Assembly: GCF_001314325.1 (NCBI RefSeq)
Contig: NZ_CP009429.1
Location: 1,550,501-1,614,500, forward strand
Length of the DNA: 64,000 nucleotides
Reading direction: 5' to 3'
Origin: Sphingopyxis macrogoltabida
Lineage (GTDB): Bacteria; Pseudomonadota; Alphaproteobacteria; Sphingomonadales; Sphingomonadaceae
Part shown: positions 1 to 64,000 of the stretch, piece by piece
Numbering within the stretch: the first letter of the stretch is position 1
Layout: each line of letters begins with the position of its first letter
Notes under the pieces: model-generated
Seen by the model: only the letters and a program-made list of their open reading frames with translations
Told to the model about the DNA's origin: nothing
Databases searched by the model: none
Made by a program: the position numbers and the translations under genes

Positions 1-761
1 TCGTCAATCGCGGCGACACCATATTGCGCGGCTATGACGAACAGATCCGCGATCGCCTGCTCCAGATTTCGATGACCAAGGGGATCGACTTCAAGTTCAA
101 TGCGCCGTTCCAATCGATCGAGAAGAACGACGACGGCACGCTGACCGTTCACCTCGAAAATTGCGATGCGATAACCGCCGACGCGGTGCTGATCGCGACC
201 GGGCGGACGCCGAACACCAAGGGGCTGGGCCTTGAGGATGTCGGTGTCGAGCTTGACGAGCATGGCGCTATCAAGGTGGGCGACGACAACCAGTCGTCGG
301 TACCGAGCATCTACGCCGTCGGCGACGTGACCAACCGCATCCAGTTGACCCCCGTTGCGATCCGCGAAGGGCAGGCGTTCGCGGACTCGGTGTTCGGCGG
401 CAAGCCGACCGTCGTCGATTACAAGAACGTCCCGAGCGCGGTGTTCAGCCATCCGCCGATCGGGGCGGTCGGGATGACCGAGGCCGAGGCGCGCAACAAG
501 CTGGGCAGCATCCGCACTTACACGAGCGATTTTCGCGCGATGAAAAATGTCCTCGCGGGCCGTAACGAGCGCGCGCTCTACAAAATGATCGTCAACGCCG
601 CGACCGATCAGGTCGTGGGCCTCCACATGATCGGGCCCGATGCGCCCGAGATATTGCAGGCGGCCGCGATCGCGGTGAAGGCGGGGCTGACCAAGGCCGA
701 TTTCGACGCCACCGTCGCGCTGCATCCGAGCATGGCCGAGGAACTGGTGCTCCTGAAATAA
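1..761 (+). CDS. gor: Glutathione-disulfide reductase, C-terminal part
   Basis: FAD-dependent cytosolic enzyme that reduces glutathione disulfide with NADPH. The reading frame is open to the left edge, so the gene starts outside the window; the FAD-binding N-terminus and redox-active cysteine pair are not visible. What remains covers the end of the NADPH-binding region, the segment TGRTPNTKGLGLE, the FAD-contacting YAVGDVTNRIQLTP and the dimerisation domain. That domain ends in ALHPSMAEELVLLK, with the His-Pro-x-x-x-Glu-Glu signature of the active-site base donated by the partner subunit. Other members of the pyridine nucleotide-disulfide oxidoreductase family share this fold, but VNRGDTILRGYD at the left edge is typical of glutathione reductase. 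Confidence 0.9.
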   Translation, partial: VNRGDTILRGYDEQIRDRLLQISMTKGIDFKFNAPFQSIEKNDDGTLTVHLENCDAITADAVLIATGRTPNTKGLGLEDVGVELDEHGAIKVGDDNQSSVPSIYAVGDVTNRIQLTPVAIREGQAFADSVFGGKPTVVDYKNVPSAVFSHPPIGAVGMTEAEARNKLGSIRTYTSDFRAMKNVLAGRNERALYKMIVNAATDQVVGLHMIGPDAPEILQAAAIAVKAGLTKADFDATVALHPSMAEELVLLK

Positions 762-821
762 GGTTTCGGCCCGCAACCAAAACGCGCTATCCTTGCGGGA
801 CAACGGGCAGGGGAGGCGCGG

Positions 822-1838
822 ATGGCGGGCACGGCATTGGTCACCGGGGGCAGCGGCTATATCGCGGGCTTCCTGATCCGGCAGCTGATCGCGAATGGCT
901 GGACCGTCCATGCCACCGTCCGCAGCCTGAAACGCGAGCCCGAGGTTCGCGGTTGGCTCGACGTCGATAACGGCAAGCTCGAATTTTTCGCCGCCGATCT
1001 TGAGCATGACGCGGGCTGGGCCGAGGCTATCGCCGGTTGCACCCATGTGGCGCATGTCGCCTCGCCCTTTCCGCTCGGCGTACCCAAGCATGCCGACGAA
1101 CTTGTCGTTCCCGCGCGCGAAGGCGCGTTGCGCGCGCTCCGCTTTGCGCGTGCGGCAGGAGTGAAACGCTTCATCCTGACCTCATCGATGGCGGCAATCG
1201 CCTATGGCCATGGCAAAGGCCGCGACCTGTATGACGAGGCTGACTGGACCAACCTCGCCAATCCCGATGTCATGCCCTATCCGCGATCGAAGACCGTTGC
1301 CGAGCGCGCCGCGCGCGACTGGGTAGCGGCCGAGGGCGGCGATATGGAGTTCGCCTCGGTCAATCCTGCCGCGGTATTCGGGCCGCTGCTGTCGGACGAT
1401 TTGTCGACCTCGATCGAGGTGGTGAAGCAGCTCCTGGAAGGGAAGGTGCCGATGTGCCCCGACGTCGGCTTCGGCATCATCGACGTGCGCGATGTCGCCG
1501 ACCTCCACTATCGCGCGCTGACCGCCGAGGAGATCAAGAACGAACGGTTCGTCTGCTCGGGTCCATTCCTCAAATTTATCGACGTCGCGCATATCCTGAA
1601 GGCTAATCTGGGCGAGCAGGCGCGCAAGGTGCCGACGCGGAAGATGCCCGACTGGCTGCTCAAGCTGCTCGCGATCGTCCGGCCCGAACTTAAGCAGGTC
1701 GTCGCCGAACTCGGCAATGTGCGCGGCGGCGACAGCAGCCATGCAATGGAGAGGCTGGGCTGGACGATGCGAACGCCCGACGAAGCGCTGCTCGCGACGG
1801 CGAACGGTCTGATCGAGCGCGGGATCGTGAAGGTCTAG
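822..1838 (+). CDS. NAD(P)-dependent epimerase/aldehyde reductase-like SDR
   Basis: Extended short-chain dehydrogenase of 338 residues, close in style to dihydroflavonol-4-reductase/aldehyde reductase proteins. The N-terminus holds the Rossmann motif TGGSGYIAG (about residues 8-16). A catalytic YxxxK lies in MPYPRSKTVAERA (about residues 152-156), with the catalytic serine likely in LTSSMA. It probably reduces a carbonyl or acts on a sugar-like substrate in the cytosol; the substrate cannot be assigned. An AGGGGAGG-like ribosome site lies just before the ATG. It converges on the ScfR-type regulator with a 4-bp overlap at the 3' ends. Confidence 0.85.
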   Translation: MAGTALVTGGSGYIAGFLIRQLIANGWTVHATVRSLKREPEVRGWLDVDNGKLEFFAADLEHDAGWAEAIAGCTHVAHVASPFPLGVPKHADELVVPAREGALRALRFARAAGVKRFILTSSMAAIAYGHGKGRDLYDEADWTNLANPDVMPYPRSKTVAERAARDWVAAEGGDMEFASVNPAAVFGPLLSDDLSTSIEVVKQLLEGKVPMCPDVGFGIIDVRDVADLHYRALTAEEIKNERFVCSGPFLKFIDVAHILKANLGEQARKVPTRKMPDWLLKLLAIVRPELKQVVAELGNVRGGDSSHAMERLGWTMRTPDEALLATANGLIERGIVKV

Positions 1839-3244
1839 CCGATCCGGTACGGCACGACGTCGCGCCGGTCGGGATCGACGAGGATCGGCCGGTCACTGGG
1901 CGGAAAGGCGCGCTGGTCGCAGTCCTCGCGCGGGCAGATGCGGCACGACAGCCCAATCCGCGCAGCCGCCTGTGGCGCAGCGACATCGACGCCGTCGGCA
2001 TAGACGAAATCGCCGGCATATTGCGCCTCGCACCCCAGTGCGACGGCGTAGCGCCGCGGGCTGCGCGCATAACTGCCCGAGGGTTTGACCAGCCCCTTCG
2101 CCATCGAAACATAGCGCAGTCCGTCGGGGGTCTCGGCGAGCTGGAACAGGATACGGTCGGGGATCGCCGCCGCCTCGTGGACGATCCACAGCGGGCAGGC
2201 GCCGCCGAAGCGTGCGAACTGCAGCCGCGTCGCACTGTGCCGCTTGGTGATGTTGCCCGCCATGTCGACGCGGCAGAAGAACATCGGGATGCCGCGCGCG
2301 CCGGGGCGCTGGAGGGTCGAGAGGCGATGGCACGCCTGTTCGAAGCTGACCCCATATTCGAGCCGCAGCCGGTCGATGTCGTGCCGCACCGCACGCGCGC
2401 TGGCGCGGAACGGGCCATAGGGCATCAGCACGGCGCCCGCGGCGTAGTTGGCGAGCCCGACGTGGAGCAATTGCCGGGCCGCCGGCGTGCGCAGCGGCGA
2501 CGATTCGACCACCGCAGCGATCTCGTCGGCGAGGGCAAGCGCGGCGAGTTGGTGCGCGAGCTGGAAACGGCGGCTTTCGGTCGGCAGCGACGGATCGATG
2601 ACGAGGTGGCGCATCGTCGCGTCGAAATCGCGCAGCGTCTGGCTCTGGCGATAGACGATCGAGATACCGAGCGCGTTGCGCATCCGCCGTTCGATCGTCT
2701 CGACGGGGGGCGAGGGCGGCGAGCCGCTGAGGCTTGCAGCGAGGGCTTCGGCGGCGCGGTCGATGCTGTCGACATAATTTCCCGCATCGTGGAACCAGTC
2801 GCGTACCTCCTCCCATGGCAGGCGGCTGCCCTCGGCGGTGCCGCCCGTCAGCGCTTCGTCGATGATCTGCAGCCGCTGTCCGGCGCGGCGATAGGCAGCG
2901 TGGAGCGCGACGAACTGGTCGGCGAGTTGCGGCTGCTGGAGCGCCGCGCGCTCGATCTGTTCGGGCGGCAAAGGCGCGGCGGCGAACAGCGGATCGGCGG
3001 CGGCTTCGCGGAGCGCGCCCTGCCGGCGGTCGCCCGCATCGGCGGCGACTTCCTCCCATTCGAGTGGAAAGAGTTTTTGCAGGCGGTCGAGGAGCGCTGG
3101 CGTCAGCGGGCGGTCGTCATGTTCGATCTGGCTGAGGTAGGAGGCCGAGATGTCGAGCTGCGCGGCAAAGTCGGCCTGGCGGAGGGCGCGCGATTCCCGA
3201 AGTTGGCGAAGTTGTCGCCCGGCGTAGAGGCGGGTCGGTAGCAT
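1835..3244 (-). CDS. Short-chain acyl-CoA regulator, ScfR/PccR/RamB family
   Basis: Transcription factor of 469 residues. The N-terminus is an XRE-type helix-turn-helix (RQADFAAQLDISASYLSQIE, about residues 21-40). It is followed by an IrrE/ImmA-like segment (RRFQLAHQLAALALADE) and the C-terminal region of short-chain fatty acyl-CoA regulators, with conserved cysteines near the end (LSCRICPREDCDQRAFP). Known ScfR members (PccR, RamB) sense short acyl-CoAs and bind TTTGCAAA-type sites. The gene is divergent from pccB and the intervening DNA carries such boxes, so it very probably controls pccB and its downstream genes. I chose the ATG at 3244 because an upstream in-frame ATG at 3280 would place the start inside the boxes; the region has no clear Shine-Dalgarno. 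Confidence 0.9.
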   Translation of the reverse strand: MLPTRLYAGRQLRQLRESRALRQADFAAQLDISASYLSQIEHDDRPLTPALLDRLQKLFPLEWEEVAADAGDRRQGALREAAADPLFAAAPLPPEQIERAALQQPQLADQFVALHAAYRRAGQRLQIIDEALTGGTAEGSRLPWEEVRDWFHDAGNYVDSIDRAAEALAASLSGSPPSPPVETIERRMRNALGISIVYRQSQTLRDFDATMRHLVIDPSLPTESRRFQLAHQLAALALADEIAAVVESSPLRTPAARQLLHVGLANYAAGAVLMPYGPFRASARAVRHDIDRLRLEYGVSFEQACHRLSTLQRPGARGIPMFFCRVDMAGNITKRHSATRLQFARFGGACPLWIVHEAAAIPDRILFQLAETPDGLRYVSMAKGLVKPSGSYARSPRRYAVALGCEAQYAGDFVYADGVDVAAPQAAARIGLSCRICPREDCDQRAFPPSDRPILVDPDRRDVVPYRIG

Positions 3245-3256
3245 CGGGGCGAGGAT

Positions 3257-3302
3257 ACTTTGCAAAGTCTGACTTTGCAACTTTGCAAATTCACATTTGC
3301 AT
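3257..3302. promoter_or_regulatory. TTTGCAAA-type operator array between ScfR-type regulator and pccB
   Basis: Four boxes lie in 46 bp: the perfect 12-bp palindrome ACTTTGCAAAGT (3257-3268), TTTGCAAC (3274-3281), TTTGCAAA (3282-3289) and ATTTGCAT (3295-3302). They sit directly upstream of pccB and next to the start of the divergent regulator. TTTGCAAA is the recognition core known for RamB/PccR regulators. Function as the operator is inferred from the motif, its repetition and its position. Confidence 0.8.
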
Positions 3303-3353
3303 CATGGCGCGTGCGGGGGCAGATGGCGCGCTCGATATTATCCGGAGAGAAGC

Positions 3354-4886
3354 ATGTCCGCCAACATCGCCGAAATGGAACGCCGTCGCGCCGCCGCCGC
3401 TCTGGGGGGCGGGCAGAAGCGCATCGATGCGCAGCACAGCAAGGGCAAGCTCTCCGCGCGCGAGCGGCTCGACGTGCTGCTCGACGAAGGGTCGTTCGAG
3501 GAGCTCGACACCTATGTCGAGCATAATTGCACCGATTTCGGGATGCAGGACCAGAAGGTTCCGGGCGACGGTGTCGTCACCGGCAGCGGCACGATCAACG
3601 GCCGCCTCGTCTATGTCTTCAGCCAGGACTTCACCGTCTTCGGTGGCTCGCTGTCGGAGCGGCACGCCGAGAAGATCATGAAGGTCATGGACAATGCGAT
3701 GAAGGTCGGCGCGCCGGTCATCGGCCTGAACGACAGCGGCGGCGCGCGTATTCAGGAAGGCGTTGCTTCGCTGGGCGGTTATGCCGAGGTGTTCCAGCGC
3801 AACGTCCTCGCCAGCGGTGTCGTGCCGCAGATCAGCCTGATCATGGGCCCCTGCGCGGGCGGCGCGGTTTACAGCCCGGCGATGACCGACTTCATCTTCA
3901 TGGTGAAGGATAGCAGCTATATGTTCGTTACCGGGCCTGACGTGGTCAAAACGGTGACCAACGAAGTGGTGACGCAGGAACAGCTTGGCGGCGCGATCAC
4001 CCACACGACGAAAAGCTCGGTCGCCGACAATGCGTTCGAGAACGACATCGAGGCGCTGCTCGCGGCGCGCGATTTCTTCGATTACCTGCCCGAGAACAAC
4101 CGCAGCGGCGTTCCGGTGCGTCCGACGAGCGATCCGTACGACCGCGCCGAGCCCAGCCTCGACACGCTGATCCCGCCGAACGCGAACCAGCCCTACGACA
4201 TGCACGAGCTGATCCGCAAAACGGTCGACGAGGGCGATTTCTTCGAGGTGCAGCCGGCGCACGCCGCGAACATCATCTGCGGCTTTGGGCGCATCGAAGG
4301 CCGCACGATCGGGATCGTTGCGAACCAGCCGATGGTGCTGGCGGGCGTGCTCGACATCAATTCGTCGAAGAAGGCGGCGCGTTTCGTCCGCTTCTGCGAC
4401 GCGTTCGAAATCCCGATCATCACCTTCGTCGATGTCCCGGGCTTCCTGCCCGGCACGGCGCAGGAATATAACGGCATCATCAAGCATGGCGCGAAGCTGC
4501 TGTTTGCCTATGCCGAGGCGACGGTGCCCAAGATCACCGTGATCACGCGCAAGGCCTATGGCGGGGCATATGACGTGATGGCGTCGAAGCATCTGCGCGG
4601 CGACCTCAACTATGCCTGGCCGACCGCCGAGATCGCGGTGATGGGCGCGAAGGGCGCGGTCGAGATCATCTTCCGCAGCGACATCGGCGACCCCGAAAAG
4701 ATCGCCGAGCGGACGAAGGAATATGAAGACCGCTTCGCCAACCCGTTCGTTGCGGCATCGCGCGGCTATATCGACGAGGTCATCCACCCGCACAACACGC
4801 GCAAGCGGATCGCGATCGGCCTTCGCAAGCTCCGGAACAAGAGCCTCGAAAATCCGTGGAAGAAGCACGACAATATCCCGTTGTGA
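3354..4886 (+). CDS. pccB: Propionyl-CoA carboxylase beta subunit (carboxyltransferase)
   Basis: Carboxyltransferase subunit of 510 residues, the usual PccB length. It moves the carboxyl group from biotin on PccA to propionyl-CoA, giving (S)-methylmalonyl-CoA. The N-terminal half has the acyl-CoA binding glycine-rich stretches ([20 protein letters not shown] and [12 protein letters not shown]). The C-terminal half has the biotin-side oxyanion motif ([31 protein letters not shown]). The ATG at 3354 follows GGAGAG at good spacing; an upstream in-frame start would overlap the operator boxes. It is first in the rightward propionyl-CoA gene run, and its partner pccA closes that run about 7 kb downstream. 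Confidence 0.97.
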
Positions 4887-4927
4887 CAGCGAGCACTAAA
4901 ATTTCCTCGCAGATGAGGTAGTTAGGG

Positions 4928-4954
4928 ATCGCGGCCCGAAAGCGCGGCCGCGAT
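4928..4954. other. Intergenic hairpin between pccB and the next gene
   Basis: ATCGCGGCC (4928-4936) pairs perfectly with GGCCGCGAT (4946-4954) around a 9-base loop. No T-run follows, so it is not a standard intrinsic terminator. It may protect the pccB transcript end or attenuate read-through; its function is not established. Confidence 0.5.
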
Positions 4955-4980
4955 GTTCGACTATCAAATGAGGTTTCGAG

Positions 4981-5730
4981 ATGCGTAAATCCGTTCTTGC
5001 CGCTGTTATCGCCCTGTCGGGGCTTGTGTCGCCCGCGGCGTCGGCTTTCGATCCCGACACGCCGGTCGGTGAAAAGCCCGAGGCTTTCCCGATCACGCTC
5101 GGCGACGAGGAAGATGCGACGATCGATCTGGCGTTCCGTACCGCCTTCGGCCTGCCCAAGGGGGCCGAGCCCGAGGCGGCGCGGACGATCGACGAGCGGA
5201 GCTATCATTTCCGCCCGGTCGCCATCCATCTGCTCGAAAACAACACCGGAGTGCTGCTCAGCGTCGGGTCGCTCGACGAGGCAGGACACAGCGAAGGCGG
5301 TCTGAACGCGATCCACTATCTGAAATCGAGCCCCGACGGCTGGGTGAAGCAGGGCGAGTGGATCGGTCTCGGCGCGACGGGGACCGTCGGCAACGGCGCG
5401 ACGAGCTGGGCCTTTTCGAGCCTGCTCGGGCGTAATCCCTATCTGATCACGGCGGGCGGCGGCGTTTGGCAGGGCTGCGCGATCGGCTCCGCCGCGGTGA
5501 CCGAATTGGCCCCCGACGGCCCGGTCGATCGCGGCAGCTTTACCGACGGGATGAGTTCGGGCGCGGGTCTCGGCCAGACCGAACAGGAATATGAGGGCAA
5601 GATCGCTGCCGCGGTACCCGACAAGAGCTTCACCGTCGCCTACACCGGCACGCGGTCTTTCAAGCAGGAATATGTGCTCAACAACGGCAAGTACGAGCTG
5701 GTCGGCAAGGACCAGGTTCCGGGTTGCTGA
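4981..5730 (+). CDS. Exported protein of unknown function
   Basis: Protein of 249 residues with a clear Sec signal peptide (MRKSVLAAVIALSGLVSPAASA, cleavage likely after ASA at residue 22). I do not recognise a family. The mature protein is acidic. It contains a glycine-rich central stretch with one cysteine (ITAGGGVWQGCAIG) and ends in a cysteine (QVPGC), so a periplasmic disulfide is possible. It follows pccB after 94 bp and lies 10 bp before mce, whose ribosome site overlaps the stop region of this gene. This suggests it is co-transcribed with the propionyl-CoA genes. Confidence 0.75.
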   Translation: MRKSVLAAVIALSGLVSPAASAFDPDTPVGEKPEAFPITLGDEEDATIDLAFRTAFGLPKGAEPEAARTIDERSYHFRPVAIHLLENNTGVLLSVGSLDEAGHSEGGLNAIHYLKSSPDGWVKQGEWIGLGATGTVGNGATSWAFSSLLGRNPYLITAGGGVWQGCAIGSAAVTELAPDGPVDRGSFTDGMSSGAGLGQTEQEYEGKIAAAVPDKSFTVAYTGTRSFKQEYVLNNGKYELVGKDQVPGC

Positions 5731-5740
5731 GGAGAATGGA

Positions 5741-6178
5741 ATGAAACTGGGTAGCCTCAACCATATCGGCGTTGCGACGCCGTCGATTGCCGACAGCATC
5801 GTCTTTTATCGCGATGTGATGGGGGCGACGCAGATTCACGAACCCTTCGACCTGCCCGAGCAGGGCGTGAAGGTGTGCTTCGTCGATACGCCGGGCGCCG
5901 ATGGCGCGCTGAACGGCACACAGATCGAGTTGATCGAACCACTGCCGGGTAATGCGTCGATCGCCGGTTTCCTGCAAAAGAACCCTGCAGGAGGGCAGCA
6001 TCATATGTGTTACGAAGTGCCCGACATTCATGCCGCGAAGGCCGAGTTCGAGGCGATGGGCAAGCGGGTGCTGGGCGAGCCGCGCATCGGGGCGCACGGG
6101 ACACTGATTTTCTTCCTCCATCCCAAGGATATGGGTGGGGTGCTGACCGAGATTATGGAAACGCCGAAGGGGCATTAG
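5741..6178 (+). CDS. mce: Methylmalonyl-CoA epimerase
   Basis: Small metal-dependent glyoxalase-fold enzyme of 145 residues that interconverts (S)- and (R)-methylmalonyl-CoA between the carboxylase and mutase steps. Family features are the N-terminal NHIGVATPSI, the motif HHMCYEVPDI (metal-binding histidine near residue 87) and the C-terminal FLHPKDMGGVLTEIME with the metal-binding glutamate. The ATG follows GAGGAGA. Its place between pccB and the mutase gene fits the pathway. Confidence 0.95.
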   Translation: MKLGSLNHIGVATPSIADSIVFYRDVMGATQIHEPFDLPEQGVKVCFVDTPGADGALNGTQIELIEPLPGNASIAGFLQKNPAGGQHHMCYEVPDIHAAKAEFEAMGKRVLGEPRIGAHGTLIFFLHPKDMGGVLTEIMETPKGH

Positions 6179-6189
6179 GCCCATTTCCC

Positions 6190-6291
6190 CCCTCTCCCAT
6201 CGGGAGAGGGTTGCGAAGACTTGGCGCCCAAGGCGCTTAGTCGAAGCTGGGTGAGGGGATGGAAGCTATCGAGAGGGCAGAGACCCTCACC
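6190..6291. repeat. REP-like palindromic repeat between mce and scpA
   Basis: The 187-bp gap between mce and scpA carries nested inverted repeats. CCCTCTCCC (6190-6198) pairs with GGGAGAGGG (6202-6210) around 3 bases, and GGTGAGGG (6250-6257) pairs with CCCTCACC (6284-6291). Further CTCTCCC-like sequence follows near 6327. This type of CTCTCCC/GGTGAGGG element is a dispersed intergenic repeat in many alphaproteobacteria. Being inside a run of co-oriented genes, it could affect mRNA stability or read-through. Confidence 0.65.
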
Positions 6292-6365
6292 AACTCCGCC
6301 TAGGCCTACGGCCGAGGCTTCGTATCCTCTCCCGGTGGAAGAGGAAATTTGGAACGAGACTGCAT

Positions 6366-8519
6366 ATGACCGACAAACCGACCCTCGACCAATGGGCCGC
6401 CGCCGCCGACAAGGAAGTGAAGGGCAAGGACCTGACCTGGGCGACGCCCGAGGGGATCGACGTCAAGCCGCTCTACACGGCCGAGGATGTGAAGACCGAT
6501 CCGGGGCTGCCCGGTTTCGCGCCCTTCACGCGCGGTGTGCGCGCGTCGATGTATGCGGGGCGGCCGTGGACGATCCGGCAATATGCGGGTTTTTCGACCG
6601 CCGAGGAATCGAACGCCTTCTATCGCCGGAACCTCGCGGCGGGGCAGAAGGGCCTGTCGGTCGCTTTCGACCTTGCGACGCACCGAGGCTATGACAGCGA
6701 CCATCCGCGCGTCGTCGGCGATGTCGGCAAGGCGGGCGTCGCGATCGACAGCGTCGAGGATATGAAGATCCTGTTCGACGGCATTCCGCTCGACCAGATG
6801 TCGGTATCGATGACGATGAACGGCGCGGTGATCCCGATCCTCGCCTTCTTCATCGTTGCGGGCGAGGAGCAGGGGGTCGAGCGTAAATTGCTCGACGGCA
6901 CGATCCAGAACGACATCCTCAAGGAGTTCATGGTCCGCAACACCTACATCTACCCGCCCGAACCGAGCATGCGGATCATCTCGGACATCTTCGGCTATAC
7001 CAGCCGCGAGATGCCGAAGTTCAACAGCATCTCGATCAGCGGCTATCATATGCAGGAAGCCGGCGCGACGCAGGTGCAGGAGCTGGCCTTCACGATTGCC
7101 GATGGCGCCGAATATGTCCGCTACGGCGTCGCGAGCGGGCTCGACATCGACAAGTTCGCCGGGCGCCTCAGCTTCTTCTTCGCGATCGGCATGAACTTCT
7201 TCATGGAGATCGCCAAGCTGCGTGCCGCGCGCGTGCTGTGGCACCGCGTGATGACCAATCTCGGCGCCAAGGACGAGCGGTCGAAGATGCTGCGCACCCA
7301 CTGTCAGACGTCGGGCGTCTCGCTCACCGAGCAGGATCCCTACAACAACGTCATGCGCACGACGATCGAGGCGATGGCCGCGATGCTGGGCGGCACGCAG
7401 TCGCTGCACACCAATGCGCTCGACGAAGCGATCGCGCTGCCGACCGACTTCTCGGCGCGCATCGCGCGCAATACCCAGATCGTCATCCAGGAAGAGACGG
7501 GGATGACCAAGGTCGTCGACCCGCTCGGCGGCTCTTATTATGTCGAGGCGCTGACGCAGGAGCTGGTCGACAAGGCGTGGGAGATCATCGAGCGCGTCGA
7601 AAAGGAAGGCGGGATGGCCAAGGCCGTCGCCGCCGGCTGGCCGAAGGCGATGATCGAGACGGCGGCCGCCGCCCGTCAGGCGCGCGTCGACCGTGGCGAC
7701 GATGTCATTGTCGGGGTGAACAAATATCGCCTCGCCAACGAAGACCTGCTCGAGACGCTCGAGGTCGACAACACCAAGGTCCGCGAGGCGCAGATTGCGC
7801 GGATCAACAAGACCAAGGCGGGCCGCGACGAGGCGGCGTGTCAGGCGGCGTTGAAGGCGCTGCGCGACGCCGCGGCGGGCGAACAGTCGATCGAGAATAA
7901 TTTGCTGGCGCACGCGGTGGAAGCCGCCCGCGCCCGCGCGACGCTCGGCGAAATCTCGTCGGCGATGGAGGAAAGCTTCGACCGTTACGGCACCCAGCCG
8001 ACCCCGGTGAAGGGCGTCTATGCCGCGCCCTACGAGGGTGACGACCGCTGGCAGCAGGTGCTCGACGGCGTCGCCGCGGTCGAACGCCGGATGGGCCGCA
8101 AGCCGAAACTGCTTGTCGCCAAGATGGGGCAGGACGGCCATGATCGCGGCGCGAACATCATCGCCTCGGCGTTCGGCGACATGGGTTTCGACGTCGTGTC
8201 GGGACCGCTGTTCCAGACACCCGAGGAAACCGTCGTGCTCGCGCTCGACAGCGGCGTCGACGTGGTCGGTGCTTCGAGCCTCGCCGCCGGGCACAAGACG
8301 CTGATCCCCGAACTGATCGGCAAATTGAAGGAAGCGGGGCGCAGCGACATCAAAGTGATCGCGGGCGGGGTCATTCCGCCGCAGGATTATCAATATCTGC
8401 GCGATGCCGGCGTGCAGGGGATTTATGGTCCCGGCAGCAATGTGGTAGAGTGCGCGGCCGACGTGCTGCGTTTGTTGGGGCACAACATGCCCCCGGTGAT
8501 GGAGGAGGCTTTGACATGA
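6366..8519 (+). CDS. scpA: Methylmalonyl-CoA mutase, single-chain catalytic enzyme
   Basis: Adenosylcobalamin-dependent enzyme of 717 residues that isomerises (R)-methylmalonyl-CoA to succinyl-CoA for the TCA cycle. The long N-terminal part is the substrate-binding TIM barrel ([48 protein letters not shown]). The C-terminal 130 residues are the B12-binding domain with the DxHxxG lower-ligand motif in [11 protein letters not shown] (about residue 590) and [12 protein letters not shown]. Length and domain order match the full-length catalytic subunit. No small mutase subunit and no MeaB-type GTPase chaperone lies in the window. Its stop overlaps the ATG of the next gene (ATGA). Confidence 0.97.
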
Positions 8520-9010
8520 AAAAGCGGTTTCTCTTTGCATTGACCCTTGCTGTGGTAGGCGTTTCGCCTGCTGGCGCGACGACCGAAGCTTCGGGGGGGC
8601 TGGCGGTGACCGGTCTGGACCGGGCGGTCGCCGAGTTCGACGATCTGTGCCTGTCGATCTTTCCAAGCGCCAAGCGCTTCGAATATGCCGTCGCCAAGAG
8701 CGATTTCGGCTATGAGCGCGCCGACGATGATCGCTGGCGTTCCGACCGGACAGTCGTGACCCGCTCGGCGCCGACGCAATGCGATTTCGACGCGGCGCTC
8801 AGCGCCGGCGAAAGCGACCGAGAGACGGTCGCGACGGCGATCGAAAAGGGACTGGACCGGGCGCTCGGCCTGCCGCCGGTCCGCGTCGTCTATGACGGCG
8901 GGATGCGCTGGGAATGGCATGTCAACGGCAAGGCCCATAGCGTGTCCTATTATTTCGGCCCGACGATCCCGGCACAGCAACTTGCGCTTACCTATCGCGT
9001 CGGTGCCTGA
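8516..9010 (+). CDS. Exported protein of unknown function, coupled to scpA
   Basis: Protein of 164 residues with a signal peptide ([21 protein letters not shown]). The mature part has two cysteines ([10 protein letters not shown] and [11 protein letters not shown]) that could form a disulfide, followed by a segment ending [23 protein letters not shown]. No known family was recognised. The ATG overlaps the scpA stop as ATGA, so translation is likely coupled to the mutase. Its function in relation to propionyl-CoA metabolism is unclear. Confidence 0.75.
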
Positions 9011-9031
9011 GCGGACAGGCAGGGGGAAGGA

Positions 9032-10312
9032 ATGACTGACATGAAGCCCGAAACGGCCGCGGTTCATGCCGGAACCCAGCCCGACCCGACGACGAAAGCG
9101 CGGATCACGCCGATCTATCAGACGGCATCCTATGTGTTCGACGATGTCGAGCACGCCTCGCGGCTGTTCAACCTGCAGGAATTCGGGAATATCTACACCC
9201 GGATCATGAACCCGACGAACGGCGCGCTCGAAGGCAAGATCGCGGCGCTCGAAGGCGGGCAGGCGGCGCTGGCGGTGGCGTCGGGGCATGCCGCGCAATT
9301 CCTGGCCTTCCACACGCTGATGGAACCGGGCTGCGAGATCGTCGCGGCGAAGAAGCTCTATGGCGGGTCGCTCAACCAGCTCGGCCAGAGCTTTCGCAAG
9401 ATGGCGTGGACGACGCAGTTCGTCGACGCCGACGATGCGGGCAATGTCGCCGCGGCGATCAACGACAAGACGCGCGCCGTCTTCATCGAAAGCCTCGCCA
9501 ACCCGGGCGGGGTGGTGCAGGATATCGAGGCGATCGCCCGGGTCGCGCACGATGCCGGGGTGCCGCTGATCGTCGACAATACGATGGCGACGCCGATCCT
9601 CTGCCGCCCGATCGAGCATGGCGCCGACATCGTCGTCCATTCGACAACCAAATTCCTCAACGGCCATGGCAATGCGATCGGCGGGGTGATCGTCGATGCC
9701 GGGTCGTTCGACTGGGCGAAGGGCGGCAAATATCCGACGCTGAGCGAACCCAATGCGTCCTATCACGGGCTGAAGTTCACCGAGGCTTTCGGTAATCTGG
9801 CCTTCATCCTTGCCGCGCGGACGCTCGGCCTGCGCGACCTTGGCCCGGCGCTGGCGCCGATGAACGCTTTCCTCGCGCTCACCGGCATGGAAACGCTGGC
9901 GCTGCGCATGGAGCGGCATTGCAGCAATGCCGTCGCGCTCGCGAAATGGCTGCAGGGCCACCCCGCGGTGAGCTGGGTGTCCTATGCCGGGCTGCGCGAC
10001 AGTCCCTATCATGAGCTGGCGCACAAATATCTGGGCGGCCGCGGCGGGTCGGTGTTCACCTTCGGGCTCAAGGGCGGCTACGAGGCGGGGGTCAAACTCG
10101 TGTCCTCGGTCAAGCTGTTCAGCCATCTCGCGAACCTCGGCGATACGCGTTCGCTGATCATCCATCCTGCCTCGACGACGCACAGCCAACTTTCCGAAGC
10201 CGAGCTGGTCGAGGCCGGCGCGGGACCCGACGTCGTGCGCGTGTCGGTGGGGATCGAACATATCGACGACATCATCGCCGATCTGGCGCAGGCGCTGGAG
10301 GGGGCGGCGTGA
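9032..10312 (+). CDS. metY: O-acetylhomoserine sulfhydrylase-type Cys/Met metabolism PLP enzyme
   Basis: Cytosolic PLP enzyme of 426 residues that makes homocysteine by direct sulfhydrylation of an acylated homoserine. The N-terminus (ETAAVHAGTQPDPTTKARI, QTASYVF, EFGNIYTRIMNPT) and length fit the MetY branch rather than the shorter MetB/MetZ enzymes. The PLP lysine lies in HSTTKFLNGHG (about residue 206). GGGGAAGG gives a good ribosome site. Its position within the propionyl-CoA gene run is not explained by the pathway itself; a link through methionine supply is speculative. An O-succinylhomoserine-using role (metZ) remains possible. Confidence 0.88.
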   Translation: MTDMKPETAAVHAGTQPDPTTKARITPIYQTASYVFDDVEHASRLFNLQEFGNIYTRIMNPTNGALEGKIAALEGGQAALAVASGHAAQFLAFHTLMEPGCEIVAAKKLYGGSLNQLGQSFRKMAWTTQFVDADDAGNVAAAINDKTRAVFIESLANPGGVVQDIEAIARVAHDAGVPLIVDNTMATPILCRPIEHGADIVVHSTTKFLNGHGNAIGGVIVDAGSFDWAKGGKYPTLSEPNASYHGLKFTEAFGNLAFILAARTLGLRDLGPALAPMNAFLALTGMETLALRMERHCSNAVALAKWLQGHPAVSWVSYAGLRDSPYHELAHKYLGGRGGSVFTFGLKGGYEAGVKLVSSVKLFSHLANLGDTRSLIIHPASTTHSQLSEAELVEAGAGPDVVRVSVGIEHIDDIIADLAQALEGAA

Positions 10313-10749
10313 GCGTGCGGGCACTTCTCGCCGCGCTGGCGCTGCTCGCGGCCGCCTCGCCCGTTGCGGCGAAGGATGCCAGCCAGCCGAGCGAATATCG
10401 TTCCGGCGTGACGGTCGAGCATCTCTACAAGCAGGACATCGAATATTATTTCACCAACTGGTTCGGGCGGCTCGAAGCGTCCGACGGACCGTGGCGCGAC
10501 ATCTATTTCGAAACCGCCGAGAAATATGTGAACAAGGGCGTCATGCGCATCAACTGCGCCGATGCCGAAGCCGATATCGATTTCACCCTCTATGACGTCG
10601 GCACCTATGGCGATGCCGCCGAACGCCGGCAGGTCACCATCCCTTATGCCGATCGCAAGGCGTGGGCCGACGGCAATTACGAACCGATGTCAGGCGAAAC
10701 GCCGCCGATCGAATTTTACGCCGCAGCGCGCCAGCGTTTCTGCAACTAG
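10309..10749 (+). CDS. Exported protein of unknown function, coupled to metY
   Basis: Protein of 146 residues starting at a GTG that overlaps the metY stop (GTGA). A signal peptide ([20 protein letters not shown]) precedes a mature domain rich in tyrosine and aromatic residues ([14 protein letters not shown]) with two cysteines (MRINCAD and the C-terminal RFCN). No family was recognised. The coupling suggests co-expression with the neighbouring metabolic genes. Confidence 0.72.
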
Positions 10750-10771
10750 CTCCAGAAGAAGGTTGTCCCTC

Positions 10772-11809
10772 ATGACCCTGTCCCATCCCACCGAACAAGA
10801 CGGCCTGTCGCGCACCGACTGGACGCGCGCGGAAATCGCCGAATTGTTCGACCTGCCGTTCGACGAGCTGATGTGGGAGGCGCAGGGCGTCCACCGCCGC
10901 CATCATGCGCGCGGCGAGGTCCAGCTCTGTACGCTGCTCAGCATCAAGACCGGCGGGTGCGTTGAGGATTGCGGCTATTGCTCGCAGTCGAAGCACGCCG
11001 ACAGCGGGCTCAAGGCGACCAAGCTGATGGACGTCCGCGCGGTGCTGCAGGCGGCGGCGCAGGCGAAGGATTCGGGATCGCAGCGTTTCTGCATGGGCGC
11101 CGCATGGCGCAACCCCAAGGACCGCGACATGCCCGCGATCGTCGAGATGATCGAGGGCGTGCGCCAGATGGGCATGGAAACCTGCATGACGCTGGGCATG
11201 CTCAGCAAGGAGCAGGCGCAGACCCTCGCGGTCGCAGGGCTCGACTATTACAACCATAATATCGACACGAGCCCCGAAAATTACGGCAATGTCATCACGA
11301 CGCGGACTTTCCAGGAACGGCTCGACACGTTGGAGGAAGTGCGCAGCGCGGGCATCAACGTGTGCAGCGGCGGCATCCTCGGCATGGGCGAAAACCGTAC
11401 CGACCGCGTCGGCTTCATCCACGCGCTGGCCACACTGCCCGAGCATCCGGGCAGCGTGCCCATCAACGCGCTGGTCCCGGTGAAGGGTACCGTGCTCGGC
11501 GACATGCTCGCCGATACGCCGCTCGCGGCGATCGACGACATCGAATTCGTGCGCACCGTCGCGGTGGCACGCATCACCATGCCGATGAGCATGATCCGCC
11601 TGTCGGCAGGCCGCGAAAGCATGTCGGATGCGACGCAGGCGCTGTGCTTCATGGCGGGCGCCAACAGCATCTTCACCGGCGACAAGCTCCTGACCACCGC
11701 CAATGCGGGCGACAGCAAGGATGCCGCGCTCTTCGCCAAGCTCGGCCTGAAGCCGATGGTCAGCGAAGAGCCGATGCGTCAGGGCTGCATGCCGGAGGCG
11801 GCGGAGTGA
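10772..11809 (+). CDS. bioB: Biotin synthase
   Basis: Radical SAM enzyme of 345 residues that inserts sulfur into dethiobiotin to form biotin. The 4Fe-4S binding motif CxxxCxxC is at residues 63, 67 and 70 ([10 protein letters not shown]). Family motifs follow, such as [31 protein letters not shown] and the C-terminal [15 protein letters not shown]. The ATG at 10772 is chosen because the upstream extension overlaps the previous gene. Placement next to pccA makes sense because the carboxylase needs covalently bound biotin. Other bio genes are not in the window. Confidence 0.97.
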
Positions 11810-12198
11810 TTTTCGCGACGCTTTTGGCGATGGCCGCGGCGGCGCAGGAGCCCGTAATCGATTGCGACAATGCGATGGCGCAATTCGAGCTCAACGCCTG
11901 CGCCTACAAGGACTATGAGCGCGCCGACGCAGCGATGAATGCGCAGTGGAAGGTCACCGCCGCGCGGATGAAGGAGCGCGATCGCGAACTCGACCGCAGC
12001 ACTGACAATCGCCCGGGCTTTTTCGACACGCTGCTCGCCGCGCAGCGCGCCTGGCTGACGTACCGCGACCAGCATTGCGCCAGCGAAGGCTATGCGATGC
12101 GCGGCGGCTCGGCCGAACCGATGGTCATCAGCGGCTGCCAGACCCAACTCACCGAAGCGCGCACCGCGCAACTGAAGTCCCTCATCGAGGAATATTGA
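11806..12198 (+). CDS. Exported DUF1311/LprI-like protein
   Basis: Protein of 130 residues starting at a GTG that overlaps the bioB stop (GTGA). After a short hydrophobic leader ([13 protein letters not shown]), the mature part has the cysteine-spaced pattern of the LprI/DUF1311 family: [15 protein letters not shown], the helix [26 protein letters not shown] and [13 protein letters not shown]. Four cysteines are consistent with two periplasmic disulfides. Some family members inhibit lysozyme, but the role here is unknown. pccA follows after 5 bp, so it is within the same transcript. Confidence 0.8.
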
Positions 12199-12203
12199 TC
12201 CCC

Positions 12204-14210
12204 ATGTTCAAGAAGATCCTGATCGCCAACCGCGGCGAAATCGCTTGCCGCGTCATCAAGACCGCGCGCCGCATGGGCATCGCGACCGTCGCCGTCTATT
12301 CGGACGCCGACGCGCGCGCGCCCTTCGTGCAGATGGCGGACGAGGCGGTGCATATCGGTGCGTCGCCGGCATCCGAATCCTATCTGATCGCCGACAAGAT
12401 CATCGCGGCGTGCAAGGCGACCGGCGCCGAGGCGGTGCACCCGGGCTATGGCTTCCTGTCGGAACGCACGAGCTTCGCCGAAGCGCTCGCCAAGGAAAAC
12501 ATCGCCTTCATCGGCCCGCCGGTGAATGCGATCGCTGCGATGGGCGACAAGATCGAGTCGAAGAAGCTTGCGAAGGAAGCGGGGGTCAACGTCGTCCCCG
12601 GTTTCGTCGGCGAGATCCGCGACACCGAACATGCGGTCGAGATTTCGAACGAGATCGGCTATCCGGTGATGATGAAGGCCTCCGCCGGCGGCGGCGGCAA
12701 GGGCATGCGGCTTGCCTATGACGAGAAGGACGTTCGCGAGGGCTTCGAGGCAACGAAGCGCGAAGGGCTCAACAGCTTCGGCGACGACCGTGTGTTCATC
12801 GAGAAGTTCATCCTCAACCCGCGCCACATCGAGATCCAGATTCTCGGCGACCAGCACGGCAACACGCTTTACCTCAACGAACGCGAATGCAGCATCCAGC
12901 GGCGCCATCAAAAGGTCGTCGAGGAAGCGCCGTCGCCGTTCGTCTCGCCCGAAATGCGCAAGGCGATGGGCGAACAGTGCGTCGCGCTCGCCAAGGCGGT
13001 CGGCTATTACAGCGCCGGCACGGTCGAGCTGATCGTGTCGGGCGCCGATCCGACGGGCGAGAGCTTCTACTTCCTCGAAATGAACACCCGCCTGCAGGTC
13101 GAGCATCCGGTGACCGAAGCGATCACCGGTATCGATCTGGTCGAACAGATGATCCGCGTCGCGGCGGGCGAGAAGCTCGAACTCACGCAGGACGACATCA
13201 AGATCGACGGCTGGGCGATCGAGAACCGCGTCTATGCCGAAGACCCGTATCGGGGCTTCCTGCCTTCGACGGGGCGGCTCGTGCGTTATCGCACGCCGGT
13301 TCCGGCGTGGAAGGGCGACGAGCGCGGTGTCGACGGCGTGCGCGTCGATGCGGGCGTCGAAGAGGGTGGCGAGGTGTCGATCTTCTATGACCCGATGATC
13401 GCCAAGCTGGTCACCTGGGGCAAGACGCGCGACGAGGCCGCCGACCTGCAGATTGCGGCGCTCGACCGGTTCGAACTCGAAGGGCTGGGCCATAATATCG
13501 ATTTCGTCTCGGCGATCATGCAGCATCCGCGCTTCCGCTCGGGCGAACTGACGACGGGGTTCATCGCTGAGGAATATCCCGAGGGCTTCCACGGCGCCGA
13601 CACCGACGAGGACATCGTCCGCACCCTCGCCGCGATCGCCGGCTTCATGGCGAGCGCCGAGGCCGACCGCGCCCGCCGCACCGACGGCCAGCTCGGCGAC
13701 CGGCTCGACCCGCCCGCGAAATGGCAGGTCACCGTCGGCGCCGCCGCGCACAAGGTCAAGCTCGGCCACAAGCATATCAAGGTCGATGGCGAGAAGGTCG
13801 ACATCGCGCTCGAATATACGCCCGGCGACAAGCTGGTCGTGGCCGAAATCGGCGATAGCGAGCTGGCGGTGAAGGTCGCGAAGACGCGCACCGGCTGGCG
13901 CATGACGACGCGCGGGCGCATCCACGACGTGCGCGTCCTGCCGTGGCACGTCGCGCCGCTGGCGAGCCATATGATCGAGAAGATCCCGCCCGATCTCTCC
14001 AAATTCCTCATCTGCCCGATGCCGGGCCTGCTCGTCGCGCTGCATGTCGGTGAGGGCGACGCGGTCGAGGCGGGCCAGCCGCTCGCGACGGTCGAGGCGA
14101 TGAAGATGGAGAATATCCTGCGCGCCGAAAAATCGGGAACGGTGAAGACGGTCAACGCCGCGCAGGGCGACAGCCTGGCGGTCGATGCGGTGATATTGGA
14201 GATGGAATAA
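12204..14210 (+). CDS. pccA: Propionyl-CoA carboxylase alpha subunit (biotin carboxylase + BCCP)
   Basis: Biotin-carrying subunit of 668 residues. The order is biotin carboxylase N-domain (MFKKILIANRGEIACRVI), ATP-grasp domain (MKASAGGGGKGMRL, NTRLQVEHPVTEAITGIDLV) and C-domain (AIENRVYAEDPYRGFLPSTG). A BT linker and the C-terminal biotinyl domain follow, with the biotinylated lysine in EAMKMENIL (about residue 633). It carboxylates biotin with ATP and bicarbonate and passes CO2 to PccB. The ATG at 12204 matches the family N-terminus exactly. It ends the propionyl-CoA gene run. Confidence 0.97.
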   Translation: MFKKILIANRGEIACRVIKTARRMGIATVAVYSDADARAPFVQMADEAVHIGASPASESYLIADKIIAACKATGAEAVHPGYGFLSERTSFAEALAKENIAFIGPPVNAIAAMGDKIESKKLAKEAGVNVVPGFVGEIRDTEHAVEISNEIGYPVMMKASAGGGGKGMRLAYDEKDVREGFEATKREGLNSFGDDRVFIEKFILNPRHIEIQILGDQHGNTLYLNERECSIQRRHQKVVEEAPSPFVSPEMRKAMGEQCVALAKAVGYYSAGTVELIVSGADPTGESFYFLEMNTRLQVEHPVTEAITGIDLVEQMIRVAAGEKLELTQDDIKIDGWAIENRVYAEDPYRGFLPSTGRLVRYRTPVPAWKGDERGVDGVRVDAGVEEGGEVSIFYDPMIAKLVTWGKTRDEAADLQIAALDRFELEGLGHNIDFVSAIMQHPRFRSGELTTGFIAEEYPEGFHGADTDEDIVRTLAAIAGFMASAEADRARRTDGQLGDRLDPPAKWQVTVGAAAHKVKLGHKHIKVDGEKVDIALEYTPGDKLVVAEIGDSELAVKVAKTRTGWRMTTRGRIHDVRVLPWHVAPLASHMIEKIPPDLSKFLICPMPGLLVALHVGEGDAVEAGQPLATVEAMKMENILRAEKSGTVKTVNAAQGDSLAVDAVILEME

Positions 14211-14219
14211 GGAGCTTCT

Positions 14220-14323
14220 CGTCCTTGCGAGAAGCGTAGCGCGAAGCAATCTCCGGTTGCCGGGAGCAGATGCCCGATCGCTGGAGATTGCTTCCCCCGG
14301 CTTTCGCAGGGGTCGCAATGACG
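14220..14323. repeat. Dispersed palindromic repeat downstream of pccA
   Basis: Outer arms CGTCCTTGCGA (14220-14230) and TCGCAATGACG (14313-14323) pair with one mismatch. Inner arms GAAGCAATCTCC (14243-14254) and GGAGATTGCTTC (14283-14294) pair perfectly. A shorter relative lies at 52681-52732. It fills the gap after pccA and could also act as a transcript-end structure. Confidence 0.7.
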
Positions 14324-14334
14324 GAGTCCGATAG

Positions 14335-14706
14335 ATGCATCTGAACCACGACAACGACGCCCCCGCGGCCGACCCGATCGCCTTCGACGATTTCCTCCGC
14401 GTCGACATCCGCGTCGGGACGATCGTTGCGGCCGAGCCCTTTCCCGAGGCGCGCAAGCCCGCCTTCAAGCTGAAGATCGATTTCGGCCCCGCGATCGGGG
14501 TGAAGAAGAGCAGCGCGCAGATCGTCGACCGCTACAGTCTCGACGAACTGCCGGGGCGGCAGGTCGCGGCGGTCGTCAACTTTCCGCCGCGCCAGATCGG
14601 CAAATATATGTCCGAAGTGCTGACCCTTGGCTTTGCCGACGAAGAAGGCGCGGTCATCCTGTTTGCACCCGACCGCGCGGTGCCCGACGGGTCGCGCCTC
14701 TTTTGA
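14335..14706 (+). CDS. csaA: CsaA-like tRNA-binding domain protein
   Basis: Small protein of 123 residues formed by one OB-fold tRNA-binding (EMAP II/Myf) domain. Motifs are FLRVDIRVGTIVAAE, KPAFKLKIDFG, SSAQI and VVNFPPRQIGKYMSEVLTLG, with the C-terminal VPDGSRLF typical of CsaA. CsaA proteins are proposed tRNA-binding or chaperone-like proteins acting as dimers in the cytosol. It converges tightly with the POT transporter (stop codons adjacent). Confidence 0.9.
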   Translation: MHLNHDNDAPAADPIAFDDFLRVDIRVGTIVAAEPFPEARKPAFKLKIDFGPAIGVKKSSAQIVDRYSLDELPGRQVAAVVNFPPRQIGKYMSEVLTLGFADEEGAVILFAPDRAVPDGSRLF

Positions 14707-16089
14707 TCAGGTGGCGGCGGGGTCGCCCATCAGGCGCTTCGCGAGGAACAGCTTGAACAATATGAAGGCGATCAGGCCGACGACGGCGGTCGCGACGTGG
14801 AACAGCCAGAAGGCGGTGGTCGGCATCGACGAATACCAGCCGCCGACTGTCCCGACCGCATAGTTCGCGCCGAAAAAGGCGAGATAATAGATGCCGATGA
14901 TCGTCGCGTTGAGCGCGCGGGGCGCGAGCTTGGTGAACAGCGCGAGGCTGACCGGCATGATATGCGCGAAGCCGATGCTGTTGAGCAGGTGGAACATCAG
15001 CGGCCAGAACAGCCCGATCTTGCCGTCGCCCTGCGTCGCCGCGGCCATGACGAGGCAGAGGCCGCCAGCGATCGAGAACAGGCTGCCGATGATCATCTTG
15101 CCGAGCTCGTCTGGCTCGCGATAGCGCTTGCCGTACCAGACGTAGAAGGCCGCGACCGCGACGAGCATGCTGAAACTCGCCGTGGCGTCGATCGTGATCA
15201 TCCAGCTCGTCGGCAGCGTCTGGCCGAAGAAGGTGAGCTGGAAATGCTGGTCGGCCCAGACCAGATAGGCGTTGAAAATCTCCTGATTGGTGAGCAGCGC
15301 GGTCGCAAGCACGGGGACGAGCAGCAGGACCGCGGCGACGCGCAGCCAGTCCTGCCGTGACATCGGTTCGGCGGCCGCGGCGCCCTCGGCCTTTGCCTTC
15401 GACGGTAGATTGTCGGCGGGAAGCCACGGCTTGGCCATGATGTAGAGGATGAGGCCGATGACCATCACGACGCCCGCGGTGCCGAACCCCCAGTGCCAGC
15501 TCACCTTCTCGCCGAGCGTGCCGGCGACGAGCGGCGCGGCGATGACGCTGACATTGATCGCGATGTAGAAGATCTGGAACGCCATCGCGCGGCGGAGGTC
15601 GTTCGGACCGTAAAGTTCGCCGACCTGGCTCGCGATATTACCCTTGAACAGCCCGACCCCGACGATCAGCGCGACGAGGGCGAAGAGGAAGCTGCCTTCG
15701 AACGCCATCAGGAAATGGCCGAGCGCCATGACCAGCCCGCCGAGGATCAAGGTCGTACGGCGCCCGAGCCAGCGGTCGGCGATCAGCCCGCCGACGATCG
15801 GGGTCAGATAGACGAGCGAAGTATAGTCGCCGAACAGCCGCGAGGCGAGCGGCTGGCCGTCGAGCCCGTAGAAATTCTTCACCCAGTCGAGCCCGATCAC
15901 GCCCGCGGCATTTTCGGGAAGCAGCAGATATTTGACCATGTAGAGCACGAGCAGCGTCTGCATCGAATAATAGGAGAAGCGCTCGCAGCCCTCGACGAAG
16001 GCGAGATAGCCGAGGCCTTTCGGATGTCCGAGGAAGGCACGGTCGTTGCGGTCCGCCTCGAAATCGGGGGTCGCCTCGGCGATGGTCAT
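14707..16089 (-). CDS. POT/PTR family proton-coupled peptide transporter
   Basis: Inner-membrane major facilitator protein of 460 residues. The family signature ExxERFSYY is in VEGCERFSYYSMQTLLVLYM near the N-terminus. A second signature region follows TPIVGGLIADRWLGRRTTLILGG, and about 12-14 hydrophobic helices can be seen. It should import di- and tripeptides with protons. I chose the ATG at 16089 because it has a GGAG ribosome site and gives the usual N-terminus (MTIAEATPDFEAD); the frame is open further upstream. Confidence 0.9.
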   Translation of the reverse strand: MTIAEATPDFEADRNDRAFLGHPKGLGYLAFVEGCERFSYYSMQTLLVLYMVKYLLLPENAAGVIGLDWVKNFYGLDGQPLASRLFGDYTSLVYLTPIVGGLIADRWLGRRTTLILGGLVMALGHFLMAFEGSFLFALVALIVGVGLFKGNIASQVGELYGPNDLRRAMAFQIFYIAINVSVIAAPLVAGTLGEKVSWHWGFGTAGVVMVIGLILYIMAKPWLPADNLPSKAKAEGAAAAEPMSRQDWLRVAAVLLLVPVLATALLTNQEIFNAYLVWADQHFQLTFFGQTLPTSWMITIDATASFSMLVAVAAFYVWYGKRYREPDELGKMIIGSLFSIAGGLCLVMAAATQGDGKIGLFWPLMFHLLNSIGFAHIMPVSLALFTKLAPRALNATIIGIYYLAFFGANYAVGTVGGWYSSMPTTAFWLFHVATAVVGLIAFILFKLFLAKRLMGDPAAT

Positions 16090-16209
16090 GGATGCTGCTC
16101 CGGTAGATATTCTCGCGCTGACGCGTAAGGTCTCCATGGCAACTTGCCAGCGGCGTTCGACGAACGACAGCGCCGGGCTATAGTGCGCGAAACAGAGGGA
16201 GAGGGAATC

Positions 16210-16617
16210 ATGACATTACCCGTAACCGCGTTCGTTGCGGCGGTTTGCGCGCTGCTGCTCCTGCTGACGGCGGTGATGACCGTGCGTCAGCGCCTGCGCC
16301 TCGGCGCCGCTTTCGGCGACCATGGCGACGCGCGGCTGATCAGCGCCAGCCGCGCGCACGGCAATCTTGCCGAGCACGCCCCGATCGTCGTCATCCTGCT
16401 GGGGCTCCTCGAAAGCGCCCGCGCAAACCATATGGTGCTGATGGCGTTCGGGGCGCTGTTTGTGATCGGTCGCATCGCGCATATCGTCGGGCTTCACGCA
16501 CCGGTCGAGCCCGGAAAGCCGCCGGTGACGCGGCAGATCGGCGTCGCAGCTACGTGGATAACGTTATTGGCGCTCGGCGGATGGACGCTTTGGCTGCTGG
16601 CGACCGTGAACCTTTAA
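16210..16617 (+). CDS. MAPEG family membrane protein
   Basis: Integral membrane protein of 135 residues with four predicted helices, the size of bacterial MAPEG proteins (relatives of microsomal glutathione transferase). The motif RAHGNLAEHAPIVVILLGLLE matches the family's conserved R-x-x-x-N-x-x-E core. Bacterial members may conjugate or reduce hydrophobic compounds with glutathione, but the substrate is unknown. GAGGGA precedes the ATG. It converges with the cyclase-family gene, with 2 bp between them. Confidence 0.88.
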   Translation: MTLPVTAFVAAVCALLLLLTAVMTVRQRLRLGAAFGDHGDARLISASRAHGNLAEHAPIVVILLGLLESARANHMVLMAFGALFVIGRIAHIVGLHAPVEPGKPPVTRQIGVAATWITLLALGGWTLWLLATVNL

Positions 16618-16619
16618 GG

Positions 16620-17387
16620 TTAGGCGTCGATCAGCGCCACCGCACGGATCCAGCCCGCGCTCGCGCGTTCGATCTTCACCGGGAAGCAACTGAGCGTCCA
16701 GCCGCTTGGCGGCAGGGCGGCGAGGTTCGTCAGCTTTTCGATCTGGTAATAGGGCTTGATCCGCCCCGCCTTATGGCCTTCCCAGATGATCGACGGATCG
16801 CGCGTTTCGGCCCAGCGGCGCGCGGTGTGGCTGAACGGGGCGTCCCAGCTCCATGCGTCGGTGCCGACGACCTTGACGCCGCGTGTCGTGAGATAGAGCG
16901 TCGCTTCGGCGCCCATGCCGCAGCCCTGATCGGTGAAATTATCAGTGCCGTAGATCGCGCCCGACTGGACGAGCACGATATCGAGCGGCTGGAGGTCGTG
17001 CCCGATCCGCGCGAGTTCGGCTTCCACCTCGGCGCCGCTGACGACGTGGCCCGCCGGACGGTCGGAGAAATCGAGCTTTACCCCGGGGCGGAAGAACAGA
17101 TCGAGCGGCGCCTCGTCGATGCTCGGCGCGGCGCTCGCGCCGCTGTCGGTGGTCGAATGGAAATGCCAGGGCGCATCCATGTGGGTGCCATTGTGGGTGC
17201 TGAGCGTCAGACTCTCGACCGCCCAGCCTTCGCCGTCGGGCAGGTCGGCCTTGGTCAGGCCCGGAAAGAACATCGCGATCTGCTCCCACGTATTTTCGTG
17301 GGTCATGTAAGTGATCTGCGGGCGCATCACCGGCGGGTCGGAGACGACATGGTTGGTGATCGGGATCGAAAGGTCGATGAACTGCAT
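16620..17387 (-). CDS. Cyclase-family metal hydrolase (kynurenine formamidase-like)
   Basis: Protein of 255 residues of the PF04199 cyclase family. The metal-binding signature HxGTHxDxPxHF is visible as HNGTHMDAPWHF (about residue 62), with further family features (VVGTDAWSWDAP). Members include bacterial kynurenine formamidase KynB and isatin hydrolase. The substrate here is not clear, and no tryptophan-degrading genes are adjacent. The divergent MHS transporter might move its substrate, which is inference. Confidence 0.82.
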   Translation of the reverse strand: MQFIDLSIPITNHVVSDPPVMRPQITYMTHENTWEQIAMFFPGLTKADLPDGEGWAVESLTLSTHNGTHMDAPWHFHSTTDSGASAAPSIDEAPLDLFFRPGVKLDFSDRPAGHVVSGAEVEAELARIGHDLQPLDIVLVQSGAIYGTDNFTDQGCGMGAEATLYLTTRGVKVVGTDAWSWDAPFSHTARRWAETRDPSIIWEGHKAGRIKPYYQIEKLTNLAALPPSGWTLSCFPVKIERASAGWIRAVALIDA

Positions 17388-17502
17388 ATTTGCAGTCTGC
17401 CACCGGAATGACGCTACGCCAAGAAGGCTTGCGCGGCGATGCGCGGCGGCTAGAGATGGCGCAAAGCCCGCATCCGGTTGGGATGGGGGCAGGGGAGAAT
17501 TT

Positions 17503-19128
17503 ATGACCGACGCAGCCGCCGTCGCCGACCATGGCGCGGTTTACCAGCCGACCGCGAAGGACATCCGCATGGTCATCGCCGCCTCCTCGGCGGGAACGAT
17601 CTTCGAATGGTATGATTTCTTCATCTACGGCACGCTGGCGGCGATCATCGGCAAGGCTTTCTTTCCCAGCGACAATGCGACGCTCGAAGTGCTGCTCGTC
17701 TGGGCCGGCTTTGCGGTCGGCTTCGGCTTCCGCCCGCTCGGTGCGGTGCTGTTCGGTTTTCTCGGCGACCGGCTCGGGCGCAAATATACCTTCCTCGTCA
17801 CCGTCACGCTGATGGGTGTCGCGACCGCCGGCGTCGGCCTGATTCCGTCGGCGGCGACGATCGGCATTGTCGCGCCGATCATCGTCATCCTGCTGCGGGT
17901 GTTGCAGGGACTGGCGCTCGGCGGCGAATATGGCGGCGCCGCCGTCTATGTCGCCGAACATTCGCCGCCCGAAAAGCGCGGTTTCTATACCAGCTTCATC
18001 CAGGCGAGCGTCGTCGGTGGCTTTGTGCTGAGCCTGATCGTCGTGCTCGGGTGCAAGGCGCTGATGCCCGATGCGGTGTGGGAAAGCTGGGGGTGGCGGG
18101 TGCCCTTCCTGCTGTCGATCCTGCTCCTTGCCATTTCGCTGTGGATGCGGCTCAAGCTTTCGGAAAGCCCGGTGTTCCAGGCGATGAAGCAGGAAGGCGA
18201 GCTGGCGAAGAATCCCCTGAAGGAAAGCTTCACCTATCCGGGCAACCCGCGCCGCATCTTCATCGCGCTGTTCGGGATCGCGGCGGGGCTGACGGTGATC
18301 TGGTACACCGCGATGTTCTCCGGCCTGTCGTTCCTGAAAGGGCCGATGAAGATCGACGATACCGCCGCCGAGATCATCGTCGGCCTCGCCGCCGCGCTCG
18401 GCATGGGCTTCTTCCTCTGGGCGGGGCGGCTGTCCGACCGGATCGGGCGCAAGAAGCCGATCGTCTGGGGTTATGGCGTCACGCTGGTGCTGCTCTTCCC
18501 GCTGTTCTGGTTGATGGGTGCCGTCGCCAACCCCGCGCTCACCGCGGCGGCCGAAAGGGCGCCGGTCGTGGTGACCGGGTCGAAGTGCAGCTTCGACCCC
18601 TTCGCATCGAAACAGGAAACGGCGTGCGGCAAGACGCTTGGCGAGCTGACCAAGCTCGGCGTGCCCTATACCGTCGTCGCGAGCGGCAGCGCGTTCGACA
18701 GCGTCAAGGTGACGATCGGCGCGCGCGAAGTCGCGGGCGAAGATCCGGCGGTGCTGAAGCCCGCGCTCGAGGCGATGGGTTATGATTTCGAGAAACAGAT
18801 CCCGGGGCCGCTCGGGATCGCGGTGATCCTCGCGGCGCTCCTCGGGCTCAGCGCGCTTTCGGGCTTCACCTACGGGCCCGTCGCGGCGTTGCTCTCGGAG
18901 ATTTTCCCGCCGCACGTGCGCTATTCGTCGCTGTCGATCCCCTATCATCTGGGTACCGGCTATTTCGGTGGTTTCCTGCCGCTGATCGCCAGCTTCATCA
19001 TCGCCAAGACCGGTAACGCCTATGCCGGGCTGTGGTACACATGGGCCGTGGTACTCGTCGCTTTTCTGGTCACGGCGTTCATGCTCAAGGACCCGGTCGA
19101 GGGGCAATGGGACAAGAACGCGGCATGA
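17503..19128 (+). CDS. MFS transporter, metabolite:H+ symporter (MHS) type
   Basis: Inner-membrane transporter of 541 residues with twelve likely helices. Family motifs are TIFEWYDFFIYGTLA at the first helix, GDRLGRKYTFLVT in the loop between helices 2 and 3, and GLALGGEYGGAAVYVAEHSP. This resembles ProP/ShiA-type carriers of organic acids. An unusual hydrophilic insert of about 85 residues (around 350-435) with a Cys pair (CSFDP...ETAC) interrupts the C-terminal half. GGGGAGAA precedes the ATG. The substrate is not known. The stop overlaps the next start (ATGA). Confidence 0.85.
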   Translation: MTDAAAVADHGAVYQPTAKDIRMVIAASSAGTIFEWYDFFIYGTLAAIIGKAFFPSDNATLEVLLVWAGFAVGFGFRPLGAVLFGFLGDRLGRKYTFLVTVTLMGVATAGVGLIPSAATIGIVAPIIVILLRVLQGLALGGEYGGAAVYVAEHSPPEKRGFYTSFIQASVVGGFVLSLIVVLGCKALMPDAVWESWGWRVPFLLSILLLAISLWMRLKLSESPVFQAMKQEGELAKNPLKESFTYPGNPRRIFIALFGIAAGLTVIWYTAMFSGLSFLKGPMKIDDTAAEIIVGLAAALGMGFFLWAGRLSDRIGRKKPIVWGYGVTLVLLFPLFWLMGAVANPALTAAAERAPVVVTGSKCSFDPFASKQETACGKTLGELTKLGVPYTVVASGSAFDSVKVTIGAREVAGEDPAVLKPALEAMGYDFEKQIPGPLGIAVILAALLGLSALSGFTYGPVAALLSEIFPPHVRYSSLSIPYHLGTGYFGGFLPLIASFIIAKTGNAYAGLWYTWAVVLVAFLVTAFMLKDPVEGQWDKNAA

Positions 19129-20396
19129 GACGGCTTCTTTCGCTGGTCGCGGCGCTGGCATGGGCCGCGTCTGCTGCCGGACAGGTGCCTGAAGCGGTCA
19201 CGCCGCCCGCACCGGTCGTTAAGATCGACCCGCCGGGATCCGCCGCCAACTCTCTCGATCACGCATGCCGCGGGGGATCGGTCGGCTTTGGCTCGCATAT
19301 ATTCCCCCTGACATATTGTATCGAGAATGATGCGGTTGCCGGGCTGCGCCTGGCGGTAAGGGTCCCGGCGATCGAACTCGAACAATTTGATCCGTTGATC
19401 GATGCGCCCGATGCTGTCGCGGCTTTGCTCAGCGATCGCCGGTACAGCGATTTCTGGCCGGTCATCATCGCTTATGGTGGCGAGGACGGACAGCTTTATG
19501 TCACGCGTTCGTTGCAGACGCGCAAAGCCCGCGCCGCCGCCATCGAACAGGGCCCTGCCGCGCCCGATACGCTGTCGTCCGCGCTCGACGCGGCGGGGCG
19601 GCAATCGGTCGCTGAAGCCAAGACGCTAAGCCATTGGGGACTGACCGACGAGGCCGTCGCGCTGTTGCGAAAGGCAATGCCTGAACCCGACGCAAAGGGC
19701 CGCTTGTTCGGCCGGGAGAATTTTTGCTTCGTTGGCCTGGAATTGCGGCGCGGCATCATATTGCACCGCAGCAAACGGTATGAAGAGGCGATCGCCGTGT
19801 TTTCCGGGCTGGAAAACAATCCGATGATCGAGCCGACCTATCGAATAAACGGCACGATCAATCGGGCCGCCATCCTAGCCGAAACTAGGCGGGCCGAGGC
19901 GGCGCTCGTCGCCGTGGACCAAGCCAAGGCCCTCTTTGCGCAGATGGCGGGGCCGCGTGGTGTCGAAGGAAGTCATCGGCAGTTCGACTGGATCAGAAGC
20001 TGTGCTCTCCACAGCCTTGGACGCGCCGACGAGGCAGCCAAGATGGTCTCCGGGCTGTTCGACGAGGATATTCCAAGCCGAGGCATCTTTCATATTCCGT
20101 CGAATGAGAGCATCGAATTTCGCTATCGCCGCTGCATCGCGGACAAGGCGTGGTTCAGGGACTTTCTGACGAAGCAGATGGATAGTCCCTGGCCGCATGT
20201 TGGGATCGAAAGCTTTTTTCGGACCGAAAAGGCTGAATCGCCGTTGGCCGATCTCGTCGCCGAATTGCGCGCAGCGCCTTTCATGCAACAGGAACTGGAA
20301 CAATTTCGCCAACTGCCCGAGGGTTGGCGCGACCTTGCCGACCGCGATCGACGCACCGTGATCGCGCGCAGGATACTGGCGGGGACAGGCCAATAG
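19125..20396 (+). CDS. Exported protein with TPR-like helices, unknown function
   Basis: Protein of 423 residues with a signal peptide (MRRLLSLVAALAWAASAAG). The mature part contains helical pairs resembling tetratricopeptide repeats (RGIILHRSKRYEEAIAVFSGLENN; AAILAETRRAEAALVAVDQAKALF; CALHSLGRADEAAKMVSGLF). No enzyme motif is visible. Base composition is less GC-rich than in its neighbours, with more A/T-ending codons, which may mean relaxed selection or recent acquisition. Its ATG overlaps the transporter stop. Confidence 0.72.
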   Translation: MRRLLSLVAALAWAASAAGQVPEAVTPPAPVVKIDPPGSAANSLDHACRGGSVGFGSHIFPLTYCIENDAVAGLRLAVRVPAIELEQFDPLIDAPDAVAALLSDRRYSDFWPVIIAYGGEDGQLYVTRSLQTRKARAAAIEQGPAAPDTLSSALDAAGRQSVAEAKTLSHWGLTDEAVALLRKAMPEPDAKGRLFGRENFCFVGLELRRGIILHRSKRYEEAIAVFSGLENNPMIEPTYRINGTINRAAILAETRRAEAALVAVDQAKALFAQMAGPRGVEGSHRQFDWIRSCALHSLGRADEAAKMVSGLFDEDIPSRGIFHIPSNESIEFRYRRCIADKAWFRDFLTKQMDSPWPHVGIESFFRTEKAESPLADLVAELRAAPFMQQELEQFRQLPEGWRDLADRDRRTVIARRILAGTGQ

Positions 20397-20440
20397 AGCT
20401 TCCGATTGGCGGCTATGGCAAAGCTGGCTAAGAGCTGGAT

Positions 20441-21511
20441 ATGATCAACATCCCGTCGCCGCTCCGCCTCCGCCTCGACCGCGAGGCGCTTGTCGCCAAT
20501 TGGCGCTGGCTTGCGGCGCAGGGCGGCGCGGCGGCGTGCGGCGCGGCGCTCAAGGCCGATGGTTATGGGCTCGGCGCGCGCGAGGTGATGCACCATCTTG
20601 TCGCCGCGGGATGCCGCGATTTTTTCGTGGCGAGCTGGGCGGAGGCGGCGGCGCTGATGCCGCTCGTGGAGGGCGTCTCGCTGTCGGTGCTGCACGGGGT
20701 CGGGGAGGCCGACATGATCGCCGCGAAAACGCTTCCGGCGCGTCCGGTGCTCGGTAGCTTCCGGCAGGTCGCGCGCTGGCGGGCGGCGGGCGAGGGACGG
20801 CCGTGCGACGTCATGGTCGACACGGGCATGAACCGCCTCGGGCTGCGCGTCGAGGAAGCGCTTGGTGGCGCGCTCGACGGGCTCGCGATCGAAACCTTGC
20901 TCAGCCATCTCGCCTCGGCCGACGAGGATAGCGCGCAGAACGGACAGCAGCTCGCGGCATTTCGCGAGCTCAAAGGCCGGATTCCGGCGCGGCGCTACAG
21001 CCTCGCGAACAGCGCCGGGGTGTGCCTTGGTACCGACTATGCTTTCGATCTCACTCGTCCGGGGCTTGCCCTCTACGGCGGCACCCCGCGCCCCGAGGCG
21101 GCCGGGCACATCCGGCAGGTCCTCTTTCCCGAAGCGCGTGTCCTGCAGGTGCGCAGCGTCCGCGCCGGCGAGACGGTCGGCTATGGCGCGACCTGGACCG
21201 CGGCGGAGGATGGCTGGGTTGCGGTCGCCAACATGGGTTATGCCGACGGCTATCTGCGCTGCCACGCCGGCAGTGGCGCGGCGAGCTGGCAGACGCGGCG
21301 CTTGCCGCTCGCGGGGCGCGTCTCGATGGACCTAGTCGCGTTCGATGCGAGCGACGCCGGGGCGATCGAAGAGGGTGACTGGCTGACGCTCGACTATGCG
21401 CTTGCCGAGACCGCCGAACGCAGCGGCTTGTCGCAATATGAATTGCTCACCGGCCTGGGGCAGCGGTGGGCGCGCGAGTGGTCGGCACCGGGTAGTCATC
21501 CCGAGGCATGA
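20441..21511 (+). CDS. alr: Alanine racemase
   Basis: PLP enzyme of 356 residues converting L-alanine to D-alanine for peptidoglycan. The PLP lysine is K38 in AALKADGYGLGA. Other family features are MVDTGMNRLG, LSHLASAD, RPGLALYGG, ETVGYGATW, NMGYADGYLR and GRVSMDLVAFD. It lies alone, downstream of an exported-protein gene and upstream of a strong terminator. A catabolic DadX role cannot be excluded because no dadA is adjacent. Confidence 0.95.
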   Translation: MINIPSPLRLRLDREALVANWRWLAAQGGAAACGAALKADGYGLGAREVMHHLVAAGCRDFFVASWAEAAALMPLVEGVSLSVLHGVGEADMIAAKTLPARPVLGSFRQVARWRAAGEGRPCDVMVDTGMNRLGLRVEEALGGALDGLAIETLLSHLASADEDSAQNGQQLAAFRELKGRIPARRYSLANSAGVCLGTDYAFDLTRPGLALYGGTPRPEAAGHIRQVLFPEARVLQVRSVRAGETVGYGATWTAAEDGWVAVANMGYADGYLRCHAGSGAASWQTRRLPLAGRVSMDLVAFDASDAGAIEEGDWLTLDYALAETAERSGLSQYELLTGLGQRWAREWSAPGSHPEA

Positions 21512-21558
21512 CCGCCTTCCTGCCGGCAGTTCGGCGGGCTTGCAGCGTTACCAAAAAC

Positions 21559-21599
21559 AAAAAAAGGGCGGCAGATCGCTCTGCCGCCCCTCTCTTTTC
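21559..21599. terminator. Bidirectional intrinsic terminator between alr and TonB-dependent receptor
   Basis: A perfect 10-bp stem, GGGCGGCAGA (21566-21575) and TCTGCCGCCC (21580-21589), closes a TCGC loop. It is flanked by an A-rich run on the left and CTCTCTTTT on the right. It can therefore serve the rightward alr and the leftward receptor transcripts. Confidence 0.9.
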
Positions 21600-21613
21600 A
21601 AAGATGCGAAATC

Positions 21614-24600
21614 TTAGAAGTTACCGCGCAGGTTGAGGAACACGCGGCGACCGAAATAGTCGTACTGCGAGCCGAATGCCGGAGCCTGACCGATGGCGGT
21701 GATACCCGCTTGGACGGTCGAGGCGCGCGGCGGCGCGGTGTCGAAGATGTTCGCTACGCCGAGCGTAATCGCAAACTTGTCCGCGATTTCGCGCGTGACC
21801 GACGCCGAGTGGTAGAAGGTCGGCGACAGGCGCGTGTCCTGGCAATAGAGGCCACCGGGACGGAAGATCGACGTACGGCAGGGGGAGCCCTGCGTGTCGA
21901 GCAGATCCGCCGCGTTCGACGTGCCGCCGATGACGTCCATGCCATAAAAGACCGTCCACGGCCCCTTTTCCCACGACAGGTTGAAATCGCCGACCCACTT
22001 CGGATCGCCCGCTTCGCCATTGTCGTCGATGATGAACCCGTCGAACAGGCCGATCGTGTCCTTGATCTGCCAGGTCATCTGCGAGGTGAAGGTCAGCGAT
22101 CCCAGATTGCCGAGGTCCTGATCAAGGCGCAGCGTGACGTCGATGCCCTTGTTGCGCTGCTTGTTGATATTCACATAGGTGTCGAGGATCTGCGAAATGT
22201 TGTAGATCTCGGGACCCGAGGTTTCGCGCGTGATGAGGTCGCAGAGCGGATCATCGAGGCCGAATTCCGAATTGTAACAGCCGTTGATGATGCTGGTGGC
22301 ACCCAGCGTCGTGATTTCATCGCGAATCTTGATGTCGAAATAATCGACCGCGAGATTGAGGCGCAGGCCACTCCACAGCAGGCCCGACAGGTCGGGCGTG
22401 AGGACGACGCTGACCGTTTTGGCCGTCGAGGTTTCGGGCTTCAGGACTCCGATGCCGCCGCCGGAGACGATGGTGGCCGAACCGGTCGCGCCCTGGAAGT
22501 CCGTGGGAATGCCAGCCGCGACGCAGTTGTCATAGATGCGCTGGTTGATGTTGCCCTGCTCCAGCTGGTCTTCGATATCGATACAGATGTCGATGTCCTG
22601 CTGGTTCTGGAAACCCGTCTGGTTCTCGAGGAACAGTTCGAACAGCGCCGGCGCGCGGAACGAAGTGCCCCAAGTGCCGCGGAAGCGCAGCCAGTCGGTG
22701 ACTTCCCAATCGAGGCCCGCCTTCCAGGTCACGTCGCTGAAGCTGTCCTTGACCCCGTCGCGGCGCGTTGCCGTGACGTCGGTGTAACGGCCCGCACCCG
22801 ATAGCGTCAGGCGCTGGATCAGCGGCGTATCGTAGATCAGGGGAATCTGGATTTCACCGAAGATTTCCTTGTTGACCGTGTGGCCTGCGGTGATGCCCGA
22901 CGAGGTGCGCAGCGCGGCGTTGCCGGCGAGCGTAAATTCGCCCGGGGTGTCGTTGATCGCGTCGCGGCGGATCTGGGCGCCGAAAGCGAGGCCGACGTCA
23001 CCGGCGGGCAGCGTGATCAGATTGCCCGAGAAGGTGGCTTCGATAGACTTTTGCGTGAAGATCGTCTTGCCGGTTTCCTTACCGAACAGGAACGCGCGTT
23101 CCTGCGGCGTGAAATCACCGCGCAGGACGCGGGGGTCGGTAAAGTCGATGTCGATGCAAGGCAGGCCGTTGATCCGCGTCGTGAGACCGACGCACGAACG
23201 CGTACGCCAGCTTTGGGAATCGAGCGAATCCTGGAAAATCACGTCCTGCGTATAGTCGGCGTCCGATCGACTGTACTGGCCATAGATGTCCCAGTTCCAG
23301 CCCTGCAGGAAGCCACCGAAATCGCCGCGAAAACCAAGCACGCCGCGATAATAGTCGACGTCGGTGCTGAAGTCCGATTTGGCAAGGACGAGCGGGCGAA
23401 GCAGGAAATTACCGCCGAATTCCGAGTTGAACGGATCGCCCGCGTCGCCGAAATCGCAATTGTCGCCCTGTAAGCGGTTCCCGGGCCCGTTCGGGGCGGG
23501 GGCGCAGAAGAAGGGAACAAGGTCGGTATTGCCGGTAAACTGGGTGACGTTCAGCTGCTGGAAGCCGTTGTTGTACGACTTGCGGTTGTTGAACAGCAAT
23601 TCGGTATAGACTTCGATATTGTCGGTCAGTTCGTATGAGGCGTCGAGATAGCCCGTAATGCGCGACACCTTCGAGAAGACGTCCGAAATCTGTTCCAGCG
23701 GTTCATACTGGTTGAGCGCGCCGGTTGACGGACCGTCGAAGTTCAGGCCGAAGAAGTTGGCCGGTGCATAAACGCCCAGACCCGCAAAATCATTGTACGA
23801 GACGCCGACCTGGCTGAGGTTCGAGCCGTATTGACCAATGAACAGCTGCTGACCATTCGGAGCCAGCAGGCCTTGCGAGAAGCCCGGGCCGGTGAAGTCG
23901 TTGTTGGTCAGGATCAGGTTGCCGATCGTGCCGTTGCAGGCAGGCCGACCGGTCCGGAAGTCGACGATGTCGGCGCGGCCGCCGTCCTGGAACGTCAGAT
24001 ATTCTTCCTGACAGTTCAGGAAGTTGCGGTCACGGCGACGCAGGTTGCCCTGCTGGAAATAATCGACCGTCGCAAGAATATGGCCGCGGTCGAAGCGTTT
24101 GCCGTAGGTCAGGTTGATATCATAGGTTTCACCGCCGCCGCGTGTCGGGACGGACGAGAAGCCGCTGACCTGGAAGCCGTCGGCATTGTCCTTGGTCAGG
24201 ATGTTGACGACGCCGGCGACCGCGTCCGAACCATAGATCGACGACGCGCCGGTTTTCAGGATTTCGACCTGACGGACGATCGAGAGCGGCAGCACGTTAA
24301 GGTCGAACGAGGCAACCGCACCGCGAACGCCGGCGGGACCGGCGCGGCGGCCGTTCAGCAGCACCAGTGTGCGTTCGGCGCCGAGGCCGCGCAGCGAGAT
24401 GGTCTGGGCGTCGGCGCCGCCATTGGTGACGAAACCGTTCGAGATCGACGAGGTGATCTGGATCGAGCCCGAAGCGATCGGCGACGACTGGAGGAGGTCG
24501 GCAAGCTGGTTCTGACCCTGCTTCTGGCCGATGTCCGGGCTGATGACCTGGATCGGGTCGGGGCTGTTGAATTCGCTCTTGCGGATGCGCGAGCCGGTGA

Positions 24601-24763
24601 CGACGATCGCGTCGCCGCTGGTCGCATCGGAATCGCAGACGCCGTCATTGTTAGCGTCGGTACAGGCGATGCTGTCGACCGTATCTTGTGCGAAAACTGG
24701 TTGGCTGACGGAAATTGCCACTGCAAACGCAGCGGCACCCCGAAGCAGGTGCGCTTTGAACAT
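21614..24763 (-). CDS. TonB-dependent outer-membrane receptor
   Basis: Receptor of 1049 residues, on the long side for the family. It has a signal peptide (MFKAHLLRGAAAFAVAISVSQPVFAQ) and then a short linker with an Asp/Asn-rich cluster (CTDANNDGVCDSDA) that resembles a calcium-binding loop. The plug domain follows (IVVTGSRIRKSEFNSPDPIQVIS, LRGLGAERTLVLLNGRRAGP, about residues 48-190), then a large beta barrel ending in aromatic-terminated NLRGNF. Such receptors use TonB-ExbBD energy to import siderophores, oligosaccharides or other large nutrients. The substrate is not identifiable here; the plug style resembles the OM-channel receptors abundant in sphingomonads. GGGGAGT precedes the chosen ATG. 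Confidence 0.92.
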   Translation of the reverse strand: MFKAHLLRGAAAFAVAISVSQPVFAQDTVDSIACTDANNDGVCDSDATSGDAIVVTGSRIRKSEFNSPDPIQVISPDIGQKQGQNQLADLLQSSPIASGSIQITSSISNGFVTNGGADAQTISLRGLGAERTLVLLNGRRAGPAGVRGAVASFDLNVLPLSIVRQVEILKTGASSIYGSDAVAGVVNILTKDNADGFQVSGFSSVPTRGGGETYDINLTYGKRFDRGHILATVDYFQQGNLRRRDRNFLNCQEEYLTFQDGGRADIVDFRTGRPACNGTIGNLILTNNDFTGPGFSQGLLAPNGQQLFIGQYGSNLSQVGVSYNDFAGLGVYAPANFFGLNFDGPSTGALNQYEPLEQISDVFSKVSRITGYLDASYELTDNIEVYTELLFNNRKSYNNGFQQLNVTQFTGNTDLVPFFCAPAPNGPGNRLQGDNCDFGDAGDPFNSEFGGNFLLRPLVLAKSDFSTDVDYYRGVLGFRGDFGGFLQGWNWDIYGQYSRSDADYTQDVIFQDSLDSQSWRTRSCVGLTTRINGLPCIDIDFTDPRVLRGDFTPQERAFLFGKETGKTIFTQKSIEATFSGNLITLPAGDVGLAFGAQIRRDAINDTPGEFTLAGNAALRTSSGITAGHTVNKEIFGEIQIPLIYDTPLIQRLTLSGAGRYTDVTATRRDGVKDSFSDVTWKAGLDWEVTDWLRFRGTWGTSFRAPALFELFLENQTGFQNQQDIDICIDIEDQLEQGNINQRIYDNCVAAGIPTDFQGATGSATIVSGGGIGVLKPETSTAKTVSVVLTPDLSGLLWSGLRLNLAVDYFDIKIRDEITTLGATSIINGCYNSEFGLDDPLCDLITRETSGPEIYNISQILDTYVNINKQRNKGIDVTLRLDQDLGNLGSLTFTSQMTWQIKDTIGLFDGFIIDDNGEAGDPKWVGDFNLSWEKGPWTVFYGMDVIGGTSNAADLLDTQGSPCRTSIFRPGGLYCQDTRLSPTFYHSASVTREIADKFAITLGVANIFDTAPPRASTVQAGITAIGQAPAFGSQYDYFGRRVFLNLRGNF

Positions 24764-25284
24764 TGATGACTCCCCGGTTGCCCGTTCAAAAAACCAGATG
24801 AACGGCATGGGGTTTAGAAAGACCTAAAATTTCTGCGGCACAAGTCTTTGATGGCCAATTCCCGGGCGGCCACTATCGAGATTGAATGGATGTGCCATTT
24901 TGGCAACACCTCTCGCTCGTGCGGCGCGCCTGTTCGAGTAATTTGCTTTCTTTACAATGATATGAATTGTGTGGCCGTGGCCATGGCGGCAATAAAAATG
25001 TCCAGAATGACGTTTCTATTGAAACGAAATTGCCAAAACCGGCATTCTGTCGCCTTTCGTTCCATTTTTTCCGGGAACGTCGGCAGCGTAGGCACGTCAA
25101 GAATGTCGACGGTCGGCGGGGGGCAGGCGACTCGGCTGCCATATTTCCATACCGAAGCCCTGCAGCGCATGTTGCGATGCATCATATATTGGTGCTATTG
25201 CGCGCGTTGCACAATCAAGGTTCCGGCCGATGCCTCTGAAACAGGGTATTCGCAATTGTCGGAACATCAGGAGCGCGGGTCAGC
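24764..25284. other. 521-bp AT-richer intergenic region between receptor and phaR
   Basis: This is the longest gap in the window. It separates the divergent receptor and phaR genes and must hold both promoters. The stretch 24,840-25,260 is clearly more AT-rich than its surroundings. I see no convincing small gene: an open frame through it has atypical, cysteine-rich composition. Near phaR there are several TTGC/TGCA words (about 25,165-25,225), which could relate to PhaR autoregulation, but no clean palindrome is visible. Confidence 0.5.
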
Positions 25285-25824
25285 ATGGCGAGGTCGAAAT
25301 CGGCAGAAGAGGGCGACGTCGTCACGATCAAGAAATACGCGAACCGGCGCCTCTATGACACAGAGCGTAGCTGCTACATCACACTCGAGGATCTCGGCAC
25401 GATGGTTCGCGACGGCCGCGAATTTCGCGTCGTCGATGCGAAAAGCGGCGACGACATCACGCACAATGTCCTGACGCAGATCATCATGGACGAAGAGACC
25501 CGCGGCGAGACGCTGTTGCCGGTCAATTTCCTGCGCCACCTGATCGGCATGTATGGCGACAAGATGCAGTCGATGGTGCCGCAATATCTGGAAGCGTCGA
25601 TGACCGCCTTTCGCAAGAACCAGCAGGACGTCCGCTCGGCGTTCGAAGGCGCGCTCGGTTCCAACCCGCTTGCCGAACTTACCCGGCGCAATATGGAAAT
25701 GTTCCAGCAGGCGGCGGGGGCGTTCATGCCGGGCGCTGCCGGCGGCAAGGCCAAGGATGCCGAAATCGCCGCGTTGAAGGCCGAAGTTGCCGAGCTCAAG
25801 GCCGAACTCGCGAAAAAGAAATAG
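25285..25824 (+). CDS. phaR: Polyhydroxyalkanoate synthesis regulator PhaR
   Basis: Regulator of 179 residues. The N-terminal PHA-accumulation regulator DNA-binding domain is clear (VTIKKYANRRLYDTERSCYITLEDL, about residues 13-37), followed by the PHB-associated domain (SGDDITHNVLTQIIMDEE). The C-terminus is a likely coiled coil (AEIAALKAEVAELKAELAKKK). PhaR represses phasin and other PHA genes and is released by binding PHA granules. No phaC or phasin gene is in the window. AGGAG precedes the ATG. Propionyl-CoA from the upstream module can feed PHA in other bacteria, which is a possible functional link only. Confidence 0.93.
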   Translation: MARSKSAEEGDVVTIKKYANRRLYDTERSCYITLEDLGTMVRDGREFRVVDAKSGDDITHNVLTQIIMDEETRGETLLPVNFLRHLIGMYGDKMQSMVPQYLEASMTAFRKNQQDVRSAFEGALGSNPLAELTRRNMEMFQQAAGAFMPGAAGGKAKDAEIAALKAEVAELKAELAKKK

Positions 25825-25870
25825 CGGCGGGCTTCGTTCCCGCCTCCCAACGACAGAAAACCGGAAAATC

Positions 25871-27397
25871 ATGATCAAGCATGCGCTCAGCGTAACCCGG
25901 CAGGCCGACTTTGCGGCCTGGTATCAGGACGTCATTGCCGAAGCCGACCTCGCCGAGGAGTCAGGGGTGCGCGGCTGCATGGTGATCAAGCCGTGGGGCT
26001 ATGGCATCTGGGAACGCATCCAGACGATCATGGACGCAGGCATCAAGGACATGGGCGTCCAGAACTGCTATTTCCCGCTCTTCATCCCGCTGTCCTTCTT
26101 CGAGAAGGAGGCCGACCATGTCGACGGCTTCGCCAAGGAAATGGCGGTCGTCACGCACCACCGGCTGATCGGCGACGGCAAGGGCAAGCTGATCCCCGAT
26201 CCCGACGCGAAGCTCGAAGAGCCGCTGATCGTCCGTCCCACGTCCGAGACCGTCATCGGCGCTGCGATGAGCCGCTGGGTGCAGAGCTGGCGCGACCTGC
26301 CGCTGCGCGTCAACCAGTGGGCCAATGTCGTGCGCTGGGAAATGCGCACCCGCATGTTCTTGCGCACGGCCGAGTTCCTGTGGCAGGAGGGGCATAGCGC
26401 GCACGACAGCAAGGAAGATGCGCTGGCCGAGACGATGCGCGCGCTCGAACTGTACCGCACCGTCGCCGAGGAAGCGCTCGCGCTGCCGGTGATCGCGGGC
26501 GAAAAGCCCGAGAACGAGCGCTTCCCCGGCGCCGCCGCGACCTATTCGATCGAAGCGATGATGCAGGACGGCAAGGCCTTGCAGGCCGGCACCTCGCACT
26601 ATCTCGGCACCGGCTTCGCCGAGGCGGCGAACATCCGGTTCCAGGACAAGGACGGCGGCCACAGCCTTTGCCACACCGTGAGCTGGGGTTTCTCGACGCG
26701 GACGATCGGCGCGGTGATCATGACGCATGGCGACGACGACGGCCTGCGCTGCCCGCCGCGGATTGCGCCGCACCAGATCGTCATCGTGCCGATGCTGCGC
26801 GACAATGACGAGGATGCGGCGATCCTCGATTATTGCGCGTCGCTCGAAAAGGAATTGAAGGCGCTCGACGCCTTCCGCGAACCCGTGCGCGTGCTGCTCG
26901 ACACCAATGCCAACAAGGCGCAGACAAAGCGCTGGGGCTGGGTCAAGAAGGGCGCGCCGATCATCCTCGAAATCGGCCCGCGCGACGTCGCCGGCGGCAA
27001 TGTCGCGGTGATCCGCCGCGATCGCCTCTATAAGGACGACGGCAAGCTGAACACGGCGTTTGTCGGCAAAGACGAGTTCGTCGCTGCGGCCGTCGCGACG
27101 CTTGGCGAGATTCAGGACAATCTTTATGCCGAAGCGAAGGAACGGCTGTACGCCAACATCCGCCGCGACGTCACCGATCTTGCGGTGCATTACGCCGGCG
27201 ACGACAAGTTCGCCGGCTGGGTCGAAGTGCAATGGTCGCGGCCGACCGGCGCGGTGCTCGACGGCATCGTCGAGCAGCTGAAGGCATTGAAGCTGACGAT
27301 GCGCAACACGCCGCTCGATGCGGCGCCCGCCGACGGCGCCTGTTTTTTCACCGGGGAGCCTGCGGTGGAGCGGGTGCTGATCGGGCGGACCTATTAA
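25871..27397 (+). CDS. proS: Prolyl-tRNA synthetase, archaeal/eukaryotic-like (type 3)
   Basis: Class II aminoacyl-tRNA synthetase of 508 residues that charges tRNA-Pro. It lacks the large insertion editing domain of the classical bacterial enzyme. It carries features of the archaeal/eukaryotic-like type: GCMVIKPWGYGIWERIQ, motif 2 region RWEMRTRMFLRTAEFLWQEGH, motif 3 region GDDDGLRCPPRIAPHQIVIVP and the C-terminal tyrosine (LIGRTY). The ATG at 25871 gives the expected N-terminus. It directly precedes rnr. Confidence 0.95.
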   Translation: MIKHALSVTRQADFAAWYQDVIAEADLAEESGVRGCMVIKPWGYGIWERIQTIMDAGIKDMGVQNCYFPLFIPLSFFEKEADHVDGFAKEMAVVTHHRLIGDGKGKLIPDPDAKLEEPLIVRPTSETVIGAAMSRWVQSWRDLPLRVNQWANVVRWEMRTRMFLRTAEFLWQEGHSAHDSKEDALAETMRALELYRTVAEEALALPVIAGEKPENERFPGAAATYSIEAMMQDGKALQAGTSHYLGTGFAEAANIRFQDKDGGHSLCHTVSWGFSTRTIGAVIMTHGDDDGLRCPPRIAPHQIVIVPMLRDNDEDAAILDYCASLEKELKALDAFREPVRVLLDTNANKAQTKRWGWVKKGAPIILEIGPRDVAGGNVAVIRRDRLYKDDGKLNTAFVGKDEFVAAAVATLGEIQDNLYAEAKERLYANIRRDVTDLAVHYAGDDKFAGWVEVQWSRPTGAVLDGIVEQLKALKLTMRNTPLDAAPADGACFFTGEPAVERVLIGRTY

Positions 27398-29698
27398 TTG
27401 GCGAAACGGCCGAAACCCGCTGGCTTGCCCAGCCCCGACCAGATCCTCCGCTTTATCGAAGAGAGCAAGGACGCGGTCGGAAAGCGCGAGATTGCGAAAT
27501 ATTTCGGCCTGCACGGTAACGAGAAGATCGCGCTGAAGGCGCTGCTCAAGGACATGACCGACGAGGGGCTCGTCGATCTGGCGCCCGGGCGCGCCTTTCA
27601 CAAGCATGGCGGCTTGCCACGCGTCACCGTGCTGCGCGTCGCGGCGATCGAGGGCAGCAGCGTGTGGGCGGTTCCCGAGCGCTGGGAGGCTGCCGGCCCG
27701 GCGCCGCGCCTCCGCGTGATGGAGCAGGGGCGGAAAGGGGCGCTCGGCGTCGGCGACCGTATCCTCGCGCGCACCGAAGAACGCGGCAGCGGCCATGTCG
27801 CGCATCCGATGAAGCGGTTGCAGGCAAGCGCCGAAATGGTGATCGGGGTGCTCGTCGAGGAAAAGTCGCCGGGCGGCAAGCCGATGGTCTGGCTGCGCCC
27901 GGCCGACAAGCGCGCGCGCTACGATTTTGCCGTCGCGGACAAGGGCGATGCCGATATCGGCGATCTCGTCCGCGCCGAACTGACCGGGCGCGGGCCGGCG
28001 ATCAAGGCGAAGGTTATCGACCGCATCGGCGATCCCTTCGCGCCGCGGTCGCTCAGCATGATCGCGATCGCGCGGCACGAGATACCGCATGTCTTCGGTC
28101 CCGAAACGCTCGCCGAGGCGGAGCGCGCGGCGAAATTGCCGCTGACCCCCGACGGACGCGAGGATCTGCGCGACCTGCCGATCGTCGCGATCGATCCGAT
28201 CGATGCGCGCGACCATGACGATGCCGTCTGGGCGGTCCCCGACGAGGACCCGGGCAACAAGGGCGGTTTCCGCGCGATCGTCGCGATCGCCGACGTCAGC
28301 TATTATGTCCGTCCCGACGGCGCGCTCGATCGTGAAGCGCGGCGGCGCGGCAACAGCGTCTACTTCCCCGATCAGGTCGTCCCGATGCTGCCCGAAACGC
28401 TGTCGGCGGGCGTCTGCTCGCTGAAGGCCGGGGAAGACCGTGCTGCGATGGCGTGCCACCTCGTCATCGACCGGCACGGCAAGGTGACGTCATGGCGTTT
28501 CACCCGCGCGCTCGTCCGGCTGCGCGCCAACATCGCCTATGAGCATGCGCAGGCGGCCTATGACGCCGACGAGCCCCGCGAGGGGTGGGATGCCGATGTC
28601 CTGCCGGCGCTCCGCAACCTCTGGGCAAGCTGGACGCTGCTCGCGAAAGCGCGCGCGGCGCGCGATCCGCTTGACCTCGAACTGCCCGAACGGCAGGTGA
28701 TCCTCGACGAACAGGGAGGCATCGCCGAAATCCGGGTGCGGGACCGCCTCGACGCGCACCGGCTGATCGAGGATTATATGATCGCGGCGAACGTTGCGGC
28801 GGCGAAAGCGCTCGAAGCGAAGAAATCGCCAGTGATGTACCGCATCCACGAGCCGCCGAGCCGCGAGAAGCTGGTCAGCCTCAAGGACTATCTCGAAACC
28901 TTCGAGCAGAGCTTCGCATTGGGGCAGGTGATCACGCCGGCGGTGTTCAACCGCCTGATCGACGGCTTTTCCGAAGACGATCGCCTGCCCGAAATCATGC
29001 AGGCGATCCTGCGCAGCCAGACACAGGCCTATTACGGCCCCGCCAACGCCGGTCATTTCGGCCTCGCGCTCGGCAGCTATGCGCATTTTACCTCGCCGAT
29101 CCGCCGCTATGCCGACCTGATCGTCCACCGCGCGCTCGTCGATTCATACAAGCTCGAGGTGCCCGGCAAACCGAAGGACCTCCCGGCGCGGACGGGGCTC
29201 GGCGACGAGGACGGCAAGGGGCTGTCGCGGATTGGCGAAGCGATCAGCGCGCTCGAACGGCGCGCGATGGAGGCCGAGCGCGAGACCGTCGACCGCTATG
29301 TCGCCGCCTATCTGGCGACCAAGACCGGCGAGATCGTCGCGGCGCGGATCACCGGCGTCCAGCCGTTCGGCTTTTTTGCAACGGTCGACGGGCTCGGCGG
29401 CGACGGGCTGGTCCCGGTGTCGACGCTGGGCAGCGAGCGCTTTTTCTATGACGAGGCGGCGCGGACGCTCGACAGCGAGCACGGGCGCGTGAGTTATACG
29501 GTCGGCCAGCGGCTCGATCTGCGGCTGCTCGATGCCAACCCGATCAGCGGCGCGCTGCGTTTCGAACTGCCCGACGCGCCCGAGGGCGGTTTTCGGGGCC
29601 GGCCGCCCCGCCGTGACGGGGTAAAGAAGGCCGGGAAGCATATGGTTGGCAAGCGCGGGCGTCCGGCGAATATCAAGCACAAGGGACGGAAGCGGTAG
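27398..29698 (+). CDS. rnr: Ribonuclease R
   Basis: Processive 3'-5' exoribonuclease of 766 residues acting on structured RNA. It has an N-terminal helix-turn-helix-like region (REIAKYFGLHGNEKIALKALLKDM), cold-shock-type OB domains, and the RNB catalytic domain with Asp-rich metal site DPIDARDHDDAVWA (about residues 268-281). A C-terminal S1 domain follows (GEIVAARITGVQPFGFFATVDGLGGDGLVP), then a basic lysine-rich tail. The start codon is a TTG placed directly after the proS stop, so translation is probably coupled to proS. Confidence 0.95.
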   Translation: MAKRPKPAGLPSPDQILRFIEESKDAVGKREIAKYFGLHGNEKIALKALLKDMTDEGLVDLAPGRAFHKHGGLPRVTVLRVAAIEGSSVWAVPERWEAAGPAPRLRVMEQGRKGALGVGDRILARTEERGSGHVAHPMKRLQASAEMVIGVLVEEKSPGGKPMVWLRPADKRARYDFAVADKGDADIGDLVRAELTGRGPAIKAKVIDRIGDPFAPRSLSMIAIARHEIPHVFGPETLAEAERAAKLPLTPDGREDLRDLPIVAIDPIDARDHDDAVWAVPDEDPGNKGGFRAIVAIADVSYYVRPDGALDREARRRGNSVYFPDQVVPMLPETLSAGVCSLKAGEDRAAMACHLVIDRHGKVTSWRFTRALVRLRANIAYEHAQAAYDADEPREGWDADVLPALRNLWASWTLLAKARAARDPLDLELPERQVILDEQGGIAEIRVRDRLDAHRLIEDYMIAANVAAAKALEAKKSPVMYRIHEPPSREKLVSLKDYLETFEQSFALGQVITPAVFNRLIDGFSEDDRLPEIMQAILRSQTQAYYGPANAGHFGLALGSYAHFTSPIRRYADLIVHRALVDSYKLEVPGKPKDLPARTGLGDEDGKGLSRIGEAISALERRAMEAERETVDRYVAAYLATKTGEIVAARITGVQPFGFFATVDGLGGDGLVPVSTLGSERFFYDEAARTLDSEHGRVSYTVGQRLDLRLLDANPISGALRFELPDAPEGGFRGRPPRRDGVKKAGKHMVGKRGRPANIKHKGRKR

Positions 29699-29703
29699 GC
29701 CCC

Positions 29704-29791
29704 GTCGCCCCCGCGCAGGCGGGGGCCGCCGTCGGTTTACGCAGCGATGCGGGACAAGGCCTCCAGCGGCCCCCGCCTGCGCGGGGGCGAC
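29704..29791. repeat. REPIN-like pair of 26-bp inverted arms after rnr
   Basis: Two perfect 26-bp arms in inverted orientation (29704-29729 and 29766-29791) are separated by 36 bp. Each arm is itself palindromic around CCCCCGC...GCGGGGG. This is the structure of a REP doublet. It lies between the convergent rnr and MmyB-like regulator genes and could also end both transcripts. Confidence 0.8.
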
Positions 29792-29797
29792 GACAAT

Positions 29798-30583
29798 CTA
29801 CTTGCCCGCCAGCTTCTGCAACAACGCCGCACTCTCCGCGTCGGCCGGAAAGAAGGCTTCGATCGCCAGTTCCGACAGGGTGATGTCGACCGGCGTACCG
29901 AAGATCGTCACCGTCGAGACGAACGAGATGCGTCCGGCGGGGGTTTCCAGCACCAGCGGCACCGCGATGCTGCTCACCGGTCCGGCGGCATTGTCGTTGG
30001 CCTCGACCGCATAGCCCGCAATCTCGTCGCGCAGCGACGCCAGCGCCGGATCGGCACTCGCTTCGATCTGGAGGTCGAGCCGGTGCAGGATATGGGCGCG
30101 CCACATCGCATAATTGGCGATCTGCGGCGCCAGCCCGTCCGGGTGCAGCGCGAGGCGCAGCACATTGACCGGCGGCGCCAAGAGAGCAGGCGAAACCTGC
30201 CCGATCAGGACCCCGACCGCGGCGTTCGCAGCGACCATATTCCAGTGCCGGTCGACCGCAAGCGCCGGATAGGGCTCGTGCCCTTTCAGCACATGCTCGA
30301 CGATCGCCCGCATCCCCGCCATTTCGGCGCTGTCGAGCGGGCGTTCCTGAAAGTCGGGCGCATAGCCCGCTGCGAGCAACAGTGCATTGCGCGCCCGGTG
30401 CGGTACTTCGAGGCAGTCGGCGATCCGCCCGAGCATCTGGGCGCTCGGTTTCGACCGCCCGGTTTCGATGAAGCTCAGGTGCCGCGTCGAGATTTCGGTA
30501 TCGAGCGCGAGGTCCATCTGGCTCATCCGGCGGCGCGTGCGCCATTCGCGAAGCTGTTCGCCCAGCGGTGCAACCTGCATCAT
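29798..30583 (-). CDS. XRE-family regulator with MmyB-like ligand-binding domain
   Basis: Regulator of about 261 residues. An N-terminal XRE helix-turn-helix (LREWRTRRRMSQMDLALDTEISTRHLSFIE begins near residue 9) is followed by the MmyB-like PAS-fold domain (YPALAVDRHWNMVAANAAVGVL). Family members have been proposed to bind fatty acids or other small hydrophobic ligands. Two adjacent ATG codons follow AGGAG; the second, at 30580, has better spacing. It is divergent from a small membrane protein gene with 114 bp between, a likely direct target. Confidence 0.85.
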   Translation of the reverse strand: MMQVAPLGEQLREWRTRRRMSQMDLALDTEISTRHLSFIETGRSKPSAQMLGRIADCLEVPHRARNALLLAAGYAPDFQERPLDSAEMAGMRAIVEHVLKGHEPYPALAVDRHWNMVAANAAVGVLIGQVSPALLAPPVNVLRLALHPDGLAPQIANYAMWRAHILHRLDLQIEASADPALASLRDEIAGYAVEANDNAAGPVSSIAVPLVLETPAGRISFVSTVTIFGTPVDITLSELAIEAFFPADAESAALLQKLAGK

Positions 30584-30697
30584 CGTCTCCTTTGCCGGCA
30601 AAGCTATACCTCGGCCTTCCGGCTTTCCATTACCTCGCGCGTAATCGACGTCATTCAGTTTGCGGTCCAATTGGTCGGGGTCGAAAGGAGAATCATC

Positions 30698-31087
30698 ATG
30701 TCGATCCCCAATCTCAAGACCATCCTTGTTGCCGATGCCGCCACCTGCACGGGCGTTTTCGCCATCGGCCTTCTCGCCGCCGTTCCGGTCGGGGCCTTGT
30801 TCGGCCTGCCCGCGAACATCGTTGCGATCGGCGGCTGGATTTGTCTCGCGGCCGCGATCGCGATGATCGTGGCCGTCCTTCAGAAGGTGCCGAGCCCGGC
30901 GCTGGTCAAGCTGATCGTGATCGGAAATCTCGGCTGGGTTGCCGCCAGTCTCTCGGTTGTTGCCGCCTTTGCCGCTCAGATGACCGGGATCGGTATCGCG
31001 TTCGTCGTCGCGCAGGCGATTGGCGTGCTGGGGTTCGCGATCCTCGAGGGCAAGGCCGTCGCGCTGCCCCGCGCCGTTACCGTCTAG
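30698..31087 (+). CDS. Small membrane protein of unknown function
   Basis: Hydrophobic protein of 129 residues with four likely transmembrane helices (around residues 8-30, 40-60, 70-92 and 98-118). No enzymatic motif is visible. AAAGGAG gives a good ribosome site before the ATG. It is divergent from the MmyB-like regulator, so it is a candidate for control by it. Its last 4 bp overlap the end of the convergent universal stress protein gene. Confidence 0.75.
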   Translation: MSIPNLKTILVADAATCTGVFAIGLLAAVPVGALFGLPANIVAIGGWICLAAAIAMIVAVLQKVPSPALVKLIVIGNLGWVAASLSVVAAFAAQMTGIGIAFVVAQAIGVLGFAILEGKAVALPRAVTV

Positions 31088-31539
31088 CTCAGCGCGTCGA
31101 GGCGGCTGATGTCGATGCCGCCCGGCACCAGCATCACCGGACAGGGGAGCGTGCCCGCATCCTGTCCGGTGAAATGCGCGACCAGCGGGCCCGGCGCGCC
31201 CGACGCCGCCGTCGCCAGAACCAGCGCCGCAATCTCGTCATTGGCGCCGATCACCTCGCGCACCACCTCGGCGGGCTTGCCCGATTTGACCATGATCTGC
31301 GGCGTGACATTCGCTTCCTGCACTACCGCGTCGGCGGCGGCCGCGACCAGTTCTTCTGCGTGCTCGCGCGCTTCGGCCTCGATCGTCGCCTGGACGCCGC
31401 CGAACGCCACGAAGTCCTGCGGGGCGACGATGGCGAGCACCATCACGCCGCCGCCCGTCCGCGCCGCGCGCCGGGCCGCAAAGCGCAGCGCCAGCGTCGC
31501 TTCGGGGCTGTCGTCGATCACCACCAGATACGTCCGCAT
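31084..31539 (-). CDS. Universal stress protein (UspA family)
   Basis: Single-domain protein of 151 residues with the Usp fold: N-terminal TYLVVIDDSPEATLALRFAARRA and the family pattern VKSGKPAEVVREVIGANDEIAALVLAT. The usual ATP-binding GxxGxxxxxxxxGS motif is altered to AASGAPGPLVAHFTG, so nucleotide binding is uncertain. The role is probably stress protection or signalling in the cytosol. Confidence 0.85.
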   Translation of the reverse strand: MRTYLVVIDDSPEATLALRFAARRAARTGGGVMVLAIVAPQDFVAFGGVQATIEAEAREHAEELVAAAADAVVQEANVTPQIMVKSGKPAEVVREVIGANDEIAALVLATAASGAPGPLVAHFTGQDAGTLPCPVMLVPGGIDISRLDALS

Positions 31540-31709
31540 CGCCCCGACCCCTCGTTATGCTTTTGTGGCGCGAGATTGCTTCACATTCGTATGAAAGGCA
31601 AGTTCGTCCGCTGGACCTTGACCGGCGCAATGCTTATGGCGAGGAACAATCCGTAGCGGCAGGCATGCCCTGCAAGACTCACGCCTGAAGATCGAGGACA
31701 AAAGCGACG

Positions 31710-33020
31710 ATGCCGATCGAACTCAAAATGCCCGCCCTTTCGCCGACGATGGAGGAAGGGACCCTTGCCAAATGGCTGGTGAAGGAAGGGGATGAGGTCA
31801 AATCGGGCGACCTGCTCGCCGAGATCGAAACCGACAAGGCGACGATGGAGTTCGAGGCGGTCGACGAAGGCGTGATCAGCCAGATTCTCGTCGCCGAGGG
31901 CGCCGACAATGTGAAGGTCGGCACCGTGATCGCAGTCATCGCGGGCGAGGGTGAAGAGGCGGGCAGCGCGAAGGCCGCACCGGCGCCTGCTCCTGCGCCT
32001 GCGGCAGAACCCAAAGCCGAAGCGCCCGCACCGGCGGCCGCGCCTGCACCTGCCGCCGCGCCCGCGCCGAGTCCGGCACCTGCGCCGGCTGCTGGGGCCC
32101 CTGCATCATCGGGTGACCGCATCAAGGCGAGCCCGCTTGCGAAGCGCCTTGCCGCCGAGCAGGGGATCGACCTCAAGGCGCTGACAGGTACGGGTCCGGG
32201 CGGCCGCATCGTCAAGGCCGACCTTGCGGGCGCTCCTGCAGGTGCCGCTGCACCCGCCGCCGCGCCGGCTCCTGCTGCTACGGCAGCGGCCGCAGCACCT
32301 GCTGCCGCCGGCCCGATTCCCGACTTCGGCATCCCGCACGAGGACGAAAAGCTCAGCGGCATGCGCAAGACGATCGCGCGCCGCCTGACCGAATCGATGC
32401 AGCAATCGCCGCACATCTACCTGACCGTCGACATCCGCCTCGACGCGCTGCTCAAGCTGCGCGGCGAGCTCAACGCCAGCCTCGAAAGTCGCGGCGTCAA
32501 GCTCAGCGTCAACGACATGCTGATCAAGGCGCTCGCTGTCGCGCTCGAACGCGTCCCGGCGTGCAATGTCAGCTTCGGCGGCGACGTGATGCGCAAATAC
32601 AGCCGCGCCGACATCTCGGTCGCGGTCAGCATCCCCGGCGGCCTGATCACCCCGATCATTGTCGACGCGGGCGGCAAGTCGATGTCGAAGATTTCGACCG
32701 AAATGTCCGAACTCGCGGCGAAGGCGAAGGAAGGCAAGCTGCAGCCCAATGAATATCAGGGCGGCACCGCCAGCATCTCGAACATGGGGATGATGGGGAT
32801 CAAGCAGTTCACCGCGGTGATCAACCCGCCGCAGGCGATGATCATGGCGATCGGCGCGGGCGAGAAGCGTCCTTACATCGTCGACGACGCCCTGTCGGTC
32901 GCGACCGTCATGACCGCGACGGGCAGCTTCGACCACCGCGCCATCGACGGCGCCGACGGCGCGCTGCTGATGAAGACTTTCAAGGAACTGGTGGAAAGCC
33001 CGCTGGGGCTGGTCGCTTAA
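31710..33020 (+). CDS. pdhC: Pyruvate dehydrogenase E2, dihydrolipoyllysine acetyltransferase
   Basis: E2 core of 436 residues. One lipoyl domain has the lipoylated lysine in [14 protein letters not shown] (near residue 43). Long Ala/Pro-rich linkers (about residues 88-130 and 172-197) flank the E3-binding domain ([32 protein letters not shown] begins near residue 139). The catalytic domain ends with the [12 protein letters not shown] motif. The N-terminus and Ala/Pro linkers fit the alphaproteobacterial pyruvate dehydrogenase E2. GAGGA precedes the ATG. The E1 genes are not in the window; lpdA for E3 lies about 1 kb downstream. Confidence 0.93.
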
Positions 33021-33868
33021 GCGGGCTTGCGCCACGTCGCGCTGAAGCTCGATCCCGCCATGCCGATCGACAGGCCGAACGGGCGGGTCAGGCTGGCGAG
33101 GGCGCGGGCGAGGCGCAGCTTCGCGGACGACTGCCCCATCGCGGTGCGGGCGCGGCACCAGCTTTGCCCGCGGTCTTCCAGATCGACGTTCGTATAGCGG
33201 CGGAACGCGCGGAGGATCGGTAGCGGGTTGACCCCGCGCTGCATCGGTTCGCGGCGTAGCAGCCAGCGGTCGATGGCGCGCGGCCAGTAATTGACCAGCC
33301 AGCGCCCCGAATGCACCTCGCGCGGGGCCAGCCGGCTGGCGGTGCCCGACACGATGATAAGGCCGCCGGGTTTCAGCACCCGGTCGATCTCGGCCAGCAC
33401 CGCCGGCAGATGATCGGGTGCGACATATTCGAGCACGCTGATGCACAGGATGATGTCGAAGCTGGCGTCGGCAAAGGGAAGGCGACGCGTGTCCGGCAGA
33501 TGCCGGAGGTCGACGCGGTCGGCAACGCCATAGCGTGCGCAGTTCAGCCGCGCGAGCGCGATGGCGCCGGGGTCGACATCGATGGCGGTGACGCTCGCGC
33601 CGAGCGTCGCGGCGACAATCGAACTGGCCGCATAATTGCACCCGAACTCGAGCAGCGCGGCGCCGTCGACGTTACCCGCATAGGCTTCGATCAGATGGCG
33701 GACGCCCTGCCATTCGACGCCGACATAGCCGCCGACCCAACGGTCGTCGGGGTCGAGGCCCATCTGTCCGGCCTGCGCACGAAATTGCGCGTCCATCGCC
33801 TTGTCGACGACGGCGGGCGCATTGGCGGCGGAGCGGCGCGCGGGGGAATAGCTATGGATCGGTTGCAT
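33017..33868 (-). CDS. Class I SAM-dependent methyltransferase
   Basis: Protein of 283 residues with the methyltransferase Rossmann core: motif [17 protein letters not shown], acidic motif [17 protein letters not shown], and [33 protein letters not shown] around motifs IV-VI. The substrate is not evident; the layout resembles enzymes acting on small molecules or lipids. The ATG at 33868 gives a compact N-terminus after a weak AGGA. It lies antiparallel between pdhC and lpdA and overlaps the pdhC stop. Confidence 0.85.
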
Positions 33869-34036
33869 GGTCCTGAACGCAGCCCTAAGCGAAACGCGTG
33901 AAGCCATCCTTAACCGGCCTGAAACAAGAGCTTGCCGTAGCGGTCGGCCCGGCTCTCCGATTTGCGGTGGCGTCCCTGCTGCTCGCCGGTCTAAAGGATG
34001 TCCAGCTTTCAGGATCAGGCAAAAAGGGATGCCCGA

Positions 34037-35431
34037 ATGGCCAATAGTTACGACCTCATCGTTCTCGGTTCGGGCCCCGGCGGCTATGTCGCTGCGATCC
34101 GCGCCGCGCAATTGGGGCTGAAGACCGCGATCGTCGAGCGCGAGCTGCTCGGCGGCATCTGCCTCAACTGGGGCTGCATTCCGACCAAGGCGCTACTGCG
34201 CTCGGCCGAAATCTATCATTATATGCAGCATGCCGGCGATTACGGGCTGAAGGCGGCGGAGATCAGCGCCGATATCGACGCGGTCGTGAAACGGTCGCGC
34301 GGCGTCGCAAAGCAGCTCAATCAGGGCGTCACGCACCTGATGAAGAAGCACAAGATCACTGTTCATATGGGCACCGGCAAGCTCACCGCACCGGGCACGC
34401 TCGAAGTGACGGGCGAGAAGGGCAGCGAGACGCTGACCGCGAAGAACATCATCGTTGCGACCGGCGCGCGGGCGCGCGACCTGCCGTTCGCTCCCGCCGA
34501 CGGCAAGCGCATCTGGACCTATCGCCACGCGCTCGTCCCCCCCGAAATGCCCAAGAAGCTGCTCGTCATCGGATCGGGTGCGATCGGGATCGAATTTGCG
34601 AGCTTCTACAAGGATATGGGCGCCGAGGTTACGGTCGTCGAAATGCTCGATCGGCTCGTGCCGGTCGAGGATGCCGATGTGTCGTCCTTCCTCGAAAAGG
34701 CGCTGAAGAAGCAAGGCATGACGATCCACACGGGCGCCGGGGTCGAGGAACTGAAGGCGACTGCGAACGGCGTCAGCGCGAAGATCAAGGGCAAGGACGA
34801 CAAGGTCGAAAGCGCCGAATTCAGCCATGCGATCGTTGCCATTGGTATCGTCCCGAACACCGAGGATATCGGGCTCGAAGCATTGGGCGTGAAAACGACC
34901 AAGGGCCATATCGACACCGACGCGATGTGCCGCACCAATGTCCCCGGCCTGTGGGCGATCGGCGATGTCACCGCGCCGCCGTGGCTCGCGCATAAGGCGA
35001 TGCACGAATCGATCATCGCGGTCGAGGCGATCGCGGGCAATCATCCGCATGCGATGGACGTCCGCAACATTCCGGGCTGTACCTATTGCCGCCCGCAGAT
35101 CGCCAGCGTCGGCCTGACCGAGGCGAAGGCGAAGGAGCTGGGCTATGAGGTCAAGGCCGGGACCTTCCCCTTTATCGGCAACGGCAAGGCGATTGCGCTC
35201 GGCGAGGCCGAGGGTTTCACCAAGACCGTGTTCGACGCCAAGACCGGCGAACTGCTGGGCGCGCACATGATCGGCGCTGAGGTCACCGAGCTGATCCAGG
35301 GTTATACGATCGGCAAGACCGCCGAACTGGTCGAGGATGATTTCATCGGCACCGTCTTCCCGCATCCGACGCTCAGCGAAACGATGCACGAGGGCGTGCT
35401 CGCCGCATTTGGGCGGCCGCTGCATATCTGA
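34037..35431 (+). CDS. lpdA: Dihydrolipoyl dehydrogenase (E3)
   Basis: FAD enzyme of 464 residues that reoxidises dihydrolipoyl groups of E2 with NAD. The N-terminus has the FAD motif VLGSGPGGYVAA and the redox-active cysteines C42 and C47 in GGICLNWGCIPTKAL. The NAD-binding motif is IGSGAIGIEFASFY. The C-terminal HPTLSE carries the catalytic histidine. The gene lies in the pdh neighbourhood and probably serves pyruvate dehydrogenase. Confidence 0.95.
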   Translation: MANSYDLIVLGSGPGGYVAAIRAAQLGLKTAIVERELLGGICLNWGCIPTKALLRSAEIYHYMQHAGDYGLKAAEISADIDAVVKRSRGVAKQLNQGVTHLMKKHKITVHMGTGKLTAPGTLEVTGEKGSETLTAKNIIVATGARARDLPFAPADGKRIWTYRHALVPPEMPKKLLVIGSGAIGIEFASFYKDMGAEVTVVEMLDRLVPVEDADVSSFLEKALKKQGMTIHTGAGVEELKATANGVSAKIKGKDDKVESAEFSHAIVAIGIVPNTEDIGLEALGVKTTKGHIDTDAMCRTNVPGLWAIGDVTAPPWLAHKAMHESIIAVEAIAGNHPHAMDVRNIPGCTYCRPQIASVGLTEAKAKELGYEVKAGTFPFIGNGKAIALGEAEGFTKTVFDAKTGELLGAHMIGAEVTELIQGYTIGKTAELVEDDFIGTVFPHPTLSETMHEGVLAAFGRPLHI

Positions 35432-35463
35432 TCGGACGCCGTTGAGTTAGGTCCCCTCTTTTA

Positions 35464-35539
35464 GTCATCCCGGCGAAGGCCGGGATCTCAACCGTTGTTC
35501 AAAATTTGCCGTCGAGATCCCGGCCTTCGCCGGGATGAC
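35464..35539. repeat. REPIN-like pair of 26-bp inverted arms after lpdA
   Basis: Two perfect 26-bp arms (35464-35489 and 35514-35539) face each other across 24 bp. Each arm holds the internal palindrome CCCGGC...GCCGGG. The sequence family GTCATCCCGGCGAAGGCCGG is a widespread alphaproteobacterial intergenic repeat. It may also end the lpdA transcript. Confidence 0.82.
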
Positions 35540-35558
35540 GATTAGTGGGGCTTAGTCA

Positions 35559-36152
35559 GTGAACCCGTCGATCCTGCACTTCTCGCGCTGGGGCAATGTC
35601 TTCAAGACATTGTTCTTCGCGGGATTCGCTGCGCTGGCTTTCTTCTTCGCGGTGCTGCTCCATCGTGAGGCGGATGCGCCGCCGCAACGGGTGCACTTGC
35701 CCGATCTCGATCTGCCCGTCCCGGCGCCGCACCGCGATCCGCTGGCGCCGGTCAAGATGCCCTTCCTTGTCGTCGCCGGCTGCGTCTGCCTTTTTTATGC
35801 CGGACGCCATGGCATGCGGGCGATAGCACGACAGGTCGCGGTGAGGATCGTCGACGGGCAACTTCACTTCCACCGAAGCTACACCTCCGTGCCTCCGGTT
35901 CTGCCGATTGCGGGCGTCGCGGAGGCGCTGTTCGACCGCGCCGACCGTCTGCCGGGCGAGGGCGACCGCGCGGCCCGGCTGGGTGCCCGGCTGCGCCACG
36001 GTCTCTACCTCCGCTATCGCACACAAGGCGCGGCAGGCGAACTGCGACTGGTCGACAATGATTTCGACGGCGGCACCGAACAATTGCGCCGTTTTGCTGC
36101 GCATCTGGAGGCGTGGCGCCAGTCGGCGGCGCGCACCGCCTATCGCGACTGA
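35559..36152 (+). CDS. Membrane protein of unknown function
   Basis: Protein of 197 residues beginning at GTG. Two hydrophobic segments are visible (about residues 14-31 and 67-84). They enclose a Pro-rich loop, and a soluble C-terminal domain follows (VRIVDGQLHFHRSYTSVPPVLPIAGV; TQGAAGELRLVDNDFDGG). No family was recognised. It is followed closely by the PAP2 gene and may be co-transcribed with it. The start is uncertain because no strong ribosome site is present. Confidence 0.65.
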   Translation: MNPSILHFSRWGNVFKTLFFAGFAALAFFFAVLLHREADAPPQRVHLPDLDLPVPAPHRDPLAPVKMPFLVVAGCVCLFYAGRHGMRAIARQVAVRIVDGQLHFHRSYTSVPPVLPIAGVAEALFDRADRLPGEGDRAARLGARLRHGLYLRYRTQGAAGELRLVDNDFDGGTEQLRRFAAHLEAWRQSAARTAYRD

Positions 36153-36188
36153 TTGCGGCGGCGACGAAGCTTTGCCAGAAGGCTTGGC

Positions 36189-36842
36189 ATGACGTTTCTA
36201 TCGGACCGGCCTGCTTCGCCTTTTCCTGCCCGCGCGCTGTTGATCATCCTGCTGCTCTTCGCCCTGCTCAGCGGCGTCGTGATGGCAGGCTTTGCAGACG
36301 GCCTCGACCGCCGCGTCGGGGGAGCACTGGCGCTCTCCGCGGACACGTCGCCGCCTTGGCTGATCACCGCTATGCAATGGATCAGCTTCATCGGCGGCGG
36401 AACGCCGCGCTGGATCATCGTGATCCTGCTCTGCGGGCTCGTCTGGCGCTGGTGCGGACCACGCTGTGCGACTGCGCTCGCCGGGGCGTCGCTGCTGTCG
36501 AACCTCGCGTCGAGCCTGCTGAAGATCGCTTTCGGCCGCGCCCGGCCCGACCTCATCGACCATCTCGACCATGTGTCGAGCGCCTCCTATCCCAGCGGCC
36601 ATGCGACGAATGCGGCGGTGGTCTACCTGCTCCTCGCCTGGCTGACGCCGCCGCGCTGGCGGCCGCTGGCGTGGGCGCTTGCCGGGACGATGATCGTCCT
36701 CAACGGCTTTTCGCGCATGACGCTCGGCGTCCATTGGGCGAGCGACATCGTCGGCGGGACGCTGCTCGGTGCGGCCTTTGCGTTGCTGGGGGCGTGGTGG
36801 GCCGGTGCGCGTAATGCGTCGCCGCCACTAAGGGATTTGTAA
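36189..36842 (+). CDS. PAP2-family membrane phosphatase
   Basis: Membrane protein of 217 residues with about six helices and the three phosphatase motifs: KIAFGRARPD (KxxxxxxRP), YPSGHATN (PSGH) and SRMTLGVHWASDIVGG (SRxxxxxHxxxD). Such enzymes dephosphorylate lipid phosphates, for example phosphatidylglycerol phosphate or undecaprenyl pyrophosphate, at the periplasmic face. The exact substrate is unclear. The ATG at 36189 follows AGAAGG; a TTG further upstream is less likely. Confidence 0.88.
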   Translation: MTFLSDRPASPFPARALLIILLLFALLSGVVMAGFADGLDRRVGGALALSADTSPPWLITAMQWISFIGGGTPRWIIVILLCGLVWRWCGPRCATALAGASLLSNLASSLLKIAFGRARPDLIDHLDHVSSASYPSGHATNAAVVYLLLAWLTPPRWRPLAWALAGTMIVLNGFSRMTLGVHWASDIVGGTLLGAAFALLGAWWAGARNASPPLRDL

Positions 36843-36886
36843 GCTCTCGCTGCTAATATTCGCCCGTGGGAAACGGGGGCAAGATT

Positions 36887-37303
36887 ATGTCGCTTGGGAA
36901 AATTGTCGGGGTGATCGGCGGCCTGCTACCGCTCGTCTATATCGGATATATGCTGCGTCACTTCATCGGCGTTGGCGGCGGCACGGCCGAAGGCGTCGCG
37001 TGGATCGGCCTCGGCCCGACGGTGATCGGCCTGTCGATCGTCGGCATCCTGTTCGCCCTGCCGTTGATCGTCAAGCTGATCCGCGCGGGGTCGGGCCTCA
37101 ATCGCGTGCCCGGTGCCGGCAATTTGAAGCCCGGTGAGGTGTCGTCGTCCGAAACGATCGAGTTCGACGCCGACGCCGCCTTCGCCAACTATATGCGCGG
37201 GCGCGAAGCGTCGGGCGGGGTGCTGCCGGTCGTCGAACCGTTGCCGGCCGATCCCGCGCCGGTCACGCCGCGCCCCGGCGGTTTCGGACGAAAGATCGTC
37301 TGA
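36887..37303 (+). CDS. Small membrane protein of unknown function
   Basis: Protein of 138 residues with two transmembrane helices (about residues 5-24 and 42-65) and a polar, Pro-rich C-terminal tail (EFDADAAFANYMRGREASGG). No known family or catalytic motif was recognised. It is placed between the PAP2 phosphatase and amidohydrolase genes, in the same direction. Confidence 0.68.
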   Translation: MSLGKIVGVIGGLLPLVYIGYMLRHFIGVGGGTAEGVAWIGLGPTVIGLSIVGILFALPLIVKLIRAGSGLNRVPGAGNLKPGEVSSSETIEFDADAAFANYMRGREASGGVLPVVEPLPADPAPVTPRPGGFGRKIV

Positions 37304-37381
37304 CCCGATTTTTGGGCTGTCCTATTCAGTCCTGTTTTGCCATCCAGTTTCCCGGATAACGAAAACGGGTTGGGGGCAAAT

Positions 37382-38716
37382 ATGCAATCGCGTGTGAAGT
37401 TCGGCAGTTTTCTGCGGCGAATCGCTTTTGGCGGCGTCGCGCTTTTCGTCCTGTCGGCGGCACCTGCCGGGGCGCAGGAGGCCGAGGGCCAGACGGTCAT
37501 CACCGCCGCGCACTATATCGACGTGCTGACCGGCAAGACGGTCGACTATCCCGCCATCTTCGTCGGCGCAGACGGCCGCATTACCGGCATCGCTGACGCG
37601 CGGACGGTGCGTTGGGGCGCGAACGTCAAACATGTCGACCTTGGCAACCGCACGCTGCTTCCCGGACTCATCGATATGCACGTTCACCTCGACGGCCCCG
37701 CCGACATCGGCGGCTATCGCGGGCTCGAATTCACCGACAGCTTCTGGGGCATGACCGCGGTCAAGAATGCGAACGACATGCTCGGCGCGGGCTTTACCAC
37801 CGTGCGCAACGTCGGGTCGGACAATCGCAACGACATCGGGCTCAAGCAGGCGATCGACGCCGGCTATGCGACGGGGCCGCGCATCGTTCCCGCAGGCTAT
37901 GCGCTCGGCGCGACCGGCGGGCATTGTGACAGCACCTTTCTGCCGCCCAGCCTTGAAAAGAAGGACGGCAAGGAAGAGGGGATCGGCGATACGCCTGACG
38001 AACTGCGCTATCAGGTGCGTCGCCAGCGTAAATTTGGCGCCGAGGTGATCAAGGTCTGCGCGACCGGCGGCGTCTTCTCGCGCAACACCGAGCCCGGCCA
38101 GTTGCAGGTGTCCGAAAAGGAACTCGCCGCCATCGCCGACGAAGCGCATCAGTGGGGGCTGCGCGTCGCGGCGCACGCGCATGGCGCGGCGGGCATTCGT
38201 GCCGCGATTGCCGCCGGAATCGACACGATCGAGCACGTCAGCCTGGTCGATGACGAAGGCATCCGCATGGCGCTCGCGCGCAAGCAGCCGGTGTGGTTCT
38301 CGATGGATATCTACAACACCGAATATACGCAGGCCGAGGGCGCGAAGAACGGCGTGCTCGAGGATAACCTCCGCAAGGACCGTGAGATTGCGCAGATCCA
38401 GCGCGACAATTTCCGCAAGGCGCACCGCGCGGGGGTGCGGATGGTGTTCGGCTCCGACGCCGGGGTGATGCCGCACGGCGAGGTCGGCAAGCAGTTCCGC
38501 GTCATGACCGAGTACGGGATGACCCCGCTGGAAGCGATCCAGGCCGCGACGCGCAACGCGGCGCAGGCACTCGGGCGCGAGAGCGACGTGGGTGCGATCG
38601 CGGTCGGCCGCTATGCTGATATCGTCGCGGTCGACGGCGACCCGCTGGCTAACGTGCGCGAGCTCGAAAGCGTCGATGCGGTGGTCAAGGGCGGGGTGCT
38701 GGTGAAGGGCGGCTAG
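37382..38716 (+). CDS. Exported metal-dependent amidohydrolase
   Basis: Protein of 444 residues with a signal peptide (cleavage likely after APAGA near residue 35) and the amidohydrolase TIM barrel. Metal ligands are in LLPGLIDMHVHLDGP (HxH near residues 100-102), a probable carbamylated lysine lies in AEVIKVCATGG, later histidines are in VAAHAHG and TIEHVSL, and the catalytic aspartate is in VFGSDAGVMPHG. It resembles imidazolonepropionase-like or Xaa-Pro dipeptidase-type exported amidohydrolases, so it may hydrolyse peptides or cyclic amides in the periplasm. The substrate is not known. Confidence 0.88.
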   Translation: MQSRVKFGSFLRRIAFGGVALFVLSAAPAGAQEAEGQTVITAAHYIDVLTGKTVDYPAIFVGADGRITGIADARTVRWGANVKHVDLGNRTLLPGLIDMHVHLDGPADIGGYRGLEFTDSFWGMTAVKNANDMLGAGFTTVRNVGSDNRNDIGLKQAIDAGYATGPRIVPAGYALGATGGHCDSTFLPPSLEKKDGKEEGIGDTPDELRYQVRRQRKFGAEVIKVCATGGVFSRNTEPGQLQVSEKELAAIADEAHQWGLRVAAHAHGAAGIRAAIAAGIDTIEHVSLVDDEGIRMALARKQPVWFSMDIYNTEYTQAEGAKNGVLEDNLRKDREIAQIQRDNFRKAHRAGVRMVFGSDAGVMPHGEVGKQFRVMTEYGMTPLEAIQAATRNAAQALGRESDVGAIAVGRYADIVAVDGDPLANVRELESVDAVVKGGVLVKGG

Positions 38717-38728
38717 GCGCCCGCGCTT

Positions 38729-39517
38729 TCAGTAGATCACCAGCTTGTCGACCATCGCCTCGTGCATTTCGGGGGTCAGGTTGAGCACCGCCTCGGCATA
38801 GGTTGCAACATCGCCATGGTCGCGGCGGATCGTCGCCAGCGCCGCGTCGAGGAAGGCGGGATTGACCGACATCAGCGTGCGGATCGCATCGTCATGGATC
38901 TCGCCGCCGTAGCGCGCCCGGATTTGCGATGCGCCCTGCGCGATCCGCTCGTCGATCTTTCCGGCGCTGTTGGTGAGCAGATAGTCCTGCATCAGATCGT
39001 CCTCATGGACGCCGAGCAGCCGGTGAACGACGGCGACGGCCAGCCCGGTGCGGTCCTTGCCCGCGACGCAGTGGACGAGGCTGGGGGCATCATATTCCGA
39101 AAGCGCCGCGAGATAGAGCCGCAGCGTCGCGACGAGGGCCGGGCGATAGGGCATGCCGGCATAGGTATCGATCATGCGGGCCCGCGCCGTCTCGTTGTCG
39201 ATCGCGCCGCCTGCCGCCTGCAGGTGCGGCGCGAGGCCCGCGGTCTGCCCGCCCGCGAACAGCACGCGGGCGGAGAAATTCTCGCTGCGCCGGCACGGGT
39301 GGACCTCGCGCTCATCGTCGCCGCGCAGGTCGACGATCGTCTCCAGCCCCAGCGCGTCGACCGCCGCAAGATCCTCAGGCGTCGCTTCGACATGATGCGC
39401 CGAGCGCCACAATATGCCGCCCCGCAGCCTTCCGCCGCCCTCGACCGCATAGCCGCCATAGTCGCGGAAATTGTGGATACCCGAAAGCGGCAGGACGCGT
39501 TCGGCAAGCATGGTCAT
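38729..39517 (-). CDS. Protein tyrosine/serine phosphatase (Y_phosphatase3 type)
   Basis: Protein of 262 residues. The N-terminal signature LSGIHNFRDYGG and the P-loop VHCVAGKDRTGLA, with nucleophilic cysteine near residue 149 (CxxxxxR), place it in the bacterial tyrosine phosphatase family that also includes lipid phosphatases such as LipA. The ATG at 39517 overlaps the stop of the upstream enoyl-CoA hydratase (ATGA), so the two are probably translated together. The target is unknown. Confidence 0.88.
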   Translation of the reverse strand: MTMLAERVLPLSGIHNFRDYGGYAVEGGGRLRGGILWRSAHHVEATPEDLAAVDALGLETIVDLRGDDEREVHPCRRSENFSARVLFAGGQTAGLAPHLQAAGGAIDNETARARMIDTYAGMPYRPALVATLRLYLAALSEYDAPSLVHCVAGKDRTGLAVAVVHRLLGVHEDDLMQDYLLTNSAGKIDERIAQGASQIRARYGGEIHDDAIRTLMSVNPAFLDAALATIRRDHGDVATYAEAVLNLTPEMHEAMVDKLVIY

Positions 39518-40317
39518 TCTCCCGTAAATACCGGCGGCCGCTTTTCGACAAAGGCGTTGATCGCCTCGCGATTGTCGGCGGTTTCGTGCACGATCGCCTG
39601 ATAGGCGGCGCTGATCTCGAGGATGTCGCTCATCCGGCTGTGCTGCGCTTCGCGGAGCAATCGCTTGGTGAGCCGGAGCGCGCGCGGCGGGTTGCACACG
39701 ATGCGTTCGGCGATGGCGATGGCGCGGTCCAGCAACTCCTCGTCGGGGACGACATCCGTCACCAGACCATATTCCTTTGCCTGCGCGGCGTCAAAGCGGT
39801 CGCCGGTGAGGAACAGTTCGGCGGCACGCGGATAGCCGAGGACTTTCTGAAGCAGCCATGCGCCGCCGTCGCCGGGGACGATGCCGACCTTGATGAAGCT
39901 GCACGCGAATTTCGCGCTCTCGGCGGCGATGCGGATGTCGCAGGTGCAGGCGAGGTCGCAGCCGAGGCCGATGGCGTGGCCGTTGACCGCGGCGATCATC
40001 GGGATTTCGCACTCCATCAGCGCGCGGATCACCGCTTGCACGCCCTTGCGGTAGTTGCTGCGCGTCGAATCGGGCTGGTCGAGAACGCCGATGCCGGTGC
40101 GGTCCTGCATCCCTTTCAGGTTGCCGCCGGCGCTGAACGCCTTGCCGCTGCCGGTGAGGATGATCGCGCTGACGCTGCGGTCGTCGCCAAGGGTACGCAG
40201 CGTGTCGATGATGTCCTGGCAATCCTCGTGCGTGCCGATCGCATTCATGCTCTCGGGCTTGATCATCGTCAGGATCGCGATCTTGCCCCGCCGTTCGACA
40301 CTCAGAAATTCGCCCAT
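39514..40317 (-). CDS. Enoyl-CoA hydratase/isomerase family protein
   Basis: Crotonase-fold protein of 267 residues. The CoA-binding oxyanion segments are SGKAFSAGGNLKGM and AVNGHAIGLGCDLACTCDIRIAAESA. An acidic residue sits in SFIKVGIVPGDGGAWLL at the position used by hydratases. It probably hydrates an unsaturated acyl-CoA in beta-oxidation; an isomerase role is also possible. It is divergent from the acyl-CoA dehydrogenase gene, with only 50 bp between. Confidence 0.88.
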   Translation of the reverse strand: MGEFLSVERRGKIAILTMIKPESMNAIGTHEDCQDIIDTLRTLGDDRSVSAIILTGSGKAFSAGGNLKGMQDRTGIGVLDQPDSTRSNYRKGVQAVIRALMECEIPMIAAVNGHAIGLGCDLACTCDIRIAAESAKFACSFIKVGIVPGDGGAWLLQKVLGYPRAAELFLTGDRFDAAQAKEYGLVTDVVPDEELLDRAIAIAERIVCNPPRALRLTKRLLREAQHSRMSDILEISAAYQAIVHETADNREAINAFVEKRPPVFTGE

Positions 40318-40367
40318 ATCCAAAATCCCTTTGCAGTTCGGGAAAGCTATTGCATGGCCAGCGGGAC

Positions 40368-41507
40368 ATGCAAGGCTTTGCGCTCTATCCTTTCGATCCG
40401 CCCGGCGACATATCGGCACTACGCGCCGATTTGCGGACGTGGCTTGCCGACCATCAGCCGCGAGGTGACATCGTCGAACGGGCCAATTGCTGGGCGAGCT
40501 TCGACGCCGGTTTCAGCCGTGCTCTGGGCGCTGCCGGTTACATCGGGATGACGCTGCCGGCGCGTTACGGGGGCGGCGAGCGGCATCCGCTCGAGCGCTA
40601 TGTCGTGATCGAGGAATTGCTCGCAGCGGGTGCGCCCGTAGGGGCGCACTGGATCGCCGACCGGCAGACCGGGCCGCTGATCCTGCGCTATGGCAGCGAG
40701 GAACAGCGGCAACGCTATCTGCCGGGAATCGCGAAGGGCGAACTCTATGCCTGCATCGGCCTATCCGAACCCGGCGCGGGGTCCGATCTTGCCGCGGTAC
40801 GGACGAGCGCGCGCGAAACCGCCGAGGGCTGGCGGATCAACGGGCAGAAAATCTGGACGACGGGCGCGCATCTGTCGCACGTCATCCTCGCGCTCGTCCG
40901 CACGGAAGAGGGCAGCGAACGCAACGCCGGTTTGAGCCAGTTGCTCGTCGATCTCGACACCCCAGGGATCACCATCCGCCCGATCATCGACATGGCGGGA
41001 AATCACGACTTCAACGAAATCTTCTTCGACGATGTGCTCGTTCCGCATGGCGCGTTGATCGGGACGCGCGGAGAAGGGTGGAAGCAGGTCACCGCCGAAC
41101 TCGGCCTCGAACGATCGGGTCCCGAGCGCTATCTGTCGAGCCATGCGCTGCTGGCGGCGCTGATCGACGCGGCAGGCAGCGACCCCGATCCGGCGGTCGC
41201 AGCCCTGATCGGCGAACTGACCGCCGAAATGTGGACGCTGCGCCAGCTTTCGATGTCGACCGCAGCCAAGCTCGCAGCGGGAGAAGACCCGATGGTCGAG
41301 GCGTCGGTGGTCAAGGAATTGGGCAATGCCTTCGAACAGGATATGCCGCGCCGGGTGCAGGCGGTGATCGATTGCGGGTGGGATGATAACGCCGACCTGG
41401 CGCGGCTGCTGCGCGCGCTGCTCATCGCGTCGCCGAGCTTCTCGCTCCGCGGCGGGACGCGCGAGGTGATCCGCGGGATCATCGCACGCGGATTGGGCCT
41501 GCGATGA
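40368..41507 (+). CDS. Acyl-CoA dehydrogenase, long partner of pair 1
   Basis: FAD-dependent dehydrogenase of 379 residues with all three family domains. The middle domain motif is ACIGLSEPGAGSDLAAVRT, followed by GWRINGQKIWTTGAH. The C-terminal part includes SFSLRGGTREVIRGIIARGLGL. It introduces a double bond next to the CoA thioester. Its stop overlaps the start of a much shorter dehydrogenase-like protein (ATGA), which suggests a heteromeric enzyme. Confidence 0.92.
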   Translation: MQGFALYPFDPPGDISALRADLRTWLADHQPRGDIVERANCWASFDAGFSRALGAAGYIGMTLPARYGGGERHPLERYVVIEELLAAGAPVGAHWIADRQTGPLILRYGSEEQRQRYLPGIAKGELYACIGLSEPGAGSDLAAVRTSARETAEGWRINGQKIWTTGAHLSHVILALVRTEEGSERNAGLSQLLVDLDTPGITIRPIIDMAGNHDFNEIFFDDVLVPHGALIGTRGEGWKQVTAELGLERSGPERYLSSHALLAALIDAAGSDPDPAVAALIGELTAEMWTLRQLSMSTAAKLAAGEDPMVEASVVKELGNAFEQDMPRRVQAVIDCGWDDNADLARLLRALLIASPSFSLRGGTREVIRGIIARGLGLR

Positions 41508-42223
41508 GCGGCGCCCGCGACATGCTGTGCGATACGGCGAGCGCCGTGTTCGCTGAAGCCGCGAGTGCCGGTATCGCGCCCGTCGAGGAGGCGGGCTTTG
41601 CCCTGTTGCTGGTGCCCGAGGCCGACGGCGGGTTCGGAGGCGACTGGGGCGATCTGAATGCGGTGTTGCAGATCGCGGGCGTTGCCGTGCCTGACTTGCC
41701 CGTTGCGCCTCTGATCCTGTCGGGATTGGGCGACGTCGATCCTGCGCTGCACGCCGCTGCGACGGTCAGCCTGATGGCCGGTGCGATGGGACAGGCGCTC
41801 GGCCTGTCGATCGAGCATGTCAACACGCGCCAGCAATTCGGCCGCCCGCTCGGCAAGTTTCAGGCAGTACAGCAATCGCTTGCCGTGATGGCGTGCGAGG
41901 TGCGCGCGGTCGATGCCGCCGCCGCCGCGATGGCAAAGCGGCTCGATGTCGTGGGCTTCGATGCCGAGGCCGCGAATTTCGAGATTGCCGCCGCCAAACT
42001 GCGCGCCAACCGCGCGGTCGGTGTCGTTACTGCGGTCGCGCATCAGGTGCACGGCGCGATCGGCTTTACCCGCGAATATGAGCTGCACCGCGTGACCATC
42101 CCGCTGATGCGCTGGCGCGGCGAGCATGGCAACGACGCGCACTGGGCGCAGCGACTGGGGCGTCAGGTTGCCGGTTTCGGCGGGCGCGGCCTCTGGGAAG
42201 CGATGACCGCGCGCGCCGATTGA
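41504..42223 (+). CDS. Shortened acyl-CoA dehydrogenase-like protein, partner of pair 1
   Basis: Protein of 239 residues, well below the usual 360-400. It has a short N-terminal segment (PVEEAGFALLLVPEADGGFGG) and then passes to the C-terminal helical domain (NTRQQFGRPLGKFQAVQQSLA; VAHQVHGAIGFTREYELHR). The middle beta domain with the FAD/substrate signature is missing. It cannot be a complete dehydrogenase alone. The 4-bp overlap with the full-length partner suggests it is the second subunit of an alpha-beta type enzyme, as known for some steroid side-chain dehydrogenases. No frameshift is visible, so it looks like an intact short gene. Confidence 0.85.
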   Translation: MSGARDMLCDTASAVFAEAASAGIAPVEEAGFALLLVPEADGGFGGDWGDLNAVLQIAGVAVPDLPVAPLILSGLGDVDPALHAAATVSLMAGAMGQALGLSIEHVNTRQQFGRPLGKFQAVQQSLAVMACEVRAVDAAAAAMAKRLDVVGFDAEAANFEIAAAKLRANRAVGVVTAVAHQVHGAIGFTREYELHRVTIPLMRWRGEHGNDAHWAQRLGRQVAGFGGRGLWEAMTARAD

Positions 42224-42227
42224 GTCG

Positions 42228-43358
42228 TCAGCGTACCGCGCCGCCGCCGCGGAGCGCCGCGATCTTGTCCGCATCATAGCCGAGCCCCGCGAGCACTGCA
42301 TCGCCGTCGCCGCCGACCGCCGGTGCCTGCCGCGGCGTATCGTTGACCGTCGCCGAATAGCGCGGCGCGGGCGCGGGATGCGGGACGCCTGCAACCTCGA
42401 CGAAGGTCTTGCGCTCGACATTGTGCGGATGGTGCGGCGCTTCGCTGAGCGACAGAACCGGTGCGAAGCAGACGTCGGTCATTTCCATCAGCTCGCACCA
42501 TTGGTCGCGGGTCTTCGTTGCGAACAGCGCTGCGACCTTTGCCTTTTTCGCAGGCCAGTTTTCCTGATCGTCCTGCACATCGAAATCGGGATCGGCGTCG
42601 AGGCCCGTCTTGGCGCGGAGCAGGGCATAGAATTGCGGCTCGATCGAGCCGATCGAGATGAACTTGCCGTCGCTGCAGGTGTAGGTGTCGTAATAGGGCG
42701 CGCCGCCGTCGAGGCGGTTCACGCCGGCTTCGTCCTTGATCATGCCGGCGCCGTGGAACCACCAGCTCATCCCCGCGAGCAGCGCCGAACCGTCGGTCAT
42801 CGCGCAGTCGATCACCTGACCCTGACCGGTCTTTGCGGCGTGCAGCAGCGCGCTCGACATACCGAACGCCAGCATCATGCCGCCGCCGCCGAAGTCGCCG
42901 ACATAATTGACCGGCGGCACGGGCTTTTGGCCGGCGAGGCCGACGGTGTGAAGGACGCCCGACAGCGAGATATAGTTGATGTCGTGGCCCGCGGCCTGCG
43001 CATAGGGACCGAACTGACCCCAGCCGGTCATGCGGCCGTAGACGAGTTTCGGATTGTCGCCGAGCAACACATCGGGACCGAGGCCGAGGCGCTCCATCAC
43101 CCCGGGGCGATAGCCCTCGATAATTCCATCGGCACTTTTGCAAAGGTCGCGGGCGATCTGGACAGCGTCGGGATTTTTCATGTCGAGCGCGATCGAGGTG
43201 CGATTGCGCGACAGCGGATCGCGCGGATCCATGAAGCCGCCCGGGCGGTCGATGCGGATCACTTCGGCGCCATGGTCGGCGAGCATCATGCCGCAGAACG
43301 GGCCGGGGCCGATGCCGGCGAATTCGATGATACGGATACCCTGAAGCGGACCTGCCAT
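42228..43358 (-). CDS. CaiB/BaiF family protein, alpha-methylacyl-CoA racemase-like
   Basis: Protein of 376 residues of the class III CoA-transferase family. The N-terminus GIRIIEFAGIGPGPFCGMMLADHGAEVIRIDRP and the pair GHDINYISLSG and YVGDFGGGGM, which carry the catalytic histidine and aspartate in characterised racemases, point to alpha-methylacyl-CoA racemase. It would convert (2R)- to (2S)-methyl-branched acyl-CoAs so that beta-oxidation can act on them. A CoA-transferase role is possible but less likely. GGGAGAAG precedes the ATG. Confidence 0.9.
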   Translation of the reverse strand: MAGPLQGIRIIEFAGIGPGPFCGMMLADHGAEVIRIDRPGGFMDPRDPLSRNRTSIALDMKNPDAVQIARDLCKSADGIIEGYRPGVMERLGLGPDVLLGDNPKLVYGRMTGWGQFGPYAQAAGHDINYISLSGVLHTVGLAGQKPVPPVNYVGDFGGGGMMLAFGMSSALLHAAKTGQGQVIDCAMTDGSALLAGMSWWFHGAGMIKDEAGVNRLDGGAPYYDTYTCSDGKFISIGSIEPQFYALLRAKTGLDADPDFDVQDDQENWPAKKAKVAALFATKTRDQWCELMEMTDVCFAPVLSLSEAPHHPHNVERKTFVEVAGVPHPAPAPRYSATVNDTPRQAPAVGGDGDAVLAGLGYDADKIAALRGGGAVR

Positions 43359-43536
43359 GTCTTTCTTCTCCCAATATGTCCCCTTGGCCATGCCGGTGCG
43401 AAAGGGGCAGCGCAAGGGCCAAGCGCCCCGCGCGGGATAGGATTTCTTTTCCGGCGGGATAGGGCGCTGGCCCCCGGAAATGCTGAGGCGCAGAATGTTG
43501 CACTAATGTGCCAGCGAACTTCAAATTGTTGTCAAA

Positions 43537-44958
43537 ATGTCAGACTTCCGCAATCTGCCTGTCACGTCAGGAGCGTATCGCGCCGTCATGGAACGGGCAT
43601 CCATCGCACTCGACCGCCGCGGCTTCGCCAGGGGGCTGATGGCCACCGCTTTCGCCGGGCTGGCGCTCCATAGCCGCCATGTCTCCGCCGCGATCCTCGC
43701 CGACGCCAACCGCTTCGGCGCGCCGGTCCCCGATCCGGCAGGTATCCTCGACCTGCCGCGGGGTTTTTCGTACAAGATCGTGTCGCAGTTCGGCCAGACG
43801 ATGAGCGACGGGCGGCAGGTGCCGAACAGCGCCGACGGCATGGGCTGCACGGCGCTGCCCGACGGACGGCTGTGCCTGATGCGCAACCATGAACTCGGCG
43901 CCGACGAGTTGAAGCATGGCGCGTGTCCGGTCGGGATCAGCGGCGATGCCGCCGCGTTCGACTGTTACCGCGCAGGCAGCGGCGAGGCGTTGCCCGGCGG
44001 GGTCTCGACGATCATCCTCGATCCCGCCAGCCTTGCGGTCGAGGAGCAATATCTCTCGCTCGTGGGCACCATCTATAACTGCGCGGGCGGCATCACGCCG
44101 TGGGGCACCTGGCTGAGCTGCGAGGAAGATGTTTCGCGCGGCGGTCGCCGGCACAAGGAGGACCATGGCTGGGTGTTCGAAATCCCTGTCGCACCGGGCA
44201 AGCTGATGACGGCGGAGCCGATCAAGGCAATGGGTCGCTTCAATCACGAGGCGGCGGTCGTCGATCCGCGGAGCGGCGCGGTCTATATGACCGAGGACCG
44301 GCAGGACAGCCTCTTCTATCGCTTCCTGCCCGCGGTGCCGGGTCAGCTCGCCAAGGGCGGTCGGTTGCAGGCGCTGGCCTTGGCCAATCCGGCGCTTGCG
44401 GACACGCGCAACTGGACGCGGCGCGCACTGGCGACCGGCGGCTGGCACGATACGCGCTGGATCGACCTCGACGATGTCGAAAGCCCCAAGGACGACCTCC
44501 GCAAGCGCGGTGCGCGCGCCGGGGCGACGGTCTTTGCGCGCGGCGAGGGCATCCACGGCGGTGACGGGGAAATCTATTTCACCTGCACGTCGGGCGGACC
44601 GGCGCGGCGCGGGCAGATCATGCGCTATCGCCCGTCGCCCGCTGAAGGCACGGCGGCCGAGGCGGCGCAGCCGGGGCAACTGCAGTTGTTCGTCGAAACG
44701 ACGGACCCTGCGCATTTCAGCTTTGGCGACAATCTGAGCGTCGCGCCGAACGGCGACCTGATGGTCTGCGAGGACCGGCGCGGCAGCCGGCCCGACAATT
44801 ATCTGCGCGGCGTGACGCCCGAAGGGAAGGTCTATCCCTTCGCGCGGGTCAGCGCGGCGACCAAGGTTTCGGGCGTCTGCTTCGCGCCCGACGGCAAGAC
44901 GATGTTCCTGAACCTCTATAACCCCGCGCGGACGATCGCGGTGCGCGGGCCGTTCTGA
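43537..44958 (+). CDS. PhoX/DUF839-family protein with Tat-like signal
   Basis: Protein of 473 residues from this start, or 456 if the ATG at 43588 is used. The N-terminus has a twin-arginine pattern (LDRRGFARGLMATAFAGLALH), suggesting export of a folded protein to the periplasm. The body has PhoX/DUF839 features: DGMGCTALPDGRLCLMRNHE, TPWGTWLSCEED, GRFNHEAAVVDP, YMTEDRQDSLFYRF and DNLSVAPNGDLMVCED. PhoX members are calcium/iron-dependent alkaline phosphatases; whether this one is a phosphatase is not proven. It is divergent from the racemase-like gene and ends at a strong hairpin. Confidence 0.82.
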   Translation: MSDFRNLPVTSGAYRAVMERASIALDRRGFARGLMATAFAGLALHSRHVSAAILADANRFGAPVPDPAGILDLPRGFSYKIVSQFGQTMSDGRQVPNSADGMGCTALPDGRLCLMRNHELGADELKHGACPVGISGDAAAFDCYRAGSGEALPGGVSTIILDPASLAVEEQYLSLVGTIYNCAGGITPWGTWLSCEEDVSRGGRRHKEDHGWVFEIPVAPGKLMTAEPIKAMGRFNHEAAVVDPRSGAVYMTEDRQDSLFYRFLPAVPGQLAKGGRLQALALANPALADTRNWTRRALATGGWHDTRWIDLDDVESPKDDLRKRGARAGATVFARGEGIHGGDGEIYFTCTSGGPARRGQIMRYRPSPAEGTAAEAAQPGQLQLFVETTDPAHFSFGDNLSVAPNGDLMVCEDRRGSRPDNYLRGVTPEGKVYPFARVSAATKVSGVCFAPDGKTMFLNLYNPARTIAVRGPF

Positions 44959-44962
44959 GCGA

Positions 44963-44987
44963 AGCCCCTCCCGAGCGGGGAGGGGCT
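44963..44987. terminator. Hairpin terminator between convergent PhoX-like and thiolase genes
   Basis: AGCCCCTCCC (44963-44972) pairs perfectly with GGGAGGGGCT (44978-44987) around a 5-base loop. Only a short T-run follows (CCGTTTC). Its place between two convergent stops supports a terminator for both strands. Confidence 0.75.
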
Positions 44988-44998
44988 CCGTTTCAGGA

Positions 44999-46249
44999 TC
45001 AGATGCGTTCGATGATGATCGCCGGTGCCATGCCGCCTGCGGCGCACATGGTGACGAGGCCATAACGGCCGCCCGAGCGTTCGAGTTCGTCGAGCGCAGT
45101 GCCGATCAGGATCGAGCCGGTGGCGCCGATCGGGTGGCCGAGCGCCATCGCGCCGCCGTTGATGTTGACCTTTTCGCGGTCGAGGTCGAGGTCGCGGATG
45201 AACTTTTCGGCGACGACGGCAAAGGCTTCGTTGATTTCCCAGACGTCGATGTCGTTCTTGGTCAGGCCGGCCTTTTCGAGCACCTTCTTCGCCGCCGGGA
45301 CCGGGGCGTTGAGCATCAGCGTCGGGTCGTCGCCCTGATTGGCATAGGCGACGATGCGGGCGCGCGGTTTCAGGCCGTGCTTGTCGGCATAGTCCTTCGA
45401 CGTCAGGAGCAGCGCCGCAGCGCCGTCGACGACGCCCGACGAGTTGCCGGCGTGGTGGACGCCCTTGAACTCGAGGTCGGGATAGCGGCGGGTGATCTGC
45501 TTGCGGAAGGTCACGCCGTCGCCAAGGTCGAAATCGGCGAGCGCGTCGAAGCTGGCCTTGAGGCCGGCGAGGCCTTCGGCGGTGGTTTCGGGGCGCGGGA
45601 ATTCCTCGCGGTCGAGCGCGACGCTGCCGTCCTCGTTATAGACCGGCACGACCGACTTGGCGAAGCGGCCTTCCTTGATCGCGCGGTCGGCGCGCTGCTG
45701 GCTGACGAGCGCAAGCGCATCGACGGCTTCGCGGCTGATGCCTTCTTTCGCCGCGATCGCGTCGCCGCAGACGCCCTGATGCGACTGCGGATGGATTTCG
45801 TCGAGCGCGGCGTTGCCCGAGCCCATGCCGAGCGGCTTGATGCCGGCATTGGCTTCCTCGGCGCCGATCTGAGCGGTGTAGCTCATCATTTCGGTGCCAC
45901 CGGCGATGACGCAATCTTCCATGCCCGACATCACCGATGCCGCGGCGAAGTTGACGCTGCTGATGCCGCCGCCGCAGAAGCGGTCGAGCGTGGTGCCCGA
46001 CGCCTTGGTGTCATAACCCGCCGCCAGCGCGGCCATGCGGCCGAGGTCGCCGCCCTGCTTGCCCTTCTGCGTCGAGGTCGACCAGACGATGTCGTCGACG
46101 GTCGCGGTGTCGAGGTTGTTGCGCTCCTTGATCGCCTTCAGCACCGTCGCGGCGAGATGCTGCGGGTGGAGGTGCGACAGCGCGCCCTTGCCGGGCTTGC
46201 CGATCCCGCGCGGGGTGCGGACGGCGTCGATGATATAGGCTTCGGACAT
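44999..46249 (-). CDS. Thiolase (acetyl-CoA acyltransferase family)
   Basis: Thiolase of 416 residues, cutting a 3-ketoacyl-CoA or condensing acyl-CoAs. The nucleophilic cysteine lies in LDRFCGGGISSVNFAAA, a variant of the usual CGSG/CGSS. The histidine motif is GGAMALGHPIGATGS and the second cysteine is in LVTMCAAGGMAPA. It is the last gene of a leftward operon ACAD-ACAD-SDR-thiolase, the classic order of a beta-oxidation spiral. The substrate is unknown. Confidence 0.93.
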   Translation of the reverse strand: MSEAYIIDAVRTPRGIGKPGKGALSHLHPQHLAATVLKAIKERNNLDTATVDDIVWSTSTQKGKQGGDLGRMAALAAGYDTKASGTTLDRFCGGGISSVNFAAASVMSGMEDCVIAGGTEMMSYTAQIGAEEANAGIKPLGMGSGNAALDEIHPQSHQGVCGDAIAAKEGISREAVDALALVSQQRADRAIKEGRFAKSVVPVYNEDGSVALDREEFPRPETTAEGLAGLKASFDALADFDLGDGVTFRKQITRRYPDLEFKGVHHAGNSSGVVDGAAALLLTSKDYADKHGLKPRARIVAYANQGDDPTLMLNAPVPAAKKVLEKAGLTKNDIDVWEINEAFAVVAEKFIRDLDLDREKVNINGGAMALGHPIGATGSILIGTALDELERSGGRYGLVTMCAAGGMAPAIIIERI

Positions 46250-46283
46250 TTCACAGGGTTCCTTCTTCGAGGGGAGTTGACGA

Positions 46284-47066
46284 TTAACGCGGCGCCATTC
46301 TGATCGCGCCGTCGAGGCGGACGGCCTGGCCGTTGAAATAGGAGTTGCGCAGCATTTCCATCGCGAGGCTGGCATATTCCTCGGCGTGGCCGAGCCGCTT
46401 GGGGAAGGGCACCGAGGCGCCAAGGCTGGCGAGCACCGGTTCAGGGAGCCCGGCGACGAGCGGCGTGCTGAACACGCCGGGCATGATCGCGTTGACGCGG
46501 ATACCGAGGTCCATCAGGTCGCGCGCCATCGGCAGCACGAGGCCGTTCACGCCCGCCTTGGCAGAGCCGTAGATCACCTGGCCGATCTGTGCGTCCTGCG
46601 CCGCGACCGACGCGGTCAGGACGATCGCGCCGCGCTCGCCGTCCTCGAGTTCGGGCAGCGTCGCCATGCCCTCGGCCGCGATCGACGCGATGCGATAGCT
46701 CGCGGTCAGGATGCCCGCGACGCCATAGGCATAGTCCTCGGTCGGGGTGCGGCGAAAACTGCCGCTCGCCTTGTCGAAGGCGAGCGTCTTGCCGCGGCGC
46801 GAGGTCATCGCGCAATGGACGCAGATGCGCTCCTGTCCGTGCGCGGCGCGCGCGGTGGCGTAGCCGTCGAGCACCGATTGTTCATCGGTGATATCGACAT
46901 GGACGAACAGCCCGCCGATCGCCTTGGCGACTTCCTCGCCCAGCGCGTCGTTGATGTCGAAGATGGCGACCTTGACGCCCTGCGCCGCGAGCGCTTCGGC
47001 GGTGGCGCGGCCGAGGCCCGATGCGCCGCCGGTGACGACGGCGGCGGTGGTGGAATCGATCTTCAT
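46284..47066 (-). CDS. Short-chain dehydrogenase, 3-hydroxyacyl-CoA dehydrogenase-like
   Basis: Classical SDR of 260 residues with TGGASGLGRATAEAL (NAD-binding, residues 12-26), FDINDAL after the second strand (NAD preference), the catalytic serine in LTASVAAQD, and YGSAK. It resembles the type 2 3-hydroxyacyl-CoA dehydrogenase/17-beta-HSD10 group. With adjacent ACAD and thiolase genes, it likely oxidises the 3-hydroxyacyl-CoA. AGGAGG precedes the ATG. Confidence 0.88.
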   Translation of the reverse strand: MKIDSTTAAVVTGGASGLGRATAEALAAQGVKVAIFDINDALGEEVAKAIGGLFVHVDITDEQSVLDGYATARAAHGQERICVHCAMTSRRGKTLAFDKASGSFRRTPTEDYAYGVAGILTASYRIASIAAEGMATLPELEDGERGAIVLTASVAAQDAQIGQVIYGSAKAGVNGLVLPMARDLMDLGIRVNAIMPGVFSTPLVAGLPEPVLASLGASVPFPKRLGHAEEYASLAMEMLRNSYFNGQAVRLDGAIRMAPR

Positions 47067-47079
47067 GGACTGGCCCTCC

Positions 47080-48285
47080 TCAGGCCGGGATCTGGTTGAA
47101 CGGGACGCCCTTGTCGGGGCGGTGATCCTGCGGCAGGCCGAGGATCTTTTCAGCGATGGTGTTGAGCAGCGTCTCGTCCGACCCGCCCGCGATGCGGCCC
47201 GTCGGCGCGTTGATCCAGCTCGACGTCCAGTCCTCCTTCTGCGAGGCATGATCGTCATAGGTGAAGCCGTCCGATCCCTGCAGGTCGATCGCGAGTTCGG
47301 AGAGCTTCTGGCGCGAACGCACCGCGACAAGCTTGTTGAGCGAGCCTTCGGGGCCGGGGGTCATGCCGGCCTGCATCATCGCCATGGCGCGCGCGGTGAT
47401 CGATTGCAGCCCGCTGCGCATCGCATAGTTGCGCGCGATCTGCTGGCGGATGCGGCCATCCTCGATCGCCGGCTTGCCATTGAGCTCAGTGTCCTTCGCA
47501 AGCTCGACGAAGAGGTCGAGATGCGGGCCGAAGCCCGCACTGTCGGTCGCGACATAGCGTTCGATCATCAGCGTCGCGATCGCGACCGCAAAGCCGCCGC
47601 CGACCGGCGACATGCGATGATCGTCGCCGATCTTCACATCGTCGAAGAAGACTTCGTTGACGTGGCTGTCACCGCCTACCAGCTTGATCGGGCGCACGGT
47701 GACGCCCGGCGCCTTCATGTCGACCCAGAAGTAAGTGAGCCCCTTGTGCTTCGGCACATTGGGGTCGGTGCGCACGACGATGACGCCATAGTCGCTGTAA
47801 TGCGCCCAGCTCGTCCACACCTTCTGGCCGTTGATCTTCCAGCCGTTGCCGTCGGGCTCGGCCTTGGTGCGCAGGCCGGCAAGGTCGGAGCCGCCGGCGG
47901 GTTCGGAGAAAAGCTGGCACCAGATTTCTTCGCCCTGCAGTGCCTTCAGCACGCGTTCCTTGACCCACGCCTTGTCCTCGCCGAACTGCATGAGGACGGG
48001 GATCGGCATGCCGAGCGAGATGCCGAAATAGAAGCTGGGGAACCCGTGCTTCATTTCCTCGGTATCGAAGGTCACCTTTTCGAGGTGGCCCTTCCCCTGG
48101 CCGCCGAACTCTGTCGGCCAGTTGATCCCGGCATAGCCCGCGTCGAATTTCGCCTTCTGATATTTGCGGGCGAGCGCGAGGTCGTCGGCCTCGGACAGGC
48201 CCTTGCGTGCCGCCTTGCCATAGGTCGGCACCATCGATTCAAGCCAGGCGGCCGCCTTGCTGCGATAGGCATCGAGATCGCTCAT
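47080..48285 (-). CDS. Acyl-CoA dehydrogenase, long partner of pair 2
   Basis: Dehydrogenase of 401 residues with complete domain set: WCQLFSEPAGGSDLAGLRTKAE and WKINGQKVWTSWAHYSDYGVI in the middle domain, and the C-terminal signature RIAGGSDETLLNTIAEKILGLP. It belongs to the steroid/long-chain-like FadE group. The start overlaps by 4 bp the stop of the preceding shorter dehydrogenase gene, so the two proteins are probably made together. Confidence 0.92.
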   Translation of the reverse strand: MSDLDAYRSKAAAWLESMVPTYGKAARKGLSEADDLALARKYQKAKFDAGYAGINWPTEFGGQGKGHLEKVTFDTEEMKHGFPSFYFGISLGMPIPVLMQFGEDKAWVKERVLKALQGEEIWCQLFSEPAGGSDLAGLRTKAEPDGNGWKINGQKVWTSWAHYSDYGVIVVRTDPNVPKHKGLTYFWVDMKAPGVTVRPIKLVGGDSHVNEVFFDDVKIGDDHRMSPVGGGFAVAIATLMIERYVATDSAGFGPHLDLFVELAKDTELNGKPAIEDGRIRQQIARNYAMRSGLQSITARAMAMMQAGMTPGPEGSLNKLVAVRSRQKLSELAIDLQGSDGFTYDDHASQKEDWTSSWINAPTGRIAGGSDETLLNTIAEKILGLPQDHRPDKGVPFNQIPA

Positions 48286-49376
48286 GCGGCTTCTCCAGTC
48301 AGGCGGTCGACGAGAACGTCTTCCCAGAAGAGCAGATTGCCCTGCTCGATCGCGAGGCTGCGGGCGCGGCGCGTGTGGAGGTGGAGGCCGAGCTCCCACG
48401 TCACGCCGATACCGCCATGAATCTGCACGCAGTCGCGCGATGCGGTGTCATAGGCCTCGGTCGCCGAGATGCGCGCCGCAGCAGCCGCGGTAATGAAATC
48501 GGCCTGACCCTCGCGCGATGCCGCGTGAATGCAGTTGGCGCGCGCCAGTTCGACGAGGCCGTAAATCTCGGCGATGCGGTGCTTGATCGACTGGAAGGCG
48601 CCGATCGGTTGGCCGAAAGCGCGGCGCGTCACCGCATAATCGCGCGCGATTTCCATCATCGCTTCGGCGCCGCCGGCCTGCTCGTGCGCGGTGATCACCG
48701 CCTGCAAGGCGAGGATATGGAGCGCCGCCTCGCGGGCCGCGCCGCCGGTCACCAGCGTTTCGGCAGGCGTGCCCGCGAATTCGAGGTCGGCATAAAGGCG
48801 GCTGTTGTCGAAGGTGGCGATTGCGGTGCGCTTGACGTCCGCAAGCTCGGCGACCGCGAGTACGGGCATGCCGGGGCCGTTCGCAAAGACCACCGCGATG
48901 TCGGCGGCAAGCCCGCCGGCAACGCCGGTCATCACCCCGTCGAGCCGCTCGCCGGTCAGCGTCAGCGCCGGCCGCGCGGGCAGGGCGTTGGCGCCGCTGG
49001 CGAAGGCGACAGCGCCGATCGTCTCGCCGCTCGCGAGCCCGGGCAGCCATTTCGTCTTCTGGTCGTCCGACCCGTAGAGTTCGATCGCCTTGGCGGCGCC
49101 GAAGTTCGACGTCAGGAAGGGCGCGCCGCTCAGCGAGCGCCCTGCCTGATGCGCAATCAGTCCGAGCTCGATGAGGCCGAGATCGAGTCCGCCATAGGCT
49201 TCGGGAAGCGCCAGCGCCGTCCAGCCTTGCTCCTTCGCCGTGGTCCAATAGCCCTCATGATAGCGGCCGCTGGTTTCGAGCAGGGGAAGCAGCTCTTCCT
49301 TGCTCACCCGGGCTTCGAGCACGCGACGCGATTCGGTCGCGATCGCCTGTTGCCCTTCGTCGTATAGAATCGACAT
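48282..49376 (-). CDS. Acyl-CoA dehydrogenase, short partner of pair 2
   Basis: ACAD-family protein of 364 residues. The N-terminal domain is normal (LALPEAYGGLDLGLIELGLIAHQAG), but the middle domain lacks a clear SEPxxGSD signature (VAFASGANALPARPALTL). The C-terminal domain holds RRAFGQPIGAFQSIKHRIAEIY and VQIHGGIGVTWELGLHLHTRRA. This is the pattern of the second subunit in heteromeric ACADs. It is first in a leftward operon; a 16-bp palindrome lies about 50 bp upstream. Confidence 0.88.
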   Translation of the reverse strand: MSILYDEGQQAIATESRRVLEARVSKEELLPLLETSGRYHEGYWTTAKEQGWTALALPEAYGGLDLGLIELGLIAHQAGRSLSGAPFLTSNFGAAKAIELYGSDDQKTKWLPGLASGETIGAVAFASGANALPARPALTLTGERLDGVMTGVAGGLAADIAVVFANGPGMPVLAVAELADVKRTAIATFDNSRLYADLEFAGTPAETLVTGGAAREAALHILALQAVITAHEQAGGAEAMMEIARDYAVTRRAFGQPIGAFQSIKHRIAEIYGLVELARANCIHAASREGQADFITAAAAARISATEAYDTASRDCVQIHGGIGVTWELGLHLHTRRARSLAIEQGNLLFWEDVLVDRLTGEAA

Positions 49377-49424
49377 GCGCGTTCGAGTCCTCACCCTTAT
49401 GTGTTGAGATCATCCAACCGGACG

Positions 49425-49440
49425 TTGACGTAAACGTCAA
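49425..49440. promoter_or_regulatory. Palindromic operator TTGACGTAAACGTCAA
   Basis: Two perfect 7-bp arms (TTGACGT and ACGTCAA) flank a central AA. The site lies 48 bp upstream of the first gene of the ACAD-ACAD-SDR-thiolase operon. The shape, a long palindrome with 2-bp centre, resembles sites of MerR-type LiuR regulators of acyl-CoA catabolism, but the regulator is not in the window. Confidence 0.65.
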
Positions 49441-49459
49441 GCAGTAGTTGACGCTACGG

Positions 49460-50260
49460 CTAGCGAACCGTGAATTTCTTGGCCTTGTCAGCCATCAGCG
49501 CGGCGCGGTTGACCTGCGGTACCCCGACCGGATTGCCGATCTGGCAATATTTGAGGCCTTGCTGCAGCGCGACGCTGCGCGGCAGGTCGAGCGATTCCCA
49601 GATCGCCTTGACCGATCCGGCGGTCGCGGCGGGTGGCTTTGCGGCGATGGTTGCGGCGAGTTCCTGTGCGCGCGGCCACAGATCGTCGAGCGTCGTAATC
49701 TCGCTGACGAGGCCGATACGCAGCGCAGTCCCCGCGCCGATGCGTTCGTCGTTGCCGAGCAGCACCATGCGCAGCACGTCGTGGAGCGGCATGTGATAGG
49801 TCATGCCGATCGGTTCGAGCGCGCTCGTCATCCCGTAAGTGACATGCGGGTCGAAGAAGGTCGCATCTTCGGAACAGATGATGATGTCGCTCTCGTTGAG
49901 CCAGTAGAAGGCGCCGCCGGCGGCCATGCCGTGCACCGCGGCGATCACCGGCTTCCAGCATTTCATCGACTTGGGGCCGAGATAATTGCCGGGATCCTCG
50001 CAATGCCAGATGTTGGCGAGGTCGACGACCGTGCCGCCTTCCTTCTGCGATTCCTTGACGTCGACGCCGGTGCACCACGCCTTGCCGGGCGCCGCACGCA
50101 GCACGCAGCAATGCACGTCGTCGTTGCTGCCGACCCACTTCCACAGATGCTCGAATTCGTCCATCATCCGCTTGGTGAAGCTGTTCATCGCCTCGGGCCG
50201 GTTGATCGTGATCGTCGCGATATGGTCGGCGACGTCGACGAGGATGGTTTCATATTGCAT
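49460..50260 (-). CDS. Enoyl-CoA hydratase/isomerase family protein
   Basis: Crotonase-fold protein of 266 residues. CoA-binding motifs are PGKAWCTGVDVKES and AAVHGMAAGGAFYWLNESDIIICSED. The usual hydratase glutamates are not obvious (DPHVTYGMTSALEP), so the reaction may differ from simple hydration. I chose the ATG at 50260 with a GGGAGAGGA element upstream. It is divergent from the ACAD gene across a palindrome, AGTTATACAACT. Confidence 0.85.
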   Translation of the reverse strand: MQYETILVDVADHIATITINRPEAMNSFTKRMMDEFEHLWKWVGSNDDVHCCVLRAAPGKAWCTGVDVKESQKEGGTVVDLANIWHCEDPGNYLGPKSMKCWKPVIAAVHGMAAGGAFYWLNESDIIICSEDATFFDPHVTYGMTSALEPIGMTYHMPLHDVLRMVLLGNDERIGAGTALRIGLVSEITTLDDLWPRAQELAATIAAKPPAATAGSVKAIWESLDLPRSVALQQGLKYCQIGNPVGVPQVNRAALMADKAKKFTVR

Positions 50261-50300
50261 GGCCAGCGATTCCTCTCCCGGCATTTGTCATGGTTGACCT

Positions 50301-50312
50301 AGTTATACAACT
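50301..50312. promoter_or_regulatory. Operator site 1 (AGTTATACAACT)
   Basis: Copy with one change from the perfect palindrome AGTTATATAACT seen at two other divergent promoters nearby. Flanks (ACCT before, CG after) match site 2. It lies between the enoyl-CoA hydratase and ACAD genes, placed to control both. Confidence 0.75.
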
Positions 50313-50351
50313 CGCTATGACACAGGTCGCAACAACGGGGCAAGTCCTGCG

Positions 50352-51443
50352 ATGAATTTCGACCTCAGCGATGAACAGAAAATGCTCGGCGAGCAAGCGC
50401 GCGCGCTCCTCGCCGATATGACACCTTTCGACCGGCTGCGCACGCTGATCGATTCGGGCGCCGAATGGGACGAGCCGCTGTGGCGCGCGCTCGCCGACAT
50501 GGGCTTCCTCGGCGCGGCGATCCCCGAGGAGCATGGCGGGCTCGGACTCGGCGCGCTCGACCTCGGCGTGATCATGGAAGCGCTTGGCTCCGCCAACGCC
50601 GCAGTGCCGTTCATGAGCTCGATCGTGCTGGGCGCCGAGGCGATCCGGCTGGCGGGAAGCGAAGCGCAGAGGGCGGCATGGCTGCCGAAGCTCGCCAGCG
50701 GCGAGGCGATCGCGACCTTCGCCTATGCCGAGGGGCCGGGGCCGGTGTTCGCAACGGGCGTGGCGCTGGAGGGCGGCAAGCTGAACGGCAGCAAGTCGCC
50801 GGTCGCCGACGCGGGCATTGCCGATATTGCGGTGGTGCTTGTCGGTGGCGGCGGTTTCGCGCTCGTCGAACTCGATCAGCCGGGCGTGAAGCGCACCAAG
50901 CTCGACAGTTTCGACCAGCTTCGCCCCCACTACCGGATCGATTTCGACGGGGCGGCGGCCGAAGCCATGCCGGGCGTCGGCAAGCTCGATCGACTGATCG
51001 ATCAGGCGGCGGTGCAGGCGGCATTCGAAGCCGTCGGCGGTGCCGAGGCCTGTCTGCACATGGCGCGCGACTATGCGATGGAGCGCCAGATCTTCGGGCG
51101 CCCGCTCGGCGGTTTTCAGGCGATCAAGCACAAGCTCGCCGATGTTGCGGTGGCAACCGAACTGGCGCGCTCTAACGCCTATTACGGCGGCTGGGCGGCC
51201 GAATCCTCGCCCGACGATCTGCCTGCCGCCGCGGCGGCGGCGCGACTGTCGGGGATCAAATGCCTCGAAATGGCGGCGCGGGAGAATCTACAGGTACATG
51301 GCGGGATCGGCTACACCTTCGAGGCGAATTGCCATTTCTATTACCGGCGCGAGCGGATGCTCGCCGTGCATCTCGGCAACCGCGGCTTTTGGGCTGACCG
51401 GCTGCTCAACGCACAACCGGGCAGTCAGGTGAAGGCGGCGTAA
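50352..51443 (+). CDS. Acyl-CoA dehydrogenase, short partner of pair 3
   Basis: ACAD-family protein of 363 residues. The N-terminal domain is intact (MNFDLSDEQKMLGEQARALLADM; AIPEEHGGLGLGALDLGVIMEALG). The middle domain lacks the usual SEPxxGSD and instead reads TFAYAEGPGPVFATGVAL. The C-terminal domain has RQIFGRPLGGFQAIKHKLADV and LQVHGGIGYTFEANCHFYYRRE. It is followed after one base by a full-length ACAD, so a heteromeric enzyme is likely. Confidence 0.9.
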   Translation: MNFDLSDEQKMLGEQARALLADMTPFDRLRTLIDSGAEWDEPLWRALADMGFLGAAIPEEHGGLGLGALDLGVIMEALGSANAAVPFMSSIVLGAEAIRLAGSEAQRAAWLPKLASGEAIATFAYAEGPGPVFATGVALEGGKLNGSKSPVADAGIADIAVVLVGGGGFALVELDQPGVKRTKLDSFDQLRPHYRIDFDGAAAEAMPGVGKLDRLIDQAAVQAAFEAVGGAEACLHMARDYAMERQIFGRPLGGFQAIKHKLADVAVATELARSNAYYGGWAAESSPDDLPAAAAAARLSGIKCLEMAARENLQVHGGIGYTFEANCHFYYRRERMLAVHLGNRGFWADRLLNAQPGSQVKAA

Positions 51444-51444
51444 A

Positions 51445-52668
51445 ATGGATTTCAACGACAGCCTCGAAGAAGCCGCCTTCCGCGCCGAAGCGCGCACCTG
51501 GCTCGCCGCCCATGCCCCTGCGCACGAACTTCCCGTCGGCGCCAAGATGCCCGACACCGAAGAGGCCGACCGCGGCCGCGCGTGGATGCGTGAGCTTTAC
51601 GCCGGCGGCTGGTCGGGGCTGACGTTCCCCAAGGCGCTTGGCGGGCGCGGGCTGTCGGGGATCGAGGCGGTGATTTTCGCGGAGGAAGAGGGGAAATATC
51701 ATCTGCCGAAGGGACCGTTCACGTCGATCGGCACCGGCATGGCGCTCCCGGTGATCGCGAAGCACGGCAATGACGAGCAGCGGGCACGCTTTATCGAAGC
51801 GACGCTGAAGGGCGACATCACCTGGTGCCAGCTCTTTTCCGAACCTGCCGCAGGCTCCGATCTTGCCGGATTGCGCACCAAGGCTGTGCGCGCCGACGAC
51901 GGGTCGGGCGACTGGATCGTCAACGGGCAGAAGGTCTGGTCGAGCTGGGCGCATCTGACCGACTGGGGCATCCTTGTCGTGCGCACCGATCCGACGGTGC
52001 CGAAGCACAAGGGGCTGACCTTCTTCGTTGTTGATATGAAGACGCTGGGGATCGAGACGCGGCCTATCCGCCAGATTTCCGGGGCGAGCGAGTTCAACGA
52101 GACCTTCCTGACCGACGTCCGCATTCCCGACGCCAATCGCCTCGGTGCCGAGGGCGAAGGCTGGGCCTGCTGCATGACGGTGCTGATGAGCGAACGGCTC
52201 GGTTCGGGCGCGCACCGCAGCGGGATCGAGCCTTTGCTCGATTTCGCGGCCGCCACCCCCGACGGGCATGGCGGCACGATGCTCGACGACCGGTCGATCC
52301 GCCAGCAGTTTGCCGAAGCGCTGGCCGAGGAGCAGGGCGAGCGCTTTTTTCAGGCGCGCCTCCGGACGATGGTGTCGAAGGGCGAGAATCCCGGCGCGCT
52401 CGCCGGGATGGTCAAGCTCGCCTATGCTTCGCGCTATCAGAAGACCAACGGCCTCGCGCTCGAACTGCGCGGTCTGGCGGGCATTGCGCCCGAAGCCGGC
52501 GATACCGCGACCGGCAACGTCCAGTACGACTATATCTATTCGACCGTGATGCGCATCGCGGGCGGCGCCGACGAGGTGCTGCGCAACCAGATCGCCGAAC
52601 GCGTGCTGGGGATGCCCGGCGAAGTGCGTATGGACAAGGACGTGCCGTTCGAGAAGCTGAAGGGATAG
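51445..52668 (+). CDS. Acyl-CoA dehydrogenase, long partner of pair 3
   Basis: Dehydrogenase of 407 residues with WCQLFSEPAAGSDLAGLRTKAV, WIVNGQKVWSSWAHLTDWGIL and C-terminal RIAGGADEVLRNQIAERVLGMP. It closely parallels the long member of pair 2. The ATG follows one base after the stop of the short partner. It likely provides the catalytic FAD site of the pair. Confidence 0.93.
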   Translation: MDFNDSLEEAAFRAEARTWLAAHAPAHELPVGAKMPDTEEADRGRAWMRELYAGGWSGLTFPKALGGRGLSGIEAVIFAEEEGKYHLPKGPFTSIGTGMALPVIAKHGNDEQRARFIEATLKGDITWCQLFSEPAAGSDLAGLRTKAVRADDGSGDWIVNGQKVWSSWAHLTDWGILVVRTDPTVPKHKGLTFFVVDMKTLGIETRPIRQISGASEFNETFLTDVRIPDANRLGAEGEGWACCMTVLMSERLGSGAHRSGIEPLLDFAAATPDGHGGTMLDDRSIRQQFAEALAEEQGERFFQARLRTMVSKGENPGALAGMVKLAYASRYQKTNGLALELRGLAGIAPEAGDTATGNVQYDYIYSTVMRIAGGADEVLRNQIAERVLGMPGEVRMDKDVPFEKLKG

Positions 52669-52680
52669 ACCTTCGATCTT

Positions 52681-52732
52681 GTCATTGCGAACGAAGAAGC
52701 GAAGCAATCGTCACTACGCTCCTCGCAATGAC
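52681..52732. repeat. Dispersed palindromic repeat, short relative of the element at 14.2 kb
   Basis: GTCATTGCGA (52681-52690) and TCGCAATGAC (52723-52732) form perfect inverted arms. The interior shares GCGAAGCAATC with the element downstream of pccA. It lies between convergent ACAD and ligase genes. Confidence 0.7.
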
Positions 52733-52737
52733 GGCGA

Positions 52738-54228
52738 CTAAGCCGCCCGCCGCCGTGCTTCCGCTGCCTTGGTCAGCGGCGCAACCAGTTCCTTTTTCAG
52801 GATCTTGCCGTTCGGGTTGAGCGGCATGACATCCATCACGACTAGCGTCCGCGGGACCTTGTTGTCGCCGAGATGCGCCTTGCAGAAATCGATGATCTCG
52901 TCTGCGGTCGCCTCGCCGCAGCCGGGGCGCAGCGTCACTGCGGCGGCGATATCCTCGCCGAGCACCTCGTGCGGCACGCCGACCACTGCGGCCTGCTGGA
53001 CCGCGGGATGCAGGTGGAGCACCGTTTCAATCTCGAGCGGCGTGATATTGTAGCCGCCGCGGATGATCAGTTCCTTCGACCGGCCCGCCATGATCAGGTC
53101 GCCGTCTTCGTCGACGAAACCGAGGTCGCCGGTCTTGGTCCAGCCGCCCTTGAAACCCGCCTCGGTCGCTTCGGGATCGTTCCAGTAGCGACGCTGATGT
53201 TTCTGCCAGCCATAGATTTCGCCGACTACGCCCGGTTCCGTGACGATATTTCCCGCTTCGTCGCGGATCTGCATATGCGCCGGCATCTTGCCGACGCAGC
53301 CGGGTTTCAGCACCTGTTCCTGGCTGCGCGTGCCGATGCCGACACCGCCTTCGGACATGCCATAGCTGTTGCGGATACGCAGGTGCGGCCAGAGTTCGGC
53401 CGCCCGCTTCACCGAATCGTGCGGCAGCGGTGCGGTGCCGGTCATCAGATATTTGACCCCGGCCATGTCGTAGGTCGCGACGTCGGGATGGTCGAGCACC
53501 AGCCGCAGCATCGAAGGGACGAGATAGACGAGGTCGGGGCGCTTTTCCTTCGCCAGTTCGAGGAAGCCTTTGGGGTCGAATTTCGGCTGGGTGATCGCGG
53601 TGGCGCCGCCGCGCGCGGGCAGCATGACGATCCCGATATTGCCGCCCGATCCGGTAAGCGGCAGAGCGTTCAGCGTCGATCGCGAGCGGTCCTGATTATG
53701 GCCCGTGACGCCGGTCATCAGGTCGGGGTGCGAGATCACGACGCCCTTGATCTTGCCCGTCGTCCCCGACGTGCCGAGGATTTCGGCGTCGGCCGCCGGG
53801 TCGAGGCCCGCCTGATCGGGCAGCGCGGCAAGGTCGCGCGGCATATCGTCGACATGCCAGCAGCCGGCGAGATCGAGACCCTTTACCAGATCGGGGGCGT
53901 CGGTCAGGCAAAAGCGCGGTCCGCACAGCGCGGCATAATCGGCGACTTCCTTCGGGTTGAGCCGCGTGCTGATCGGGCAGGCGATGCCGCCCGCGCGGAA
54001 CACGGCGAACACCGCGATCGCCATTTCGACCGCATGCGCATTGCTGATCGGCAGGAAGACGCGGTCGCCGGGAACGAGCCCCGCCGCGGCGAGACCGCCG
54101 CCGACCTCGTCGGCCTCGCGGTCCCATTCGGCGAAGCTGATCTGCCGCCTTATGTCGTCGTGTGCGATCTCATCGGCCTGATGCGACGCGCGCACCTTCA
54201 ATGCATCGCTGATGCGGCGAACTTCCAT
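52738..54228 (-). CDS. AMP-forming acyl-CoA ligase
   Basis: ANL-superfamily enzyme of 496 residues that activates a carboxylic acid with ATP and CoA. The phosphate-binding loop is LGTSGTTGKIKGVVISH (near residue 158). Other motifs are RNSYGMSEGG, the hinge TKTGDLGFVDEDGDL and the C-terminal lysine in NPNGKILKKEL. It lacks a signal peptide. Position in the ACAD island suggests it primes the pathway substrate. The ATG at 54228 was preferred over a GTG 9 bp upstream. It is divergent from the MaoC-like gene across operator site 2. Confidence 0.92.
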   Translation of the reverse strand: MEVRRISDALKVRASHQADEIAHDDIRRQISFAEWDREADEVGGGLAAAGLVPGDRVFLPISNAHAVEMAIAVFAVFRAGGIACPISTRLNPKEVADYAALCGPRFCLTDAPDLVKGLDLAGCWHVDDMPRDLAALPDQAGLDPAADAEILGTSGTTGKIKGVVISHPDLMTGVTGHNQDRSRSTLNALPLTGSGGNIGIVMLPARGGATAITQPKFDPKGFLELAKEKRPDLVYLVPSMLRLVLDHPDVATYDMAGVKYLMTGTAPLPHDSVKRAAELWPHLRIRNSYGMSEGGVGIGTRSQEQVLKPGCVGKMPAHMQIRDEAGNIVTEPGVVGEIYGWQKHQRRYWNDPEATEAGFKGGWTKTGDLGFVDEDGDLIMAGRSKELIIRGGYNITPLEIETVLHLHPAVQQAAVVGVPHEVLGEDIAAAVTLRPGCGEATADEIIDFCKAHLGDNKVPRTLVVMDVMPLNPNGKILKKELVAPLTKAAEARRRAA

Positions 54229-54272
54229 TGGCGACACTATCCCCTTGCTTCGATATGAAGCATGTATTACCT

Positions 54273-54284
54273 AGTTATATAACT
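54273..54284. promoter_or_regulatory. Operator site 2 (AGTTATATAACT)
   Basis: Perfect 12-bp palindrome located between the divergent acyl-CoA ligase and MaoC-like genes (44 bp and 20 bp from their starts). Same core as site 3 and one change from site 1. The short distance to the MaoC-like start suggests repression. Confidence 0.8.
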
Positions 54285-54304
54285 CGTGACAAGGGAGATA
54301 TGCG

Positions 54305-55591
54305 ATGGCCGAGGCGAAAAGCGACATCAAGCAAAGCGATGAGTGGCAGAAAGCCGTCGCCTATGAGATTACGGACGAGGATATCGAGCGGCAGCGCAAA
54401 TTGCTCGGCTTCGATCAGGCGGCGAAGACCCGCGAATATATCCAGACCGCGACCGAGGATAATATTCGCAACTTCGCGCACGGCATGGGCGACGACAAGC
54501 CGCTCTACACCGACCCGGCCTATGCGAAAAAGACGCGCTGGGGCAGCGTGATCGCACCGGGGATGATGGCTGGCATCATCAACAAGCCGATGAAGGGTGA
54601 CCCTGTGCCCGACGAGATCAAGGCGCTGAAAAAGAGCCTGTTCCGCGGTATTCATGTCTTCGTGTCGGGTTCGCAATGGGACTTTTATCGCCCCATCTAT
54701 CCGGGCGATACCATTTACAGCTTCAACGGCGACGAGAGCTGCGAGGTCAAGCAGTCCGAATTTGCGGGCCGGTCGGTGATCACCGTTCGCCGCGACGTCA
54801 AGATGAACCAGCGCGGCGAGGTCGTTGCGGTCTATCGCATCCTGCGCGTCCTGACCGAGCGCAAGACGGCGGCGAAGAAGGGCAAATATTCGGCGATCGA
54901 ACCCGCAAGCTATACCGACGAGGAAATGCAGGCGATCGAGGATATTTACGCCAAGGAACAGGTCCGAGGTGCCGAAAAGCGCTGGTTCGAAAGCGTTGAA
55001 AAGGGCGATTCGGTCGGCCTGCAGGCGAAGGGCCCGCTAACCGTCACCGACGTTATCTGCTTCCATGCGGGCGGCTACGGCTTCGTGCCCTATGCGCCGA
55101 CCGCGAACCGCCTCGCGCACAAGAATCGCCAGCGCATCCCCGCCTTCTACGTGAAGAACGAGCATGGCATCCCCGATGTTGCGCAGCGGCTGCACTGGGA
55201 CCCGGTGTGGGCGCAGGCGATCGGCAATCCGATGGCCTATGACTATGGGGTGATGCGCGAAAACTACCTGTGGCAGTATCTCAGCGACTGGGCGGGCGAC
55301 GACGCGGTGATCACCCACATCCACGACGAAATCCGCAAGTTCAATTATATGGGCGACGTCCAGCGCGTCACCGGCGAGGTGCTCGCAAAGCGGCAGGAAG
55401 GCGGGCAGAGCCTCGTCGACGTTGCGGTGAAATTCACCAACCAGCGCGACGAGGAAACGGTGCGTGCAACCGCGACGATCGCGCTGCCGAGCAAGGATCG
55501 CCCGCTGCCGCTCTATCCGCAGGTGCCCGACGAACTTGCCGAAAAGGCGGTTCGGATGCTGGCGCGTCATCGCGAACTCGGCGGGGATTGA
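54305..55591 (+). CDS. Double hot-dog MaoC-like dehydratase
   Basis: Protein of 428 residues with two hot-dog-fold segments. The N-terminal one is FAS1-like dehydratase/MaoC type (FAHGMGDDKPLYTDPAYAKKTRWGSVIAPGMM), followed by WDFYRPIYPGDTIYS. The second lies around residues 215-415 (HWDPVWAQAIGNPMAYDYGVMRENYLWQYLSDW; VTGEVLAKRQ). Related proteins hydrate enoyl-CoAs with bulky chains, including steroid side chains. A GGGAGA ribosome site precedes the ATG. Substrate unknown. Confidence 0.85.
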   Translation: MAEAKSDIKQSDEWQKAVAYEITDEDIERQRKLLGFDQAAKTREYIQTATEDNIRNFAHGMGDDKPLYTDPAYAKKTRWGSVIAPGMMAGIINKPMKGDPVPDEIKALKKSLFRGIHVFVSGSQWDFYRPIYPGDTIYSFNGDESCEVKQSEFAGRSVITVRRDVKMNQRGEVVAVYRILRVLTERKTAAKKGKYSAIEPASYTDEEMQAIEDIYAKEQVRGAEKRWFESVEKGDSVGLQAKGPLTVTDVICFHAGGYGFVPYAPTANRLAHKNRQRIPAFYVKNEHGIPDVAQRLHWDPVWAQAIGNPMAYDYGVMRENYLWQYLSDWAGDDAVITHIHDEIRKFNYMGDVQRVTGEVLAKRQEGGQSLVDVAVKFTNQRDEETVRATATIALPSKDRPLPLYPQVPDELAEKAVRMLARHRELGGD

Positions 55592-55637
55592 TTCACTTGC
55601 CGTTCGCCATGAAGATCGGGGCAGGGGAGGCCCAGCG

Positions 55638-56432
55638 ATGTCCGAAGTGCTGATCGACGATGATGCGGGGGTCCGTACCATCACCCTCAACCGGCCCGAC
55701 CGGCTCAACGCGCTGACCAGCTCGATCATGGCGCCGCTCGCCGATGCCTGCGCCGACGCGGCGCGCGATGCGTCGGTGGGGTGCGTCGTGGTGACCGGGG
55801 CAGGGCGCGGCTTTTGTGCCGGCGGCGACCTCAAGGAAGGCGGCGCCGACAAGGCGGTCGTGCCCGCCAACTCCGAGGTTGGCAGCCGCACCGAACAGGG
55901 CTTCGTGCGGCTGCGCACTTTCATGGAGACCTCGCGCCTGCTTCACGAAATGCCCAAGCCGACGATCGCGATGGTCAACGGGCCGGTCGCGGGCGCGGGA
56001 ATCGGCATCGCGGGAGCGTGCGACCTGCGTTTCGCAGGCAGGAGCGCGAGTTTCCTGACCGCCTTCGACCGCATCGGCGCGGGGGGCGATTTCGGATCGA
56101 CCTGGTTCTGGACCAAGATCGTCGGCACCGGCGTGGCGCGCGAACTCTTCCTCCTCGGCGAAAAGCTGTCGGCGGACGAGGCGTTCGCCAAGGGACTCTA
56201 TACCCGGCTCTTAGACGACGAGGCGCTGCGCGACGAGACGATGATTGCGGCGCGCCGCCTCGCCGACGGGCCGCGCATGGGTTATCGCTATATGAAGGCG
56301 AACCTCAACAATGCCGAGGATTGGGCCTTCGAGGCCGCGCTCGATGCCGAGGCGCTCAACATGGGGCTCTCGACCAGCGCGACCGCGATGATCTGGCGCG
56401 AGAAGAAGAAGGCCGAAAATCCCGATGGCTGA
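55638..56432 (+). CDS. Enoyl-CoA hydratase family protein
   Basis: Crotonase-fold protein of 264 residues: TITLNRPDRLNALTSSIM, GRGFCAGGDLKEGG and MVNGPVAGAGIGIAGACDLRFAGRSA. The expected hydratase glutamate region reads FDRIGAGGDFGSTWF, so isomerase activity is also possible. GGGGAGG precedes the ATG at 55638. Its stop overlaps the next hydratase gene by 8 bp. Confidence 0.9.
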   Translation: MSEVLIDDDAGVRTITLNRPDRLNALTSSIMAPLADACADAARDASVGCVVVTGAGRGFCAGGDLKEGGADKAVVPANSEVGSRTEQGFVRLRTFMETSRLLHEMPKPTIAMVNGPVAGAGIGIAGACDLRFAGRSASFLTAFDRIGAGGDFGSTWFWTKIVGTGVARELFLLGEKLSADEAFAKGLYTRLLDDEALRDETMIAARRLADGPRMGYRYMKANLNNAEDWAFEAALDAEALNMGLSTSATAMIWREKKKAENPDG

Positions 56433-57222
56433 ATTTCAGCATATCCGCATCGATCGCCGTGACGGCGGCATCGCGGCGGTCATCGTTGCGCGCGCCGATA
56501 TCGGCAATGCGTCGTCGCCCGAAATGCTGGGTGAGATCCGCGAGGCCTTTGCTGCGCTCTCCACTGACCGCGACGTCCGCGCGATCGTGTTCGCTGCCGA
56601 GGGCAAGCATTTCTCGGTCGGCGCCGATTTTGCCTTTCTGCAAAAGCTGACGGGCATGTCGGCGAGCGAGATCAAGGACACTGTCTACGCCAATTTTCAG
56701 GGCGCGGCGCGTGCCATCTACCGCTGCCCCAAGCCGACGCTGGCGCTCGTGCAGGGCGCGGCGGTGACGGTCGGCTGCGAACTGGCGCTTGCCTGCGATT
56801 TCCGGATCGCCGCCGACAATGCGATGTTTCAGGAAAGCTGGATCAAGCTCGGCATCATGCCGCCGCTCGGCGGGACCTTCCTGCTGCCGCGTATCGTCGG
56901 GCTCGGCCGTGCGATGGCAATGTGCCTGCGCGGCAAGCAGGTTCGCGCCGAGGAAGCGCTGCAGATCGGTCTGGTCGGCGAAGTTGTCGCCCGCGACGAC
57001 CTCGACGCGCGCGGTATGGACCTGGCGCGCGAACTCGCGGCCTCGGCGCCGCTCGCCTATGCGACGGTCAAACAGTCGATCCAGCGCGCGCTCGAAAGCA
57101 GCATGGAGGCCGAATGGCAGGCGAACCTGCCCAATCAGGCCCTGCTGCTCGGCAGCGAGGATCATCGCGAAGGGCTGGCGGCGGTGACCGAGAAGCGCGC
57201 GCCGCAATTTCAGGGGCGCTAG
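56425..57222 (+). CDS. Enoyl-CoA hydratase family protein
   Basis: Second crotonase-fold protein in tandem, 265 residues. Motifs are GKHFSVGADFAFL, LVQGAAVTVGCELALACDFRIAADNA and FQESWIKLGIMPPLGGTFLLPRIVG. The two tandem genes differ enough to suggest distinct steps rather than a recent duplication. The gene converges with the thioesterase gene with a 4-bp overlap. Confidence 0.9.
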   Translation: MAEFQHIRIDRRDGGIAAVIVARADIGNASSPEMLGEIREAFAALSTDRDVRAIVFAAEGKHFSVGADFAFLQKLTGMSASEIKDTVYANFQGAARAIYRCPKPTLALVQGAAVTVGCELALACDFRIAADNAMFQESWIKLGIMPPLGGTFLLPRIVGLGRAMAMCLRGKQVRAEEALQIGLVGEVVARDDLDARGMDLARELAASAPLAYATVKQSIQRALESSMEAEWQANLPNQALLLGSEDHREGLAAVTEKRAPQFQGR

Positions 57223-58016
57223 GTCTTTTCGAGTTTCTGCCCCGCGGCGACGAAGATCGTCTGCGTTCCCTTGGCATAGACGCCCTCGGCATCGGCAAAG
57301 ACCGTCTGGGCAACCGCATGGCCGTTGCCCGCACCTTCGGTAAACGCATCGAGCAGAAACCAGTCGCCGCGCGGCATGCGAAAGAACTGGATCGAGATGT
57401 CGAGATTGGCATAGCTCCATTCGTGCGCGAAGGTCGCGCTGCCGACGCCGTTGCCGAAATCGGCGAAGAGACACGCCTTCGCGAAGGGCGAGGCGGGTAC
57501 GCCTGCCACGACTTCGCCGTCCATGCGCATCCACGACACGCCGCGCCCCGGTTCGCGCACCCGGCCCATGATCGGGCGCGTCCGGATCGCCCCGGCCATG
57601 CTCGCGCCAACGAGGAAATTGTCCTCGGCCACATCGTCGGGCGCCGGGTGCGGCTGCGGCGCGGCGAAGGCCGGGGTGTCGAGGTGGCGCGCGAGCAGCA
57701 CATGCGCCTGTGCCACCAGCCGGTCGGCGGCGAGCAGTTCGATGCGATGCAGTTGCGCCTGCCGTCCCTGCCGCACCGGCACGATACGCGGCACCAGCGG
57801 CGCGCGCGGCACGATACCGAGGATATCGATCGTCAAGCGGCAGATTTCGAAATCGGGATCGAAACCGGCGCTTTCGACGATGTGTCCGATCAGCGCCGCG
57901 ATCGGCCCGCCCGCAACCGCATTGGCGAACCAGGGATTGCGGGCAAGACCCGAAGGGAGGAAGGCTTCGCCTTCGGCGGTGAAATAGTGCGGAAGGGTGT
58001 CGGGATCGATGCTCAT
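57219..58016 (-). CDS. Acyl-CoA thioesterase-like double hot-dog protein
   Basis: Protein of 265 residues resembling the TesB/PF13622 thioesterase group: N-terminal GEAFLPSGLARNPWFANAVAGGPIAALIGHIVES, and C-terminal EWSYANLDISIQFFRMPRGDWFLLDAFTEGAGNGHAVAQTVFADAEGVYAKGTQT. It may release CoA from stalled intermediates. It is divergent from the long ACAD of pair 4 across operator site 3. Confidence 0.87.
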   Translation of the reverse strand: MSIDPDTLPHYFTAEGEAFLPSGLARNPWFANAVAGGPIAALIGHIVESAGFDPDFEICRLTIDILGIVPRAPLVPRIVPVRQGRQAQLHRIELLAADRLVAQAHVLLARHLDTPAFAAPQPHPAPDDVAEDNFLVGASMAGAIRTRPIMGRVREPGRGVSWMRMDGEVVAGVPASPFAKACLFADFGNGVGSATFAHEWSYANLDISIQFFRMPRGDWFLLDAFTEGAGNGHAVAQTVFADAEGVYAKGTQTIFVAAGQKLEKT

Positions 58017-58062
58017 CGGTCGCCTCTACCATGCCCGTCATGGCGCACAACATATTTGACGT

Positions 58063-58074
58063 AGTTATATAACT
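58063..58074. promoter_or_regulatory. Operator site 3 (AGTTATATAACT)
   Basis: Perfect 12-bp palindrome between the divergent thioesterase and ACAD genes. It is 46 bp from the thioesterase start and 37 bp from the ACAD start. Same sequence as site 2. Confidence 0.8.
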
Positions 58075-58111
58075 CAGGCATAGGATTCGACAAGACGAGG
58101 GAGAGCGAGCG

Positions 58112-59323
58112 ATGGACCTGAGCTATGGCGAGGCGGCGGAGACCTTCCGCGCCGAGGTGCGCGCCTTCCTGTCGCTCCACTGGCCGCCGCCCTCCGACCT
58201 GCGCGGCGGCGACCTCAAACAGTTTGTCCGTAGCTTTCGCGCGCTCGCGACCGAACAGGGCTATCTCCACCGCGCGATCCCCAAACGGTACGGCGGTTCC
58301 GAGCAACCGGTCGATGTCATTCGCGCGCAGGTGATCCGCGAAGAGTTCCAGCGTGCACGGGCCCCGATGGAGGTTGGCGGCAACGGCATGAACATGACCG
58401 TGCCCACCTTGCTCGAAAAGGGGACCGAAGAGCAGAAGGACCTCTTCATCCGCAAGACAGTCGAGGGCGATTATGTCTGGGGGCAGGGCTATAGCGAGCC
58501 CGGATCGGGTAGCGACCTTGCGAGCGTGCGGACCAAGGGCGAATTGTCCGCCGACGGCAGCAAATGGATCATCAACGGCCAGAAAATCTGGACCTCGCAG
58601 GGCATGCAATCGACGCATATGTTCATGCTCGTGCGCACCGAGCCCGACGCGCCCAAGCATGACGGTATCACCTATCTTCTGATCGACCTCGACCAGCCCG
58701 GGGTCACCCGCCGCCCGATCCGTCAGATGACGGGAGAGGAGGGTGATCACACTTTCTGCGAATTCTTCTTCGACAATGCCGAGACGCCGGTGTCGTGGCA
58801 GGTCGGCGAGCGCGGGCAGGGCTGGTACGTCAGCCGCACGACGCTGAAGCACGAACGTGCGAGCATCGGCGGCGCCGACGGGCTGGGTAAGCAGTTCGCC
58901 AAGCTGGTCGATCTCGCCAAGGAGGTCGGCCGCATCGACGACCCGATCGTGCGCGACAAGCTGGCGCAGATCGAGGGTTCGGTCCTGTCGCACCGCTATT
59001 CGAGCTACCGGATCTTCAGTTGCGCTGCGGCGGGCGAGGACCCCGGCCCGGTTGCGCTGATGATGAAATTGCTGCTGACCGAGATCGGCCACGAAATGGC
59101 ACTGCTCGCGCAGGAGTTGATCGGAGAGCATGGCTTCCTCGAGCCCGCCGGCGCGGGCGGGCGCGGCAATCGCGGACCGCGCGGACCCGAAAAATGGCTC
59201 GACCAGATCATGGGCAGCCTCGGCAATTCGATTGCCGGTGGGGCGTCGAACATCCAGCGCAACATCATCGGCGAACGCGGCCTCGGCCTGCCGCGCGACC
59301 TCGCGATGAGCGGGGAGCGCTGA
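58112..59323 (+). CDS. Acyl-CoA dehydrogenase, long partner of pair 4
   Basis: Dehydrogenase of 403 residues: VWGQGYSEPGSGSDLASVRTKGE, WIINGQKIWTSQGMQSTHMF, and C-terminal SIAGGASNIQRNIIGERGLGLP. The GAGGGAG ribosome site is strong. The following ACAD-like gene starts at GTG one base after the stop, so the pair is likely one enzyme. Confidence 0.93.
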   Translation: MDLSYGEAAETFRAEVRAFLSLHWPPPSDLRGGDLKQFVRSFRALATEQGYLHRAIPKRYGGSEQPVDVIRAQVIREEFQRARAPMEVGGNGMNMTVPTLLEKGTEEQKDLFIRKTVEGDYVWGQGYSEPGSGSDLASVRTKGELSADGSKWIINGQKIWTSQGMQSTHMFMLVRTEPDAPKHDGITYLLIDLDQPGVTRRPIRQMTGEEGDHTFCEFFFDNAETPVSWQVGERGQGWYVSRTTLKHERASIGGADGLGKQFAKLVDLAKEVGRIDDPIVRDKLAQIEGSVLSHRYSSYRIFSCAAAGEDPGPVALMMKLLLTEIGHEMALLAQELIGEHGFLEPAGAGGRGNRGPRGPEKWLDQIMGSLGNSIAGGASNIQRNIIGERGLGLPRDLAMSGER

Positions 59324-59324
59324 C

Positions 59325-60308
59325 GTGCATTTCCACCTGACCGAAGAGCAGGCAGCCATTCAGGACGCAGTGCGCGGTACGCTGACCGACAACTGGCCGA
59401 TGGAGCGTATCCATGCCTTCGCCGATGGCGACGAGGATTTCGACCGCACAAGCTGGGAAGCGCTGATGGCGCTCGGGCTCGGCGGGATGCTGGCGCCGGA
59501 CAGCGGCATGGGGCTGCTCGACGCGGCGCTGGTCTGCGAGGTTGCGGGCGAGGCGGCGGCGGCGGGACCGCTGATCGGTCAGTTGCTGGCAGTCGCGGCG
59601 GTGGCCGCGAGCGGGCGGGGCGATGCCGAGGCACTGACAAGCGGCAAGACGGTCGCGACGCTGGTCCATGGCGGCAGCGATTACGCCCCATCCGCTCGCG
59701 CGGCCGACCTGTTCCTGATCGTCGATCGCGCAAAGGGCGTCCGTCTGGTTGCAGCCGCCGACGTCACCATCGAAGCTGTGAAAGCATCCGACCGGACTCG
59801 CCCGATGTCGAAAGTCTCCATAGCCGATGGCGCGGGCGAAGCGCTATTCGATGCCACCGATCCGATGACCGCGCGTCTCGCCGACGCCGCGCTGGTGCTG
59901 GTCGCTGCCGACGCGCTTGGCGGCGCGCAGAAGGTGACCGACATGAGCGTCGCCTATGCTAAGGAGCGCGAACAGTTCGACCAGCCGATCGGACGCTTTC
60001 AGGGTTTGAAACATCAGCTCGCGCATATGGCGCTCGACGTCGAGCCGGCCCGCGCGCTCGTCTGGTACGCGGCCTATGCGTGGGACGCAGGGCTTCCCGA
60101 CGCACCGCGTGCGGCTGCAATGGCGAAGGCGCATCTCTGCGACGTCTATGTCCGCGCGACGCGCGCGGCGGTCGCGGCTCATGGCGGCATCGGCTATACA
60201 TGGGAATATGGTCTCAACTATTGGTTCCGCCGCGCGATGGCCGACCGCGCCTGGCTCGGCAGTCCTGCCGAACATCGCGCGCGGGCGGCGGCGCTCGCGG
60301 GCTGGTAG
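59325..60308 (+). CDS. Acyl-CoA dehydrogenase-like protein, short partner of pair 4
   Basis: ACAD-family protein of 327 residues starting at GTG. The N-terminal domain is recognisable (FHLTEEQAAIQDAVRGTLTDNW) but shortened. The middle domain has no SEPxxGSD signature (VATLVHGGSDYAPSARAADLFL). The C-terminal domain holds REQFDQPIGRFQGLKHQLAHM and VAAHGGIGYTWEYGLNYWFRRA. It is probably a partner subunit of the preceding dehydrogenase. Confidence 0.87.
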   Translation: MHFHLTEEQAAIQDAVRGTLTDNWPMERIHAFADGDEDFDRTSWEALMALGLGGMLAPDSGMGLLDAALVCEVAGEAAAAGPLIGQLLAVAAVAASGRGDAEALTSGKTVATLVHGGSDYAPSARAADLFLIVDRAKGVRLVAAADVTIEAVKASDRTRPMSKVSIADGAGEALFDATDPMTARLADAALVLVAADALGGAQKVTDMSVAYAKEREQFDQPIGRFQGLKHQLAHMALDVEPARALVWYAAYAWDAGLPDAPRAAAMAKAHLCDVYVRATRAAVAAHGGIGYTWEYGLNYWFRRAMADRAWLGSPAEHRARAAALAGW

Positions 60309-60311
60309 GCG

Positions 60312-61676
60312 GTGAGCGACCCGCTGACCCTCGCGCCGGGCGTGCGGCGGCTGCGCCCCGACGATCATTTCATGATCCTGTCGGAAACCGACGCCTCGCC
60401 GATGCATGTCGGCGCGCTGATCCTGCTCGACGTCCCGGCCGACGGGCAGGACGGCTTCGCCGCAGCGATCCGCCGTCAGTTCGCCGAGCGGCTCCCCGCA
60501 ACGCCCTTGCTGGTGCGGCTGCACGAGGCGCCCGACGGTTATGACAGCGACGTCTGGGCCGACATCGCGCGCGCCGACCTCGAAACGCTGGTGGCGGTCG
60601 AGCCGCACGACGGCGCGTGGAGCGAGGCCGAGCTTTACGATGCGGTCGCGCGGCTCAACATGCGCCGCCTCGACCTGTCGGGTCCGCCGTTCGCGGCGCA
60701 CCTGTTCGAACGGCTCGGTGAGGGCGGCAGCGCGATTTACCTCAAGATGCATCACAGCGTCGCCGATGGCATCGGCTTTCAGACGGTGCTCGGCCTGCTG
60801 AGTGACGTCGCACCGCCGGCGACCGCGCGCTTCGCCGACGCAAGGCTGCCCGAACCGGAGAAATGGCGTTGCAAGGCCGATACGCACTTCGCGGCCGAAG
60901 AGGCGCTGCGCGCGGTGCAATCGGCACGGCGCAAGCAAGCGCTCGCCGAACTCGACGCGTTCAAGGACGACCGCGAACCGACGCCGCAGCTCGCGATGTC
61001 GGGTCCGACCTCGGACAAGCGCCGCTATGCGACGATCAGCCTGCCGGTGGCGCGGGTAAAAGCGGTGGGAAAAGCGCTGGATGCGACGGTCAACGATATC
61101 TTCCTGACGCTCGCGAGCACCGCGCTGCGCAATTATCTCGGCGAAACAGGTGATCTTCCTGATACGCCCCTCGTTATCAATTCGGCGCGCTCGTACCGCC
61201 GCGACGAGCATGGACCGTTCGGCAATCGTATTGTGGCGCTGCATCCTCATCTCGCGACGCATCTCGCCGATCCGGTCGCGCGGCTGCGCGCGATCCAGGC
61301 GTCGATGGCGAAGGAGATGCAGCGGACAGCGCACGACGAGGCGCTGCTCGACGCTGCCGAAAAGCCTTATGGCGCGCGCGACCGGCGCGCCGCTTTTGCC
61401 GAACGTCTGGCGGGCGGCAAGCGGCTGCTTCCCGGCAATCTGACGCTGTCGAACGTTCCCGGCCCGTCCGAGGCGCGGAGCTATGCCGGCTTTCGTCAGC
61501 GCCACAATTATCCGGTCCCGATCATCGGTTCGGGCCGCTTTCTCAACATCACCTCGCGGCGCAGCGGCGACAATCTCGACATGGGCGTGATCGCCGACGC
61601 CGAAAAAATAGCCGATGTCGGTCGCATCGCGGCGCTGTTCGCCGCCGCGCTGGACGAACTGGAGAGCCTTGCATGA
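60312..61676 (+). CDS. WS/DGAT-family O-acyltransferase
   Basis: Protein of 454 residues of the bacterial wax ester synthase/diacylglycerol acyltransferase family. The catalytic HHxxxDG is present as MHHSVADGIG (about residues 147-153). C-terminal family features are TVNDIFLTLASTALRNYL and LTLSNVPGPSEARSYAG. Such enzymes transfer acyl groups from acyl-CoA to alcohols or diacylglycerol. Start codon is GTG, 3 bp after the previous stop, and the stop overlaps the next ATG, so it belongs to the pair 4 operon. A role in storage lipid or in modifying the pathway substrate is possible. Confidence 0.9.
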   Translation: MSDPLTLAPGVRRLRPDDHFMILSETDASPMHVGALILLDVPADGQDGFAAAIRRQFAERLPATPLLVRLHEAPDGYDSDVWADIARADLETLVAVEPHDGAWSEAELYDAVARLNMRRLDLSGPPFAAHLFERLGEGGSAIYLKMHHSVADGIGFQTVLGLLSDVAPPATARFADARLPEPEKWRCKADTHFAAEEALRAVQSARRKQALAELDAFKDDREPTPQLAMSGPTSDKRRYATISLPVARVKAVGKALDATVNDIFLTLASTALRNYLGETGDLPDTPLVINSARSYRRDEHGPFGNRIVALHPHLATHLADPVARLRAIQASMAKEMQRTAHDEALLDAAEKPYGARDRRAAFAERLAGGKRLLPGNLTLSNVPGPSEARSYAGFRQRHNYPVPIIGSGRFLNITSRRSGDNLDMGVIADAEKIADVGRIAALFAAALDELESLA

Positions 61677-62731
61677 CCGACGATTTGACGTTCAGACCCG
61701 AAGACGACCGCTATCACCAGCTCTCCGACGATCCCTATGAAACCGAGACCAACTGGTGGTCGTTCAACATTCCCGAACGCAAGATCGGCTGCTGGATCCA
61801 CGCGCCCTATTATCCCAATCGCAAGGCGATCACCTGGCGCATCTTCGCCTGGGACGACGAGGGCTATGATCAGGCGCGCATGGCCTATTACCGCAAGGTC
61901 GAGGAAGCGCCGATGCCCGATGCGCCCGACCTCACCGACATCGTCTTTCCCGGCGACAAGCACGGCGGCGGCTACAGCCTGAAAATGATCGAGCCGGGCA
62001 TGAAATACCACCTCCAGTACGAGGACCCGTCGCGCGGCTTCGCGCTCGATTTTACTCACACCGGTCTCCACCAGCCGCACCGCTTCCCGCCGGGCAAGCC
62101 GCCGTTCATGGCGACGCCGCATTATGACCAGCTCGGCCATGTTGAGGGCTGGATGACCCTGCGCGGCGAGCGCATCCGTATCGACGGCATCGGGGTGCGC
62201 GACCGGACGTGGGGGCCGCGCGGCGGGCCGTATGCGGCGAGCCCGAAAGTTTATGCGAATGACATGGAGCGGGTGAAGCATCCCGGCGGCGCGCGGTGGC
62301 GCGAGATCGAGCGCGAGCGGGGGAGGGGGCGTATCCAGTATATCTTCGGCCATCGCCGCGACGGTACCGGATTCCTCGGCTTTGCGCGCGTGCAGGATGG
62401 CGACGCCGACGGCTGGTCGCCGATGAACGCCGGCTGGATCCGCCGCGACGGGACCTTCGGCAGCCTCGACACCGCCCGGTCGCGCATGCGCGTCTTTCGC
62501 AGCCCCAAGACCGGCTGGAGCATGCACATGCAGGTCGAGCTCGTCGACGAGCATGGCCGTGAGATGAAGAGCGAGGGCTTCACCGTCTCGACGATGAGCG
62601 AGGCCGGATATGGCGTGAACCAGTTGATGCGTTGGGACATTGACGGCGGCATCGGCTGGGGCGAGGATCAGGATGTGTGGAATCCGCAGCATTATCTGCG
62701 GATGCTCGATGCGCTGAAAGCCACCGTTTGA
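61673..62731 (+). CDS. Uncharacterised lipocalin-like protein (DUF7064-like motif)
   Basis: Protein of 352 residues, rich in Trp, Tyr and His, without signal peptide. A notable motif is IDGIGVRDRTWGPRGGP (about residues 172-188), of the GxGxRDxxWGxR type seen in CrtC/AttH-like lipocalin-fold proteins of unknown role. The N-terminal half has ETNWWSFNIPERKIGCWIHAPYYPN, and a beta-rich C-terminal half follows. It is coupled to the WS/DGAT gene by ATGA overlap. Function unknown; binding or modification of a hydrophobic molecule is plausible. Confidence 0.75.
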   Translation: MTDDLTFRPEDDRYHQLSDDPYETETNWWSFNIPERKIGCWIHAPYYPNRKAITWRIFAWDDEGYDQARMAYYRKVEEAPMPDAPDLTDIVFPGDKHGGGYSLKMIEPGMKYHLQYEDPSRGFALDFTHTGLHQPHRFPPGKPPFMATPHYDQLGHVEGWMTLRGERIRIDGIGVRDRTWGPRGGPYAASPKVYANDMERVKHPGGARWREIERERGRGRIQYIFGHRRDGTGFLGFARVQDGDADGWSPMNAGWIRRDGTFGSLDTARSRMRVFRSPKTGWSMHMQVELVDEHGREMKSEGFTVSTMSEAGYGVNQLMRWDIDGGIGWGEDQDVWNPQHYLRMLDALKATV

Positions 62732-62736
62732 CCGCA

Positions 62737-63666
62737 ATGTTTTCCGGACTGTCGCTGCCGCTAATGTGCGCGCCGATGAGCTTTGCCTCGTCGGTGCCTC
62801 TGGCTGTCGCCTGCTGCCGCACCGGGGTGGTCGGGGGCTGGCAGGGCGGCACGATCACCCCGTTCGAACAGTTCGAAGATTATCTGAAAGCGCTCGCCGA
62901 CGTCGATGGGGCGCCGCCGATCGCCAACATGCCCGCGCGCTGGGGCACCGACCCAGCCGCCGCCGATCGCCTCGACCTGCTCGAACGTTACCGCGTGCCG
63001 CTCGTCCTTTCGAGCCTCGGCAACCCGTCGGCGCTGGTTGAACGCGTCCACGGCTGGGGCGGGCGCGTCGTTCACGACGTGACGACGATGAAGCACGCCG
63101 AAAAAGCAATCGCCGCCGGTGCCGACGGGCTGATGCTGACCTGCGCGGGGGCAGGCGGGCACACGGGCTTCCTGACCCCGATGGCGTTCGTGCCGGCGGT
63201 GCGGCGGATGTTCGGCGGGCTGCTGATCGTCGCGGGCGGCATTGCCGATGCGCATGGCATTGCGGCGTCATTGGCGCTCGGCGGCGATATCGCCTGTATG
63301 GGCACGCGCTTTATTGCGACCCCCGAAAGCGGGGTGGTCGAGGGGCATCGGGCCATGATTCCCGCCGTGAGCGCCGACGATATCGTCGCATCGGCGGCGA
63401 TGAACGGCGTCCCCGCGCACTGGATGCGCCAGTCGATCGAGGCGGTCGGGCTCGACGCAAAGGCTTTACCCAATGTCCGCTCGCCGATGCCCGAAGGCGT
63501 GATGCCCTGGCGCGACATCTGGAGTGCAGGGCAAAGCGCCGGCCTGATCGATGCGGTGGAGCCCGTTGCCGAGCTGGTCGCGCGGTTGAAGCGCGAGTTC
63601 GAAGCGCTGCCCGTGACCACCGACTGGCGGGCGCGCCTGGCGACAGTTGCGGCGGACTGGTCCTAG
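62737..63666 (+). CDS. Nitronate monooxygenase/2-nitropropane dioxygenase-like flavoprotein
   Basis: FMN-dependent TIM-barrel protein of 309 residues. Family features are LMCAPMSFASSVPLAVACCRTGVVGGWQGG, LTCAGAGGHTGFLTPMAFVPAV and IVAGGIADAHGIAASLALGGDIACMGTRFIAT. The family includes nitronate monooxygenases and enoyl reductase-like enzymes such as FabK; members near beta-oxidation genes may act as 2,4-dienoyl-CoA or enoyl-CoA reductases. I chose ATG 62737; a TTG at 62728 overlapping the previous stop (TTGA) is an alternative. Confidence 0.87.
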   Translation: MFSGLSLPLMCAPMSFASSVPLAVACCRTGVVGGWQGGTITPFEQFEDYLKALADVDGAPPIANMPARWGTDPAAADRLDLLERYRVPLVLSSLGNPSALVERVHGWGGRVVHDVTTMKHAEKAIAAGADGLMLTCAGAGGHTGFLTPMAFVPAVRRMFGGLLIVAGGIADAHGIAASLALGGDIACMGTRFIATPESGVVEGHRAMIPAVSADDIVASAAMNGVPAHWMRQSIEAVGLDAKALPNVRSPMPEGVMPWRDIWSAGQSAGLIDAVEPVAELVARLKREFEALPVTTDWRARLATVAADWS

Positions 63667-64000
63667 TCCATCACCAGCACGATCCGTCCGGCGCGCTGTC
63701 CCGCCGCCGCATCCTCCATCGCCGCGCGAAAATCCTCGAGCGCATAGCTGCGCGCAATCGCAGGCTTCAGCTTGCCCTCGGCGGCGAGCGCGAACACGGT
63801 GTCGCGATTGGCCTCGCTCTTTTCGGGCTCGAAGATGCCGAACTGGCGCACGTCGACGCCGATCAGGCTGGCACCTTTGAGCAACGGCAGGTTGGTCCGC
63901 AGTGCCGCGATGCCCGCGGGGAAGCCGATCACCAGATGGCGCCCGTTCCACGTGAGCGAGCGAAAGGCCGGATCGGTCGCTTCGCCGCCGACCGGATCGA
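63663..64000 (-). CDS. Zinc-type alcohol dehydrogenase/quinone oxidoreductase, C-terminal part
   Basis: Last part of an NADPH:quinone oxidoreductase-like MDR protein; the frame stays open to the right edge, so the N-terminus lies outside the window. The visible part has DPVGGEATDPAFRSLTWNGR and HLVIGFPAGIA, typical of the quinone reductase branch, followed by GKLKPAIARSYALEDFRAAMEDAAAGQRAGRIVLVMD. It probably reduces an activated double bond or quinone. It converges with the nitronate monooxygenase-like gene with a 4-bp overlap. Confidence 0.9.
   Translation of the reverse strand, partial: DPVGGEATDPAFRSLTWNGRHLVIGFPAGIAALRTNLPLLKGASLIGVDVRQFGIFEPEKSEANRDTVFALAAEGKLKPAIARSYALEDFRAAMEDAAAGQRAGRIVLVMD

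Follow-up and report, generated by a model that had tools for sequence, protein, structure and literature searches.

Three putative operators between divergent acyl-CoA genes

The window, a 64-kb stretch of the Sphingopyxis macrogoltabida genome, contains a run of acyl-CoA metabolism genes in which three divergent gene pairs are separated by short gaps (Table 1). The palindrome AGTTATAYAACT lies at 50301, 54273 and 58063, exactly where an earlier note on this DNA had placed it, and each copy is alone in its gap (91, 76 and 95 bases, respectively). With up to two mismatches allowed on both strands, the 64-kb window holds six strand matches, which correspond to these three places, and the earlier note had likewise noticed no further copy; 100 dinucleotide shuffles of the window gave a mean of 0.35 and a maximum of 3, with none reaching 6. 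The flanking bases described earlier held up in part: sites 1 and 2 both carry ACCT, site 3 carries ACGT, and a right-hand CG is not general across sites. The four co-directional genes downstream of operator 3, g79-g82, of which the profile scan covered g80 and g81, are presumably co-transcribed.

Table 1. Operators, neighboring genes and candidate regulators. Coordinates are window positions except for g93 and g113, which are given on contig C1 of this genome (G000).
Feature	Coordinates	Strand	Description
Operator 1, ACCTAGTTATACAACT	50297..50312	+	between g70 (crotonase, -) and g71 (acyl-CoA dehydrogenase, +); 31.5 bits
Operator 2, ACCTAGTTATATAACT	54269..54284	+	between g73 (ligase, -) and g74 (MaoC-type, +); 34.0 bits
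Operator 3, ACGTAGTTATATAACT	58059..58074	+	between g77 (thioesterase, -) and g78 (acyl-CoA dehydrogenase, +); 32.9 bits
g70	49460..50260	-	enoyl-CoA hydratase/crotonase family; NCBIfam rows below cut-off
g71	50352..51443	+	acyl-CoA dehydrogenase, PimD-like (below cut-off)
g72	51445..52668	+	acyl-CoA dehydrogenase-type partner; named from sequence, no profile scan
g73	52738..54228	-	acyl-CoA ligase
g74	54305..55591	+	MaoC/FAS1_DH-type dehydratase
g75	55638..56432	+	enoyl-CoA hydratase family
g76	56425..57222	+	crotonase-type; named from sequence, no profile scan
g77	57219..58016	-	acyl-CoA thioesterase (4HBT_3/4HBT_3C)
g78	58112..59323	+	acyl-CoA dehydrogenase, PimC-like (below cut-off)
g79-g82	59325..63666	+	3' of operator 3; acyl-CoA dehydrogenase-type, WS/DGAT-like, Rv3169-like, one unscanned
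g93	G000:C1:1624489-1625259	+	FCD/GntR; 10 kb right of window end
g113	C1:1647081-1647803		second FCD/GntR; 32.6 kb beyond window end; promoter carries ACCTAGTTATATAAGT

The operator is asymmetric and, in this genome, confined to one cluster

The palindrome AGTTATAYAACT is the core of a longer, asymmetric and oriented operator, ACNTAGTTATAYAAST. One operator is common to the divergent promoters, as had been proposed, but it is longer than the palindrome. Across 42 sites from five genomes, A(-4) and C(-3) are present in 42/42 and T(-1) in 41/42, counts that are inflated by the orientation of all sites on this same flank. It precedes the start codon of whichever gene the motif points to by 11-73 bases.

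The earlier note had suggested a genome-wide search. With up to one mismatch, AGTTATAYAACT gave 15 strand matches in the whole genome, or eight places, all within a single 72-kb cluster (C1:1600801-1673054; reversed control, 17+11). The extended form ACNTAGTTANATAANT with one mismatch matched nine times in 5.75 Mb, every time in the cluster, and its reversed control matched nowhere. A looser search with AGTTATATAACT (up to two mismatches) found 16 places, nine in the cluster and seven outside it with exactly two mismatches, compared to 82 for the control. On the basis of these searches and the shuffles, we rejected a chance palindrome. A weight-matrix scan of 200 kb identified 11 places, nine of them in divergent gaps. 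The matrix excluded one two-mismatch match inside g92 of G033; for G001, it drew on sites from one stretch and omitted two exact 12-mers located outside it. Frequent occurrence in coding DNA had been named as evidence against an operator, and all 11 places are intergenic by the gene calls of this analysis, though 90.6% of the span is coding. The place at 1622080 counts as intergenic only with a hand-picked TTG start at 1622145, which is preceded by GGAGG (the counting script took 1622141), and an earlier in-frame ATG at 1622088 would make it genic. The acyl-CoA regulon of six transcripts envisaged earlier extends to about 11 promoters over 72 kb, three of them in the window.

We rejected the idea that AACAGATATCTGTT marks a second regulon in this genome: with up to three mismatches it has 53 places against 22 for the control, and among the matches listed one is in the cluster, at g113. 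The 12-mer core of the operator appears in one paper of the open-licence literature searched, on mouse genetics.

Among 80 congeneric genomes, the extended motif occurs in 5-11 copies in 24 and in 0-1 copies in 56, the cut of five having been set after the counts were seen. Phylogenetic footprinting, also suggested earlier, found the sites again at orthologous promoters of relatives; one of these comparisons left out two-mismatch matches inside genes. Some relatives, such as G016, G025 and G033, have one-mismatch matches outside the cluster. The single 12-mer of G042 lacks the extended motif and was discarded as an operator.

A candidate regulator in the same cluster

No TetR, MarR or GntR gene was recognized among the 52 gene calls of the window (first 40-60 residues inspected), in agreement with the earlier reading, and the Pfam scan there covered two HTH-type candidates, an MmyB-like regulator and PhaR. 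The repressor had been placed elsewhere; this is correct with respect to the window, but the gene probably lies in the same cluster, where g93 and g113 encode FCD-type proteins. g93 matches both PF00392 (GntR; 62.7 bits, cut-off 27) and PF07729 (FCD; 71.5 bits, cut-off 24.3), and its AlphaFold model (pLDDT 86.7) retrieves GntR/FCD proteins as the top Foldseek rows. FCD domains bind metal through one aspartate and three histidines. In the g93 alignment (A2), His159, His229 and His233 are invariant and most rows have no aspartate four residues before His159.

Within the genus, g93 (E<=1e-70) is found in 24/80 genomes, exactly the 24 with at least five extended-motif matches. The genes of the cluster are inherited together, however, and each of them would show the same co-occurrence with the motif within the genus. 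The association also exists apart from the cluster. Thirteen family genomes of other genera have g93 and no g113 match, and eight of these have the operator in the gap that separates a thiolase (g66, 72-73%) from a divergent crotonase/CoA-transferase pair, with a second copy just before the dehydrogenase-g93 pair (weaker, at 15.9 bits, in 4/8). The other five do not show the mini-regulon in that form. Among the 13 g113-free genomes, no extended motif lies near g93 in G259 or G368 and none was found at all in G211, while that of G112 is on a different contig. Over 20 loci of g93 relatives, with its own excluded, a motif box is present within 300 bases upstream in ten (shuffle p<=0.007), and the other ten have no significant box. 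In this genome, a site is missing from the promoter immediately before g93 (0.2 bits, p 0.067), and only the start of its operon has a copy, a weak one (22.0 bits).

We conclude, with a probability of about three in four, that these sites serve a single FCD-type GntR regulator, g93, as its operators and that it would control about 11 promoters of the 72-kb cluster.

Other candidates for the operator-binding protein

The main rival reading, though an unlikely one, is that g113 binds the operators, alone or in competition with g93. Its promoter has a strong copy of the operator, the feature by which the earlier note proposed to find the regulator. A box with up to three mismatches lies upstream in 21/22 genus loci, and a site of at least 22 bits precedes g113 in 22/42 loci of more distant relatives (L082-L123), Henriciella and Hyphomonas included. 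Additionally, g113 (E<=1e-20) is present in 22/24 motif-rich genus genomes. However, this site need not be autoregulatory because the gap is common to g112 and g113. A different palindrome adjoins the start codon of g113 and persists at loci that no longer have the operator, among them L095, L101, L102 and L107, and G012 (g113 at 56%) has just a 7.5-bit box there in place of the operator. The HTH of g113 also falls slightly under the Pfam cut-off (GntR, 26.6 bits versus 27; FCD, 36.4 versus 24.3). The motif is kept without g113 in G013 and eight other family genomes. G013 (three contigs, completeness 100) has no g113 match, yet has g93 (71%) and ACCTAGTTATACAACT adjoining g73 with its TATT flank kept. 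Since the motif persists in G013 and in g113-free genomes of other genera, we no longer treat g113 as the sole autoregulated repressor.

We give little credence to another regulator of the cluster (TetR g97, TetR g120 or MarR g89), or one outside it, as the binding protein. All three genes are inside the syntenic cluster, 12-bp palindromic sites are not exclusive to FCD proteins, and one G013 site (23.2 bits) precedes a g120-like TetR gene (42%). Nevertheless, no good site lies upstream of g97 (nine regions), g89 (six) or g120 (7/8), where the best value is otherwise 4.0 bits, at g97 of G033. The eight mini-regulon regions contain no relatives of g89, g97 or g120, and g113 appears there only as a cross-match to g93.

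Reading the motif as a core-promoter element or dispersed repeat is barely credible. It is AT-rich with TATAA-like strings, start codons are 11-73 bases away and TTGAC precedes 14/42 sites, but we rejected a core-promoter element because the extended motif is confined to the cluster in this genome and has 0-1 copies in 56 congeners without the cluster regulator. In addition, each promoter has a single main copy that is retained at orthologous promoters.

Discussion

The operator set constitutes a well-supported regulon of a kind already known, although we found no report of this particular one in the open-licence literature. In the g93 model, a dimer would bind ACNTAGTTATAYAAST and control about 11 promoters, nine in divergent gaps, across the 72-kb acyl-CoA catabolic cluster. 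Its predicted targets include ligases, acyl-CoA dehydrogenase pairs, crotonases, the MaoC protein, thiolase/DUF35 pairs and the thioesterase, as well as a TonB receptor, DitZ- and PtmU3-type enzymes and the g93 operon itself. Most likely, g93 would act as a repressor that is released once its FCD domain takes up a pathway acid or the corresponding CoA ester. One of the targets would be g113, which would lie under g93 control and may control itself through the separate palindrome at its start codon. One control protein could in this way turn an entire pathway of lipid or terpene breakdown on and off together.

We also consider, tentatively, a two-tier circuit in which the two FCD/GntR proteins have distinct operators, with g93 recognizing ACNTAGTTATAYAAST at about 11 promoters and g113 recognizing AACAGATACCTGTT-type palindromes. 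The two elements abut at the g112/g113 promoter (AGATACCTAGTTATATAAGT) and might integrate two ligands, such as intermediates from an early and a late step of the pathway. The g93 operator could have originated in a small switch for thiolase, CoA-transferase and dehydrogenase genes, of the kind that eight sampled genomes of two other genera still have, and then spread to 11 promoters of a putative terpenoid cluster.

g93 shares both Pfam domains and a matching predicted fold with the FCD GntR structures of E. coli NanR (6on4), C. glutamicum CGL2915 (2di3), DhdR (9jpj) and VanR Atu1419 (6za3). Its profile match to NanR has an E of 2e-24, but identity is at most 27% among the Foldseek matches listed. 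Unlike those regulators, its putative target is a large acyl-CoA cluster, and ACNTAGTTATAYAAST was not seen in the open-licence papers found. The E. coli FadR site is TGGTCNGACCA; FadR is also a GntR protein, yet it matches g93 and g113 only distantly. The fatty-acid and branched-chain regulons of FadR, PsrA, FadP and LiuR in Proteobacteria likewise pair one regulator and one palindromic operator with many beta-oxidation operons (PMC5343134). A table in that paper assigns PsrA and FadP to the TetR family and LiuR to the MerR family (PMC5343134), so the regulator lineage differs from g93, and here the sites are confined to one cluster.

PDB relatives of several enzymes, which are DitZ/PtmU3-like and P450cam-like, suggest that the cluster serves polycyclic terpenoid catabolism. 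This guess rests on those relatives because NCBIfam gave no row above cut-off among the best 25 rows for each of 30 cluster proteins. g130 is a DitZ homolog (316 bits, E 3e-93 against 8uyr). Like the dit resin-acid cluster of Pseudomonas and Paraburkholderia, this cluster combines a DitZ homolog with P450s, ligases and dehydrogenases (PMC10710418, PMC13063091). The 78 predicted proteins of C1:1589900-1676000 lack the Rieske-type pattern C.H(14-20)C..H, a crude one, so the DitA1 ring-hydroxylating dioxygenase is not evident here, and many other genes differ from dit.

For a large catabolic cluster found in 24/80 sampled congeners, our results provide an explicit operator, about 11 promoters that carry it and a candidate for the regulator. 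An inducer screen with a single promoter fusion could show the substrate class of the cluster, and the pair of FCD regulators offers a case in which to study how a whole gene cluster comes under the control of what began as a small switch.

A shared operator confined to one catabolic gene cluster

The earlier note proposed that three copies of a palindrome, each alone in the gap between two divergent genes, define an acyl-CoA regulon. All three were found where it had placed them, each the sole copy in its gap (91, 76 and 95 bases); at up to two mismatches the window yields six strand matches, representing three places, against a shuffle mean of 0.35. The central idea stands, but the operator is longer and the regulon larger than claimed. 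Across the 5.75-Mb genome, up to one mismatch gave 15 strand matches at eight places, every one inside a ~72-kb acyl-CoA catabolic gene cluster, while the reversed pattern gave 28 matches. Relaxing to two mismatches gave 16 places, nine in the cluster and seven elsewhere.

Aligning 42 sites from five genomes (nine from our own, nine from G016, ten from G033, six from G001 and eight from G030), with orientation fixed by the AC flank, gave the motif ACNTAGTTATAYAAST, whose left half is nearly invariant and whose right half is variable; TTGAC precedes 14 of the sites. With up to one mismatch, ACNTAGTTANATAANT matches our genome nine times, always in the cluster, and its control never; under a uniform model, the odds of eight further matches sharing the same 72 kb are ~6e-16. 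With a weight matrix and a threshold of 13 bits, 11 places were found in 200 kb. On the question of whether the motif falls randomly in coding DNA, all 11 are intergenic by our gene calls, that of 1622080 depending on a hand-chosen start of the next gene, and 90.6% of C1:1589900-1676000 is coding. Within this region, sites occupy 9 of 16 divergent gaps, two of seven co-directional gaps longer than 50 bases and none of 16 convergent gaps. The start codon toward which the motif points is 11-73 bases off.

The cluster is syntenic in G016, G033, G001 and G030, where the motif is found again at orthologous promoters, often with flanking bases. Among 80 genus genomes, the extended motif has 5-11 copies in 24, one in six and none in 50, with 0-4 per genome for its reversed control. 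Some one-mismatch matches in these relatives lie outside the cluster; an identical one, ACTTAGTTACATAAGC, recurs in five and is perhaps a remote regulon member. Other genera retain subsets: in G364, G130 and G350, sites are found beside g73, 5' of g110 or g115, or in the g112-g113 gap (gene calls of the cluster). Most of the named genomes with relatives of the cluster regulators belong to Sphingopyxis.

Coordinates of sites and genes (C1, contig of our genome unless another genome is named)
Feature	Location	Strand	Remark
Window	C1:1550501-1614500		
Operator 1	window 50301		
Operator 2	window 54273		
Operator 3	window 58063		
Weaker site	1615193		19.6 bits
Weaker site	1622080		22.0 bits
Cluster	C1:1600801-1673054		
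g93	C1:1624489-1625259	+	FCD/GntR
g113	C1:1647081-1647803		FCD/GntR
Second palindrome	1647067-1647080		AATAGGTATCTATT
Hydrolase-reductase fusion	L010:17300-18523 (C1:1647800-1649026)	+	
731-residue protein	L011:250-2442 (C1:1650750-1652945)	+	
Acyltransferase gene	window 60312-61676		
ACTTAGTTACATAAGC	G025:C1:967600		
ACTTAGTTACATAAGC	G029:C11:46435		
ACTTAGTTACATAAGC	G033:C1:4254157		
ACTTAGTTACATAAGC	G034:C48:10622		
ACTTAGTTACATAAGC	G041:C44:98138		

A candidate regulator encoded in the cluster

The note had placed the repressor elsewhere, outside the window; the cluster holds a nearby candidate, g93, alongside four other regulator genes: MarR g89, TetR g97 (so called from sequence alone), GntR/FCD g113 and TetR g120. 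We give g93 a probability of about three in four as regulator of the operator set. It is present (E<=1e-70) in exactly the 24 motif-rich genus genomes. Because the cluster moves as a block, such co-occurrence cannot decide among its genes, and other genera weigh more. Among 298 family genomes, our own included, g93 occurs in 19 (E<=1e-50) and g113 in 10 (E<=1e-30); 13 carry g93 without g113. Eight of these 13 (G346, G367, G192, G327, G298, G245, G287 and G320) share a mini-regulon, in which one operator lies between a thiolase gene (g66) and a divergent crotonase/CoA-transferase pair and a second, weaker in four genomes, lies just 5' of a dehydrogenase-g93 pair. Relatives of g89, g97 and g120 were not found in these eight regions, and the g113 match there is only a cross-match to g93; the two proteins share 45% identity over 49 residues, in the DNA-binding domain only. 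Among nine Pfam-scanned ORFs in G192, g93 is the sole Pfam-recognised regulator, with one ORF having no Pfam hit and part of the region poorly called. Of the other five genomes, G324 carries, on the contig with g93, two sites in a different layout; the extended-motif search found no operator near g93 in G259 or G368, one on a contig other than that of g93 in G112, and none in G211.

An upstream box (p<=0.007, 300 shuffles) precedes the g93 relative at 10 of 20 loci from other genomes. The remaining ten have no significant box; nine belong to the genera with labels g34 and g69 or to a third genus, in which, at the loci inspected, the stretch upstream is largely coding. In our genome the immediate g93 promoter has no site, and the g93 operon starts at the weak site 1622080.

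That g113 binds the operators looked obvious at first because its own promoter carries a site. Its promoter has a box at 21 of 22 genus loci, and a site of at least 22 bits precedes 22 of 42 named g113 relatives (34-66% identity), Novosphingobium, Henriciella and Hyphomonas records among them; the other 20 named loci have no site of that strength. However, g113 (E<=1e-20) occurs in 22 of the 24 motif-rich genus genomes, compared to all 24 for g93. The exceptions are G043, a 360-contig assembly whose fragmentation may explain the missing gene, and G013 (three contigs), where g93 (71%) is present and the g73 operator is retained together with its flank. We consider g113 an unlikely regulator of the set. 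A site in G013 also precedes a TetR gene 42% like g120; this site, like the five genomes that lack the mini-regulon layout, speaks against g93 and limits our confidence in it.

The g113 promoter contains a separate second palindrome of the AACAGATACCTGTT type, which adjoins the g113 start codon in most listed orthologs, is kept at some g113 loci that lost the main operator, and has one half abutting the operator (AGATACCTAGTTATATAAGT). It may be g113's own site. A MAG labelled Gammaproteobacteria (L080, MGYJ01000088.1) has g113 at 75% identity with an operator in its promoter, a case of wrong label or transfer. Directly 3' of our g113 lies an unusual fusion of an alpha/beta hydrolase to an HsaB/FerA-like flavin reductase.

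Controlled genes and proposed mechanism

Genes adjoining sites encode crotonases, acyl-CoA dehydrogenases, ligases, a MaoC protein, a thioesterase, thiolase/DUF35 pairs, SDRs, a TonB receptor, g112 and g130. DitZ functions in resin-acid catabolism and PtmU3 in platensimycin diterpenoid biosynthesis. The resemblance of g130 to DitZ (8uyr, 316 bits) and of g112 to PtmU3 (6omp, 245 bits) suggests, with moderate confidence at best, a polycyclic terpenoid substrate. The P450 g129, 3' of g130, resembles P450cam, and the P450 g96, with no adjoining site, resembles CYP101J2. According to passages in PMC10710418 and PMC13063091, the dit cluster uses a dioxygenase route; such a route is not evident here because none of 78 cluster proteins shows a Rieske pattern in a crude search. 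The gene run after operator 3 includes a wax ester synthase/DGAT-like acyltransferase, odd amid degradative genes, whose TIGR02946 score (247 bits) is below the cut-off of 310. Elsewhere in the cluster, a protein of 731 residues, whose second half and further stretches match CaiB-type CoA-transferases, is possibly a double CoA-transferase.

FCD regulators are usually repressors, freed by a metabolite, and repression of divergent promoters would fit operators ~70 bases or less from start codons. We infer the sign of regulation, the ligand and the binding of the proposed regulator. That the operator set is a regulon is strongly supported.
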